A DNA stretch of 47,684 nucleotides from an uncultured Kangiella sp. (GTDB taxonomy: Bacteria > Pseudomonadota > Gammaproteobacteria > Enterobacterales > Kangiellaceae), in assembly GCA_950096615.1 (NCBI GenBank), contig CATNCP010000022.1, positions 1 to 47,684 on the forward strand, read 5' to 3'. The notes under the pieces are model-generated. The model saw only the letters and a program-made list of their open reading frames with translations. It ran no database searches and was not told where the DNA came from. Positions 1-47,684 of this stretch are shown here, one piece after another. A program made the position numbers and the translations under genes. Within the stretch, counting starts at the first letter, position 1. Every line of letters starts with the position of its first letter.

Positions 1-292
1 AAGGCCGCTTATCATGGAATATTTATACATTGTCACATTCTTATAAAATGGTCCGAACCTAGCAATATAAAGACTTGGCGGTCAAAGGGCAAAGGGTGGC
101 TCGGGGAAGTGTTACGAAAATTGTAAGAAAGTTTGAATGGCCAAATGAAGTCTTATCAAAAGATCGATGAAAAAAAGTTGTCGTAAAAGTTATATGGCTA
201 ATTATTCGTTAGGAAGTCAGTATTGTTAGATATTCCAAAACATGGGTCAATTGGGTAGACTTGGCGTATTAAAAAAAGAAAATGGAGTAAAG

Positions 293-685
293 ATGGAGCA
301 GTCTTGTAACTGTCAGGATAAAGCTAAAATAAGCACAAAGGTTGAGTTTGGGTGTGAGAATTGTAATAAGGTAATCGAAAAATTTACGATTAAAAAGCCT
401 TTGAGATTAGCAGGGTTAGCCGCTGTGATAGCATATGGAGGTAGTCAGTTTATCGATTATGCCATTACCGATAATCGCTATCCTATGAAAGTGGAATACT
501 CTCTTTTAGACGCCTGTATTAGTTCGGAGAAAAAGCCATTGGATTTCAACTCCTACGGCGATAAAAAACAAAAATGTCTATGCGCGTTAGAGGATACAAT
601 GAATGAAATATCATACATAAGGTATAAAGTAGATAGGAAAGGCTTTGTAGCAGCATATAAAAAGAATGCAAGAATGTGTAAGTAG
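293..685 (+). CDS. Hypothetical small membrane protein with Cys pairs
   Basis: I do not recognise this 130-residue protein. The N-terminus has two Cys pairs (C-x-C in SCNCQ, then C-x-x-C in CENCNK) that look like a small zinc-binding knuckle. One hydrophobic segment follows (PLRLAGLAAVIAYGG), then a polar C-terminal domain with three more cysteines. I chose ATG 293 because GGAG lies seven bases upstream; an in-frame ATG at 242 has no ribosome binding site. A strong hairpin follows the stop codon. The stretch before it (1-292) shows nothing I can name. The function is unknown; zinc binding is inferred from Cys spacing alone. Confidence 0.5.
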   Translation: MEQSCNCQDKAKISTKVEFGCENCNKVIEKFTIKKPLRLAGLAAVIAYGGSQFIDYAITDNRYPMKVEYSLLDACISSEKKPLDFNSYGDKKQKCLCALEDTMNEISYIRYKVDRKGFVAAYKKNARMCK

Positions 686-708
686 CTTGGGGTTCTCCCC
701 CAAGCTAC
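682..708. terminator. Perfect 11-bp hairpin between convergent genes
   Basis: GTAGCTTGGGG pairs perfectly with CCCCAAGCTAC around a five-base loop. It overlaps the stop of the plus-strand gene and ends just before the stop of the minus-strand small gene. The T-run is poor (CTTT), so this may be a weak or bidirectional terminator. Confidence 0.55.
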
Positions 709-716
709 CTTTACTA

Positions 717-851
717 TCAATCCCCTAAGAAATCATCGTTGTTTGGATTATGAGCGTCTGCCCAGTCATCCATATCCGCGTCATTATTAGGGTTGTGGAT
801 ATCTGACCAAAGATCAAGTTCTTCATCGGTCATTGATGTACTGTCAGTCAT
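717..851 (-). CDS. 44-residue acidic protein with duplicated HNPNND motif
   Basis: This very short gene is supported by a strong ribosome binding site (GGAGG, five bases before ATG 851) and by its position nine bases after the stop of the SMP-like gene on the same strand. The peptide is highly acidic and contains an internal duplication: W-S-D-I-HNPNND at residues 15-24 and W-A-D-A-HNPNND at residues 30-39. The regular Asp/Asn spacing could bind a divalent ion or a basic partner, and the gene before it encodes a very basic protein. I do not recognise a family. The function is unknown. Confidence 0.55.
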   Translation of the reverse strand: MTDSTSMTDEELDLWSDIHNPNNDADMDDWADAHNPNNDDFLGD

Positions 852-859
852 AGAGCCTC

Positions 860-1072
860 CTATTTACTTTTGGGTGAGTTGTTGCCTCTTTTAGTGCCAG
901 ATTTTTCACCGGTTGTACTTGGCCCATTAAGTGGGCGATTTGAGTTAAATTTATTTGCTTTTGACTGTGCTCTCGCCGCAAACGAGCCTTTTGGAACAGC
1001 ACCGCTGTTCGATTTTGCGGTCGCTGATTGAATACGAGAAGCAGCGGCTTTTGACATTGGTTTTTTAGACAT
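860..1072 (-). CDS. Seed-maturation-protein-like (SMP domain) small basic protein
   Basis: This is a 70-residue basic, low-complexity protein. Its N-terminal half reads like the bacterial SMP-like domain (AAASRIQSATAKSNSG, then VPKGSFAARAQSKANK). In plants this domain marks late-embryogenesis proteins; its bacterial role is not established. An AAGGAG site precedes ATG 1072. It is followed after nine bases by the 44-residue acidic gene, so the two probably share a transcript. A longer open frame on the same strand (to 1161) is a shadow. The family call rests on motif memory and is moderately sure. Confidence 0.6.
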   Translation of the reverse strand: MSKKPMSKAAASRIQSATAKSNSGAVPKGSFAARAQSKANKFNSNRPLNGPSTTGEKSGTKRGNNSPKSK

Positions 1073-1151
1073 AATTTACTCCTTTTAAGTTTTAAGTTAA
1101 CTAACCCCGCTGGGTTAGTTGATATAAAGATAACAGAGGTATTAGGGACAA

Positions 1152-1499
1152 ATGGGGACAATAGAGTTACAGAAAGAAATTAAAAGGCTATTAGGTAAGT
1201 TAAAGTGGTCACAAAAACGGCTCGGGCGTGAGCTGTACTATGAAAAACATCCAGAGGAAAATGATAATGATAAGAAAGAAATGAGGCGCTTTGAAGAAAA
1301 GGCAAAGAAAGATCTTTTGAGGAAAAGCACAAAGCCATTGGTGCTAGAGACATATTTAGAGCTGATAGCAGCTCACCATGAGTTTAGAAACCTTGATATA
1401 GTAGTCCCAGTCTATCGTAAAAGTGGGATATTAAGTGCTGATATGGAAAAGGAAATGAAGGAGGTTTCAAACTATATTAGTGAATTAGTTTCTAAGTAG
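1152..1499 (+). CDS. Hypothetical charged protein, possible HTH
   Basis: This 115-residue protein is rich in Lys and Glu and has no signal peptide or membrane segment. Residues 10-30 (LLGKLKWSQKRLGRELYYE) resemble a short helix-turn-helix of the kind found in phage or plasmid regulators, but the match is weak. It is divergent from the SMP-like gene, so the 80 bases between them should hold both promoters. No clear Shine-Dalgarno sequence precedes the ATG; the nearest purine stretch is AGAGG at 1135. The function is unknown. Confidence 0.45.
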   Translation: MGTIELQKEIKRLLGKLKWSQKRLGRELYYEKHPEENDNDKKEMRRFEEKAKKDLLRKSTKPLVLETYLELIAAHHEFRNLDIVVPVYRKSGILSADMEKEMKEVSNYISELVSK

Positions 1500-1622
1500 A
1501 AGCTTAAAATAAGACACTATGGCGAAATTTTTTTATTACCTCGACTCTTGCCTTAGAGTGTTGCACTATTAACTCGTAGTTTAGGGGGATAACCGTTAAA
1601 CTAGTGGCCTATCGCACAAATA

Positions 1623-3032
1623 ATGCCTTTGATGACCTTTACCGAACTTAATTTGATCCAACCTCTTCTCGATTCGCTTAACAAAAGCGGTTATACAACG
1701 CCTTCGCCGATCCAGCAAAAAGCAATACCGTTAATCCTCGATGGCGAGGATATTATGGCGGCGGCGCAAACGGGGACGGGCAAGACAGCGGGGTTTTCGC
1801 TACCGATCTTGCAGAAGTTGTCGGAAGGTAAAAGGCCATCGGCAAACTCGGCGCGTTGTTTGATTCTAGCGCCGACGCGAGAGCTAGCGGAGCAGGTTCA
1901 TCAAAGTGTCCAAAAATACGCGGCTAACTTGTCGCTGAAGTCTCAAGTAGTATATGGCGGCGTGAAGATCAATCCGCAAATGCTGAAGCTTCGTAAAGGC
2001 GCTGATGTGCTTGTAGCGACGCCAGGGCGTTTATTGGACCTGATGGAAAAGAATGCGGTGAACTTCAAGGATCTTGGGTTTCTGGTGCTGGATGAAGCGG
2101 ATAGGATGCTGGATATGGGCTTTTTACCGAGCATTAAACGGATTCTAGCCAAGCTCCCCAAAAAGCGTCAAACCTTACTATTTTCCGCGACCTTCTCTGA
2201 CTCGATTAAAAAGCTCAGTCAGCAGTTCTTAAATAACCCAGTTTTAATCGAAACGGAAAAGACTAATACGACTGCGACAACGGTAAAACAATGGATTCAC
2301 CCTGTTGATAAAAAGCAGAAAGCTGAGTTATTAAGTTTCCTTATTGAAGAGAACCGTTGGCACCAATTGTTGGTTTTCGTGAGAACGCGCCGTGGCGCGA
2401 ATCGTTTAAGCCTTGCGCTTGAAAAGCGCGGCATAAAAGCAAGCTCGATTCATGGTGGTAAAAGCCAGAACGCGCGTAATCGTGCGCTAGCAGAATTTAA
2501 GTCAGGCAAGGTACAGGCATTAGTCGCCACCGACGTCGCCGCTCGAGGACTCGATATCGACCAAATGCCAGTGGTGGTGAACTACGACTTACCCAATGTC
2601 GCTGAAGATTACGTGCACCGTATTGGGCGTACTGGCCGTGCAGGGGAAAAGGGTAGCGCTATCTCCTTAGTAAGTGCCGATGAAGTGGATGATTTAAGAG
2701 CCATCCAAAACCTAATTCAGAAACAATTAGAACGAATCACTGTAGACGACTTTGAACCTAATCATGTGGTCCCGGAAACCGACTTAAAAGCCGTTAAGAA
2801 AAAGAAGCCCCACAAGAAGAAACTCGCCAAAGCCAAACTAAAACAATCTGGTAATAAATCAGGTGGTTCTAAAGATAAAGGTAGCCAACCGAAAAGAGGC
2901 AAGAACGGATATAAAGGAAGGTCAGCGAGTAAAGGGAAAGCTACGACTAAAAGGAAACCTGGTAAGAAAAAGCCGAGTAGAAAGAAACCAGTCAATAAGG
3001 GCTCGAAAGAAGGCCATAATAACAAGAGTTAG
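1623..3032 (+). CDS. rhlE: DEAD-box ATP-dependent RNA helicase, RhlE type
   Basis: The DEAD-box core is complete. It has the Q motif (TPSPIQQKAIP), Walker A (AQTGTGKT), motif Ia (PTRELAEQ), motif II (VLDEADRMLDMGF), motif III (SAT), motif V (ATDVAARGLDID) and motif VI (HRIGRTGRAG). It unwinds RNA duplexes using ATP; RhlE-type members act in ribosome assembly, RNA turnover and cold growth. The last 85 residues or so are a very Lys/Gly/Ser-rich basic tail typical of RhlE paralogues. ATG 1623 or the in-frame ATG at 1632 could be the start. The 123 bases upstream contain a seven-base inverted repeat (1577-1583 and 1597-1603) that could fold in the leader. Confidence 0.88.
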   Translation: MPLMTFTELNLIQPLLDSLNKSGYTTPSPIQQKAIPLILDGEDIMAAAQTGTGKTAGFSLPILQKLSEGKRPSANSARCLILAPTRELAEQVHQSVQKYAANLSLKSQVVYGGVKINPQMLKLRKGADVLVATPGRLLDLMEKNAVNFKDLGFLVLDEADRMLDMGFLPSIKRILAKLPKKRQTLLFSATFSDSIKKLSQQFLNNPVLIETEKTNTTATTVKQWIHPVDKKQKAELLSFLIEENRWHQLLVFVRTRRGANRLSLALEKRGIKASSIHGGKSQNARNRALAEFKSGKVQALVATDVAARGLDIDQMPVVVNYDLPNVAEDYVHRIGRTGRAGEKGSAISLVSADEVDDLRAIQNLIQKQLERITVDDFEPNHVVPETDLKAVKKKKPHKKKLAKAKLKQSGNKSGGSKDKGSQPKRGKNGYKGRSASKGKATTKRKPGKKKPSRKKPVNKGSKEGHNNKS

Positions 3033-3067
3033 ATAGTTTGATGTAGCTGATTAGTTTGGATCTAGGA

Positions 3068-3092
3068 GGGTCAGAAAATTGCACTCTGACCC
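3068..3092. repeat. REP-like palindrome with GGGTCAGA / TCTGACCC arms
   Basis: GGGTCAGA and TCTGACCC flank a nine-base spacer. From memory, motifs of this type (GGTCAGAGT...TGACCC) recur as dispersed palindromes in many gammaproteobacteria, often associated with Y1/REP-associated transposases. No transposase lies next to it here. Confidence 0.4.
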
Positions 3093-3143
3093 CAATTATT
3101 CATCTTTGTTCGTCGATAATACATAAAACCTTCCTTGGAAATC

Positions 3144-3167
3144 ATTGGGCTTCACCTCCAGCCCAAT
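3144..3167. terminator. Hairpin downstream of the minus-strand membrane-protein gene
   Basis: ATTGGGCT pairs with AGCCCAAT around an eight-base loop, 13 bases beyond the stop of the minus-strand gene. There is no strong T-run on either strand, so termination is only inferred. Confidence 0.35.
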
Positions 3168-3179
3168 CTACGCTAGCTT

Positions 3180-3671
3180 TTAGTCTTCAGGATGGTTAAT
3201 AAACTTGAACCAATCATCGAGGCTTGATTTTATAAGAAACATCGAACAAATTAATATAGCTAACGCAAAAGCTGATATCCAAATAGCAAATAGAGTCAGG
3301 TAGTAAGAACCAAATAGACCTATAGTTAGTTGTGCTATAGCGGCACTAATTGTAGATAACACAGACCAAAATAAAAAATCACTTAAGTTTTTTAATGGAT
3401 CATAAAGTTTAATTGTAGAGTCTAATTTTTTTTGTTCATTAAATAATTCTTTATATTTATCATGATCGTAAACATTGTCTTTAAGTTTTATTAGAATAAA
3501 TGTTTTCAGAGAGAGCAGAAATCCCCCAACAGTTAAAAGCCCTGCAAAAAGATTGCCTCTTAAATTTTTCTCATAAAAAGCAACAAGCTCCATTCTATCT
3601 TGGACAAAAGAGTATAAGCATGAAATTAGCAAAGTTGCTAAAAAGGCACATACAAATAGTCTGATTATCAT
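3180..3671 (-). CDS. Four-TM membrane protein, second gene of a two-gene module
   Basis: This 163-residue protein has about four hydrophobic segments: residues 2-22, about 43-61, about 101-122 and about 126-147. A charged cytoplasmic-looking loop lies between the second and third. The start codon overlaps the stop of the upstream 310-residue gene (ATGA, 3668-3671), so the two are translationally coupled. The pair is very AT-rich, unlike the flanking core genes. A soluble protein coupled to a small four-TM partner recalls the Kiwa anti-phage system in general layout, but I cannot match either protein to a Kiwa family and the gene order is reversed. The function is unknown; membrane location is well supported. 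Confidence 0.65.
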   Translation of the reverse strand: MIIRLFVCAFLATLLISCLYSFVQDRMELVAFYEKNLRGNLFAGLLTVGGFLLSLKTFILIKLKDNVYDHDKYKELFNEQKKLDSTIKLYDPLKNLSDFLFWSVLSTISAAIAQLTIGLFGSYYLTLFAIWISAFALAILICSMFLIKSSLDDWFKFINHPED

Positions 3672-4600
3672 TTGATTTTTGCCTTGAAAGTAGATGAATT
3701 ATTCTCGCAGGCTTCTTTCAATTTATGGATAATCCAACTCTCCTTGAAGTCAGAAACATCTAAGTTGTTAATATGAGTAGCTACTTCATCATAATCAAAT
3801 TCACCAAAATTATCAGGGTTATTTTGTATTTTTATAATTCGGTCAACACCTTGATCATCGATGCCAAAAACTCTACCAGATTTAGTGTCAGATTTGTTGA
3901 CAGCTGAGACGATAGGTTGAATTAAATTATAAGGGTTAGCTTTTTTAATGAATGAAAATTTTCGCCTTTGCTTTCTAACAAAGCCAGATAGTTGGCCAAA
4001 TTCTTTTGAATCAGGTTCTAAATATGCTAAATCGATTTCTAGAGCTTTTATCCTTTCAAGTTCGGACAAAACTTCTGCTAGCTTATCTTTGCGAACAAGT
4101 ATTTCCCATTTAAAAAAACCTTTAAATATTTTTTTCACCTTTTTTTCTGCTTTATTAGGTAGGGTACCAGAAGCTATGAGTTCTTCTTTTTTTACCTTGC
4201 GTTTTAGATCTTTTAATTTCGCGAAGTGTTTTTTTATTAGATTTATACCTTGTCCAATACTACATGACTGATGATAGTGCTGGTAAAGTCCAACACCAGA
4301 ATCTTTATTTATCACAAAAAAGTTGAATTCCATTATATTCGAGTTTGCATCTAATTGATTCACACGAACTTTAAAAGATGTACCTGTTTCACGTAGTTCA
4401 CAAAAAGTTCTTTGGTTTTTTACTGTTACGATTAGGCCAAGATAGTAATTGTCATCTGAATGTGTGTCTACAAATAAAAATCGGCCAGCTTCATCAAATT
4501 GCTCATAATTATTTGACTTTTGCTCTAGATCCTCCATGACCTTATTTAACGGTATCGATGGCGGTGATTTTACTGAGAAACCTAAAAAGCGTACTAACAT
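3668..4600 (-). CDS. Unrecognised soluble protein, first gene of a two-gene module
   Basis: This 310-residue protein has no signal peptide or membrane segment. Residues 1-130 look like a compact alpha/beta domain, with the strand YYLGLIVTV, then FCELRETGTSF, then FNFFVINKDSG and GLYQHYHQSC. Residues 130-230 are Lys/Glu-rich and helical. The C-terminal part contains VFGIDDQG followed by an acidic region. AAAGGGGA lies four bases before ATG 4600, a good ribosome binding site. The low GC content, coupling to a membrane protein and location among small orphan genes suggest horizontally acquired cargo, plausibly defence-related. No family is recognised, so the function should be treated as unknown. 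Confidence 0.6.
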   Translation of the reverse strand: MLVRFLGFSVKSPPSIPLNKVMEDLEQKSNNYEQFDEAGRFLFVDTHSDDNYYLGLIVTVKNQRTFCELRETGTSFKVRVNQLDANSNIMEFNFFVINKDSGVGLYQHYHQSCSIGQGINLIKKHFAKLKDLKRKVKKEELIASGTLPNKAEKKVKKIFKGFFKWEILVRKDKLAEVLSELERIKALEIDLAYLEPDSKEFGQLSGFVRKQRRKFSFIKKANPYNLIQPIVSAVNKSDTKSGRVFGIDDQGVDRIIKIQNNPDNFGEFDYDEVATHINNLDVSDFKESWIIHKLKEACENNSSTFKAKIK

Positions 4601-4624
4601 ATAATCCCCTTTAAATTTATTTAG

Positions 4625-5089
4625 TTATAGTTTTGTATAGCTATTACTGGCAAATTTATTGAAACAAACTGCCTTCATCAAATGCAGCGTTAATCCCGGT
4701 GAGCCAAGCTCTTTAACTCGGTCGGCGCCGCCTTTCTCGCTGTAACCTTGGATGGAGTTTGCTCCGCCCCAGGTCATGGTGAGTTGTTTGTGTGGAGTGG
4801 TGCCCATATCGAGAAGGCGTATCGAGACCATTTCTGGCGTATGTGGCCAGGCGTCTTTGAGCTCTTTGTATTTTTCGGCTGTGGCTTCTTCTATCTGGAT
4901 ACCGAGTTTTAGGCCATTGGAGAGTTCGAAGGTTTTTGGCTTATTGAATTCGACGTCCCACAAGCCAAGATTTTTACCATTCCACTCGGCGTAGACTCGT
5001 TGTACCCGTTCACCAGTTTGTGGGTTGCAGGCGACACTGTTTTGGGTGAAAGGTAAGGTTAGTAGTAACATTAGTCCTAATTTTTTCAT
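4625..5089 (-). CDS. Hypothetical secreted protein
   Basis: This 154-residue protein begins with a classical signal peptide (MKKLGLMLLLTLPFTQNSVAC). The Cys at residue 21 follows Ser-Val-Ala, so it could be a lipoprotein, although the lipobox is not ideal. The mature part holds a region reading EWNGKNLGLWDVEF and a conserved-looking TMTWGGANSIQGYS. A second Cys (AVCFNKF near the C-terminus) could form a disulfide with the first. An AAGGATTCAGG stretch precedes the ATG. I do not recognise a family. Confidence 0.6.
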   Translation of the reverse strand: MKKLGLMLLLTLPFTQNSVACNPQTGERVQRVYAEWNGKNLGLWDVEFNKPKTFELSNGLKLGIQIEEATAEKYKELKDAWPHTPEMVSIRLLDMGTTPHKQLTMTWGGANSIQGYSEKGGADRVKELGSPGLTLHLMKAVCFNKFASNSYTKL

Positions 5090-5416
5090 CCTGAATCCTT
5101 GTTGTTTCTCGTTTTATCTTTTTACTTTATTAGTATTAGCTTTCAGCTATCTGTTCGTAATATAAACAGTTGTGACACATTTCGCAAATTAGGGGCAACG
5201 GGGCTGAGCAGTAATGCAAAGGTGCATTGGTTTCGCTCTAAATCGATAAAACACCATGAAGGTCTAACCAGCTATAGCTCCCGCATGCGAGGGGCTATGG
5301 CGGAGGGGTGGTTTGCAAGTTGTTGATTTTACAGTTCTTTAAACACATTGTCTTTTCTAATCCGTAGAATGTTTGAGTCACAAAACAATAATTAGCTTTG
5401 AAACGAGGTTTCTATC

Positions 5417-5533
5417 AAAGCCTTTATTGTCAGGATAGACAATCGCTTTGGTTACGACGAAATCTTTCCAGTACAGGTGAATAGCGTAAATCGTTACGGG
5501 CCCTGTACCCCAGCAGGCAATACTGTTTGCTGG
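5417..5533 (+). promoter_or_regulatory. Possibly structured 5' leader upstream of the PKD lipoprotein
   Basis: The 467 bases between 5090 and 5556 contain no convincing gene. The last 140 bases can form three consecutive helices. The first is AAAGC/GCTTT enclosing ATTGTC/GACAAT (5417-5449). The second is GTACAGG/CCTGTAC (5471-5477 with 5502-5508) enclosing CGTAA/TTACG. The third is CCAGCA/TGCTGG (5510-5515 with 5528-5533). A GAGGAG ribosome binding site follows. I cannot match this to a known riboswitch class. It could be a regulatory leader or chance structure. Confidence 0.35.
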
Positions 5534-5556
5534 TGGAACGAGAATGAGGAGTAACT

Positions 5557-7740
5557 ATGTTTGATATCATGAAAAGACTATTGGCGGTAACCGCTTTAGT
5601 GTTCGTCATGTCAGCTTGTAGCGATTCTGACTCGAATGACGATGATAGTTCGAATAATCAAAAGCCAGTAGCTGAAGCTGGTAGTGATCAGGAAGTTGAT
5701 GTTGGTGCTGATGTCACTTTAAACGGTGAAGCAAGCTCAGATCCTGATGGCGACACTTTAACCTATCAATGGGTTTTATCTTCTACGCCGACAGGCAGTA
5801 CCGCAGCATTAACAGCGGATACTTCGGCGACCCCAACCTTTACAGCCGATGTGGAAGGTTCCTATACAGCGGAACTTGTGGTGAGCGATGGTTTGTTGTC
5901 GAGTGACGTTGATACGGTGACCATTGTTGCTGTGAGTTCTAACGAAAAGCCGGAAGCAAACGCTGGCCCAGACCAAGATGTGAAAACGGGTGCAACCGTG
6001 AATCTTGATGGCTCGGCGAGTATGGATGCTGATGGTGATACCTTAACTTATCAGTGGGAAATCACGTCGAAACCATCAGGCAGCACAGCAACGCTGAGTG
6101 ATGCTGACGTCGAAAGTCCAACCTTTATTGCAGACGTCGATGGTACTTATACCGTTGATCTTGTGGTTAATGATGGAACGGTGGACAGTAATGTTGACTC
6201 AGTGACAGTCATTGCTGCAACCGTGAACTCTGCGCCAACGTCGGATGCAGGTAAGAACCAGCACGTTAAAACCAGTTCGACAGTGATGCTGGATGGTTCG
6301 GCGAGTACGGACGTTGATGGTGATCAAATCACCTATCAATGGACATTAACAGCTAAGCCTGCAGCGAGCGCAGCGGTATTAAGCGACAGCTCTGCAACAC
6401 GCCCGACATTCGATGCGGATGTTGATGGTGAATATACTGCGGAGTTAGTGGTTAATGACGGCAACGTGAGCAGTGAGGTGGACACGGTAACAGTCGTTTC
6501 TGCGACATTGAATTCTGATCCTGTAGCAGATGCTGGTGATGACTTTAGTGTAAAAGCGAATACAGTGGTTACTTTAGACGGTACGCTGAGTTCGGATGCT
6601 GATGGTGATCTGATTAACTATCAATGGGCACTAACTTCAACGCCTGCGGGTAGTATGGCTGAGTTAAACAATATCAGTCTGGCGACGCCTACTTTTGTGG
6701 CTGATGTTGAAGGTACTTATGAAGCTGAGTTAATCGTTGATGATGGCTCGGTGAATAGCAGTGCTGATACGGTGACGATTGTTGCTGTGGAAGCGAATGC
6801 TGCGCCAATCGCCAGCGCCGGTCTTGAGCAAAGCGTTAATGTTGGTGCCAGTGTCGCGCTAGATGGTTCTGCGAGTGTGGATGTGGATGGTGACCCTATT
6901 AATTATGAATGGGCAATCATTTCTGCGCCTGCAACAAGCACGGCGACTTTAGACAGCACCACAACGGTTGACCCAAGCTTTACCGCTGATGTCGAAGGTT
7001 CTTATACGATTCAGTTAATCGTCAATGACGGTTCGATTAAATCAGAAGCTGATACGGTCACTGTCATCGCAGCAAGCGCAAACGCGAAGCCTGTGGCGAA
7101 TGCTGGTCTAGACGCGCGAGTAACGGCAGGAACTTCTGTCACGCTGGATGGTACCGGTAGCTTTGATGCTGATGGTGATACATTAACCTATCAATGGACG
7201 TTCGTATCACAACCAAGCGGCAGTGCAGCAGCCTTTGCGGATGCGACGGTAGCAACGCCAAGCTTTACTGCTGATGTCGAAGGTAGCTATGTCATCGCGT
7301 TGGTTGTTGATGATGGCACCGAAGCCAGCATTGAAGACATTGTGTATGTTGAAGTGATTCAACCACAAGTGAAGCTTAGCAAGCAGTTTGGCGCTGATGC
7401 GAGTGCGACCTTTAATCAGGTAGCCATGCCGTACGCTTCAAGTGCAACAGTTGATGCATCGGTCAGTGGTTCGGTGGACTTTACGTTAGATACCTTTAGT
7501 ATCATCGCGGAAGGTCAGAACTACACGATTACCAACATCCAAGTAACGGATGATTCAGGTAATGTTTCACCTTACTTCACGGTGATTAATGATGGCTATG
7601 TACTACTAGAAGGCCAAGCTGTTGAGTTTGCTTTGTTGTCGCCACTAACGGCAGGAGTAGAAACGAGCTTAACGTTCAGTTTTGAAATTGCGGAAACGGG
7701 GCAAACCTTTGAAGCAAACTATACTTTTACGAGTAACTAA
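5557..7740 (+). CDS. Cell-surface lipoprotein with six PKD-like repeats
   Basis: This 727-residue protein starts with a lipoprotein signal (lipobox ending VMSAC, Cys 21) and an Asp/Ser-rich linker. It then has six tandem repeats of about 94-95 residues between residues 36 and about 602. Each repeat has the pattern KPVAxAGxDQ, VTLDGSxSxDxDGDxLTYQW and a final GSYTAELVVxDG, typical of PKD/REJ-like beta-sandwich domains. Residues 603-727 form a different beta-rich C-terminal domain. Such proteins act as surface stalks for adhesion or binding. GAGGAG lies five bases before ATG 5557. Asp-rich DxDGD loops suggest calcium binding (inference). The repeats are similar enough to recombine. A strong terminator follows. 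Confidence 0.85.
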   Translation: MFDIMKRLLAVTALVFVMSACSDSDSNDDDSSNNQKPVAEAGSDQEVDVGADVTLNGEASSDPDGDTLTYQWVLSSTPTGSTAALTADTSATPTFTADVEGSYTAELVVSDGLLSSDVDTVTIVAVSSNEKPEANAGPDQDVKTGATVNLDGSASMDADGDTLTYQWEITSKPSGSTATLSDADVESPTFIADVDGTYTVDLVVNDGTVDSNVDSVTVIAATVNSAPTSDAGKNQHVKTSSTVMLDGSASTDVDGDQITYQWTLTAKPAASAAVLSDSSATRPTFDADVDGEYTAELVVNDGNVSSEVDTVTVVSATLNSDPVADAGDDFSVKANTVVTLDGTLSSDADGDLINYQWALTSTPAGSMAELNNISLATPTFVADVEGTYEAELIVDDGSVNSSADTVTIVAVEANAAPIASAGLEQSVNVGASVALDGSASVDVDGDPINYEWAIISAPATSTATLDSTTTVDPSFTADVEGSYTIQLIVNDGSIKSEADTVTVIAASANAKPVANAGLDARVTAGTSVTLDGTGSFDADGDTLTYQWTFVSQPSGSAAAFADATVATPSFTADVEGSYVIALVVDDGTEASIEDIVYVEVIQPQVKLSKQFGADASATFNQVAMPYASSATVDASVSGSVDFTLDTFSIIAEGQNYTITNIQVTDDSGNVSPYFTVINDGYVLLEGQAVEFALLSPLTAGVETSLTFSFEIAETGQTFEANYTFTSN

Positions 7741-7760
7741 GAAACACGGTATGAAAAACA

Positions 7761-7787
7761 AAAACCGGGGTTCACCCCGGTTTTTTT
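7761..7787. terminator. Strong bidirectional intrinsic terminator
   Basis: AAAACCGGGG pairs with CCCCGGTTTT, followed by a T-run on the plus strand and, read leftward, by T bases on the minus strand. It sits between the convergent PKD lipoprotein and muramidase-partner genes and probably serves both. Confidence 0.88.
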
Positions 7788-7818
7788 ATGTTTATCTCTA
7801 GAAAACTGGTTTAGAAGA

Positions 7819-8484
7819 TTATTGCTGTTCAGCGGTGAAGCCACCTTGCTTTGCTGAAGGATCATAAATAATTAAAGTCGCAAAGTTACTGTAGTTACTA
7901 TCTAAAAGCTCGTCTGAAAGATAAGCGATCCAGTCAGGGTGTGAGTTGTTATTGATATTTCCTACCGCAACAACTTCTACTTTAAAGTGCCTAGAGGGGG
8001 AGCTTATTGTTACAGAATTTGGGGTAATAGCCGCTTCAGAAGGAAATAGTGTCATGATGGTTTGTTTATCATCAGTTAACAAGTTACCGAGCGATGTTTT
8101 TAATGTGGAAAGATCGAGCTTTGTAGCTAGTAGTTGTCCGAAGTGTTCAGCGTTATCTTTGGGCTGAGGCCTGGAGTTGTAGTGAGAGCGTACTATTCCA
8201 ATAACATCACATTCTAGGTACTCCGATTTTACTAAGAGGTTCCTAGTATTTGACTCAACCATAGAGCGCTTTTTTAGGGACAAATATTCAGCGCAATTAT
8301 TCGCAGTACTATTAGTAAAGGTGATTTCAGTACGTTGTCTTTCTAAGGATGACTGCACACTTGCCAAGGACTGAAGCAATGAATGATCATAAATTTCAAA
8401 TGTGTTGTGCTTTGCTTCCTTTTTTTGACTAACACATGATGCAGCTGTTAGAAATAATAAGGAGATCAATATCTGTTTCATCAT
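7819..8484 (-). CDS. Hypothetical lipoprotein coupled to a muramidase gene
   Basis: This 221-residue protein has a lipoprotein signal peptide (lipobox TAASC, Cys 17) and no further membrane segment. The mature part is unrecognised; the C-terminal third (VEVVAVGNINNNSHPDW, then LIIYD) resembles the beta-strand pattern of secreted proteins with a DPSAKQGGFTAEQQ tail. Its ATG overlaps the stop of the upstream muramidase gene by four bases (8481-8484), so both should be made together. A lipid-anchored periplasmic partner of a muramidase could be an immunity protein or a localising factor. That role is inference from context only. Confidence 0.6.
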   Translation of the reverse strand: MMKQILISLLFLTAASCVSQKKEAKHNTFEIYDHSLLQSLASVQSSLERQRTEITFTNSTANNCAEYLSLKKRSMVESNTRNLLVKSEYLECDVIGIVRSHYNSRPQPKDNAEHFGQLLATKLDLSTLKTSLGNLLTDDKQTIMTLFPSEAAITPNSVTISSPSRHFKVEVVAVGNINNNSHPDWIAYLSDELLDSNYSNFATLIIYDPSAKQGGFTAEQQ

Positions 8485-9077
8485 ATAGTACCGAGTAATG
8501 CAGCTTCTTTGTTTCTGCGTGCGGAGTAAATATCACCAAAATTCTTTAAGATTTTAATCGCCGCTTTCCAGTTTTCATTGGTAACAGCTTTCCAAAACTT
8601 GGGAGTTCTACTTTGTAAATTGACCCCGTATTGGAATGAGACCGAAGCAATAACTGTTTGCGCTTGTTTGGGTAAACTTCGGAAAGTCGCTTTTGTTTGA
8701 ATAGGCTTGTTAGAAGACGCAGACTTCTTTGTTTTAAGCGGTGTCGCAGCATTATACTTAAGGGTTAATGTGCCTACGTGTTCTGCTTTCACGGCTTTAT
8801 CTATTAATGAAGCTTCTAATATGGAAATAGTCAAAGGACTAGTATTCAAAGCCTTCTGAGCTTGTTGCTGCTTTAATCCCAAGTAGGGAGTCAGTTTTGT
8901 TATAAGCGAAGCGGGTAGGTTGAGTTTTTTAAGATCTGCTTGGTTTCTTTGCCCCAAGTCAAAACCAGTGGCAATGGTGACGCCGCTTTTACTGCGTTGG
9001 GGGAGTGGAGCATAGCCTTTTAAGATTTGCCCTCCCTCCAGCTGACTAATAAATTTGTAGTCTATTTGTAGCGACAT
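8481..9077 (-). CDS. Pesticin / T4-lysozyme-like muramidase
   Basis: This 198-residue protein resembles the pesticin C-terminal muramidase family, which cleaves the glycan strands of peptidoglycan with a T4-lysozyme fold. Residues 9-22 (FISQLEGGQILKGY) carry the probable catalytic Glu 14. SGVTIATGFDLGQ carries Thr 34 and Asp 40, six residues apart as in the pesticin catalytic site. A helical C-terminal domain includes VIASVSFQYG. There is no signal peptide, so export would need a dedicated route, lysis, or a secretion system not seen here. It overlaps the downstream lipoprotein gene by four bases. A toxin, type VI effector or stand-alone autolysin are all possible. Confidence 0.7.
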   Translation of the reverse strand: MSLQIDYKFISQLEGGQILKGYAPLPQRSKSGVTIATGFDLGQRNQADLKKLNLPASLITKLTPYLGLKQQQAQKALNTSPLTISILEASLIDKAVKAEHVGTLTLKYNAATPLKTKKSASSNKPIQTKATFRSLPKQAQTVIASVSFQYGVNLQSRTPKFWKAVTNENWKAAIKILKNFGDIYSARRNKEAALLGTI

Positions 9078-9262
9078 GAAGTTAATTCCTTTTAACGTGC
9101 TATTCTGGATGTATCTTATATTCTATAGGTGGCTTTTAAAGCTATACTTTATAAAGGTGAGACTTGGTTCACGGGTTAAGCGAAAGACTTTTCCAAGATT
9201 AATGATGTAACTAAAAGCAGGAAATTGAGTCTTTAAGTAATTAACGCTAATGGAGTAATAGA

Positions 9263-9637
9263 ATGAAACTCAAGGTTGTTACAGGATTATTAACGCTTAT
9301 TTTCTTACTCTCGGGAGGAGCTAAGTTATTAGGCTTAGACTTTGAACTTGAGGCCTTTGAGCGCTGGGGTTACCCGTTGTGGTTTATGTATTTAACGGGT
9401 GCTGTTGAAGTTTTGGGCGCTGTTGTTTTATTGATTCCACGTTTGGCTGCGGTCGCGGCCTTGGGCTTAAGTGGTGTGATGGTTGGAGCTGTAGCGACAC
9501 ACCTCATGCATAGCGAGTGGATGATGTTAGTTATCGCGAGCGTTATTTTATTGATGGCGATGTGGCGCGCTTATGCAGGTAGAAGCGATTTGAGAAAAAT
9601 CTTACAAGCAATTACCGGGGCTTCGGCTGCACCATAA
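9263..9637 (+). CDS. DoxX-like membrane protein
   Basis: This 124-residue protein has four predicted membrane helices and fits the DoxX-like family. The N-terminal helix ends LLSGGAKLLG and the second contains YLTGAVEVLGAVVLL. Family members are small inner-membrane proteins, some linked to quinone or thiosulfate chemistry, but the precise activity is unknown. A GGAG is found 10 bases before the ATG. The last 26 bases overlap the 3' end of the convergent cytochrome gene. The 185 bases upstream show nothing I can name. Confidence 0.75.
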   Translation: MKLKVVTGLLTLIFLLSGGAKLLGLDFELEAFERWGYPLWFMYLTGAVEVLGAVVLLIPRLAAVAALGLSGVMVGAVATHLMHSEWMMLVIASVILLMAMWRAYAGRSDLRKILQAITGASAAP

Positions 9638-9932
9638 AGTCCAAGGCTTTTTGAAGCTCTTTTTCAGTGCAATCGAAACAGCCGCCTTTAGGAGGCATGG
9701 TTTTATAACCTTCTACCATGCTTTTCATCAAAGCATCTTCGCCTTTATCAATACGTGCTTGCCACTGTTCCACATTTCCACGCAAAGGCGCGCCGCCATG
9801 GCCACGTTCGTGGCAACTAAAACATGAACGGTAGTAAATACTTTCGCCGTCATTTTTTGGGGGCTCTTGGTTGCATCCAGCAAGCACCAAAATCAAGATT
9901 GCTATTAAAGAGAGTTTAAGCTGCGGGCTCAT
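9612..9932 (-). CDS. Cytochrome c5-like lipoprotein
   Basis: This is a 106-residue c-type cytochrome. A lipoprotein signal ends LVLAGC (Cys 19). The haem site is CFSCH, and the axial Met is probably in YKTMPPKGG. The extra Cys pair (GGCFDCTEKE) is a hallmark of the cytochrome c5 subfamily, where it forms a disulfide. It would carry electrons in the periplasm, anchored to a membrane by lipid. Its start overlaps the end of the GNAT gene by 17 bases, so they are probably co-transcribed. A second cytochrome c5 gene lies 0.5 kb away, suggesting a local duplication. Confidence 0.82.
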   Translation of the reverse strand: MSPQLKLSLIAILILVLAGCNQEPPKNDGESIYYRSCFSCHERGHGGAPLRGNVEQWQARIDKGEDALMKSMVEGYKTMPPKGGCFDCTEKELQKALDFMVQPKPR

Positions 9933-10398
9933 GATCGTTCACCATATCTTTAACCATATAAAGGCAATCAGCCAAAGGCATGATTTCTGGGTATTCTTGC
10001 ACCTTAAAACCGAGTCTAAGGTAAAGGTTTTTAGCACGAGTGTTGGCTTTTAGTACGAATAGGGAATAGCCCTTGCTGTCGAACTGTTGATCGCCAATCG
10101 CCATTAATTGTTTGATAAGCTCAGTGCCGACTCCCTTGCCTTGTAGATTGGGCTTAACCACCAGTCGTCCAAGGTGCGTGTAACCAAGTCTTTGGTAGGT
10201 TTGGCCAAAAGCGACGACTTGTCCGTTGTCGATCAATACTCGGCTGTGGAGTTCATTGAGTTTTAAATCGTCGGCAAATGTTTCGGCAGTAAAAGGGAAG
10301 CGTACGCCTGGCCCAGCCCAAATATCGAATACTTTAGGGCTTCGAACCCACTCCATGACTTCGAGTAAGTGAGCTTGTTCCGGCTTAATGCACTGCAT
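9916..10398 (-). CDS. GNAT-family N-acetyltransferase
   Basis: This 160-residue protein has the GNAT fold. The acetyl-CoA binding motif A is visible as LGRLVVKPNLQGKGVGTEL (V..xxQxxGxG), followed by FVLKANTRAKNLYLRLGF, the usual N-A-x-x-x-Y-x-x-x-G-F region. It would transfer an acetyl group from acetyl-CoA to an amine; the substrate cannot be read from the sequence. It lies between two cytochrome c5 genes on the same strand and overlaps the downstream one. Confidence 0.8.
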   Translation of the reverse strand: MQCIKPEQAHLLEVMEWVRSPKVFDIWAGPGVRFPFTAETFADDLKLNELHSRVLIDNGQVVAFGQTYQRLGYTHLGRLVVKPNLQGKGVGTELIKQLMAIGDQQFDSKGYSLFVLKANTRAKNLYLRLGFKVQEYPEIMPLADCLYMVKDMVNDHEPAA

Positions 10399-10419
10399 AA
10401 ATCGTAAATTTCAGGCACA

Positions 10420-10442
10420 AAAAAGCCGATCAAGCGATCGGC
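10420..10442 (-). terminator. Intrinsic terminator of the upstream cytochrome c5 gene
   Basis: GCCGATC and GATCGGC form a seven-bp stem around a four-base loop. On the minus strand the stem is followed by six T, just beyond the stop of the 144-residue cytochrome. It separates this gene from the GNAT-cytochrome pair. Confidence 0.8.
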
Positions 10443-10454
10443 CTTTTAGAGTGA

Positions 10455-10889
10455 TTACTTGCTTTCTTCTAGCATGTAGTCAACAACAGCTTTGATTTCG
10501 TCGTCTGAACAGTCTGAGCATGTACCTTTTGCAGGCATTGCGTTGATACCGTTGATGGCGTTTTCATAAACTGTTTCGATGCCTTTAGACATGCGCTCGT
10601 CCCAAACTGCTACGTCGCCCATAACTGGAGCACCAGCAACGCCAGAAGCGTGACATGCGGTACAGTAGGTGTTGTAGATATCTGCTGGTTCACGAGGACC
10701 TGAAGACGCTGTTGTTGGAGCCGTGTTTGATACTTGTGGTACCTCATCGCCTTCAACATAAATTTTGTGGACTGGCTCTAAACGATCTTTAACGTTTGAG
10801 TCACTCAAGTGTGTCGCTGCCGCTGCGCCGGCAAATACTGCTGCTGTGAAGCTCACAGCTAATACGAACAAGGATTTAACTTTAATCAT
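10455..10889 (-). CDS. Cytochrome c5
   Basis: This is a 144-residue monohaem cytochrome c. The hydrophobic N-terminus (KSLFVLAVSFTAAVFAGAAAA) is a signal peptide or uncleaved anchor. A Pro/Thr/Ser-rich linker follows, then the haem motif CTACH at about residue 76 and a probable axial Met in INAMPAKG. The second Cys pair (GTCSDCSDDE) is the c5-type disulfide. It acts as a periplasmic electron carrier, with terminal oxidases as likely partners. It has its own terminator at 10420-10442. The 254 bases to the divergent thioesterase gene presumably hold both promoters; none was assigned. Confidence 0.85.
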   Translation of the reverse strand: MIKVKSLFVLAVSFTAAVFAGAAAATHLSDSNVKDRLEPVHKIYVEGDEVPQVSNTAPTTASSGPREPADIYNTYCTACHASGVAGAPVMGDVAVWDERMSKGIETVYENAINGINAMPAKGTCSDCSDDEIKAVVDYMLEESK

Positions 10890-11143
10890 GGTCTCTCTCT
10901 ATCAATACAGATCATCGGCTCTAAGCTTACACCAACTGAGTAAACTTGCCCAAACACCCGAGGGCGGAAATTCAGTGCGCAAATTATAACCGTAATCTGG
11001 GCGTGATCAAATAGCCGATGCGAAATAACCCAAAGTTATTCCGAATATTCACTTTAAGGCATACTTTTTTATGGGTAAATCAGGCACAATGGCCTTAAAT
11101 TCTAGGTGGTGGACCATCTCTTTGGTCATCTCGGAGACGTAGC

Positions 11144-11605
11144 ATGGGTTCTCTACAGCGAGATGCTTTGCATATGCTCGGCGAAGCACTGGTAAACAAC
11201 ATTCCTTTCAATCGGCATATTGGTCTTAAATATCAAACAGTTAGTGAGGAAGAGTGTGTGATTACTTTCGATATGAAGCCCGAATTGGTCGGCAATTATA
11301 TTCAAGGGATTTTGCACGGTGGAGTGATTTCATCAGCGATGGATATGGTCGGCGGAACTATGGCTGCCGTAGGGATTTTGCACAGCAATCCGGCAACACA
11401 TCTGGATGAACTGAAAAAAAAAATCGCCAAATTAAGCACGATCGATTTGCGCGTGGATTTTTTACGCCCAGGGCGAGGAAAGACTTTTTTTGCTAAAGCC
11501 GAGTTACTGAGGGCGGGTAAAAAAGTCGCTGTGGTGCGTACTGAATTAATTAACGAGAACAATACCCAGATTGCGGTAGCAACGGGTACTTTTATGGTTG
11601 GCTAG
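11144..11605 (+). CDS. Hotdog-fold thioesterase, YigI/PaaI type
   Basis: This 153-residue protein matches the hotdog thioesterase family, which hydrolyses acyl-CoA thioesters. The key signature GNYIQGILHGGVISSAMD contains the HGG turn and a downstream Asp typical of the active site. A second strand region reads TIDLRVDFLRPG, the usual x-L-x-V-x-F-x-R-P segment. The size fits YigI-like medium/long-chain acyl-CoA thioesterases. GGAGACG lies nine bases before the ATG. RarD follows after 37 bases on the same strand, probably as a two-gene transcript. Confidence 0.8.
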   Translation: MGSLQRDALHMLGEALVNNIPFNRHIGLKYQTVSEEECVITFDMKPELVGNYIQGILHGGVISSAMDMVGGTMAAVGILHSNPATHLDELKKKIAKLSTIDLRVDFLRPGRGKTFFAKAELLRAGKKVAVVRTELINENNTQIAVATGTFMVG

Positions 11606-11642
11606 TTCGCCTACATTCTATATTTTTCAATAGGTTATCGTC

Positions 11643-12596
11643 ATGACAGCTGAAAACACTACGAATCAGCAATCGCCTCATTTGTCGCATAATAACGACC
11701 AAGAACAAAAAAATAACAAAGCCGGTTATTTATGCGGCCTTGGCGCTTTTGTCATCTGGGGCTTGGCACCGATTTATTTCAAAGCAGTGCAACAAGTGTC
11801 GGCTTTAGAGATTCTAGCGCACCGTGTGGCTTGGTCTGTACCGGTGGTCTTATTGATCATGTTTATCATTAAGCGTCCTTTTCCCAAGGGTGTGCTTAAA
11901 GATAAGAAAACCATGGGGATATTGGCGGTAACCGCTGTGTTGATTTCGGGTAACTGGCTGGTATTTACTTGGGCGGTGACACACGATCGGGTGCTTGAAA
12001 CCAGTTTGGGCTACTTTATTAATCCACTGATTAGCGTGGCTTTGGGGATTTTCTTCCTCAAAGAGAAACTGTCGATTTGGAGTAAGTGGGCGCTTGGCTT
12101 AGCTATTGCTGGCGTGGCCTATCGAGTGGTCGTGCTCGGTGGTTTGCCGTGGGTGTCGTTATTCTTGGCGTTCTCTTTCGGCTTCTATGGGTTGCTCAGA
12201 AAGCAGGTTAATATTGGGCCGTTACAAGGCTTGCTGGTCGAGACCTTGATGGTGCTGCCGATTACTTTGGGTTATATCTATTACCTGTGGTACACGGGTA
12301 CGGGAAGCTTCCTTAATTTATCTCTAACCATTGATTGGTTGCTGGTAGCGGGCGGTGTTATCACAACGGTGCCATTGGCGTTGTTCTCTGCCGGCGCGCG
12401 AATTCTGCCTTTAAATACCATCGGTTTTTTACAATATCTCGCGCCGAGTTTGACCTTTATTCTGGCAGTGTTCGTGTTTAAAGAGCCCTTCAATCTCGAT
12501 TTATTAACTACATTTGGCTTTATTTGGGCTGGCCTAGTGGTTTATACCATTGGTGTGGTTAGAAACAATCGTCGTAAGAAAGTGGTCGTCGGCTAA
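11643..12596 (+). CDS. rarD: RarD, EamA/DMT-superfamily permease
   Basis: This 317-residue protein has about ten membrane helices in two EamA halves. It starts its first helix with the typical RarD text GYLCGLGAFVIWGLAPIYFK, and HRVAWSVPVVL and LETSLGYFINPL are also characteristic. RarD was named for a chloramphenicol-sensitive phenotype and is a putative drug/metabolite exporter; its natural substrate is uncertain. The 35 residues before the first helix are polar and Gln/Asn-rich, longer than usual. The gene ends two bases from the convergent GFA gene. Confidence 0.88.
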   Translation: MTAENTTNQQSPHLSHNNDQEQKNNKAGYLCGLGAFVIWGLAPIYFKAVQQVSALEILAHRVAWSVPVVLLIMFIIKRPFPKGVLKDKKTMGILAVTAVLISGNWLVFTWAVTHDRVLETSLGYFINPLISVALGIFFLKEKLSIWSKWALGLAIAGVAYRVVVLGGLPWVSLFLAFSFGFYGLLRKQVNIGPLQGLLVETLMVLPITLGYIYYLWYTGTGSFLNLSLTIDWLLVAGGVITTVPLALFSAGARILPLNTIGFLQYLAPSLTFILAVFVFKEPFNLDLLTTFGFIWAGLVVYTIGVVRNNRRKKVVVG

Positions 12597-12597
12597 T

Positions 12598-13023
12598 TTA
12601 ATCGCTGGCTGAGCTCGCGGTAAACTCAACGTTTAGCCAGAGCTGGCGCCAGCGCATGAGCTTTTCTTGGCCAGAGATCTGCTTTGGAGATGCCGATGTG
12701 GCGTCTTGCAAAGTGTCTTTATCGCTGAGTAACGAGGCGTTTATCGCGCCTTTCACAGTCTGTGCATCATCATAGGTTACCGCGACAACATCTGGGCAGT
12801 TTGGGCATCGTAAAAATTGCGCTTGCTCAGAGCCTTGTTTTAAAACCTTCAGCGAACGATCGGAAACAATGGTGAGTTGTCCGTCAGGATCGGAAATATA
12901 GGATATTCCACGCTCGGTACAGAAGTCACAATCGCAAGCGCGAGGCTGGTAGTGCTTTAAAGGCTTCGGAAGTGACAAGATCAATTCAACCTCGCCACAG
13001 CTACAAATTCCTGAATATTCCAT
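12598..13023 (-). CDS. GFA / CENP-V-fold zinc protein
   Basis: This 141-residue protein fits the GFA (glutathione-dependent formaldehyde-activating enzyme, CENP-V) family, which has a zinc-stabilised beta fold. The visible Cys ligands are GICSCGEVE near the N-terminus, CDCDFCTERG, and FLRCPNCPDVV. Family members may help glutathione adduct formation, but many have no proven activity. The expected zinc-site cysteines are all present. It starts eight bases after the MarC gene stop and is probably co-transcribed with it. Confidence 0.78.
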   Translation of the reverse strand: MEYSGICSCGEVELILSLPKPLKHYQPRACDCDFCTERGISYISDPDGQLTIVSDRSLKVLKQGSEQAQFLRCPNCPDVVAVTYDDAQTVKGAINASLLSDKDTLQDATSASPKQISGQEKLMRWRQLWLNVEFTASSASD

Positions 13024-13031
13024 GGTTACGT

Positions 13032-13664
13032 TTAGCCTTTTGATGACTCAAAAGTTTCGAGCCATTCAAAGATATGGAAAGCTTCTAATATAAACTCTAG
13101 TGACATGGCGGCGAGAATCAGGCCCATGACACGAATCAGAATAGCGGCGCCGTTCTGACCAATAACTTTTAGAATGGGCCCAGCTGCCAGCATGAAAAGA
13201 AAAGCAACAGCAAGTACCGCCAGCATAATTAAGCTGGTTCCAACCTGTGTTTGAATATCGTAAACATGATTATCGGTTAGCAGTATCGCTGCCATGATAG
13301 CGCCGGGCGTTGCAATTGACGGCACGGCTAAGGGGAAGACGGCAATGTCGTGCCCTTGCTCTTTTTCTCCGCCTGAACTAAAAGCTAGCGCATCGCCAAA
13401 AATCATTTGTAGGGAAAAAATAAAAAGGATCATGCCGCCGGCTACCTGTAGTGAGACTAGGCTAATGCCCATGGCGGAAAGAAGAATCTGTCCAATGACT
13501 ACCGCGCCAATCAATATGATCGCTGAATAAATAATCGCCTTAACTGCGGTCTTAAAGCGCTGTTTTGGGGTTAAAGTCGCGGTCAGTGATGCGAAAATCG
13601 CTAAAGTACCAATCGGATCGATTGTAGCCCAAAGAATTAATGCGTCTTTAATGAACTTTTCGAT
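13032..13664 (-). CDS. MarC-family membrane protein with apparent AUC start
   Basis: The clear MarC-family frame runs to a six-helix protein of about 210 residues. The N-terminal signature FIKDALILWATIDPIGTLAIF is present, and GGAxxxFSLQMIFG and PSIATPGAIMAA are conserved landmarks. No ATG, GTG or TTG exists between the upstream in-frame stop (13698-13700) and that signature. The only codon placed correctly for the family's usual Met is ATC at 13664-13662, exactly six bases after AAGGAG. An internal TTG at 13514 would delete the first helix. So either AUC starts translation here or a G-to-C change broke the ATG. The transported substrate of MarC proteins is unknown. Confidence 0.78.
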   Translation of the reverse strand: MEKFIKDALILWATIDPIGTLAIFASLTATLTPKQRFKTAVKAIIYSAIILIGAVVIGQILLSAMGISLVSLQVAGGMILFIFSLQMIFGDALAFSSGGEKEQGHDIAVFPLAVPSIATPGAIMAAILLTDNHVYDIQTQVGTSLIMLAVLAVAFLFMLAAGPILKVIGQNGAAILIRVMGLILAAMSLEFILEAFHIFEWLETFESSKG

Positions 13665-13801
13665 GGTAATCTCCTTAATATGAATGGTACTTGGTGATCA
13701 TACACTAGGCAGTATACGACAAAGTAAGGGGTAACAATTGGACGCAATATAGATGGGGGTATTTCTTATTATTTCAAGGGCTTACTGGGAAGTGCCCAAG
13801 G

Positions 13802-13838
13802 AGGTCGGCCTAGCGAGAAGGAGCAGCTAAGCCAACCT
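13802..13838 (-). terminator. Imperfect hairpin after the TonB-dependent receptor
   Basis: AGGT-GGC-TAGC pairs with GCTA-GCC-ACCT across a ten-base loop, with two symmetric single mismatches. It lies 38 bases beyond the receptor stop on the minus strand. There is no T-run, so a terminator role is uncertain. Nothing else was seen between 13665 and 13875. Confidence 0.3.
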
Positions 13839-13875
13839 GGGGGTAACAACAATAAAATTTACAACTAACTTTAGG

Positions 13876-16296
13876 TTAGAACGTTAAGCGGAATCCTGCC
13901 GAAAAAGTTCTACCCGCACGTGTCGTGCGATCTTTTAGGAAAGAAGCATGGTCACGAATTTCTTCATTACCCATGTTTTCGCCTTTTAAGAATAATAATA
14001 GGTCAGCATTATCAAGATAGACGTTATAGCCGACACTCATGTTGACCAAAGTGTAACCTTCAGTAGGGAACTCTTCATCAGCCACTTGGTTCTGATCGTC
14101 GGCTTTAATCACCGTAAAGTCGGCGCTTAAATCACCTTGAACAAAGCCGATATTACCGCCTAAACGCTTGGCAGGAGTACGAGGTAAGTAGCCGCCGCTG
14201 TCTAAAGTCGCTCGCGTATAGTCACCAAAAAGACCTGCTTTCCAATAAGAGTCACCTTCATAACCAAAGGTCCAGTCGATCTCCGCTTCTAAGCCAGTGA
14301 AGGTTGCATCGCCTTGAGTGAACTCAAAGATTGGGAACTCATCATGTTCTTCGTGATCATCATGACCGCCACCTGTGCCGTGGTCATCTTCGTGCTCGTG
14401 GTGAGCAAGATAGATGTAGTCAGATACTTGGTTGTGGAATAGAGAAACGGACGCGTGTACCTCGTCTGTGTGATAACGCAAACCAATATCAATATTTTTA
14501 GCGGTTTCTTTGTCGAGATTTTCGTCGCCCACTTCAATGCTGAGAGTCGCTAGGTGAGGAACATAGCTGTTATCGCTGTCAGGATCTTCAACACGACCAG
14601 CATTAGAGTAAAGCTCTTCAACGGATGGTAAGCGTTGAGCGAATGCTAAGTTGATGGGTAAAGACCACTTATCATCCATGTGCCATACAGTTCCTGCTGC
14701 AAAACTATAGGCTTTGTCGTCACGCTGAGCACCGTCGAAGTTTGCTGTACTGGAGACATCAATTTTTTGTTGATCAAGACGTAACCCTAGCTCGGTGTGC
14801 CAGTTGCCTTGATCGATTTCTTCCAGCCAGAAAATACCATAGTTTTTGGTGTTAGAAGCAGGAATAAAGGTTTCGGCTCCTACTGCTGCGAAATCACTGT
14901 CGCTAAGTTGTAGGCCGAATGCGCCTTGCCAACCGTTCCATGAATTATGTACCGCTTCAAGGCGAAGCTCTTGTGCATCATTGGTGAAACGTGTGCTGAT
15001 CTCATCGCCTTCGATTTCTTGGTGCTCGTAGTCAGTTTTTGAATAGTTGAACTTAAGGTTTTGGAAGCCGGCAAACGGATCGCTTAATTGACCTTTAAGG
15101 TTATAGCGCTTTTGCTCTAGATCGAGGAAAACATTTTCGTCGTGCTCACCATGCTCTTCATGTTCTTCGTGCTCATCTTCATGCCCATGTTCTTCTTCGT
15201 GTCCGTGCTCTTCATGCCCGTGAGCGTGCCCCGGTAAGCCGTAAGAACGTTCAAACTCGGTATATGACATACCGATAAAGCCACGATCGCCAATATAAGA
15301 AACGCCGAAGCTGCCACCTTTTGTGTCGGTGCGAGTGTTATTTAAGGTGCCGCCGTACTCTTCCTCATGTTCCTCGTGCTCTTCTTCGGTCTCGCCCTCA
15401 TGCTCGTGAGCTTCTTCGGCGCGCAAGAATGATGATTCAGCAAAGCCAGGAATTTCGTAGTCATCAGTTTCAGACTTGAAACCATCGATGTTGAAAGCAA
15501 AGTTGCCAGCAGATGCTGTAACGGTACCAACAGTACTGCGTTCGCCGGTAGTTGAGTCGGCTGCTCTAGCTTCAAAACCACCTTCGATACCATCCGTTAA
15601 ATGCTGTGGAATGCGGTTATCGACCACATTGACCGCACCGCCCACAGCGCCGCCACCGTAAAGTAATGTTGCAGGTCCTTTTAAGACTTCCACGCGCTCA
15701 GCCAAAAGTGGTTCGGCCGCAATCCAGTGATCGGGGCTGGAGTTTGATGCATCTTGTGTTGAGCTGTTGTTACTTAGAACGGTAACGCGATTACCTTGTT
15801 GCCCACGAATCACAGGACGGCCAGCGCCTGAACCAAAACTGGAAAGGTTGATACCAGGGGTTTGGGCTAGCGTTTCGCCAATATTGGCGCCACGATTTTT
15901 GACCAACTCATCGCCGCTGATAATAACGGCTGGTGATGCCATTTCGAGACTTGAGTGCTCGAGAGGGTTGCCCGTGATGACTAAAACTTCAGCGTTTTCT
16001 GGAGTAAGATTAATCGATTTGTCGCTGCCGTCATGACGAACGGAGCGGTTGATGTGGCCTTCGCTACCACCTTTGATGTCTAGAACATAGCGACCTTCTT
16101 CAAGGTTCTCAAAAGTAAACTTGCCGCTAGCATCAGTGGTCGTGGATAAATTCTGTGCGCGAAGATGGACTTCAACGCCTTCAAGTGGTTGGTTGTCGTC
16201 ACCAGTAATGACGCCTGAAAGGTTCTTTTCAGCCGCTAATGCGCTCTGGGAAGCTAAAACTCCCATAATTAATAGACTTAGTGTTCTAAGTTTCAT
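13876..16296 (-). CDS. TonB-dependent outer-membrane receptor, ZnuD-like, His-rich loops
   Basis: This 806-residue protein has a signal peptide ending SQSALA. A carboxypeptidase-regulatory-like domain (about 23-95) comes next, then a plug domain with VITGNPLEH, SGDELVKNRG, RGQQGNRV and LYGGGAVGGAVNVVD, and a 22-strand barrel ending AGFRLTF. Three predicted surface loops are extremely rich in His and Glu: about 291-315, about 355-385 and about 640-665. Such loops are known in ZnuD-type zinc receptors, so uptake of Zn or a similar metal complex powered by TonB is likely. A tonB-like gene lies at the right end of the window. A DUF2946-like gene precedes it on the same strand. I saw no clear Zur or Fur box immediately upstream. 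Confidence 0.88.
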   Translation of the reverse strand: MKLRTLSLLIMGVLASQSALAAEKNLSGVITGDDNQPLEGVEVHLRAQNLSTTTDASGKFTFENLEEGRYVLDIKGGSEGHINRSVRHDGSDKSINLTPENAEVLVITGNPLEHSSLEMASPAVIISGDELVKNRGANIGETLAQTPGINLSSFGSGAGRPVIRGQQGNRVTVLSNNSSTQDASNSSPDHWIAAEPLLAERVEVLKGPATLLYGGGAVGGAVNVVDNRIPQHLTDGIEGGFEARAADSTTGERSTVGTVTASAGNFAFNIDGFKSETDDYEIPGFAESSFLRAEEAHEHEGETEEEHEEHEEEYGGTLNNTRTDTKGGSFGVSYIGDRGFIGMSYTEFERSYGLPGHAHGHEEHGHEEEHGHEDEHEEHEEHGEHDENVFLDLEQKRYNLKGQLSDPFAGFQNLKFNYSKTDYEHQEIEGDEISTRFTNDAQELRLEAVHNSWNGWQGAFGLQLSDSDFAAVGAETFIPASNTKNYGIFWLEEIDQGNWHTELGLRLDQQKIDVSSTANFDGAQRDDKAYSFAAGTVWHMDDKWSLPINLAFAQRLPSVEELYSNAGRVEDPDSDNSYVPHLATLSIEVGDENLDKETAKNIDIGLRYHTDEVHASVSLFHNQVSDYIYLAHHEHEDDHGTGGGHDDHEEHDEFPIFEFTQGDATFTGLEAEIDWTFGYEGDSYWKAGLFGDYTRATLDSGGYLPRTPAKRLGGNIGFVQGDLSADFTVIKADDQNQVADEEFPTEGYTLVNMSVGYNVYLDNADLLLFLKGENMGNEEIRDHASFLKDRTTRAGRTFSAGFRLTF

Positions 16297-16418
16297 TGTG
16301 GTATTTCCTCAAAATTTCTAGCATATGCTTGAGCCCACGGACTTACCGCAGAGACAACTTCTCTCGGTTCAGCGAGGGACCAATAACGTAAAAGTTAGTT
16401 TTTAAAGTTAGTGAGTAG

Positions 16419-16703
16419 CTATGCTAGTTGAGGCGGGGCGCGTCCGTAGAAAGGACGGATGCTGCGCACAAAGACCGTACTGCTATTATGAGTGGCACTC
16501 TCTGTGCTAATCTCGAGTGGTTGTGGAATTGTTAATTGATGCGGAGCTGTATGAAGCTGGTTTCCGGCATGATGTAAACAAAAAGTACACTCGGGTAGAT
16601 CGGTTGCATCCTGGTGAATAGGTGAAAATGCATGCGACACGCTAAGCAAAGCCATGCTTAGCAAGGCAGCTATCATAATAATGTGACGTAACATTTTATT
16701 CAT
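16419..16703 (-). CDS. DUF2946-like small secreted protein
   Basis: This 94-residue protein has a hydrophobic N-terminus (HIIMIAALLSMALLSVSHAF, a signal peptide). The mature part includes PECTFCLHHAGNQLHTAPH, a Cys-x-x-Cys next to several His, and a C-terminal basic FYGRAPPQLA. Such DUF2946-like proteins commonly sit beside metal TonB-dependent receptors, and their Cys/His cluster could bind metal. It is 122 bases upstream of the receptor on the same strand. The family name is from memory of the Cys/His and PP-terminal pattern. The function is unknown. Confidence 0.6.
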   Translation of the reverse strand: MNKMLRHIIMIAALLSMALLSVSHAFSPIHQDATDLPECTFCLHHAGNQLHTAPHQLTIPQPLEISTESATHNSSTVFVRSIRPFYGRAPPQLA

Positions 16704-16762
16704 AGTGTATTCACGCAGCTCTTTATTAAAGAGTTAATGCAAAGTCCATAATGGATGTTTAA

Positions 16763-16795
16763 GAAGTAATTGGCGCTAAATGGTCAAATTACTTC
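16763..16795. promoter_or_regulatory. Nine-base inverted repeat in a divergent promoter region
   Basis: GAAGTAATT and AATTACTTC are separated by 15 bases, in the 217-base gap between the divergent DUF2946-like and ThrE genes. The spacing suits an operator for a dimeric regulator controlling either gene. The cognate regulator is unknown. Confidence 0.35.
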
Positions 16796-16920
16796 AAGTT
16801 TGCAATGCTATTCCATTAAAAAGTAAGATGCAATCTATACGCTGTAGATATTTGTAACAGAGTTTCTCCCGTATTATCGAAAACAACTATAAATAATTAA
16901 TTCATAAGGAAAAAGCTGCT

Positions 16921-18258
16921 ATGGCCGACGATTTGCCGATTTCGATAGCCGAGCGTCGATTGGACAATGTGCCGAACTATCCGGATCGCCACGAACCTGT
17001 GGGATTTATGCTGCGATTGGTTAAAGCACTGCATACGTATGGTGTGCCCAGTTATGAACTGGAGCGTTTGATGACCAATGTGGCAGACCAGTTGGGCTAT
17101 GGTTTACAGGCTACCGTGGTGCCCACCAGTATTACCATGACGTTTATTCAGGACGAAGATAAGCCAAGAACTTATGTTATTCGCTCGAATTCGGGTGAAG
17201 TGAATGTGGACAAGCTAAGCCGCACGATCGATGTGGCTTATGCAGTGATTAATGATGAAATCACAACCGAGCAAGGCGCAAAGGAACTAACGGAAATCAC
17301 CAATTCAGCACCACTACATAGCAAGTCCTGGATGATTCTTTGCTTTATGTTGGTATCGACAGCTATTTGCCGAATTTTCGGTGGTGGCATCCCTGAAATT
17401 ATTACAGCGTCAGTAACCGGGTTAGTGGTTGGCGTGTTCGTCAATGTGGGCGGCCTACGCTCAGAAACCGTGTCGAACTTGATGCCAGCGTTATCAGCTT
17501 TTTTAGCGACGCTAATATCTTTTGGCTTTAATTATTGGATAGGACTGAGTTCGACCTATATTCCTGTGGTATCGGGAATTATTGTGTTGGTGCCTGGCAT
17601 GATGCTAACCATCGCTATGGCTGAACTGGCGACCCAGAATTTGGTATCAGGCACTGCACGGCTACTCGGCTCAGTGGTAATTTTTATCCAGATGATTTTT
17701 GGCGTGGCGATTGGTGCACAATTAGCAGCTTTGTTTTTTGGAGAGGCTTCAATCACAACCATGATTGACCATCAGCTGCCACGATGGACCGTTTGGATTG
17801 CGATTTTAGTCAGCTCATGGTCATTGATGATGCTATTCCAAGTTAGAAGTCGGCATTTGCCGTGGATAGTTATCACGACGGCCTCATCGTTTTTTGTGTC
17901 GCGTTGGGCCGGGGGAGAATTAGGCGCAGCTACTGGCGCTTTCTTTGGGGCCTTAACGGTGGGTGTTTTTGCAAATCTTGCCTACCGAATCAAGCAAGTG
18001 CCCACTGCAGCGGTGATGATGCCCGGATTTATTATTTTGGTTCCTGGCAGTGTTGGCTTTAGAAGTCTGACCGAGATTTTGGATCATAATATCATCGGAG
18101 GACTGGAGTCGGCCTTTAATATGATTATTGTGGGTATTTCATTGATTACAGGCTTGTTGATATCGTCCATCGCGACGTTGCCCAAGCCTAAAATCAAAAC
18201 AGAGCCCTTGGAAGTCGAAGCGACAGCAACAAAAATTGTTGAGAAAGATGATGAGTAA
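16921..18258 (+). CDS. ThrE-family threonine/serine exporter
   Basis: This 445-residue protein is a single-chain ThrE-type exporter. The soluble N-terminal domain (to about residue 130) has FMLRLVKALHTYGVPSYELE, a typical ThrE segment. Around ten membrane helices follow, with two copies of the internal signature: VSGIIVLVPGMMLT and MMPGFIILVPGSVGFR. It probably exports threonine and serine using the proton gradient. AAGGAAAA is upstream of ATG 16921. The C-terminal 20 residues are acidic and charged. The next gene begins inside its 3' end. Confidence 0.82.
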   Translation: MADDLPISIAERRLDNVPNYPDRHEPVGFMLRLVKALHTYGVPSYELERLMTNVADQLGYGLQATVVPTSITMTFIQDEDKPRTYVIRSNSGEVNVDKLSRTIDVAYAVINDEITTEQGAKELTEITNSAPLHSKSWMILCFMLVSTAICRIFGGGIPEIITASVTGLVVGVFVNVGGLRSETVSNLMPALSAFLATLISFGFNYWIGLSSTYIPVVSGIIVLVPGMMLTIAMAELATQNLVSGTARLLGSVVIFIQMIFGVAIGAQLAALFFGEASITTMIDHQLPRWTVWIAILVSSWSLMMLFQVRSRHLPWIVITTASSFFVSRWAGGELGAATGAFFGALTVGVFANLAYRIKQVPTAAVMMPGFIILVPGSVGFRSLTEILDHNIIGGLESAFNMIIVGISLITGLLISSIATLPKPKIKTEPLEVEATATKIVEKDDE

Positions 18259-18742
18259 TTCCATGTGGCGCCTGATCATTGCTTTTTGTTTGCTGATTAC
18301 GACGACTTCATGCGGTCAAGCGAATGACGCTGGTTACCAGCTGGTTTATGTTCAAGATGGCGATAGCGCCGTTCTGTGCTGTGATAAAGGCAAGAAATTT
18401 ACCGTGAGATTGCTCGATATCGATGCCCCTGAAAGACATCAGCCTTACGCCGAAGACTCTAAAGCAACATTGAAGCAGTTGTTACAGGGAGAATCGCTGG
18501 TTCTACGAGGCGCAAAAAGGGATCGTTATGGTCGTCGCTTGGCGATCATAGAAGTCAATGGCGAGAGTATTAATGATAAGATGGTTGAGTCGGGCGCAGC
18601 TTGGGTTTGGAAATACAGCAAAAGTAAGCGCATGAGAGCATTACAACAAGCCGCCAAAGAGTCCGGCGAAGGTTTATGGGCTTTGCCAGAAGCGCAGCGA
18701 CAAGACCCTTGGGAATGGCGCCAGAGTCACCCTAGGAAATAA
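18248..18742 (+). CDS. Staphylococcal-nuclease-like lipoprotein (thermonuclease family)
   Basis: This protein of about 164 residues carries the SNase fold. DGDSAVL begins the domain and RLLDIDAPE gives the first catalytic Arg and Glu with a metal Asp. RDRYGRR contains the second catalytic Arg, and GAAWVWKYSK and the C-terminal GLWALPEAQRQDPWEWR are typical of bacterial members. It hydrolyses DNA or RNA with calcium. The N-terminus is a signal peptide with lipobox-like TTTSC, so it is secreted and perhaps lipid-anchored. I chose ATG 18248; the frame stays open further upstream to a TTG. It overlaps ThrE by 11 bases. Confidence 0.82.
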   Translation: MMSNSMWRLIIAFCLLITTTSCGQANDAGYQLVYVQDGDSAVLCCDKGKKFTVRLLDIDAPERHQPYAEDSKATLKQLLQGESLVLRGAKRDRYGRRLAIIEVNGESINDKMVESGAAWVWKYSKSKRMRALQQAAKESGEGLWALPEAQRQDPWEWRQSHPRK

Positions 18743-18774
18743 TGGTAGAAGCACAGTAATGTTGGAGTATCAAG

Positions 18775-19656
18775 ATGTCTAATGAAACGATCGACCGAGT
18801 GGCTTTAGTCGGCGGTACCCATGGTAACGAATTGACCGGCATCTACTTGCTCAATAAGTATCGCCAATTCCCTAAACTTCTGGGTCAACATAGTTTTGAG
18901 GTGGAGTTATTTACCGCTAATCATGAAGCTCACCGCGCTAACAGACGATATATCGACCGAGACCTGAACCGTAGTTTTAGACAAGCTGACCTTGATGATG
19001 ATTCCTTGTTTGGGCATGAAAATGAACTGGCCAAGCAAATCAATCAAAAGCTTGGGCCTAAGGGTAGTAGCCGAACAGACATGATCATTGATCTGCATAC
19101 TTCGACTGCGCCAATGGGGATTAACCTTGTTTTAACCAAAACCGATACCTTTCACTTGATGCTGGCGGACTATGTGCAGCAACGGATGGATGATGTTTCG
19201 ATTACTTTAGAGAAATTACCGGACCATCATTTCTTGATGTCGGTTGCCCCACAGCATGTATTGGTTGAGATTGGAGCTACGGCGCAAGGCCAATTACGAC
19301 AGGATGTGTTTGATAAAACCGAGCAAACCACCCAGCTTATCTTTAAGTTCTTGAACGAATACAACAACCATCAGTTACCTCAACCCTCTGAGTGTATCGA
19401 TGTGTTTGAATACTTCGATGTTATGTTCCTGCCCACTGATGTTAATGGGGATATTGCCGGAATGGTGCATCAAGATATCCAAGATCGTGACTTCACCTTG
19501 CTGCGCTCTGGTGAACCTATGTTTACGCTACTCAATGGCGATGACGTTATTTACGACGGTGAAGATTGTTATATCAGCTTTATCAACGAAGCTGCCTATT
19601 ATGATGAGAAGAAAGCCTTCGCCATGTCGAGAAAGAAAACGTTTCATATTGGATAG
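18775..19656 (+). CDS. Aspartoacylase / succinylglutamate-desuccinylase-family enzyme
   Basis: This 293-residue zinc carboxypeptidase-like hydrolase has GGTHGNE near the N-terminus (zinc ligands His 16 and Glu 19). NRRYIDRDLNRSF is the substrate-binding Arg-Asn-Arg region and IIDLHTST holds the third zinc ligand, a His at about residue 108. The later VEIGATAQG region holds the catalytic Glu. It fits the aspartoacylase branch, which releases acetate from N-acetyl-aspartate or related N-acyl amino acids. The size is right for the family. It stands alone after the nuclease gene. Confidence 0.82.
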   Translation: MSNETIDRVALVGGTHGNELTGIYLLNKYRQFPKLLGQHSFEVELFTANHEAHRANRRYIDRDLNRSFRQADLDDDSLFGHENELAKQINQKLGPKGSSRTDMIIDLHTSTAPMGINLVLTKTDTFHLMLADYVQQRMDDVSITLEKLPDHHFLMSVAPQHVLVEIGATAQGQLRQDVFDKTEQTTQLIFKFLNEYNNHQLPQPSECIDVFEYFDVMFLPTDVNGDIAGMVHQDIQDRDFTLLRSGEPMFTLLNGDDVIYDGEDCYISFINEAAYYDEKKAFAMSRKKTFHIG

Positions 19657-19719
19657 TTTGATTCACTTTTACAGTGTTTATGAGTGCAATCGCGCTTAAG
19701 TTATTAAAATTAATAAAGC

Positions 19720-19917
19720 AAAAAAAACCGCCCAAAGGGCGGTATAGCGTGAAGAGACCTATGATAGCAGTATTATTATTGTTGGAATTTGGTTTCGCTG
19801 TGTCAGCACTTGTAGGGTAAGCGGGGCTTTCCGATTTACGCTACTTTACGGCACTGGATGAGCACAGCGAATTTTTTAGCAGGGTAGTGATTATTTTGTT
19901 CTCTGCCCTGACCTTGA
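19720..19917 (-). ncRNA. Candidate Fur-controlled small RNA (RyhB/PrrF-like in logic)
   Basis: The 414-base gap 19657-20070 has an intrinsic terminator whose T-run lies only on the minus strand, although both flanking genes run rightward. About 185 bases upstream of it, on the minus strand, is a good sigma-70 promoter (TTGCAT, 17 bases, TATGAT) with a Fur-like box over its -35. The predicted transcript is about 197 nt, has no ATG between 19741 and 19920 on the minus strand, and contains a GTAG..GTAA / TTAC..CTAC hairpin. Fur-repressed, terminator-ended orphan RNAs are the pattern of RyhB and PrrF. I see no sequence match to either; the call rests on architecture. Confidence 0.55.
19727..19743 (-). 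terminator. Intrinsic terminator, minus strand
   Basis: ACCGCCC and GGGCGGT form a perfect seven-bp stem with a three-base loop. On the minus strand it is followed by at least seven T. The plus side has no T-run, so it does not suit the plus-strand gene ending at 19656. It instead fits a leftward small RNA. Confidence 0.8.
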
Positions 19918-19922
19918 AACAA

Positions 19923-19963
19923 ATCATACCGATAACATTTCTCAAATGCAAACGATTATCATT
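19923..19963 (-). promoter_or_regulatory. Sigma-70 promoter with overlapping Fur-like box
   Basis: Read on the minus strand, TTGCAT (19951-19946) and TATGAT (19928-19923) are 17 bases apart. The Fur-like sequence AATGATAATCGTTTGCATTT occupies 19963-19944 and covers the -35 hexamer. The first half matches the classical TGATAAT half-site fully and the second half only partly. Confidence 0.55.
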
Positions 19964-20070
19964 AAAATTTAATGGAAAGTTGAAAAAAGTGAGACCCGCA
20001 TCAATATTTAGTCTTATGACACCGCTTAAAAGAGTTAAATCACTGAGTGAAATGCTCGAGGTAAGGTTCT

Positions 20071-20934
20071 ATGACACAGAAAAAGATACAAGGTATTTAT
20101 AAAGCACCACAAGGTCACTGGGTCGGCGACGGGTTTCCAGTGCGCTCTCTATTTTCTTACCATTCGAAAGGTCAGCAAATTAGCCCGTTCTTATTGCTGG
20201 ATCATGCAGGGCCTGCGACTTTCGAGCCGAGCAATACGCCGCGGGGCGTTGGCGAACATCCGCATCGTGGGTTTGAAACTGTGACTATTGTGTATCAAGG
20301 AGAGGTGTCTCACCGTGACTCGACCGGCGAAGGTGGCACTATCTTTCCCGGCGATGTGCAGTGGATGACCGCTGGGGGCGGTATTTTGCATGACGAATTC
20401 CATTCGCAAAACTTTACCGAGCGCGGCGGAGTGATGGAAATGGCACAGTTATGGGTGAATCTTCCGGCAGAGCACAAAATGGTTGAGCCGGGTTATCAGG
20501 CCATTAAAGCTAGTGATATCCCGACCGCTTCGTTAGACGGAGGTGATTTGCGGTTAATAGCTGGTCAGTATCAGGGGATGGAAGGTCCTGCGGAAACCTA
20601 TTCACCGTTGAATGTGTGGGACTTAAGCATGACTACGAATAACCAGCAAACCTTATCTATGCCAGCTGGCTGGAATACGATAGTTGTGGTCTTAAAAGGG
20701 GCCGTAAACATTAATCAGCGAAGTGTGGAAGTTAACGATACGGTAATTTTTGATCCTGAGCACACTGAGCTATTGATTGAAGCAGAAGCCGACAGCACAT
20801 TATTGGTTTTAAGTGGAGAGCCATTGAATGAGCCAGTGGTTGGTGCTGGGCCTTTCGTCATGAATAGCCAGGAAGAAATCATGCAAGCTTTTGATGATTT
20901 TAAGCGTGGTAAGTTTGGGGAAAGTTTAAACTAG
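20071..20934 (+). CDS. Pirin-family cupin protein
   Basis: This 287-residue protein has the bicupin pirin fold. The N-terminal metal-binding cupin motif is visible as GEHPHRGFETVTIVYQGEVSHRDS followed by GDVQWMTAGGGILHDE, giving three His and one Glu as iron ligands. The C-terminal cupin is degenerate, as usual. Bacterial pirins bind iron; some act as quercetinases or modulate central metabolism. AGGTAAGG lies before the ATG. The candidate Fur box at 19944-19963 lies 107 bases upstream but points at the small RNA rather than this gene. Confidence 0.87.
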   Translation: MTQKKIQGIYKAPQGHWVGDGFPVRSLFSYHSKGQQISPFLLLDHAGPATFEPSNTPRGVGEHPHRGFETVTIVYQGEVSHRDSTGEGGTIFPGDVQWMTAGGGILHDEFHSQNFTERGGVMEMAQLWVNLPAEHKMVEPGYQAIKASDIPTASLDGGDLRLIAGQYQGMEGPAETYSPLNVWDLSMTTNNQQTLSMPAGWNTIVVVLKGAVNINQRSVEVNDTVIFDPEHTELLIEAEADSTLLVLSGEPLNEPVVGAGPFVMNSQEEIMQAFDDFKRGKFGESLN

Positions 20935-20940
20935 AGTGAG

Positions 20941-20966
20941 TAAGGTCTGGCGTAAACCAGACCTTA
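20941..20966. terminator. Hairpin between convergent pirin and slipin genes
   Basis: TAAGGTCTGG pairs perfectly with CCAGACCTTA around a six-base loop. It lies between the two stop codons. No long T-run follows on either strand, but the stem is strong. Confidence 0.6.
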
Positions 20967-20971
20967 TTGAG

Positions 20972-21712
20972 TTACTTCCTCATAAAGTTCTTCATGAAGT
21001 CTATGGGGAGTGGGAACACTATGGTGTTACTGTTTTCGCCCGCAAGACCCGATAAGGTTTGCAGGTACCGTAATTGAATGGCTTCCTCTTGTTGCGACAA
21101 TACTTTTGCTGCTTCGAGCAGTTTCTCAGAAGCCTCCATTTCACCACGTGCATGAATGACCTTAGCCCGACGAGCACGCTCTGCTTCAGCTTGCTGCGCA
21201 ATGGCCCGAATCATACTTTCGTTTAAATCCACATGCTTGATTTCGACGTTGGCAACTTTAATACCCCATGCGTCCGTTTGATTATCCAAAATAGACTGGA
21301 TGTCAGTATTCAGCTGCTCTCGTGAAGCGAGCATTTCATCGAGTTCGTGCTGACCGAGCACTGAGCGCAATGTGGTTTGAGCCAGCTGACTGGTGGCGTC
21401 ATAATAATGCTCAACATTGATAATCGCTTTTTGCGGATCAATAACTCTAAAGTAGACAACGGCATTGACTTCCACTGAAACGTTATCGAGCGAAATAACG
21501 TCCTGGGTTGGAACATCCATGACCACGGTTCTGAGATCGACGCGGACAATTTGTTGTACAAAAGGGATGAGGATAATTAGACCGGGGCCTTTGACCTTCC
21601 AAAAGCGACCCAGCATGAAAATGACCCCCCGCTCGTATTCGCGAAGAATCTTAAACATGCTAGCCAATAGTAAAACAACTACGGCTAGAATGATTGGATA
21701 TAAAATGTTCAT
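20972..21712 (-). CDS. Slipin (stomatin/SPFH family), partner of NfeD
   Basis: This 246-residue protein has one N-terminal membrane helix followed by the SPFH/band-7 domain. The stomatin signature [13 protein letters not shown] is clear, and [17 protein letters not shown] plus [14 protein letters not shown] follow. A Glu/Ala-rich coiled-coil ([20 protein letters not shown]) ends in a short hydrophobic tail. It forms oligomers in membranes and organises microdomains. The membrane protease-like NfeD gene lies 35 bases upstream on the same strand, the usual stomatin-NfeD pairing. Confidence 0.87.
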
Positions 21713-21747
21713 AATAAATCCTTCTATAATTGGTTAATAAAGTCGCA

Positions 21748-23136
21748 CTAGATGCGGTCGTCTGACAGTGGCTCGACCGTTAACTCAAGATCATTGACGG
21801 CAATAACTTTAACCTGTTGCCCTGCGGTTAACGGCTGATCACTATGAGCTTTCCAACTTTCGCCACAGATATGAACCCAGCCTTCGCCGTTAAAGTCTTG
21901 TTTGACGACACCAACTTCGCTGAGTAATTCTTCTCGACCACTGACCACCGGTTGTTGCTTAGAGCGGATCGCTAGACTGAGTACAAAACTAAGCAAGATG
22001 ACCGTAATAATGGTGACGCTAATGAGTATAGGGAGCGCGACGGCAATACCGGTTTCCGGCTCGTTAAATAGTAGGAAGGAGCCGAAGAGAAAGGCAATAA
22101 TGCCGCCGACACCTAATATGCCAAAGCTGGGCGCAAAGGCCTCAACCACCAGTAATGCGATGCCTAAAACTAATAAGCCTGCGGCGACATAGTTGATAGG
22201 AAGAATTTGTAGCGCGTAAAAAGCCAGTAACAAACAGATAGCACCAATCACGCCGGGCACAAATGTACCGGGATTATACCCTTCGAAAATAAGGCCATAG
22301 ATTCCAATGAGCAGCAGAATGTAGGCAATATTGGGATCGCTAATAATACTCAAAAGCTGCATCTGCCATGTGGGCTCAACTGTGACAATACTCATATCGC
22401 TTGTATCGAGTTGTGTTTGGCCTGAAGGCAGGCGTACCGTTCGCTGATGGATGCGTTGAAGTAGTTGCTGAGGACTATCGGCAATTAAATCAATCACACC
22501 AATTTCGAGTGCTTCTTTTGAGGTTAAACTTTCACCCTCGCGTACGGCGTTTTTGACCCAATCGATATTTCGGTCATGGTAAGCCGCTAATCCGCGTAGA
22601 TATGCCTCTGCATCATTGATGATTTTCTTGTGCATGGCATTTTGATTGCTGCTTGACGGTTGAGCCTGCTCTTTACCTTCTTTGTTTTGATCATCTTTTT
22701 TATCGGAGGAAGACGGATCAGGCATGCCGCCAATAGAAACAGGCGTAGCAGCACCAAGATTGGTGGCGGGAGCCATTGAGGAAACATGGCTGGCATACAA
22801 GATATAAGTTCCAGCGCTAGCAGCTCGAGAGCCTGGAGGATAAACGTAAGTAGCGACAGGAATGTCAGACGCTAAAATTTGTCGAATGATGTCGCGCATG
22901 GCTAAATCCAGTCCACCCGGAGTATCCATCTGAATAATGATCAGATCATAGTTCTCTTCAGAAGCTGATTGAATGTTAGAAACGAGATAATGTGCTGTGC
23001 CGGGATTAACGGAACCATCGAGTTTGAGGAGCTTTGCTTGGGAAGGAGGGGTGTCTTGATTTTGAGAGGCACTAATTACTGGCCACGCGAAAGCCAAAAG
23101 CGCGATATAAAAGAATGTCCTCATAATATGCTGCAT
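21748..23136 (-). CDS. Long-form NfeD membrane serine protease
   Basis: This 462-residue protein has a signal peptide, then a ClpP/crotonase-like protease domain (about 35-230). GGLDLAMRDIIRQIL is the substrate-groove region and SRAASAGTYILYAS holds the catalytic Ser. A Lys in the AMHKKIINDAEAY helix is the likely base of a Ser-Lys dyad. Several membrane helices (about 265-400) and a C-terminal OB-fold NfeD domain (about 405-460) follow. An unusual Asp/Lys/Ser-rich insertion (PDPSSSDKKDDQNKEGKEQ) interrupts the protease domain. The protease clips the tail of its stomatin partner in studied homologues. It is probably co-transcribed with the slipin. Confidence 0.87.
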   Translation of the reverse strand: MQHIMRTFFYIALLAFAWPVISASQNQDTPPSQAKLLKLDGSVNPGTAHYLVSNIQSASEENYDLIIIQMDTPGGLDLAMRDIIRQILASDIPVATYVYPPGSRAASAGTYILYASHVSSMAPATNLGAATPVSIGGMPDPSSSDKKDDQNKEGKEQAQPSSSNQNAMHKKIINDAEAYLRGLAAYHDRNIDWVKNAVREGESLTSKEALEIGVIDLIADSPQQLLQRIHQRTVRLPSGQTQLDTSDMSIVTVEPTWQMQLLSIISDPNIAYILLLIGIYGLIFEGYNPGTFVPGVIGAICLLLAFYALQILPINYVAAGLLVLGIALLVVEAFAPSFGILGVGGIIAFLFGSFLLFNEPETGIAVALPILISVTIITVILLSFVLSLAIRSKQQPVVSGREELLSEVGVVKQDFNGEGWVHICGESWKAHSDQPLTAGQQVKVIAVNDLELTVEPLSDDRI

Positions 23137-23265
23137 AGAAAAATCCCTCTACTCAGCTAGGCTCGAATTTAGCCGAAGCCAACACCTCTAATGTAGCGCG
23201 AATACTGAAGGATTACAAAAAGGTAATAAGTAAAAAGGGTGCGGAAGAAAAGAACAGCGATAAAA

Positions 23266-23293
23266 AAAGCCCGACTATTTCTAGTCAGGCTTT
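23266..23293 (-). terminator. Original tRNA-Phe terminator, now beyond attL
   Basis: AAAGCC-GACTA pairs with TAGTC-GGCTTT, one internal mismatch, with a seven-T run on the minus strand (23262-23268). It lies just past the tRNA 3' remnant in the leftward direction, so it probably terminated tRNA-Phe before the element was inserted. Confidence 0.75.
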
Positions 23294-23301
23294 CTTAATA
23301 A

Positions 23302-23350
23302 TGGTGGCCCGGGGCAGAATTGAACTGCCGACACAAGGATTTTCAATCCT
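23302..23350 (-). repeat. attL: 49-bp copy of the tRNA-Phe 3' part
   Basis: Identical to 32137-32185, covering the CCA end, T arm and the anticodon stem-loop region of tRNA-Phe. It lacks the D arm and 5' acceptor strand, so it is not a functional tRNA. Confidence 0.92.
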
Positions 23351-23466
23351 AATTTACGAGTTTTATTGAGCTCTATGAAACTCTATTTCTCTATATAAAT
23401 CAAATAAATACTTGATATATGGCTATTTTTCGATCTATAGTGATTTCCATTGATTTCTACCTCGCC

Positions 23467-23486
23467 GGTAGCCCAGAGGTAGCCCA
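23467..23486 (+). repeat. Left arm-type integrase site candidates
   Basis: GGTAGCCCA occurs twice with an 11-bp period (23467-23475 and 23478-23486), just before the integrase gene. The same tandem pair occurs near attR. One helical turn of spacing and placement at both ends suit binding by the integrase N-terminal arm domain. Confidence 0.65.
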
Positions 23487-23546
23487 GGATTTTAAGTGAA
23501 AGATTTAAGGCCTCTTTCACCTATTAAGTTAAGGCGATTAATAACA

Positions 23547-24803
23547 ATGGAAACAACCTTCAGTTTCAGCAAATCAAAGCTGCTTAAAATTCAACTTCCC
23601 GAATCCGGAAGGGTGACCTACAAAGATAGTGAAGTGAAAGGTCTTCAATTGCGAGTGTCGTATACCGGTACTAAATCCTTTTTAGTTTATAAAAAGCTCA
23701 ACGGTAAACCCAAGCGAGTTACTTTAGGGCAGTTTCCATCTATGACTGTGGAGCATGCCAGAAAAAATGCTCAACAAGAAATAGCCAAAATGTTTGATGG
23801 CATAGATCCAAACCAGGCCAAGAAGGCGAAACGGAACAGGGGTGTGACTTTATCCCAATGCTTAGAAGACTACTTTCTGGTCCATAGGAGATTAGCGGAG
23901 AGTACCAAGCTGGATTATAGATCAGTAATTAAAAACAATATGTCTGAATGGATGAACCGTCCTCTATTGGATATTAAGCGAAATGATGTTGCGGCAAAGT
24001 TCAGACATATGAGCGCTGACAAGCCAGCTACTGCTAACAAGTGTATGCGGGTTTTAAGGGCTTTATTTAACTTTGCTCATGGAGAATATGAAGATGATAT
24101 GGGTAATCCAATGATATTGGACAACCCAGTAACAAGGATAAGCCATAACAGAGAGTGGAATAAGGTAGAGCGCCGGCAAGGGATTTTAAAGCCAAATGAC
24201 ATTAAACCTTGGTGGGCTGCCATCGATCGCATGGTCGAGGCAGAGCCATCACAGCATGATACGGCTGGGACCTTAGCTGATTACCTAAGATTTGTTCTTT
24301 GTACCGGTATGCGTCGAATGGAAGCCGCAACTATTAGATGGGAAAACATAGATTTTAGAAATGATTGCATGACAGTGGTTAGGACCAAGAATAAAAAGCC
24401 ACTAACGCTTCCAATAACGTCATATATCAAAGAAATGTTAAAAAGACGGCAAGCCGAGAAAGTTAGCGAGTATGTATTTAATGGCAGAGGAACCGCACAC
24501 CTAAAGGACCCAAAGAAAGCATTTGACCGTGTTGGGGAGATTTGTGGAATAAGAGTCACGGCTCATGATTTAAGAAGAACATTTATCAGCATAGCGGAAA
24601 GTCTTGATATATCACCCTACGCAGTTAAGAAATTAGTTAATCACTCAATGGGGGGCGACGTCACGGCGGGTTATATCGTCTGGGATGTTGAACGTTTAAG
24701 AGCTCCCATCGAGAAAATAAATGAATATATTTTAAAACAGGCTGGAGCTATTGAGACAGCGCCAGTCGTATCACTTGAAAACAAAAGGAAGAAGACAATA
24801 TGA
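23547..24803 (+). CDS. int: Tyrosine-recombinase integrase, P4 type
   Basis: This protein of about 418 residues has an arm-binding N-terminal domain (DSEVKGLQLRVSYTGTKSF), a helical core-binding domain and a catalytic domain. The active-site residues are present: Arg in CTGMRRMEA, His-x-x-Arg in AHDLRRTFI, His in VNHSMGG and the Tyr nucleophile in TAGYIVWD. It integrates the element at tRNA-Phe. I chose ATG 23547 because METTFSFSKSKLLKIQLPESG matches the usual family start; an in-frame GTG at 23496 has a fair AGGA site and would add 17 residues. The next gene overlaps its stop by four bases. Confidence 0.9.
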   Translation: METTFSFSKSKLLKIQLPESGRVTYKDSEVKGLQLRVSYTGTKSFLVYKKLNGKPKRVTLGQFPSMTVEHARKNAQQEIAKMFDGIDPNQAKKAKRNRGVTLSQCLEDYFLVHRRLAESTKLDYRSVIKNNMSEWMNRPLLDIKRNDVAAKFRHMSADKPATANKCMRVLRALFNFAHGEYEDDMGNPMILDNPVTRISHNREWNKVERRQGILKPNDIKPWWAAIDRMVEAEPSQHDTAGTLADYLRFVLCTGMRRMEAATIRWENIDFRNDCMTVVRTKNKKPLTLPITSYIKEMLKRRQAEKVSEYVFNGRGTAHLKDPKKAFDRVGEICGIRVTAHDLRRTFISIAESLDISPYAVKKLVNHSMGGDVTAGYIVWDVERLRAPIEKINEYILKQAGAIETAPVVSLENKRKKTI

Positions 24804-25030
24804 ACAATGCAGAACTAAAAACTCAACTTGATTCAATAGCAAAAGAATTACTAGATTACCATTCGCTAGTGAATGCCCTAAAAGATATAGGTGACCAAGC
24901 TACTAAAGGAAATGGTGAAATAACTACTAGTGATTGGGCCCCACGAGCTGATGCATTACATAAGGGAGCAAATGAAAGCTTTTCAAAAATCTACGAGAAG
25001 ATAGAATCTATTGAAGATAAATTAAATTAG
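24800..25030 (+). CDS. Hypothetical 76-residue element protein
   Basis: This small acidic, all-helical protein overlaps the integrase stop codon by four bases (ATGA), so its translation is coupled to the integrase. It has no Cys, signal peptide or membrane segment, and its C-terminus (SFSKIYEKIESIEDKLN) looks like a short coiled coil. Such a partner could modulate integration or excision, but I recognise no family. Confidence 0.55.
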   Translation: MNNAELKTQLDSIAKELLDYHSLVNALKDIGDQATKGNGEITTSDWAPRADALHKGANESFSKIYEKIESIEDKLN

Positions 25031-25036
25031 CAGTTG

Positions 25037-25090
25037 TAACCGGTCTAGGGTAGCTCCCGAAAGCCTGCCGCCTTACAGGTTGACCGGTTA
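25037..25090. other. Candidate three-way-junction structure
   Basis: TAACCGGTC (25037-25045) pairs perfectly with GACCGGTTA (25082-25090). Inside are two further hairpins: GGG/CCC around TAGCT, and AGCCTG/CAGGTT (one G-T pair) around eight bases. The 90-base gap between two genes is almost fully used by this fold. It could be a regulatory RNA, a terminator-antiterminator, or a DNA cruciform. No family match is known to me. Confidence 0.45.
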
Positions 25091-25120
25091 ATTATTCTAA
25101 GGCACATTTTAAGGTAAAGT

Positions 25121-25807
25121 ATGAGGCAGCTTAATACTGATAAAAAGACTATCACCCTACCGTTAGAGCTAGAACTCACTTCTGAACAATTGCGAGAGTT
25201 AAGGAAAATCATTCCAAAATCTGCATGCACGAAGCAGATTGAAACTATAAAGGATGGTTTAAAAGTGGCTTATTACGCCCACAAGGTGGGAAAGCAATGC
25301 TTAGATCATAAAGGGAAAAAGGAATATATAAAACCTTATAAGGATCTCGAAAAAAGTTTGTCTAGGTCCTTGGATGCTCTTGAGGAGATAGAGCCTGGTA
25401 GCTTAAGAGTTATTGATCATGAGTACTTCTTGTTACATCAAGAATACGTGGGGAATGGACTAAAAGGCGTGCTTTATGATGATCTAGACGACAGTATAGA
25501 GACTGTATTCTTAGAAGGTGATAGCGGGGTCTATGAGTCAATTATTAAGCTTAGAGCCGCAGTACAGTCTAGAGTTTTAGAAATAGAGCGTAACTGGACA
25601 AAGAAAAATTTCGAGTTTACAAATGCTGGAGTAATATTCACTAAATTCTTCAAAGAGGCATTCCCAGGTGAAGAGTTAAAATATAACTACAAAAAAGGAG
25701 AAAAATCATTATATAGCGACTTGATGAGTTATTTAATTAATCGTGTCCTAGGGTATGGGTTCAGTCCCCAAGGGCATATAAAAAAAATATTAGAGGCTGT
25801 GGATTGA
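25121..25807 (+). CDS. Hypothetical element protein
   Basis: This 228-residue protein is soluble and charged. I do not recognise it. The N-terminal part is Leu/Glu-rich (LPLELELTSEQLRELRKIIPK), the middle has IEPGSLRVIDHEYFLLHQEYVGNG, and the C-terminus has a helical region with YSDLMSYLINRVLGYG. It lies between the structured segment and the AlpA-like gene, where satellites often carry regulators or helper-interference genes. That context is suggestive only. Confidence 0.55.
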   Translation: MRQLNTDKKTITLPLELELTSEQLRELRKIIPKSACTKQIETIKDGLKVAYYAHKVGKQCLDHKGKKEYIKPYKDLEKSLSRSLDALEEIEPGSLRVIDHEYFLLHQEYVGNGLKGVLYDDLDDSIETVFLEGDSGVYESIIKLRAAVQSRVLEIERNWTKKNFEFTNAGVIFTKFFKEAFPGEELKYNYKKGEKSLYSDLMSYLINRVLGYGFSPQGHIKKILEAVD

Positions 25808-25917
25808 ACTAGACGTATACTTTAGTAAAAAAAACAACCTCAAATTACGCCTTCTATCTAACCCAGAGAAACGCAATCATTGCCTTGTAAATAATACAAA
25901 ACAGCAAGAGGCAATGT

Positions 25918-26217
25918 ATGAATCTATCAAACCCTATAGAGCTTTTGCACAAAGCAAAGAACACCCACGGTGACTTGTCACCTACTCAAGAGGCTGAATT
26001 CAGCAACTTAATAAACCTTGCATCCCAGTACCCTAATGCATTGATAACGAGAACAGTAACAGCATCATTGCTGGGGTTATCAATTAAATCCCTCGAGGCT
26101 TGGGCATCAAATGGTTCAAGAAACCTTCCTTATCAAAAGTGCTCAAGAAGTGTGAGATACCGTTTAGGTGATATTAAAGCCTATATGGATGCAAACACAA
26201 GAACACATACGTTATAG
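25918..26217 (+). CDS. AlpA/excisionase-like DNA-binding protein
   Basis: This 99-residue protein has a probable winged helix-turn-helix at residues 43-90. RTVTASLLGLSIKSLEAWASNG is the helix pair, and YQKCSRSVRYRLGDIKAYMDANT is the typical excisionase/MerR-like tail (K-x-x-R-x-V-R-Y-x-x-x-D-I-x-x-Y). This pattern is shared by AlpA-type regulators and excisionases of satellites. It may control excision or the rep operon. AAGAGG lies six bases before ATG 25918. Confidence 0.7.
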   Translation: MNLSNPIELLHKAKNTHGDLSPTQEAEFSNLINLASQYPNALITRTVTASLLGLSIKSLEAWASNGSRNLPYQKCSRSVRYRLGDIKAYMDANTRTHTL

Positions 26218-26226
26218 GAGGAGGGT

Positions 26227-26505
26227 ATGCAATATAAAAACCTAACAAAGCCTATTTCACCTAAGACCAAACACCAAAAGCAACTTATTACTTTATTGAG
26301 AAATAGAGGTACCAAGGGAGTTCTTGCACGGAATGGTGTCGATTATGGGTTTGGCAGTATCACTAAACTTGTCTCAAAACTCAAATTGGAACATAGGTTC
26401 AATATAACTAGCCAGAGAACGAGTTACTACGATGAGCTTGGTAATAAGACTTGGACGGTTAGATATATTTTACTTCCGGGTGTTTATATGGGGGAAGCTC
26501 AATGA
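26227..26505 (+). CDS. Small helix-turn-helix-like element protein
   Basis: This 92-residue basic protein lies nine bases after the AlpA-like gene behind a very strong site (GGAGGAGGG). KHQKQLITLLRNRGTKGVLARNG suggests a helix-turn-helix, and the C-terminal half ends in beta strands (KTWTVRYILLPGVYM), so the whole resembles a small winged-helix protein. Its stop overlaps the start of the RepA-like gene by four bases, which points to a role in replication or its control. The family is not certain. Confidence 0.6.
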   Translation: MQYKNLTKPISPKTKHQKQLITLLRNRGTKGVLARNGVDYGFGSITKLVSKLKLEHRFNITSQRTSYYDELGNKTWTVRYILLPGVYMGEAQ

Positions 26506-28199
26506 GTGAAAATAAGCATATTGGTTACATAAACCTGGGTGCTTATATTACAGATCTAAGGCTTTCTAATAGCGATAACTTTCATGGAGTACCTCTATTT
26601 TCTGTAAGGCACTGGTCTAGATCCCTGGGTGTATTATTAGGCCCTCTTGAAGCGCTCATGTCTTGCAAGCCTGGATGCTTAAGCAACGGTTTTAAGTTTG
26701 ATATTAATAACGGAGAGGAAGTAGACACTAGTCGGGCAAGATATGGTGCTGGGCAGCATGAATATTGTGGTTTCTTGATTGCAGGATCTATAACGCCAGA
26801 AATATTCAGACTGGAAAAGGCGATTGAGGACTATCATTGCTCTCTCGGAATCGACTCATGGTTATCGGACTTTTCAAGGTGCGGTCTTAAGTCAGAGTCA
26901 GAGAAAAAAGCAGTGCAAGATCATTTGGTAATATACACGGACTCAAAGCAAACAAACATTAAAGTCAGACTTCCAAAAATAAGAGATATGGTGAACGAGC
27001 CATTGCATGATAAATGGAGTTACCAAGAGCAAGAATATAAAAGCTGGGACGATGTAGTTAGTATGGTTGCTGACTCAATTAATGAATTTATAGCGTTAGC
27101 GCTGGAAAGGACAAAGACGCTGATTAGTGAGAATTATATATGTGCATTCAATCCATTGAGGGATGAAGTAGAGGCCGACGATGAAGGGGATTATTCATTT
27201 AAGGTATTAGACTCATTATCAACAGGACAATTTGGCTTAATAGTGGGGGAAGAGGGAATAGGAAAAACAATGCTTAGTCTAGAGTTGGCGTTAGAGGTTT
27301 CAAACCAAAAGGAGCAGCCCAGCACAGTGAGCAATCTCTTCCAAGTTGGTAAGCCTGGGGCAGTAATTGGGATTTTCCAAGAAGATGATCAGAAGGAAAT
27401 AAAGCAAAGATGCACTAATATTGGAGACCGGTTAGGCATTAAAAAGAGCCCATACTTTGGCGTCATGACCCATGAAGACTTTGATGGCTCTTTAACTCCA
27501 TCCGACCGGAAGGAAGCCATTCTAAAGTATTTAAGACAAGCAGTAGCCTACAAAGGTGCTCCAGGGTGGAGGGACCCTTCACTCATAATTATTGATCCTA
27601 TTGGTTTATTGATTGATGGTGATGAGTCTAGTGCGGAACCAATGAAAGATTTATCCGATTATCTTTCAATGATAGCAAGAAAATATAACTGCGCTGTGCT
27701 AGGAGTCCATCATCCAACAAAATCGGCAAAATTAAATCCTTATGGGCAAGGCGGGACTTTAGATCTTAATGCGACCGCAGGACATCCGATTCTAACCCGG
27801 TGCGCCAGGTGGGTGTTGAATATTAGCAGGGCTAAGAAAGGCGCTATAAAATTAAAGGTTACCAAGAGTAATAATGGTGAGCTTTCAGGAGATATTCATC
27901 AGTTAATAAAAGTTAACGAAAAAGGAGAGGCATTTAAAAGCGGCGAATGTTTTGCTGGGTTTGCTATTCATAAAGATGAGAGTAGCGAAAGCAACTTCGT
28001 GGAGGAAGTATATAAAGCCTTATTGAGTATTGAGCTCTCAAAGCATTCAAAGACAAAGGTAATAGAAGACCTTTGCTCTACCACCAGTTATAGCCGGAAT
28101 AAGATAAGAGAAGCGATAGATAAGCTAGAGGGTTGGGGGCGAATCAGATCAAACCGGACAGCGAAAGGGATTCAATTAGAAGTGGTAAGTAATGAATAG
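26502..28199 (+). CDS. RepA-like hexameric helicase (AAA_25) with extra domains
   Basis: This 565-residue protein has a RecA-like ATPase core in the middle. Walker A is GEEGIGKT in FGLIVGEEGIGKTMLSLELA, Walker B is SLIIIDPIGLLI, and VLGVHHPTK and a sensor-type segment follow, as in plasmid RepA/AAA_25 helicases. About 230 N-terminal residues (Cys/Trp-containing, no recognised domain) precede it; I see no clear primase motif. A C-terminal winged helix (VEEVYKALLS ... YSRNKIREAIDKLEGWGRI) probably binds DNA. It likely drives autonomous replication of the excised element from the iteron region just downstream. Confidence 0.78.
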   Translation: MSENKHIGYINLGAYITDLRLSNSDNFHGVPLFSVRHWSRSLGVLLGPLEALMSCKPGCLSNGFKFDINNGEEVDTSRARYGAGQHEYCGFLIAGSITPEIFRLEKAIEDYHCSLGIDSWLSDFSRCGLKSESEKKAVQDHLVIYTDSKQTNIKVRLPKIRDMVNEPLHDKWSYQEQEYKSWDDVVSMVADSINEFIALALERTKTLISENYICAFNPLRDEVEADDEGDYSFKVLDSLSTGQFGLIVGEEGIGKTMLSLELALEVSNQKEQPSTVSNLFQVGKPGAVIGIFQEDDQKEIKQRCTNIGDRLGIKKSPYFGVMTHEDFDGSLTPSDRKEAILKYLRQAVAYKGAPGWRDPSLIIIDPIGLLIDGDESSAEPMKDLSDYLSMIARKYNCAVLGVHHPTKSAKLNPYGQGGTLDLNATAGHPILTRCARWVLNISRAKKGAIKLKVTKSNNGELSGDIHQLIKVNEKGEAFKSGECFAGFAIHKDESSESNFVEEVYKALLSIELSKHSKTKVIEDLCSTTSYSRNKIREAIDKLEGWGRIRSNRTAKGIQLEVVSNE

Positions 28200-28200
28200 T

Positions 28201-28420
28201 TTTGCCGCTCAGTAGTTCGCCGATGGCAAAGCTATGCTGGCAAGTGTATAAGTCATTGATTTTATTATGAAAAGCCTTGCCGTTTGAACCGGCAAAACAT
28301 AAAGCGGAAAAGTTTGTATCTAATTGATTTGTATAGCTTTTATAGCTTGCCGCTTTGCCACCTATATATATTATAGTGTGTATAACACGACTATTAAGAT
28401 AGTCGCTATAACACACGTTA
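28201..28420. other. Candidate replication origin with iterons
   Basis: This non-coding stretch after the helicase gene holds about seven copies of a TTGCC core in both orientations (28202, 28226 reversed, 28240 reversed, 28277, 28291 reversed, 28348 and 28355). An AT-rich block (TATATATATTATAGTG) and a hairpin CGACTA/TAGTCG (28388-28405) flanked by direct TATAACAC repeats follow. This fits a satellite origin bound by the helicase or its partner. The small open frame on the minus strand here has no support. Confidence 0.55.
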
Positions 28421-28444
28421 ATAATATGTTTAGGCCAGAGGCTG

Positions 28445-28530
28445 GGGGAGGTGGGGGTCGTTTCGCCGGTTAAAAGAAACGGGTCCTTCCCAGGACTTTC
28501 GCTATAAGGGTGCGCGGCTTCGCGGAGTTT
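28445..28530 (+). other. cos-like packaging segment upstream of terS
   Basis: A GC-rich, non-coding segment in an AT-rich element sits directly before the terminase small-subunit gene. It contains GGGGGTCGTTTC, an inverted repeat CGTTTC/GAAACG (28459-28464 and 28476-28481), GGGTCCTTCCCAGGAC, TTTCGCTATAAGGG and CGCG-GCTT-CGCG. The tail resembles, from memory, cos regions of lambdoid phages. Position and base composition support a packaging site; the cut position cannot be told. Confidence 0.5.
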
Positions 28531-28581
28531 TCATTGTGCGTGGCAATTCTATGGTTGTTTATTATTACTACGGAGGTAGGC

Positions 28582-29055
28582 ATGATTTTAAATAGAGCTG
28601 AAATGGCTGGAGCAATGGGGATATCTAAGCCAACTTTGGATAGTTTAATCGAAGAAGGTTGTCCCTATATTACTAAAGGAGCCAAGGGGATCCCTTGGGA
28701 GTTTGAATCTAGTGTAGTTTTAGAATGGTATATTCAGCGTAATGTAGCAAAACGTAAACTAAAAGAACTGGATTCAGAAAAGGAGCTCTATAGACAACAA
28801 AAGCTCAGAGCGGACGCATTGTTAGCGGAACACAAGGCTGCAAAAGCTAAGAGTGAGGTAGCAACTATAGAGGAAATAGAAAGACAATTCGGTGAGCTTA
28901 AGCAAGAAATTATTAGTAAGTTTATAGCAGTTCCAGATAGAGCGGCCCCAATGGTGTTGAGGTTAAAAACGGAGAAAGAAATAAAGGTTACTTTATTAGA
29001 GATTATAGACCAGACACTACAAGAAATAGCCGATAGGGCTAAGAGTGCACCTTAG
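28582..29055 (+). CDS. Terminase small subunit (Nu1/TerS-like)
   Basis: This 157-residue protein begins with a winged helix-turn-helix (ILNRAEMAGAMGISKPTLDSLIEEGCPY), as in Nu1, the lambda terminase small subunit. WEFESSVVLEWYIQRN and a long coiled coil with EKELYRQQKLRADALLAEHKAA follow; the YxxxKLRAD-type segment is typical of Nu1-type proteins. It recognises cos DNA and directs packaging by the helper's large subunit. ATG 28582 is preceded by GGAGGTAGG; the frame is open further upstream but without a site. It ends one base from the convergent cargo gene. Confidence 0.8.
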   Translation: MILNRAEMAGAMGISKPTLDSLIEEGCPYITKGAKGIPWEFESSVVLEWYIQRNVAKRKLKELDSEKELYRQQKLRADALLAEHKAAKAKSEVATIEEIERQFGELKQEIISKFIAVPDRAAPMVLRLKTEKEIKVTLLEIIDQTLQEIADRAKSAP

Positions 29056-29056
29056 G

Positions 29057-29596
29057 CTACTCATCCTGGCTATTCCAAAAAGTCTTTCTGGTATCTAAAG
29101 TAAACGTATCACCATAAAAAGAAGAGTAGCCTATTAATAAATGAATTTGTTTCAAGTTGCGCTCTATTTGAGCTCTTGTATACTCGGAGTCTGAAATGGA
29201 TACTTTAATTAGTTCATGCTTGCTTCCCGGTAATAAAGAATAGTTGCTACCGAGGTGTATTGCATATTCTATTGTTAAGCATTCTAGTAAGACATCTTGA
29301 ATCTGATTAAATGCAATTTGTTTAAGGTCACCTTTAAAATCATTTTCACGAATGAAGACAGTTATATCGTCAATCCGAGCCGGTCCGATACCATTATTTA
29401 ATAGTATGAGAGTTACCTCTTTATCTCCATGATCCAAGAAAGTATTTAGATGAGGTGTAATTGAAAGACGGTTATGTTTACGTGTTTGGTATACCGTGAC
29501 TGTTGTTAAGATTAAAGCAGAGGTTCCAATGAGAATTTCAGCTGAATTATTTATAAACCACTCATATAAATGCAATATCATAGTAATAAAGTCCAT
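29057..29596 (-). CDS. Single-TM hypothetical cargo protein
   Basis: This 179-residue protein has one membrane helix near the N-terminus (ILIGTSALILTTVTVYQ), then a basic KHNRLSI stop-transfer and a beta-rich soluble domain (VTLILLNNGIGPARIDDITVFI). The NNGIGPARI type of segment is common in small membrane proteins of unknown function from mobile elements. It lies 82 bases downstream of the three-TM gene on the same strand, so it may be the third gene of the cargo operon. The function is unknown. Confidence 0.6.
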   Translation of the reverse strand: MDFITMILHLYEWFINNSAEILIGTSALILTTVTVYQTRKHNRLSITPHLNTFLDHGDKEVTLILLNNGIGPARIDDITVFIRENDFKGDLKQIAFNQIQDVLLECLTIEYAIHLGSNYSLLPGSKHELIKVSISDSEYTRAQIERNLKQIHLLIGYSSFYGDTFTLDTRKTFWNSQDE

Positions 29597-29678
29597 TAAT
29601 TATAAAGTAAGTACGGCATAGATAATCACAATTGGCTGAGAAATGAAATTGACTAATATTGTTATTATTAATAAATCG

Positions 29679-30872
29679 TTAACTAAACTTACAGAAATAA
29701 ATGTAGAGCAACGATAAGAAAACAATAATAGCAAATGACCTTATAATTAGTTTTGTAAGAGATATTTTTTTTTCTACACTAGTTTTGGCCTTACCTAAAT
29801 TCTCATCAAACTCATCCCCATATTTGTAGTCATCTTCTAATTGTAAATAGGAAAATGAATCATCGACAGATGTTTGTATAACTGAAAGAGTGCTGTGTTT
29901 GTAATAAAGTAGAATTAAAATGATAACTGCGTATAGAGTTGCAGAAACTTTTATAAGTGTAGAGCTTTCAGACTTATCAACAATAGAAATAACAACCGCA
30001 GCAATGGGTAAGCTTATGAGCTTAAACGCTACATCGGACACTATGTCGTTTAATTGATTAATAAAATCAAGTTTTCTTCTGGATATTTCATCTAAAAATT
30101 TGTTAAAAGAAAATTCATTAATATATAGATCGTATGCTAATCTGTATTGATTGAAAATCTTCTCCAAATTTGCCAATATTGATTCAACATTACTTTCATT
30201 GTTTGGTAATGACTTAAAATGGTCGTAAAGGACCTTGCAAAAAATTCTTCTCTTTTCTAATAAGTGAGATTCATTTTCTGTTGGTACCAGCTCTGAGTGA
30301 AGCGACTGAATTAAATCTAGATCGTTAGGCAGGCATTTATCGGTATAGTGAGATTTAAAGGCTACTTTATCTTCTCTTAAGATGTAGTATTCATGATGAC
30401 TATGTTTACTTTTATCTGTGTGGTCACCAACTTTATCAAAGATATCTAACAACAAGATGACTTTTTGGTAATTGACAATTAAAGTATTGTTTATGTCTTC
30501 GGAAGACAAGTAATCAATATCACAAATATAATATACTTCTGGTTCTTTAAGATGACAGTTCGAACTAACAAAATCTTGTAATGAAGAAAATATTCTTCCA
30601 CCATAGTCTAAAGACTCAACTGAAAAGCTAATATCACATCCAAGAAATTGCCTCAAATCATTTGCGTTTTGTATAGCTCTTTGACGTTTGTTGACCGTAA
30701 TTTGAGCAATTGGACAGCTTTCTTTGCTCTCTATTGCTTCGTCTATAAAATTTCTAAGATCACTGAAAGTCTCTTGGTTTAACTTTACATTAAACTCAAA
30801 GTCTTGCGCTCTTGAATGAGATTCTGTTGAATAATTTCTGATACAGTTAATCAGATTTGAAAAAGTAGCCAT
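29679..30872 (-). CDS. Three-TM hypothetical cargo protein
   Basis: This 397-residue protein has a soluble N-terminal region of about 280 residues and three C-terminal membrane helices: about 288-305 (LISLPIAAVVISIVD), about 314-333 and about 377-395. The soluble part contains VYYICDIDYLSSEDI and VILLLDIFDKVG, Asp-rich strand ends that could bind metal or nucleotide, but I see no named motif. The start overlaps the stop of the NdpA-like gene by one base (TAATG), so they are coupled. A sensor-like soluble partner and a membrane effector would fit an abortive defence module, by inference. Confidence 0.6.
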   Translation of the reverse strand: MATFSNLINCIRNYSTESHSRAQDFEFNVKLNQETFSDLRNFIDEAIESKESCPIAQITVNKRQRAIQNANDLRQFLGCDISFSVESLDYGGRIFSSLQDFVSSNCHLKEPEVYYICDIDYLSSEDINNTLIVNYQKVILLLDIFDKVGDHTDKSKHSHHEYYILREDKVAFKSHYTDKCLPNDLDLIQSLHSELVPTENESHLLEKRRIFCKVLYDHFKSLPNNESNVESILANLEKIFNQYRLAYDLYINEFSFNKFLDEISRRKLDFINQLNDIVSDVAFKLISLPIAAVVISIVDKSESSTLIKVSATLYAVIILILLYYKHSTLSVIQTSVDDSFSYLQLEDDYKYGDEFDENLGKAKTSVEKKISLTKLIIRSFAIIVFLSLLYIYFCKFS

Positions 30873-31915
30873 TACAAGTCAAGTTTATCCGCAAAGTCTT
30901 TCGGAACATTCGTTATCACTATTCGATCTTCTTCAGGGTCATAATTGACATATTCTTCATACGCCACGTGATCAAACGTTAAATTCCATCCATACTGATT
31001 ACTTTTATAAGAATAACGCTTGAGCTTCCTTAGCTCATTTAAATGAGGTACGAAACTGTCAGGGTATAATACATCATCCTGTTCTCCCATATATGTAATG
31101 TACCTATCAACATTATCATGATCAATTATACCTGCAATTGCTATTTGAGAAGCGGGATTATCATTCTCTCTTTGGGCTAGGCAATACTCTAAAATTGCTT
31201 GTTCCACATTTCTTCGTTCATCGGGAGAAAGGTCCATAACATCTGCCATATATTTCCTAGAGGCATCTATCATTCCTTTAGTTGACTGTTGTGCAGGGGA
31301 GAAATCCGTACAGCCTATAAAGTCTTGAAAGTATCGTGATACAGATTCAGCGCTTCCTCTTATGAAGTTAAGATAGGTTTGTATATTATTTTCTTCATTT
31401 GCGACTTCGTCACTAAGTAGAGTATTTGACCATTTTGTTAAATCAATTCTTGCGGCATACCTAAGTGTCTCTAGATCAACTGCCTTAAGTTGTTCAATAT
31501 CTAGATCTTCAATATTAAAAACATTTTTATGACTCAGCAAGAGTACCATTAAGTAATGAGTATCATTGTAAGAGTAGTGTAGAAATAGGACGAAGCCACC
31601 TTTCGCCATGGGTTCGGTTTTGACTTTGTTAACAAGCAGCTCCATTGCATTTTCAGTGAATTGAACGAAAGCTGGCTCTTGCATTTCCATTCTTACAAAA
31701 TACTCTTTTAAGTGGATCGGAAACCTATAAACGTTTTCATTGTCATTGAATGAGCCCGTCGCCTTTGATTTTTTGCTGTAAGCTGTTTGCAGGGCTTCGG
31801 CAAAGCGTGTAAGGGCTCCGCTATTTGTCTGTATAGGGTGGCCTTTCCTATATTCAGCATCGGTGGAGCGAGGTTCTTTTTCCAGCTTATGTATTATGGC
31901 ATTTATTATTCTCAT
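30872..31915 (-). CDS. NdpA/YejK-like nucleoid-associated protein (NA37)
   Basis: This 347-residue protein matches the NA37 family of nucleoid-associated proteins (NdpA, YejK). The N-terminus reads IINAIIHKLEKEP with a typical early His. FVRMEMQEPAFVQFTENAME, then GGFVLFLHYSYNDTHYLMVLLLSHK, then AARIDLTKW and LNFIRGSAESVSRYFQDFIGC are all in the family order. The chromosomal type binds nucleoid DNA; copies in mobile elements are poorly understood. AAGGAAGC precedes the start. It heads a leftward operon with a membrane protein, which is unlike the housekeeping setting and suggests defence or competition. Confidence 0.75.
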   Translation of the reverse strand: MRIINAIIHKLEKEPRSTDAEYRKGHPIQTNSGALTRFAEALQTAYSKKSKATGSFNDNENVYRFPIHLKEYFVRMEMQEPAFVQFTENAMELLVNKVKTEPMAKGGFVLFLHYSYNDTHYLMVLLLSHKNVFNIEDLDIEQLKAVDLETLRYAARIDLTKWSNTLLSDEVANEENNIQTYLNFIRGSAESVSRYFQDFIGCTDFSPAQQSTKGMIDASRKYMADVMDLSPDERRNVEQAILEYCLAQRENDNPASQIAIAGIIDHDNVDRYITYMGEQDDVLYPDSFVPHLNELRKLKRYSYKSNQYGWNLTFDHVAYEEYVNYDPEEDRIVITNVPKDFADKLDL

Positions 31916-32051
31916 TTTGCTTCCTTGAAAATTTCTTTTTAAGAACTCTTACATACTTTTAATGAAAAAACAAATGCAGAAGCTGCTGACGACGCTAACA
32001 AATAAGCAATAACAGTAAAATTCTGAAATTATAAACTTTATAAGATGATTG

Positions 32052-32071
32052 AGTAGCCCATAGGTAGCCCA
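32052..32071 (+). repeat. Right arm-type integrase site candidates
   Basis: AGTAGCCCA (32052-32060) and GGTAGCCCA (32063-32071) repeat with an 11-bp period and the same orientation as the left pair. They lie 66 bases from attR. Confidence 0.65.
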
Positions 32072-32095
32072 CTGAATAAATAATAGGCAATAAAA

Positions 32096-32119
32096 AAGGC
32101 GTTACAGATGTAACGCCTT
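32096..32119 (-). terminator. Element-supplied terminator for tRNA-Phe
   Basis: AAGGCGTTAC pairs perfectly with GTAACGCCTT around four bases. On the minus strand a T-run follows (T complement of 32092-32097). It lies 18 bases past the tRNA CCA end and replaces the original terminator left beyond attL. Confidence 0.8.
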
Positions 32120-32136
32120 GTTTTATATAATAAAGT

Positions 32137-32185
32137 TGGTGGCCCGGGGCAGAATTGAACTGCCGACACAAGGATTTTCAATCCT
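32137..32185 (-). repeat. attR: 49-bp repeat inside tRNA-Phe
   Basis: Identical to attL at 23302-23350. It makes up the 3' portion of the intact tRNA gene, so integration kept the tRNA whole. Confidence 0.92.
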
Positions 32186-32212
32186 CCGCTCTACCAACTG
32201 AGCTACCAGGCC
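32137..32212 (-). tRNA. tRNA-Phe (GAA anticodon)
   Basis: The 76-base minus-strand gene begins GGCCTGGTAGCTCAG and ends TTCAATTCTGCC...CCA with the CCA encoded. The acceptor stem GGCCTGG pairs with CCGGGCC (one G-T). The anticodon loop TTGAAAA gives GAA. It is the integration target of the element. Confidence 0.95.
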
Positions 32213-32266
32213 GAGGACGCGTATTAAACCGATTATGCCGATTTAAGTCAAGCCTAAATTTGAAAT

Positions 32267-32542
32267 TTATTGCTTGGCCTCTGGGACATAGCCGTCGGCT
32301 TTGTCGTAGTCGCCTCCGAACAGGAACTTTTCCATTTGGTCAGCGAGGTATTTCTGGGTATCTTCGTCCATTAAACTAAGACGCTTTTCGTTAATTAGCA
32401 TGGTTTGGTGCTCTAGCCACATTTGCCATGCTTCTTGTGAAATATTGTCATAAATACGTTCGCCTAGCTCACCAGGGAAAGGCTTAAAGCCAATTCCTTC
32501 GGCGTCTTTTTGTAGTTTTTTACAAAAGATTGTACGTGACAT
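32267..32542 (-). CDS. yggX: YggX, Fe(2+)-trafficking / oxidative damage protection protein
   Basis: This 91-residue protein matches Ygg[18 protein letters not shown] holds the single conserved Cys, [19 protein letters not shown] is a conserved block, and [18 protein letters not shown] completes the signature. It protects iron-sulfur proteins, such as MutY, from oxidative damage. I chose ATG 32542 because GGAG lies seven bases upstream; an in-frame start 12 bases earlier is less likely. It directly follows mutY on the same strand, the conserved mutY-yggX order. Confidence 0.92.
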
Positions 32543-32554
32543 TCGTTGCTCCAC

Positions 32555-33607
32555 TTAAGTTTTTAGACTTTGCGGGTCAAGACTGGCTAGGACCTTACTA
32601 ACCGGAGTCGGTAGTCCTATTTCTGCAGTTTTTTGCTGCGTTTTCTTTTGCAAGAAGTCGAGCGCAAAGTGGTTGAATTCGTTGGGCTCCATGATACCTG
32701 TGTTGGGAAGCTTTTTCACTAGCAATGGTTGCACTTCTAAGTCGTAGTGACTGAATTTATGGATAAAACTGTCTAGTTTTTGTTCATGCTTAGGTTCTTC
32801 AACTGACTTTTCCAGTTCAGGGAAGCACCAGAGGCCGCCCCAAATGCCGGATGGTGGGCGTTTGTGCAGTATGACTTGTGCATTTTCTAAGCAAATCAGC
32901 CAGTATACAGATCGCTTGGGCCGGGCTTTTTTGGGTTTTTTACCGGGAAGTTGAGCAATTTTCTCATGTTCCAATGCGTAACATTGCTCCGACAGCGGGC
33001 ACTGTTCGCACTTGGGCTTTGTGCGCGTACAAACGACAGCTCCTAGATCCATCATGGCTTGGTTGTATTGAGCCGTATTTTCTTGTGGTGTGTTTTCTTC
33101 AGCACGCTGCCACAAGGCCTTCAGCACCGATGATTTACCGGCCCATCCCTCGATACCGTAGCAGCGGGCGAGTACTCGCTTTACATTGCCATCAAGAATC
33201 GCGCTAGGCTCGTCGAAAGCAAAAGCGGCAATGGCGCCAGCAGTTGAACGACCGACGCCTGGAAGGGTTTCAATGTCGGCTGGAGTTTGTGGAAATTGGC
33301 CGTCAAACTCTTCAGCCACCATCTTTGCCGCTTGGTGCAGGTTACGGGCGCGACTGTAATAGCCAAGTCCACTCCACAAGTGCATCACTTCATCACTGGT
33401 TGCTTCAGCGAGTTGGGCAATAGTCGGGAAGCGCCGCAAAAAGGTGTCGTAATAAGGTATGACGGTGGTGACTTGGGTTTGCTGCAACATGATCTCCGAC
33501 AACCAAATTCGATAGGCGTCTTTGGTGCCTTGCCAAGGCAAGTGTTTGCGTCCATGCTGGCGATAGTAATTAATTACTTTTTGCTGAAACTCGGTTGCTG
33601 ACCACAT
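32555..33607 (-). CDS. mutY: A/G-specific adenine DNA glycosylase MutY
   Basis: This 350-residue enzyme removes adenine mispaired with 8-oxoguanine. The helix-hairpin-helix reads LPGVGRSTAGAIAAFAF with the catalytic Asp in ILDGNVKRV. The iron-sulfur loop CTRTKPKCEQCPLSEQC holds four Cys in the usual spacing. A C-terminal NUDIX-like MutT domain (about 235-345) recognises the oxidised base. It starts ATG-TGG at 33607 and is followed at once by yggX. Confidence 0.94.
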   Translation of the reverse strand: MWSATEFQQKVINYYRQHGRKHLPWQGTKDAYRIWLSEIMLQQTQVTTVIPYYDTFLRRFPTIAQLAEATSDEVMHLWSGLGYYSRARNLHQAAKMVAEEFDGQFPQTPADIETLPGVGRSTAGAIAAFAFDEPSAILDGNVKRVLARCYGIEGWAGKSSVLKALWQRAEENTPQENTAQYNQAMMDLGAVVCTRTKPKCEQCPLSEQCYALEHEKIAQLPGKKPKKARPKRSVYWLICLENAQVILHKRPPSGIWGGLWCFPELEKSVEEPKHEQKLDSFIHKFSHYDLEVQPLLVKKLPNTGIMEPNEFNHFALDFLQKKTQQKTAEIGLPTPVSKVLASLDPQSLKT

Positions 33608-33619
33608 GAATGTTAACCA

Positions 33620-35449
33620 TTAGAAGTCGTAAAGAATCGGCAGGATAATCGACAATGATATCCACATCAAGACGACTAATGGCACACCGACTTTAACAAA
33701 GTCGGAGAATTTATAACCACCAGCATTCATCACCAGCAAGTTAGTTTTATACGCCATTGGTGTGGCAAAGCTCATGTTTGCGCCGAACAGTACCGCGATA
33801 ACGAAAGGTTCTGGCGGCAGATTCAACTGGGTCGCCACGCTGACTGCAATCGGCGTGCCGATAACCGCTGCGGCATTGTTCGATACTACATTGGTCAGAA
33901 TAGCCAGTAGCAGCATGAGGCCACTCAGCAATACTGCGGGCGGAGCACCATGCAGCACGGAGACGAAGGCCTGTGCTAAATATTCTGCTGCGCCAGTTTC
34001 CGTCATGCCGATACCCAAAGCCAAACTGGCGGCGACAATTAAGACCACGGGTGCGCTGAGTGCATTCATGGCATCGCGCCATGTGATGCAGTGAGTCAGA
34101 ATCATTAACAAGGCACCGCCCAAGGCACTAACGGCAATAGGCAGTAGGCCAACTGCGGCAAACAGAATGACCAACCCCATAATGATTAAGGCTCTTGGTG
34201 CACGGTGTGAGCGTGGTAAGTCGGTGGTTGCATCAAGCACCAGAATGTCACCACGTTTTTTAAACTCGGCAATTTCACTTTGGCCGCCTTGAACCAACAA
34301 TACGTCACCAACATGCAGCGTGACTTTGCCCAAACCTTTGTTGTGCATATCAACCACGCGATCTGCGCGATGCAGGGCGATGGCGACCAAACCATATTGG
34401 TTCATGAAGCTAACGTCTTTGAGCGAGCGACCAGCCAACGGGGAACCTGGGGTTACCACCAGTTCAGACAGCTGCTGATTTTCAGCTGTGAGGGGATGGT
34501 CTTCACTAACTTCTTGGCCGGACTTATAAAGTCGAGCGCCCAATACTTGTTCATATTCTTTTAAGCGATCAGGGGAATCGGTAACGCGAAGTTTGTCGCC
34601 AGCACGGATGATCGCATCAGGCATGGGCATAATGGTGGCGTCTGAACCACGGTGAATACGAGTCACTTTCATCATGCCATCTGTCTTACCTATGACTTCA
34701 GCTAGGGGCTTACCGTCAGCAAAAGAATCGTTGTTGATATGCAGTTGTGCGGTAAAGATTCGGGGAGATGTATTTTTCATCAAGGCTTGGCGCTCAGGTG
34801 TGATCTTGGGCGCGACGAGCCATAAATAGACCACGGCAATAGCTCCCGCCATAGCTGCTGGGAGCATAAAGTCGAACATACCAAAGCGTTCAAGCCCTAA
34901 GTCGGCGGCGACAGAAACAACCAGTAAGTTGGTCGAAGTACCAATCGTGGTGGCCATACCGCCCACGATTGTGGCAAAACCCATGGGTAATAATAGACCT
35001 GAAGGGCTACGATTGGAGCGTACAGCAACACTGATTAAAATCGGTAAAAGTAAGACAACGATCGGCGTATTGTTAACAAATGCGCTCAATATGCCTGCAA
35101 TGAGTAAGGTAAGTAATAGCGAAAAAAGCGGGGCAGTTTTCCAGATTCGTGCCAAGAAACGGCCGATCGGTTCTAAGGCGCCAGTTCTAACCAAGCCTTG
35201 GCCCGCAACCATCAACGCACATACAGCGACCAATGCTTCATGACCAAAGCCACTAAAGAACTGCATTGGTTCGAGGAGACCATTGAAGTTATGGAATGGT
35301 GCGAAGGTAAAGCCCATGGTTAAGACCAACAGCACGATTACGCAGGATGTCTCCAGCGGTATGTCATCGCGTCGGAATAAATACAAGGCAAAAACCGTCA
35401 GCAACAGCACAAAAAGTGCATGCCCATTCGGTAAATCCGGAAATGGCAT
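33620..35449 (-). CDS. SLC13/DASS-family transporter with two TrkA-C (RCK_C) domains
   Basis: This protein of about 609 residues has roughly 12 membrane helices split by a soluble domain (residues about 215-415) with two RCK_C-like segments, one ending RVTDSPDRL and one LRxxDVLLVQGG. The helices carry NNTPIVVLLLPI, GTSTNLLVVS and a second SNNAAAVIGTPIAVSVA, the repeat halves of the DASS fold. It likely imports an anion such as a dicarboxylate or sulfate with Na+. I chose ATG 35449, preceded by AGGAG; the frame is open upstream to a TTG at 35506. Confidence 0.85.
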   Translation of the reverse strand: MPFPDLPNGHALFVLLLTVFALYLFRRDDIPLETSCVIVLLVLTMGFTFAPFHNFNGLLEPMQFFSGFGHEALVAVCALMVAGQGLVRTGALEPIGRFLARIWKTAPLFSLLLTLLIAGILSAFVNNTPIVVLLLPILISVAVRSNRSPSGLLLPMGFATIVGGMATTIGTSTNLLVVSVAADLGLERFGMFDFMLPAAMAGAIAVVYLWLVAPKITPERQALMKNTSPRIFTAQLHINNDSFADGKPLAEVIGKTDGMMKVTRIHRGSDATIMPMPDAIIRAGDKLRVTDSPDRLKEYEQVLGARLYKSGQEVSEDHPLTAENQQLSELVVTPGSPLAGRSLKDVSFMNQYGLVAIALHRADRVVDMHNKGLGKVTLHVGDVLLVQGGQSEIAEFKKRGDILVLDATTDLPRSHRAPRALIIMGLVILFAAVGLLPIAVSALGGALLMILTHCITWRDAMNALSAPVVLIVAASLALGIGMTETGAAEYLAQAFVSVLHGAPPAVLLSGLMLLLAILTNVVSNNAAAVIGTPIAVSVATQLNLPPEPFVIAVLFGANMSFATPMAYKTNLLVMNAGGYKFSDFVKVGVPLVVLMWISLSIILPILYDF

Positions 35450-35602
35450 TCCTCTCCTAACTCCTAATCTTTTTTCGTTATTTTTCTTGAGTTTGTCTAT
35501 AAGCAAACTCTAAAACCCGAATGAACCACCTTACTGATTTGACTATATTTTCGCAACGTCTTTGTGGTTCTAAGCACATAATTTACCTCAAACTTTTACA
35601 AT

Positions 35603-36352
35603 ATGGTAAAATCGCTCCCAAGTATTATAGCGTTTATTGAAAAGAGAGCTATCCCTTTGAATTCTGAAGAAAAAAACAAACGTAAAATCCGTAGCTTTGT
35701 GCTGCGCAAAGGCCGTTTAACAAAGGGGCAGCAGCGCGCGATGGACCTTCATTTCCCACGACTAGGGCTTGAATACGACAAGCAACTTTATGACTTCGAG
35801 GCCATCTTTGGTCGCGAAGCGCCTGTGGTGCTAGAAATTGGTTTCGGAATGGGTAAGTCTCTTGCCGAGCAAGCTAGAGATCAACGTGACCATGACTTTA
35901 TCGGAATTGAGGTGCATAACCCCGGAGTCGGTGCATGTTTAGTGTTAGCGGAAGAGTATAACTTAGAGAATATTCGAGTGATTAACCACGATGCGGTTGA
36001 AGTCATAGAGCACTGCATCCCTGACCACAGTCTCGAGCGCATCCAGATCTTTTTCCCTGATCCGTGGCATAAAAAGCGCCATCACAAGCGCCGTATTGTA
36101 CAAACCGAATTTTGTAAGAAGTTACACAAGAAACTTAAGCCAGGCGGTATTCTCCACCTAGCCACTGATTGGGAAAACTACGCAGAACATATGCTCGAAG
36201 TATTGAGTCCTATGTCTGAGTTTAAAAACTTATCGGAAGCTAATGATTTCGTACCACGCCCAGAATCACGGCCTTTAACTAAATTCGAGGTTCGAGGACA
36301 GAATCTTGGGCATGGGGTGTGGGATTTGATGTTTTCAGCGGTAGATTCTTAA
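35603..36352 (+). CDS. trmB: tRNA (guanine-N7-)-methyltransferase TrmB
   Basis: This enzyme methylates G46 of tRNAs using SAM. The binding site is [11 protein letters not shown], followed by [12 protein letters not shown], and the catalytic motif is [15 protein letters not shown]. The C-terminal [16 protein letters not shown] is standard. The frame from ATG 35603 gives 249 residues, but an in-frame TTG at 35657 starts just before [18 protein letters not shown], where the family usually begins, and has an upstream GAGAG. The sequence TATGGTAAAAT around 35610 may be a promoter. The 5' end is thus uncertain. Confidence 0.92.
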
Positions 36353-36388
36353 AACCTATAGCTGAAATGTTACTAAGGGAAGAACGTA

Positions 36389-37177
36389 ATGGAAAAGCTA
36401 AAGTTTGATGATTATCTAGATGAAAGGCCGAAGCCAAAAGGGATCGATGTTCTTTGTGGGTTGAAACACTTCGCTATCATAACCTATGCAGTGCCACCAG
36501 AGAGGTTTAATGGATTATTCCCTGAGCGTTTTAAATTAGATACCGTAGATATAGAAGGCCAGCCAAGAGCGCTTATTTCGGTAGTGCCCTTTATTGATGT
36601 AGACTTTACTTCGGCTGTATTTCCTTTCCCTAAGTTCCAAATGGGGCAGACAAATTACCGAATCTATATTATTGATCAAAATACTAATGAACGCTGTGTA
36701 TGGTTTATTGGTACAACCTTGGATTCGTGGACGCTGTGCGTACCAAGATATTTATGGGACCTACCTTGGTTTTCGGGACGTGTTGATTTTGACTGTGAGT
36801 TTGATAATGAAGCCAAGATCTATAAAAGCTATAAAATGACTACCGAAGCTGACTGGGCACCAGCGAATGTTCATATAAGTCAAAGCTCAGAAGATGAAAT
36901 GAACCTCTTAGGCTTTCCCGATACTGAAACAGGTTTAGTTTATTTGACGCACCCACTAGCTGGTTTTTACTTTAGAAGAGATGGAAAGCTAGGAACTTAT
37001 AGAGTTTGGCATAAGAAGTTAGAAGTTAAGCCTGCAACACTACAATCAGCAGATTTCGGTTTACTAACTCGGATGGGATTAGTAACTAAAGAGGAGCAGC
37101 AAGTGCCTCATAGTGTATTGATTGAGCCGATAAACGAATTCACTATTTTCCTGCCTCCAAAGATTTTGAACAAGTGA
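36389..37177 (+). CDS. DUF2071-family protein (acetoacetate-decarboxylase-like fold)
   Basis: This 262-residue protein resembles the DUF2071/YqjF family: VPPERFNGLFPERFKLDT, GQPRALISVVPF, then QTNYRIYI and WFIGTTLDSWTLCVPRYLWDLPW. No signal peptide or membrane segment is seen. The catalytic Lys of acetoacetate decarboxylase is not obvious, so the biochemical function is unknown. GGGAAGAACG precedes the ATG. The gene lies alone between trmB and a lipoprotein gene on the other strand. Confidence 0.65.
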   Translation: MEKLKFDDYLDERPKPKGIDVLCGLKHFAIITYAVPPERFNGLFPERFKLDTVDIEGQPRALISVVPFIDVDFTSAVFPFPKFQMGQTNYRIYIIDQNTNERCVWFIGTTLDSWTLCVPRYLWDLPWFSGRVDFDCEFDNEAKIYKSYKMTTEADWAPANVHISQSSEDEMNLLGFPDTETGLVYLTHPLAGFYFRRDGKLGTYRVWHKKLEVKPATLQSADFGLLTRMGLVTKEEQQVPHSVLIEPINEFTIFLPPKILNK

Positions 37178-37181
37178 ACGA

Positions 37182-37199
37182 GGTGGGCCTAGGCCCACC
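37182..37199. terminator. 18-bp perfect palindrome between convergent genes
   Basis: GGTGGGCCTAGGCCCACC is a perfect palindrome lying between the DUF2071 stop and the META-lipoprotein stop. It can form a strong hairpin for both directions, although no T-run follows. Confidence 0.5.
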
Positions 37200-37215
37200 A
37201 AATAAAGTTAGTTTA

Positions 37216-38313
37216 TCACTGTCTTGCAGTAATGGTCTTTCCGCTTTCTGTGGTAAGAATCAAAGCACCATAACCGTCGATGTCGTATCGTGTGACCTTG
37301 CTTAGAGTATCTAAGAACTTTTGCTCTTGATTCATCAGAGCTGGGGCGCAAGCTTTTAACGTTCCCATTGGCGCTTTAAAGGTTAAGGTTTCCCCAGTTA
37401 GCTCATAAGCTGCGCTATAGCTATTACAAGAAGAAATGCCGTAGGCGCGTCCTTCTGAGTCAAAATTAATGGTGACCCGTGAGTTATCAATAATACCGCT
37501 CTTAGCGATATCTTCGACTACCCATTCTTTCTCCGTTAATAAGTCTAGCGGATCGCCGCCACAGCCTTCGTAAGTTTTTCCATCCAGCGTTAACGTTACT
37601 CGAGCAGGATAAGGCCTGCCAGACATATCGTCGTAGCAAAGCTTACGCTGAACATCAATAATGGCGATGTGTGCTTCCGTTTCGGCGTGGTATTTATAGC
37701 CGCCTTTGTAAGGCTGAGGCACTGGACGCGGCGTGCGGACTGTGTTCTGGCCATAGTTGGTTTGTATTTCAATATGCTCTTGTTCTACTTTGACTAACCA
37801 GCCAGGTTCATTGCCGCGGGCGGTAAAAGGCAGTGGATATTTTGAGTCGACTTTAGGGTCTACTGTGCCTGATTTGACACGTTCTAACATGATATCACCC
37901 ATGTCGTGGGACATGCCTTCGGTATCGATAGTATGACGTGTGGTGGATATCCACATAAGTTGGCCGTTAGCGTCTTCCAGCCTAGCGTGAAGCGAATAAA
38001 TATGTCGTGGATTTAATTTCTTTTTCGGTACTTCCAATGTCACGCTAAGAGGAAGCTGGACGTCATCGCCAAGGCCAATAATTTCTTCGCTCAATACTTC
38101 AGCCGCTTTATCAGCGATAGACACGTCCTGAACCGTCGCGGTTAAGGTACTGCCGTTAGGTGCGAGCATTTTTTCGCGGTACATTAATTCGGCAGTGACC
38201 GTGAAGTTCGATGATTGGACTTGTGGAGGATTGTTACTGGCGACTTCTTTTTTGCAGCCAGCCAAAGCAAGCAGCGCTATGGCTGAAACCATTAACGTCA
38301 ATGTATATTTCAT
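37216..38313 (-). CDS. Lipoprotein with YbaY-like and META domains
   Basis: This protein of about 365 residues has a lipoprotein signal (lipobox LALAGC). A YbaY-like domain follows (about 38-150: FTVTAELMYREKMLAPNGSTLTATVQD and similar). A middle domain of the COG3650 type contains FTARGNEPGWLVKVE and RKLCYDDMSGRPYPARV, and a C-terminal META/HslJ domain contains WVVEDIAKSG and ISSCNSYSAAYELT. These domains occur in envelope stress lipoproteins. ATG 38313 has AGGA at seven bases; a second in-frame ATG lies six bases upstream. Confidence 0.82.
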   Translation of the reverse strand: MKYTLTLMVSAIALLALAGCKKEVASNNPPQVQSSNFTVTAELMYREKMLAPNGSTLTATVQDVSIADKAAEVLSEEIIGLGDDVQLPLSVTLEVPKKKLNPRHIYSLHARLEDANGQLMWISTTRHTIDTEGMSHDMGDIMLERVKSGTVDPKVDSKYPLPFTARGNEPGWLVKVEQEHIEIQTNYGQNTVRTPRPVPQPYKGGYKYHAETEAHIAIIDVQRKLCYDDMSGRPYPARVTLTLDGKTYEGCGGDPLDLLTEKEWVVEDIAKSGIIDNSRVTINFDSEGRAYGISSCNSYSAAYELTGETLTFKAPMGTLKACAPALMNQEQKFLDTLSKVTRYDIDGYGALILTTESGKTITARQ

Positions 38314-38416
38314 AATCATATCCTAGAGTTAGAAATAGGGACCTGTTGAACACCTATGAGTATATCTTGCCATATTAACGGCAGTGAGTGCTAATAGGGT
38401 TAATTATTGATGAAAA

Positions 38417-39643
38417 TTATAACTGCTTGAACTGTATGCTCGCTGAATCTTTTTCTAGGGTTGAGTTATCGTTTGGAATAAATCGTTCTAAGAGTTCGTT
38501 AAGAAACAGGGCACCTTTTTCACTTGGCTTCAATTGTGCTGAAGTATCTTCCAGCAATCCATCGTCGATAGCTGCTTCGAGAGTGGACTGAATGCTGGAG
38601 AGTGGTAGTCCTGTATATTGAGTGAACAGATTTGTTGGGACACCATCAATTAGGCGCAGCGCATTAAGCATGAATTCAAAGGGCAATTCTGGAGAGGGGA
38701 TTGGTGTATCACTGCTGACTTGGTCCCAGGATGCTTGCAGATAATCTTTTGGGTGACGCTTTTTGGTAGTGCGATGGATCTCACCAAGATCAAGGCGAGT
38801 AATTTTTCCGTGCGCGCCAGCGCCAATCCCTAAATAATCACCGAAACGCCAGTAATTCAGGTTATGTTTTGCTCGGAGCTGTGGCGACTTGGTGTAAGCT
38901 GAGGTTTCATACTGTTCATAGCCGTGTTGTGCCAACAGCGCTTGTCCGGCTTCTTGAATGTCCCATAAAACTTCATCGTGAGGTAGCTGAGGCGGCTGTT
39001 GATGAAACAGTGTATTGGGCTCAAGCGTTAATTGGTACCAAGAAATATGGTGTGGCTTGAGGCTAATGGCTTTTTGTAAATCGTCGAGCGCTTGCTCAAC
39101 GGTTTGGTTGGGTAGGCCATGCATTAGGTCTAAATTAAACGAGTCATAACCTGCTTCATGCGCAAACTCAGCAGCGGCTATCGCTTGCTCAGGGTTATGG
39201 ATGCGGCCGAGTTGCTCTAAATGTTGAGCATTGAAACTCTGTACCCCAATCGACAGACGGTTGATGCCTGCTTGTCGGAAGCCTCTAAATTTTTCAGCTT
39301 CAAACGTGCCAGGGTTGGCTTCCATGGTAATTTCGATATCGTTCTCAAAAGGTAAGCGGGCACGAATGGCGCTTATAAGCCGATCAAGCGACTCGGGACT
39401 AAATAAACTCGGTGTGCCACCGCCGATAAAAATACTGTGTAACCGTCGTCCCCAAACCTTAGGCAACTCTTGTTCAAGGTCTTCGATCAGCCGATCAATA
39501 TAAGCTTTCTCCGGCAAATCAAACTCTGTCTGACTATCCGATTTTATGTTCTTGATAGCGTGTGAGTTAAAGTCGCAATAGGGGCACTTACGCACACACC
39601 AAGGGATGTGGATATAGAGCGATAATGGCGGATTGGTTAGCAT
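38417..39643 (-). CDS. hemW: HemW, radical-SAM haem chaperone
   Basis: This 408-residue protein has the HemW radical SAM motif CVRKCPYCDFNSH, with a Cys-x3-Cys-x2-Cys set for the iron-sulfur cluster. IFIGGGTPSLFSPE, ITMEANPGTFE and RLSIGVQSFN follow, and the GIGAGAHGKI segment is also characteristic. It delivers haem to respiratory targets and is not a true coproporphyrinogen oxidase. Its start codon overlaps the rdgB stop by one base, so the two are coupled. Confidence 0.93.
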   Translation of the reverse strand: MLTNPPLSLYIHIPWCVRKCPYCDFNSHAIKNIKSDSQTEFDLPEKAYIDRLIEDLEQELPKVWGRRLHSIFIGGGTPSLFSPESLDRLISAIRARLPFENDIEITMEANPGTFEAEKFRGFRQAGINRLSIGVQSFNAQHLEQLGRIHNPEQAIAAAEFAHEAGYDSFNLDLMHGLPNQTVEQALDDLQKAISLKPHHISWYQLTLEPNTLFHQQPPQLPHDEVLWDIQEAGQALLAQHGYEQYETSAYTKSPQLRAKHNLNYWRFGDYLGIGAGAHGKITRLDLGEIHRTTKKRHPKDYLQASWDQVSSDTPIPSPELPFEFMLNALRLIDGVPTNLFTQYTGLPLSSIQSTLEAAIDDGLLEDTSAQLKPSEKGALFLNELLERFIPNDNSTLEKDSASIQFKQL

Positions 39644-40242
39644 TAAGCGATAGACTCACGAAGTTTAAGCATCAGTTCATTCAACGCTTTACCACGGTGA
39701 CTGATCGCTGCTTTTTGTTCTGGCTGTAGCTGTGCCGCTGAACACTGATGTTCTTCGCACCAGAATAGAGGATCGTAGCCGAAGCCACCATCCCCGACTT
39801 CCTCGGTCATTATGTTTCCTTCCCAAGAACCCTGACAAATGAGGGGCGTTGGATCTTTGGCATGCTTCATAAAAACCAGTACACATTGATAACGTGCGCT
39901 TCGCTCTTCGCTTGGCACGCCTTGAAGCTTCTCAAGTAACAGATCATTGTTAGCTTGATCATCACCGTGTTTTCCTGAGAAGCGCGCGGAGTAAATGCCC
40001 GGCTGTCCATCAAGATAATCCACTTCTATACCTGAGTCGTCCGCAATCGCTGGCAACCCCGTCACCTCAGCAGCATGGCGTGCTTTAATAATAGCGTTCT
40101 CTACGAATGTTGTACCTGTTTCAGGAACGTCTTCAACGTTCAAGTCAGTTTGTGGAATAACCTGTAGTTGAAACTGGGCTAACAGCTGAGTTAGCTCGGC
40201 AACTTTCTTACGGTTTCCGGATGCGAGGACGATTTTTTGCAT
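39643..40242 (-). CDS. rdgB: RdgB, dITP/XTP pyrophosphatase
   Basis: This protein of about 199 residues cleans non-canonical purine nucleotides from the dNTP pool. It starts MQKIVLASGNRKKVAEL, the typical family N-terminus with the substrate-binding SGNxxKxxE. VENAIIKARHAA, ADDSGIEVDYLDGQPGIYSARF and DGGFGYDPLFW follow, all matching RdgB. I chose ATG 40242; an in-frame start 48 bases upstream would add 16 unlikely residues. It precedes hemW with a one-base overlap. Confidence 0.93.
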   Translation of the reverse strand: MQKIVLASGNRKKVAELTQLLAQFQLQVIPQTDLNVEDVPETGTTFVENAIIKARHAAEVTGLPAIADDSGIEVDYLDGQPGIYSARFSGKHGDDQANNDLLLEKLQGVPSEERSARYQCVLVFMKHAKDPTPLICQGSWEGNIMTEEVGDGGFGYDPLFWCEEHQCSAAQLQPEQKAAISHRGKALNELMLKLRESIA

Positions 40243-40283
40243 GGATGTGTGATCGTGATTGAGAATGGAGATAATTATAACGT

Positions 40284-40317
40284 AAACCACCGCAGAATAG
40301 AGTAACTACGGTGGTTT
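40284..40317 (-). terminator. Terminator after the DUF4426 gene
   Basis: AAACCACCG pairs with CGGTGGTTT around a 16-base loop, between the DUF4426 stop and the rdgB start. A short T-run exists on the plus strand and four A on the other. The wide loop makes it only moderately convincing. Confidence 0.45.
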
Positions 40318-40330
40318 TAATCTCGATGAT

Positions 40331-40792
40331 TTAATCGGCGTAAAACTTTTGGCTTAGATTGATGCTAACCGGTCTTTCATAGCCTGGAATATTGATAGTG
40401 AACTCCAAATCCATATTCTCTTCATCACGGAATTGGAAGTCAGCTAAATAATAAACCGCATCGCCTTCGATAACTTCTTTAAACCCGAGTTCTTGTAGCT
40501 GTGACAAGTTGTTGGTGGCGCGCCCGCGCATAGCGACTTTAAGCGCTTTGTCTTTGCCTTGTTCAACGACTTTGTGCACCGATACGTTAAGTAACCCAGT
40601 GTACTTGCTACGTTGAACCTTATACTGCACCGCCGTTTCTGGCTGGATAAAGGAGCTATTGAATGCGTTATAGTGAATGATGTAATCATCAACTCGTTTT
40701 TCACCAGCGTCACTTTGCGGGCTGCTGACTAACGCAATTACTCCTAAGGATACTGCTAACAATAAGCTTTTCGTTTTCAATAGGTATTTCAT
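40331..40792 (-). CDS. DUF4426 periplasmic protein
   Basis: This 153-residue protein has a signal peptide (LLAVSLGVIALVSSPQSDA) and the DUF4426 pattern: YIIHYNAFNSSFIQPETA, VHKVVEQG, and a C-terminal block ending VSINLSQKFYAD. The role is unknown. The gene keeps the conserved position close to rdgB and the yggT-proC cluster, as in pseudomonads. Confidence 0.78.
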   Translation of the reverse strand: MKYLLKTKSLLLAVSLGVIALVSSPQSDAGEKRVDDYIIHYNAFNSSFIQPETAVQYKVQRSKYTGLLNVSVHKVVEQGKDKALKVAMRGRATNNLSQLQELGFKEVIEGDAVYYLADFQFRDEENMDLEFTINIPGYERPVSINLSQKFYAD

Positions 40793-40903
40793 TGTGGTCT
40801 CCTATCTCCTTCGCCTTATTAACAGGCTGTAACTATAAGATAACAAAAAGCCCTGAATGTTTCAGCGAATCTGACTACTTTTCATTAAACTCTATGAGTT
40901 TGG

Positions 40904-41491
40904 TTAGCCTGTAATTAAACTGACGCCTAAGCGATATAAGCCATCTTGTAAGAACCATAAGCCAAACAAAATAATCATGGGGGACAAATCGATTGACCCA
41001 GCTATCGGCGGTATGATCTTTTGTACGGGACGCAAAATCGGGCGTGTGACTTGGTATAAAAATGCTACACCAGGATGATAGCGGCCACCGCTCATAAAGC
41101 TGGCGATCATCAGACCTAAGAATAATATCAGTAGCATGTTAGTAATAATCATCACTAACCCGCCCATAGCCGGAGCGCCTTGCATCATCAGTCCGATAAG
41201 AATACCGAGAGTCATGGCTTCCGTCGGAAGCGTGACGTATACCGTGGAGATGATGACAAATTTAATGGAAATGATGACCATGGCGACCACAAAGCTAGCG
41301 GTACTAAAGCGGCCTAGATCAGGAATAATGCGCCGCAGAGGGTTAATCACCGGCGAAGTAAACCGATGAATAAACTGCGAAATTGGATTATGAAAATCCG
41401 CCTGCCCTAGCTGTAGTAACAGGCGAATCAAAAACATCATCACCAACAGGTTGGAGAGATGTTCTAGTAGTGTGAAAGTAAAGTTATTCAT
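40904..41491 (-). CDS. yggT: YggT-family membrane protein
   Basis: This 195-residue protein has two YggT domains, each with a hydrophobic pair. The repeat motif is ISQFIHRFTSPVINPLRRIIPD and, in the second half, FLYQVTRPILRPVQKIIPP, both with the conserved Pro-rich turn. Around four to six membrane helices are present. Its role is linked to osmotic stress and cell division in some bacteria. It lies downstream of proC on the same strand, a widely conserved pairing. Confidence 0.88.
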   Translation of the reverse strand: MNNFTFTLLEHLSNLLVMMFLIRLLLQLGQADFHNPISQFIHRFTSPVINPLRRIIPDLGRFSTASFVVAMVIISIKFVIISTVYVTLPTEAMTLGILIGLMMQGAPAMGGLVMIITNMLLILFLGLMIASFMSGGRYHPGVAFLYQVTRPILRPVQKIIPPIAGSIDLSPMIILFGLWFLQDGLYRLGVSLITG

Positions 41492-41532
41492 GAATGTATT
41501 GGCTCAAAATAGTATTAGTCAGGGTTTTACCA

Positions 41533-42381
41533 CTATTGATTGGCGATTTCAGCTAATTCTTTGGCACGCTTAACCGACGCCTCAAGAGCCTTTTTCACGA
41601 TTTCAGGAAGTTTATGCTCATTTAGCGTGTCGAGCGCCGCTGCTGTGGTGCCTCCCGGAGAAGTCACGTTGCGACGTAGTTGCCCAATTTCCATATCATC
41701 ATTTTGCTGAACCATTGCCGCTGCGCCTAACGCTGTTTGCGCTGCCAATTCGCGCGCAGTTGCTTCGGGTAAGCCGAGTTCGATACCTGTTTGGACGACT
41801 GATTCCATAAACAGGAAATAATGTGCTGGACCACTGCCCGATACCGCGGTGACTGAATCGATTAAGTTTTCTTCATCAACCCAAACACTGATGCCGACGG
41901 CTTCGAAAATGGCACTTGTGGCTTCGCGCTGCTGCTCGGTGACTTTGTCATTGGCATAAAGCCCTGTCGCGCCATAACCAATTAAACTAGGCGTGTTCGG
42001 CATACTTCGAACGACAGGGGTGTCTGCTCCCAAAATATTATTCAAGGTTTCGCAGGTAACGCCTGCCGCTACTGAGATGGCGCACTTCTGGCTCAAGTCC
42101 ATATCTTTGAAGTCAGCACAAGCGCTCGACATGATGTGAGGCTTTACGGACAATAATAGATATTCAACATTATTTGCGACTTCAGCATTATCGTGGGTAA
42201 TATTTAAGTTCGGGTACTTTTCTTTTAACGCGTCTAATTTACCCGCGCTCGGGTTACTCACGTAAATGCTTTCCGCTGGTAGCCCTGATTGAATCAATCC
42301 GCCTAGAATACTTGCAGCCATGTTGCCTGCGCCGATAAAGCCTACTTTCGCTTTGCCTAATAATTCGATGGAATCAGTCAT
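41533..42381 (-). CDS. proC: Pyrroline-5-carboxylate reductase
   Basis: This 282-residue enzyme makes proline from pyrroline-5-carboxylate with NAD(P)H. The N-terminal dinucleotide site reads VGFIGAGNMAASILGGL. VVRSMPNTPSLIGYGATGLY and the C-terminal block AVSGSGPAHYFLFMES and NVTSPGGTTAAAL are standard ProC landmarks. It lies between yggS and yggT on the same strand and is the final enzyme of proline synthesis. Confidence 0.95.
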   Translation of the reverse strand: MTDSIELLGKAKVGFIGAGNMAASILGGLIQSGLPAESIYVSNPSAGKLDALKEKYPNLNITHDNAEVANNVEYLLLSVKPHIMSSACADFKDMDLSQKCAISVAAGVTCETLNNILGADTPVVRSMPNTPSLIGYGATGLYANDKVTEQQREATSAIFEAVGISVWVDEENLIDSVTAVSGSGPAHYFLFMESVVQTGIELGLPEATARELAAQTALGAAAMVQQNDDMEIGQLRRNVTSPGGTTAAALDTLNEHKLPEIVKKALEASVKRAKELAEIANQ

Positions 42382-42515
42382 AAATGCCTGTTTTGATGGT
42401 TGGCGTCCGTCTACTACGAACGCAGTGAATGTGAATACCTCATTAATCCTATAGTCATGAGGGTTAATGCTTAGAATTCAACGCCTTAATTGAAGTAAGT
42501 TTTCGCTGCAAAGCC

Positions 42516-43199
42516 TTAGTCGCGCTGGCCAAAAATTGCAGTGCCAATACGAACCATGTTGCTGCCAGCGGTGATTGCGGCCTCGAAATCGCCCGACATA
42601 CCCATCGAAAGTGTATCTACTTGTGGGTATTTGTCGCTTAGTTGTCGATAAAGTGCAGCAATTTTCTCAAACTGCGCAAGTTGCTTGTCGTACTCAGTTT
42701 GTTTCGGTGGCAGTGCCATAATCCCACGAAGGGTTAAATGCTCTGCCTCTTGTATCGCTTCGGCGAGTTCGAAACAGCTGGCGCTATCAACGCCTGCTTT
42801 TTGTTCCTCACCAAATAAATTGACCTGAATACAGACGTTTAATGGTGACAAACCTTCACGCGCTTGATTGAGTTTGTTGATAACTTTGATCCGATCAACG
42901 CTCTGTACCCAATCAAAATGTGTCGCGATATCTTTACACTTGCGGCTCTGTATAGCGCCGAGCATGTGCCATTGGATGTCACTTTTATCCAGTTTTTGGA
43001 TCTTCTCAACCCCTTCTTGAACGAAGTTTTCACCAAAGTCACGGTGTCCGCTTTGGTAAGCTTCTTCAATTTTTTCAATGGGTTGGCGCTTGCTAACAGC
43101 GATAAGGCGCACATTATCTGGAAAATTCGCCCGTTTCTCGCGGCTTTTTGCGATTTCTTGTTGCAGAAGTTCTAGTTGAGAGGCTATGCTAGTTGTCAT
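42516..43199 (-). CDS. yggS: YggS, pyridoxal-phosphate homeostasis protein
   Basis: This 227-residue alanine-racemase-fold protein binds PLP. The PLP Lys is in RLIAVSKRQP, and FGENFVQEGVEKI, WHMLGAIQSRK and LSMGMSGDFEAAI are the family's signature blocks. It acts as a PLP buffer. The adjacent pilT gene is divergent, starting 36 bases away, so the promoters must lie in a very short gap. Confidence 0.93.
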   Translation of the reverse strand: MTTSIASQLELLQQEIAKSREKRANFPDNVRLIAVSKRQPIEKIEEAYQSGHRDFGENFVQEGVEKIQKLDKSDIQWHMLGAIQSRKCKDIATHFDWVQSVDRIKVINKLNQAREGLSPLNVCIQVNLFGEEQKAGVDSASCFELAEAIQEAEHLTLRGIMALPPKQTEYDKQLAQFEKIAALYRQLSDKYPQVDTLSMGMSGDFEAAITAGSNMVRIGTAIFGQRD

Positions 43200-43234
43200 T
43201 AGTAAGAATAAATATCAATATTGGGGTCTAACCT

Positions 43235-44269
43235 ATGGATATTACAGAGCTTTTAGCGTTCAGTGTAAAGAATAACGCTTCGGATTTACACATCTCTGCT
43301 GGTATGCCACCTTTGATTCGTGTTGATGGCGATATCCGCCGAATTAATGTGCCACCGCTAGAAGACAAAGAAGTCCACTCGCTGATTTATGACATTATGA
43401 ATGATAAGCAGCGAAAAGACTACGAAGAGTTTCTAGAAGCTGACTTCTCTTTTGAACTACAAGATTTAGCGCGTTTCCGTGTTAATGCTTTTGTTCAAAA
43501 CCGTGGTCGCGCAGCAGTATTTCGTACCATTCCTTCACGAGTCCTTACGTTAGAAGACTTGAAGGCACCTAAGATTTTCCAAGATGTCTCGTTACAACCA
43601 CGTGGTTTGGTTTTAGTGACCGGGCCGACGGGTTCTGGTAAATCGACCACGCTCGCAGGCATGATCGATTACATTAATGATAACAAGCATGATCACATCT
43701 TAACCATTGAGGATCCGATTGAGTTTGTTCACGAGAGTAAAAAATGTCTGGTCAACCAGCGTGAAGTACATCGTGATACCCATAGTTTCTCAAACGCGTT
43801 GCGCTCGGCGTTACGTGAAGATCCCGATATTATTCTGGTTGGTGAGCTACGTGACTTAGAAACGATTCGCTTGGCTTTGACCGCGGCAGAAACGGGTCAC
43901 TTAGTATTCGGTACGCTACACACCACGTCTGCAGCAAAAACCATTGACCGTGTGATTGACGTATTCCCTGAAGGCGAAAAGATGATGGTTCGCTCGATGT
44001 TATCGGAGTCACTGCAAGCGGTTATCGCACAGACACTATTGAAGCGTAATGGTGGTGGTCGTGTGGCGGCGCATGAGATTTTGATTGGTACGCCAGCGAT
44101 TCGTAACTTGATTCGTGAAGCCAAGGTTGCGCAAATGTACTCCGCGATGCAAACCGGTATGTCTCTAGGGATGCAAACCCTTGACCACAGCTTGAAGCAG
44201 TTGGTCAGCAAGGGTGTGGTTTCGCGTCAAGATGCTCGAATGAAAGCTAATAATAAAGAAGAGTTTTAG
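43235..44269 (+). CDS. pilT: Type IV pilus retraction ATPase PilT
   Basis: This 344-residue hexameric ATPase powers pilus retraction. Walker A is GPTGSGKST, the Asp box reads ILTIEDPIEFVH, Walker B is IILVGELRDLETI, and the His box is HLVFGTLHTTSA. The C-terminal AIRNLIREAKVAQMYSAMQTG is the conserved PilT AIRNLIRE motif needed for retraction. It precedes pilU by eight bases. Other pilus genes are outside the window. Confidence 0.95.
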   Translation: MDITELLAFSVKNNASDLHISAGMPPLIRVDGDIRRINVPPLEDKEVHSLIYDIMNDKQRKDYEEFLEADFSFELQDLARFRVNAFVQNRGRAAVFRTIPSRVLTLEDLKAPKIFQDVSLQPRGLVLVTGPTGSGKSTTLAGMIDYINDNKHDHILTIEDPIEFVHESKKCLVNQREVHRDTHSFSNALRSALREDPDIILVGELRDLETIRLALTAAETGHLVFGTLHTTSAAKTIDRVIDVFPEGEKMMVRSMLSESLQAVIAQTLLKRNGGGRVAAHEILIGTPAIRNLIREAKVAQMYSAMQTGMSLGMQTLDHSLKQLVSKGVVSRQDARMKANNKEEF

Positions 44270-44277
44270 AGGTTGGC

Positions 44278-45417
44278 ATGGATATTACCCCATTATTAAA
44301 AGCGTTGATGGAAAACAAGGGCTCGGATTTATTTATCACTGTTCACCGCCCGCCTTGTATCAAAATGCATGGCAAAATTCGCCCCGTTACTAAATCGATG
44401 TTAACGCCGGCGCAAGTGGAAGAGTTGATTCACTCGTCGATGGATGATCGCCAACGAAAAGAGTTCGCGGAGAATAAAGAGTGCCAGTACGCGATTAGTG
44501 TTGAGAATGTTGGTCGTTTCCGTGCCAGTGCTTTCTACCAGCGTAACCAGCCGGGCTTGGTGGTACGTCGTATTGAAACTAAAATCCCGACTACTGAAGA
44601 ACTTAAAATCCCCAGCATTTTGAATGACTTGGTGATGAAAAAGCGCGGAATTATCATTTTCGTTGGTGCAACCGGTACGGGTAAGTCAACCTCGCTAGCG
44701 GCGATGATTGGTTATCGAAACCGTAACTCCTATGGTCACATCATCAGTATTGAGGACCCGATTGAGTATGTGCATCGTCATGATAAATGTATTATTACAC
44801 AGCGTGAGGTGGGGATTGATACTGAGTCGTTTGAAGTGGCGCTGAAAAATACTTTGCGTCAGGCGCCAGACGTTATTCTGATTGGTGAGGTTCGTTCACA
44901 AGAAACCATGGCTCAGGCGATTACTTTCGCTGAAACGGGGCACTTATGTTTGTGTACTTTGCACGCCAATAACGCAAATCAGGCACTAGATCGTATTTTG
45001 CACTTCTTCCCGAAGGAAGAGCACACTCGAGTATTGATGGATTTATCCATGAACCTTCGTGCTGTAATCGCACAGCAGTTACTTCCAACGGTAGATGGTA
45101 AAGGACGTCGTGCTGCGATTGAGATTATGATCAACTCGCCATTAATCTCGGATCATATCCGCAAAGGTGAAGTACACCTGATTAAAGAATTGATGGCACG
45201 CTCAACCGAGCTAGGCATGCAAACCTTTGACCAAGCCTTGTTCGAGTTGTATGTTAAAGGTGAGGTTACCTATGACGATGCGTTAGTTCACGCTGATTCA
45301 GCGAACGACTTACGTCTACGTATTAAGTTGCATGAGAAAGATGCCGACTCTCTGACAGATGGCACTGAAGGCCTGCAAGTCGAAATGGATGATGACCGTT
45401 CGAGCAATATGTTCTAA
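44278..45417 (+). CDS. pilU: Type IV pilus retraction ATPase PilU
   Basis: This 379-residue PilT paralogue works with PilT to raise retraction force. Walker A is GATGTGKST, the Asp box ISIEDPIEYVH, Walker B VILIGEVRSQETM and the His box HLCLCTLHANNA. It has the acidic C-terminal extension (LTDGTEGLQVEMDDD) found in PilU but not PilT. A strong terminator follows, closing a two-gene operon. Confidence 0.95.
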   Translation: MDITPLLKALMENKGSDLFITVHRPPCIKMHGKIRPVTKSMLTPAQVEELIHSSMDDRQRKEFAENKECQYAISVENVGRFRASAFYQRNQPGLVVRRIETKIPTTEELKIPSILNDLVMKKRGIIIFVGATGTGKSTSLAAMIGYRNRNSYGHIISIEDPIEYVHRHDKCIITQREVGIDTESFEVALKNTLRQAPDVILIGEVRSQETMAQAITFAETGHLCLCTLHANNANQALDRILHFFPKEEHTRVLMDLSMNLRAVIAQQLLPTVDGKGRRAAIEIMINSPLISDHIRKGEVHLIKELMARSTELGMQTFDQALFELYVKGEVTYDDALVHADSANDLRLRIKLHEKDADSLTDGTEGLQVEMDDDRSSNMF

Positions 45418-45440
45418 GCGTTCAAGTAGCGCTCATAGAA

Positions 45441-45466
45441 AAAAGCCCAGCGTTTGCTGGGCTTTT
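45441..45466. terminator. Strong bidirectional intrinsic terminator after pilU
   Basis: AAAAGCCCAGC pairs with GCTGGGCTTTT around a four-base loop, with six T on the plus side and a T-run on the minus side. It serves pilU and probably the convergent ruvX gene. Confidence 0.9.
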
Positions 45467-45501
45467 TTATGACTAGCTGTTCGTATGGCAAATATACTTA
45501 G

Positions 45502-45945
45502 TTAGTCTTCCGAGTCGAAATAACTTTTAAGAATGAGCTCCGCGGCGTAGGCGTCGAAATCCGAATCTTTAATTTTTTTGTAACCACCCAGCTCAAACAA
45601 ATACTCACGAACCTCAGCCGTGCTGAGTCGTTCGTCATGAGTAAAAGTGGGTAACCCGAAGCGACCGTGTAAACGATTGGCAAATTTCTTAGCCATGAGC
45701 GTTACAGGCTGTTCGGTACCATCCATATTAAGCGGTAACCCGACCACAAAAGCATCCACTTGCCACTCTTTGATTAAAGCCTCAACCGAGTCCCAGTTGG
45801 GTTGGTTGTTTTCCGCTTTTAAAACACACAGAGCTTGTGTGGTGCCTAGGGTCTTTTGACCGGTCGCCACACCAATCCGTTTCTCACCAAAGTCAAAGCC
45901 AAGAAAACGTACGGGTGACTTCTTACCTTCTGAGGAATCAGGCAT
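45502..45945 (-). CDS. ruvX: Holliday-junction resolvase-like YqgF/RuvX
   Basis: This 147-residue RNase-H-fold protein starts with VRFLGFDFGEKRIGVATGQ, where an early Asp is catalytic. FVVGLPLNMDGTEQP and DERLSTAEVREYL follow, and the C-terminal Asp lies in DFDAYAAELIL. It is a putative resolvase/16S pre-rRNA processing nuclease. It overlaps yqgE by eight bases on the same strand, the conserved yqgE-yqgF pair. Confidence 0.92.
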   Translation of the reverse strand: MPDSSEGKKSPVRFLGFDFGEKRIGVATGQKTLGTTQALCVLKAENNQPNWDSVEALIKEWQVDAFVVGLPLNMDGTEQPVTLMAKKFANRLHGRFGLPTFTHDERLSTAEVREYLFELGGYKKIKDSDFDAYAAELILKSYFDSED

Positions 45946-46501
45946 GCCCGCTGTGCTCAGTTAGCTGCGTCCAGTCGATGCCAAGGAGTTTAGTGGCTTT
46001 TTGCCAACGTTGCTGTGGCGTGGTGTGAAAAATGATGTCTTTGTTAGCCGGAACAATAAGCCAAGAGTTTTCTTCGATTTCTTTTTCCAGCTGGCCTTTA
46101 TCCCAGCCAGAGTAACCTAGCGCAATCACAGCTTCTTCAGGACCTTCTCTATTAGCAATGGCTGCTAAAATATCTTCCGAGGTGGATAAAGCAATCTCAT
46201 CGCTAATGGTCATCGATGAATCCCAGCTGCCTAGAGGGCTGTGTAGGATAAAACCACGTTCTTTATCAACCGGTCCGCCAGCCAGCAAAGAATAATCCAG
46301 AACTTCTTGGTTAGTGGTGGAAATTTTCAGGTGGTCAAACAGCTCGTGATAAGTCGCTTCCAGCGGCTGGCTCAACATAATACCCAAGGCGCCTTCTTCT
46401 GAGTGTTCACAGATATAGGTCACGCTGCGTGAGAAGAACGAGTCTTCTAATGTTGGCATGGCGATCAGTAGGTGATCGGCTAAAGAATGAATTGATTCCA
46501 T
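45938..46501 (-). CDS. YqgE/AlgH-family protein
   Basis: This 187-residue protein matches YqgE (AlgH): HLLIAMPTLEDSFFSRSVTYICEHSEEGALGIM, GGPVDKERGFILHS and IALGYSGWDKGQLEKEI. It has no membrane segment. Its exact function is unknown, though AlgH affects alginate regulation in Pseudomonas. It lies between tonB and ruvX on the minus strand. Confidence 0.92.
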   Translation of the reverse strand: MESIHSLADHLLIAMPTLEDSFFSRSVTYICEHSEEGALGIMLSQPLEATYHELFDHLKISTTNQEVLDYSLLAGGPVDKERGFILHSPLGSWDSSMTISDEIALSTSEDILAAIANREGPEEAVIALGYSGWDKGQLEKEIEENSWLIVPANKDIIFHTTPQQRWQKATKLLGIDWTQLTEHSGHA

Positions 46502-46551
46502 GATTAAATTATATCAGCTTTATAGTGAGTCGCTTAGTCTTGTTCTTTATA

Positions 46552-47454
46552 TTAGGGCTTTTTCTCAAAATTCCAGAGGCGCACGATCTCTAGGACATCG
46601 GCGGTTTCACGAATGGTGTCCGGTAGAGGCTCAAAAGGCGCGGATAGTCGGACAATCTGCAGCGCTGCTTGGTCTAAGACCTCTTTTCCCGACGACTCAA
46701 GTATTTCTACGCTAACGAGTTCACCAGTTTTATTGATAGCCACTTTTAATTTCAGGTCACCATAAATTCCGAGACGGTTTGCTTGTTCGGGATAATGGAG
46801 ATTGCCCACTTGTTCGATTTTCCGTCGCCAACCTTCTAGATAAGCCGCGTCGGCCGGTGACTGTTTAATTGCTGCAGAGATTTGACGCGTTCTGGTGCCA
46901 CGAGTTTTTAGCTTGTCGGTAGCATCTTGCTCGAGATTGCGTTTCTTCAAATCCTCTGGGGGAGGGCTGACAATCGTCGGCAGGTCAAGATCTGCAACAG
47001 TTTCATCGGGGTCTATGCTGGTCGAAGCGCTCCAATCTGCGGTAATGCTGGTGACGAAGTCGAGCTTTTGCTTTTTTTGGCTCGGCTTAGGAAGAACTTC
47101 AAGCGACGGAGTATTTGTGGTGCCGTCGGTGTTCTTGAAGTGTTCTAACTGGGTTGTAGGGCGGCTCGCTTCGGCAGCATCACCAGCGCCTTCCTGATTT
47201 TTTTGACCAATAAAGTCAGCGTCTTCAGGCGCCTTGAGGCTTTCCCGTTGAGCGAGAGTAACGTCCAAGGATAGCGGAATTTGACTTGGCTTAGTTTCGG
47301 GCAGAGTGAAGCGAATACCGAGCAATACAATTAAGTGGAAACAAACTGCCATAAACAACGTAAACTTTAATCGATCGCCTGACTTAATAGGAGATACTTT
47401 TAAAGAAACAGCGTCTTTAGACCGCGTCTGAGATTGAGTAGCAGCTTGATTCAT
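46552..47454 (-). CDS. TonB-family energy transducer
   Basis: This 300-residue protein has a single N-terminal membrane helix (LKFTLFMAVCFHLIVLLGIRF) with a conserved His-type residue. A Pro/Lys/Asp-rich periplasmic linker and a TonB C-terminal domain (about 208-298: GWRRKIEQVGNLHYPEQ ... GDLKLKVAINKTGELVSVEIL) follow. It transmits proton-motive force to outer-membrane receptors and could serve the His-rich receptor at 13876-16296. It lies between gshB and yqgE, its usual place in pseudomonad-like genomes. Confidence 0.88.
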   Translation of the reverse strand: MNQAATQSQTRSKDAVSLKVSPIKSGDRLKFTLFMAVCFHLIVLLGIRFTLPETKPSQIPLSLDVTLAQRESLKAPEDADFIGQKNQEGAGDAAEASRPTTQLEHFKNTDGTTNTPSLEVLPKPSQKKQKLDFVTSITADWSASTSIDPDETVADLDLPTIVSPPPEDLKKRNLEQDATDKLKTRGTRTRQISAAIKQSPADAAYLEGWRRKIEQVGNLHYPEQANRLGIYGDLKLKVAINKTGELVSVEILESSGKEVLDQAALQIVRLSAPFEPLPDTIRETADVLEIVRLWNFEKKP

Positions 47455-47482
47455 GAAGGTTATTTTATCGCCCAGCCCTAAA

Positions 47483-47684
47483 TTATACCGCGAGTTGTTG
47501 TTCTAATGCGGCAAACAGTTTTTCGCCAATATTTATATTGTATTCGTTTTCTAATTCTCGCATACACGTTGGGCTAGTAACGTTAATTTCTGTCACATAA
47601 CGACCAATTACATCCAGCCCGACAAACAATAATCCTCTTTTTACTAGCTCTGGAGCAATGGCTTCGCCAATTGCTTTCTCTTCG
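47483..47684 (-). CDS. gshB: Glutathione synthetase GshB (C-terminal part)
   Basis: The last 66 residues of GshB are present; the rest lies beyond the window end. The text FVGLDVIGRYVTEINVTSPTC is the highly conserved ATP-grasp ending, where the Glu and Asn bind magnesium and product. It ligates glycine to gamma-glutamylcysteine. It is followed by tonB on the same strand, and the gene is partial because of the window edge, not truncation. Confidence 0.92.
   Translation of the reverse strand, partial: EEKAIGEAIAPELVKRGLLFVGLDVIGRYVTEINVTSPTCMRELENEYNINIGEKLFAALEQQLAV

Follow-up and report, generated by a model that had tools for sequence, protein, structure and literature searches.

How does an element move that carries a phage terminase small subunit (TerS) and a cos-like packaging site, and none of the genes for a phage shell? 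The question is raised by an island at the 3' end of a tRNA-Phe gene in an uncultured Kangiella sp., lying in a 47,684-nt stretch of contig CATNCP010000022.1 ('the window' below). Judged from its sequence, the island is very probably an integrative, cos-packaged phage satellite. Because it combines replication genes, a predicted packaging site and TerS with an absence of shell genes, it most likely travels in the particles of a helper phage. Its features are collected in Table 1.

Table 1. Features of the island, in window positions
Feature	Position	Strand	Remarks
Island, tRNA-Phe 3' end	23302-32185		flanked by exact 49-bp repeats
attL, 49-bp copy of tRNA-Phe 3' end	23302..23350		
Left GTAGCCCA repeat pair (23468, 23479)	23468..23486		probable integrase arm sites
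Tyrosine integrase, 418 aa	23547..24803	+	84% identical in sister island
76-aa gene	24800..25030	+	ATGA overlap with int; PICMI iolg-like by position only
int-alpA RNA (Rfam RF02996)	25038..25102	+	43 bits, gathering score 35.8
228-aa protein	25121..25807	+	no family match (Pfam, PHROGs, NCBIfam)
AlpA-like helix-turn-helix protein, 99 aa	25918..26217	+	88% identical over 94 aa in sister island
Conserved small protein, 92 aa	26227..26505	+	in alpA-helicase interval
RepA-like AAA_25 helicase, 565 aa	26502..28199	+	C-terminal winged-helix matches weak
Candidate replication origin	28202..28360		seven TTGCC[GA]/[CT]GGCAA iterons, directly behind helicase gene
64-nt block, AT-rich, hairpin	28354..28417		identical in both islands
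cosQ-type motif GGGTCCTTCC	28481..28490	+	
Predicted cosN (nicking site)	28508..28522	+	modelled on the ends of PPpW-3, Mano and lambda
cosB-type motif TTGTGCGTGG	28534..28543	+	probable TerS-binding site
TerS, 157 aa	28582..29055	+	no acidic C-terminal tail
179-aa cargo protein	29057..29596	minus	weak match to phrog_35671 (unknown function)
397-aa cargo protein	29679..30872	minus	relative of anti-phage DS1_2 (NCBIfam), below cut-off
347-aa NA37 (YejK-like) protein	30872..31915	minus	relative of anti-phage DS1_1, below cut-off
Right GTAGCCCA repeat pair	32053..32071		probable arm sites
tRNA-Phe (gaa)	32137..32212	minus	attR is its 49-bp 3' part, 32137-32185

Boundaries, core genes and relatives of the island

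An att repeat at tRNA-Phe, proposed in an earlier sequence-only reading, was borne out: the two copies of the 49-bp direct repeat are 100% identical, the right one being part of the tRNA gene itself. Pairs of GTAGCCCA repeats, probable arm sites of the integrase, lie near both ends of the island and also of a sister island (see below). Transcription runs rightward in the core genes and leftward in the three cargo genes. The integrase call is upheld by Pfam matches to both the catalytic domain (PF00589, 5e-17) and the arm domain (PF13356, 4.7e-15). For the AlpA-like regulator there is a PHROG excisionase/regulator match (E 0.001), the match to HTH_17 staying below cut-off (19.6 versus 27 bits), and for the RepA-like helicase a Pfam match to AAA_25 (2.5e-18), a profile comparison with the PDB adding a weak hit to RepA (E 0.0018). 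These matches leave the N-terminal 230 aa of the helicase without an assignment, and the predicted fold of the helicase (mean pLDDT 45.6) was too poor for use. The claimed lack of structural phage genes also held, none of the 10 island proteins matching capsid, portal, tail or large terminase (TerL) families in Pfam, PHROGs or NCBIfam. The ATGA overlap between int and the small gene, which is PICMI-like, had gone unseen in the earlier reading.

Related Kangiella genomes yielded both a sister island and the empty site. In Kangiella aquimarina DSM 16071 the tRNA holds a sister island that has the core genes in common and differs in cargo, so that two of 20 genus genomes carry such an island. The core proteins of the two are 29-88% identical (helicases 53%, TerS 40%), the 228-aa protein diverging fast (29%). 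At 16 other tRNA-Phe loci of the genus, blastn found no island DNA. The left flank abuts the att site in eight of these and ends within 8 nt of it in three, so there is no prophage at these 11 loci (the flanks of the remaining five gave no clear reading), and a flank-joined, empty-site alignment was obtained for four genomes.

These loci bear on the idea that the island is what remains of a cos prophage that decayed, losing its structural genes and retaining terS and cos. The phage-like character of TerS and cos agrees with that idea, but the island genes are open, the helicase is unmatched in phage and plasmid records at E 1e-5, and the compact layout is kept in two islands. Since this layout is common to islands with such diverged helicases and TerS, it must be old and has been kept; we consider a prophage remnant very unlikely indeed.

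Beyond the sister island, neither close-relative nor exact-pattern scans of viral contigs found a relative, and a profile scan of viral contigs gave two distant helicases and nothing else. A bigger helicase family failed to emerge: viral and genome contigs, phages, plasmids and 149 genomes yielded the K. aquimarina island only, two weak hits looking, by ORF reading, like other islands with generic AAA_25 genes. Three of 394 genomes of the order matched a profile of the 92-aa protein, namely those of both islands and, weakly, one whose island, beside tRNA-Met, looks unrelated.

The cos-like segment, TerS and cargo

The GC-rich cos-like segment of the sequence-only reading can be described as a putative lambda-type cos, with a motif pair laid out as in cos phages and in the sister island. 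GGGTCCTTCC and TTGTGCGTGG, both exact, start 53 nt apart and occur as a pair once in the 47.7-kb window, where the search (at most two and at most one mismatches, 40-75 nt spacing, both strands) has an expectation of 0.025 per strand. Both islands space the two motifs by 53 nt; of 66 phage loci, 20 have them 54-55 nt apart on the TerS strand. A cos pattern fitted to both islands is confined to them among the 20 genus genomes, with zero hits for a reversed-pattern control. Among the 45 phage loci with at least 200 bp upstream of TerS, exact GGGTCCTTCC is present there in 16, versus none of 44 control stretches; 26 of the 45 lack it even at one mismatch, and some have GGTACTTCC instead. GGGTCC lies 30 nt from the right end of lambda, and the motif 32 nt from that of Mano, bases 1-7 of which are annotated as a cohesive end. 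The predicted packaging signal is common to the island and a type of phage: cos phages of the PPpW-3, Mano, Jilinvirus and Foxunavirus kind arrange a cosQ-like motif, a cosB-like motif and terS in the same order and at like distances, and differ in having their own TerL, structural genes and TerS acidic tails.

The cos-like segment also weighs on whether this might be an ordinary integrative defence island with another transfer route, TerS and cos being neutral baggage. Cargo that is defence-like and exchanged would fit, but drift should then have erased the cos motifs and spacing, which are kept although TerS is only 40% identical, and the 10 proteins gave no conjugation or transposition family above cut-off (Pfam, PHROGs, NCBIfam). 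We rate this as very unlikely. The 397-aa and 347-aa proteins are, by profile score, relatives of the DS-1 anti-phage system and not members, reaching 113.8 of the 330 bits set for DS1_1 and 78.3 of the 315 for DS1_2 (NCBIfam); no relevant paper on DS-1 turned up in the literature searched. The cargo genes are swappable and probably anti-phage.

TerS, with its likely start at ATG 28582, matches a PHROG terminase small subunit (2.1e-20) and groups with phage terminase small subunits, so the original call prevails over assignment to another family. An acidic tail, defined as at least 14 aa past a conserved Leu with a net acidic count of at least 4 (phage median 9), is found on each of the 47 distinct TerS examined from close phage relatives and is absent from both island TerS, which have 11 and 8 aa past the Leu and net acidic counts of 0 and 1. 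This, too, had escaped the sequence-only reading. Lacking the tail, the island TerS is not assured of function with a helper TerL. As a general mark of TerL partnership the tail was rejected: by eye, six of eight distant TerS encoded beside TerL are without it, so it is not required for TerL in general (the survey of distant TerS covered 19 loci, mostly picked for longer matches, others being mainly helix-turn-helix matches of about 50-60 residues).

The missing tail raises the alternative that the island TerS does not act by itself but resembles the Rpp of PICIs, and would form mixed complexes with helper TerS, the latter supplying the TerL-binding part, thereby shifting packaging to the island cos and hindering the helper. 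The universal tail of close phage TerS speaks for this, as do the C-terminal position of the TerL-binding part of lambda TerS, according to the available text of PMC6739421, and the match of RppC, over the DNA-binding domain, to the TerS profile (E 2.8e-6). We hold it possible and yet lean against it, since the island TerS can be aligned nearly end to end with phage TerS, is closer to lambda TerS than to RppC (2.7e-5 versus 0.24), and shares its tail-less state with most of the distant TerL-paired TerS. Moreover, its cosB motif is the phage motif, whereas EcCICFT073, as far as the available parts of PMC6092414 and PMC6739421 describe it, has two cos sites without phage cosB and employs Rpp with helper TerS.

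The candidate origin and the int-alpA RNA

The origin candidate proposed earlier gains support from its iterons, with seven sites in 290 bp, when the island elsewhere averages 0.24 over that length and 2000 Markov shuffles gave at most four, a post hoc count in that the motif was spotted before it was counted. Each island has seven TTGCC[GA] iterons, in near register. The hairpin of the adjoining 64-nt block comes from a fold of 28354-28430. The sequence-only reading had noticed neither this identical block, nor the presence of iterons in both islands, nor the int-alpA RNA.

That RNA sits between int and alpA with a score above gathering, and is absent from the hits of a genome-wide search with stricter filters. 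A 44-nt block of it (25039-25082) is identical in the sister island, whose copy scores below gathering. Positions 25028-25120 fold no better than shuffled sequences do (z -0.74), and pairing of the 44-nt block with the rest of the island in the style of P4 CI was discarded, a single 9-nt match being all that was found. The RNA was also rejected as a satellite marker: in the 40 loci read out of 51 listed, three had a TerS profile match (E < 0.001), a fourth (0.0084) being the same frame as the AlpA-like hit, and none had a Mano-type TerL at E 0.001. Loci L198 and L204 have exact GGGTCCTTCC ahead of a TerS-like frame with the second motif missing, L199 lacks GGGTCCTTCC even when one mismatch is allowed, and L171 has such a motif and no TerS; by ORF reading, L198 and L199 look satellite-like and L204 has probable tail genes. 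With so few TerS matches, the RNA evidently extends more widely than this kind of element. No functional account of it was found in the literature searched, and the island supplies a context for it.

A more specific proposal is a new cos-satellite family, packaged as whole-number concatemers in unaltered helper heads, with a tail-less TerS needing helper TerS and with silencing by the int-alpA RNA. Five island lengths (5 x 8,835 = 44,175 bp) and four of the sister (4 x 11,064 = 44,256 bp) both fall close to the top of the length range of related cos phages; the proposal as a whole seems unlikely. CI RNA is the switch RNA of P4 and, were the proposal true, the int-alpA RNA would be that of these elements.

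A satellite model, known systems and the helper

Under the preferred reading of a cos-packaged satellite, infection by a helper would lead the AlpA-like protein and integrase to excise the island by way of its 49-bp att repeats. Replication would be started by the RepA-like helicase at the iterons that follow its gene, giving concatemers. The island TerS would bind the cosB motif at 28534 and recruit the helper large terminase to cosN, where island DNA would be cut and packaged in helper heads. Between infections the minus-strand cargo, exchanged between islands, may protect the host from phages. What the sequences show directly is the gene content, the att sites and the empty site, the sister island, the cos motifs with their spacing, and the lack of any recognised structural gene or TerL; that the island is excised, replicated, bound by its TerS, packaged and transferred, and that it defends its host, we infer.

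The general content of a phage satellite is present, namely integrase, regulation and replication genes with structural genes absent. P4-like satellites are marked by a P4 alpha-type primase and the capsid-size genes sid/psu; no such family appeared among the Pfam, PHROGs and NCBIfam matches. Nor, in the same collections, did the capsid genes and TerL that cf-PICIs carry.

The 'PICI logic' of the sequence-only reading stands as an analogy rather than as proof of membership in the class. EcCICFT073, a Gram-negative PICI, has, according to the available text of PMC6092414, a rightward core, an AlpA-type regulator, cos packaging and an origin directly behind the replication gene, to which the rightward core, AlpA-like protein, predicted cos and candidate origin of the island correspond; the position and repeats of the iterons, 3' of the helicase gene, would suit an origin of PICI type. 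Unlike EcCICFT073, the island has a single predicted cos, whose cosB motif is of the phage type, a TerS related to those of phages over nearly its full length and, apparently, a RepA-like helicase in place of pri-rep. PICMIs of Vibrionaceae are, in the available parts of PMC10803314, likewise marine and small, with an ATGA int overlap, alpA, a small gene, a replication gene and no structural genes, PICMI115 also having a defence gene. The PICMI model requires fis and a DUF3987/DUF5906 primase, and for PICMI115 no terS or cos was found, random ends suggesting headful packaging (PMC10803314, same parts). The island differs in its tRNA-Phe site, not adjacent to fis, its AAA_25 helicase, which is accompanied by no Pfam match to DUF3987 or DUF5906 up to E 1, and its cos and TerS. 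VEIMEs and tycheposons, too, are described in that text as marine integrative elements thought to ride phage particles. Since the island departs from PICMIs in two defining features and resembles PICIs by analogy, it appears to be a new variant of phage satellite.

As to the helper, a GpA-type TerL lies downstream of TerS in 60 of 60 IMG/VR loci. No such TerL (PF05876) scored above cut-off in the 20 genus genomes, three short matches below it each containing an internal stop, and the island's own genome gave no match. The Mano TerL had one 37% match in 40 genomes of the family and none in the genus. These searches pointed to no helper; as no GpA-type TerL exceeded the cut-off in the 20 genus genomes, a virulent phage could fill that role.

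Satellites frequently have packaging signals that are not known or are difficult to recognise, and here one can be read from the sequence, yielding testable predictions of cosQ, cosN, cosB and the type of helper terminase. The two Kangiella islands show a satellite-like core that persists while its defence-like cargo changes.

The island, its relative and the empty site

The sequence-only reading had proposed a satellite-like island delimited by att repeats, and exact 49-bp repeats do bound the interval 23302-32185, the right copy forming the 3' part of tRNA-Phe. The repeat unit measures 8,835 bp. Its core has a G+C content of 0.40 and its cargo one of 0.34, against 0.45 for the flanks. When 149 genomes, including the window's own, were searched with the helicase, one other near full-length match (55%) was obtained, in Kangiella aquimarina DSM 16071 (G006), along with weak partial matches in two further genomes. 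The relative sought by that reading is thus at hand: identical 49-bp repeats lie in the same tRNA-Phe of K. aquimarina, around a sister island with a unit of 11,064 bp. The cargo regions of the two have a single 18-nt DNA match in common. In both islands GTAGCCCA repeats are paired inside the left and right ends, a placing that, judged from sequence, is as expected for putative integrase arm sites.

Features of the window island in core order, with protein identity to the sister island
Feature	Position	Size	Direction	Placement	Identity
int		418 aa	rightward	first in core order	84%
76-aa gene		76 aa	rightward	overlaps int by ATGA	72%
228-aa gene		228 aa	rightward	after 76-aa gene	29%
AlpA-like gene		99 aa	rightward	after 228-aa gene	88% over 94 aa
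92-aa gene		92 aa	rightward	between AlpA-like gene and helicase	74%
RepA-like AAA_25 helicase		565 aa	rightward	after 92-aa gene	53%
Intergenic stretch with iterons and cos	28481-28543 (candidate cos)			between helicase gene and terS	
terS	28582-29055 (+)	157 aa	rightward	after intergenic stretch	40%
Three cargo genes			leftward		

The tRNA-Phe loci of 16 of the 18 other genus genomes were read (G002 and G012 were left out), and at these 16 no island DNA was found by blastn. The left flank directly abuts the 49 bp in eight, ends within 8 nt of it in three and has no match in five. An empty site, the other check suggested beforehand, is displayed by flank-joined alignment in four genomes. Beside the empty site, loci L034, L035, L036 and L041 carry partial second copies of the tRNA flank upstream of tRNA-Phe, which in L034 and L036 include 17 nt of att; these copies are possible scars of earlier insertions.

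Candidate cos site and TerS

The closest TerS proteins come from 30 phage records (duplicates included; 30-38% identity), in which terS is often found about 100 bp into the record. Among cos phages with related TerS, PPpW-3, Mano and Arya carry GGGTCCTTCC close to their right ends, and Mica has it in its last 300 bases; FoX1 contains AGGTACTTCC, and in ep3 and ECO1230-10 terS is preceded by GGTACTTCC. Lambda has GGGTCCTTTCC, which we take to be cosQ, 30 nt before its right end. In the cos phages the far side of the ends carries T[GC]TGCGTGG, whose copies in Mano and PPpW-3 are degenerate. In lambda, according to PMC4856287, packaging termination requires cosQ and the cosN-cosB spacing matters.

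Sixty IMG/VR loci have a related TerS, 45 of them with at least 200 bp upstream; the cosQ-type motif occurs upstream of terS in exact form in 16 of these 45 and with at most one mismatch in 19, and in none of 44 control stretches. Among the 43 distinct upstream sequences, 15 have the exact motif within 200 bp. The motif pair, allowing at most two and at most one mismatches at distances of 40-75 nt, was found on the TerS strand in 20 of 66 phage loci (the 60 plus six named stretches, with some phages present twice and several loci cut before cos), always 54 or 55 nt apart; two of the 20 have an additional opposite-strand pair at a different distance. The window holds one pair, at 28481, with both motifs exact and 53 nt apart, and K. 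aquimarina likewise one, 53 nt apart, whose second motif has a single mismatch. When the pattern is relaxed so as to match both islands, their two genomes are the only ones of 20 in the genus to contain it. Since the PPpW-3 record ends share 13 nt, we infer by analogy that cosN may lie at about 28508-28522.

FastTree, run on 58 sequences, pairs the two island TerS with support of 0.81 and draws the pair beside the cos-phage clade, a placement shown without its support value. Both island proteins lack the acidic tail found in each of the 47 distinct close phage TerS examined (five loci whose ends were uncertain having been removed beforehand); by eye, six of eight more distant TerS listed beside a TerL lack it too. 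Compared with PDB entries, the window TerS is closer to lambda-type TerS domains than to RppC.

Replication, regulation and cargo

In both islands seven TTGCC[GA]/[CT]GGCAA sites lie 3' of the helicase gene, and beyond the first site their spacings differ by no more than 1 nt. Next to these iterons, 64 nt are identical between the two islands, whose helicases share 53% identity. The DNA fold at 28354-28430 beats 200 of 200 shuffles (z -3.9). Between int and alpA, the int-alpA RNA (RF02996) scores 43 bits, above the gathering score of 35.8; the sister island shares 44 of its bases without change, but has a copy that falls below the gathering score. RF02996 is above cut-off in at least 38 of 369 class genomes, a lower bound because this search, with its stricter filters, missed the window's own copy. 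The RNA also seems to be present in prophage-like elements, judging from L204, where probable tail genes stand alongside it, together with an exact GGGTCCTTCC and a terS-like gene. The ATGA overlap of int with the 76-aa gene is reminiscent of PICMI iolg, called essential for excision in PMC10803314.

Of the three cargo proteins in the window, one is an NA37 protein; it and a partner are related to the NCBIfam DS1_1 and DS1_2 anti-phage proteins, both matches being far below cut-off. PADLOC gave no match for any of the three. The sister cargo, with PRTase-CE, ORC-CDC6-like, CARF-like and N6-methylase-like proteins, looks like a predicted conflict system. We infer a defence role for the cargo.

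Helper phage and similar islands

A helper phage would be expected to encode a GpA-type TerL and the same cos type as the island. No such TerL was found above cut-off in the 20 genus genomes, and a virulent helper is therefore likely, as for PICMI115. Elsewhere in the window's genome, a short match to an HK97-type capsid family (G000:C12:21187-21477) is perhaps a prophage remnant. Multiples of the two units coincide at 44.2 kb (five of 8,835 and four of 11,064); five related cos phages examined span 41.9-44.8 kb, and the 30 closest-TerS records 33.1 to 44.8 kb. This agreement, between two islands only, may be coincidence.

In another family of the class, L252 (G588:C8, 3211-3832, minus strand) is an island adjoining tRNA-Ser, whose terS-like gene is preceded by GGGTCCTTCC and GGGTGCGCGCGGTCGCGG but not by the second motif; no TerL was recognised on its 6882-bp contig, and it possibly uses a similar packaging trick. 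L198 and L199, read with the int-alpA RNA on the plus strand, are islands carrying this RNA, a terS-like and a primase-like gene; no structural genes were recognised in either by eye, and the L199 TerS lacks an acidic tail. Gene names in these three islands come from ORF reading, without family searches. A further island adjoining tRNA-Ser (L253, G132:C23, 6059-14164) encodes an integrase-like protein, a TerS relative (E 4e-23) and, farther along, a 344-aa protein; it may be another satellite type.

No Kangiella satellite was found in the literature searched, in which the genus name was not a query and VEIME and tycheposon papers were not covered. We rate the island as a variant of phage satellites, a kind already known, the variant itself being new. 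L252, L198 and L199 suggest that islands with TerS but no recognised TerL have a wider distribution across the class.
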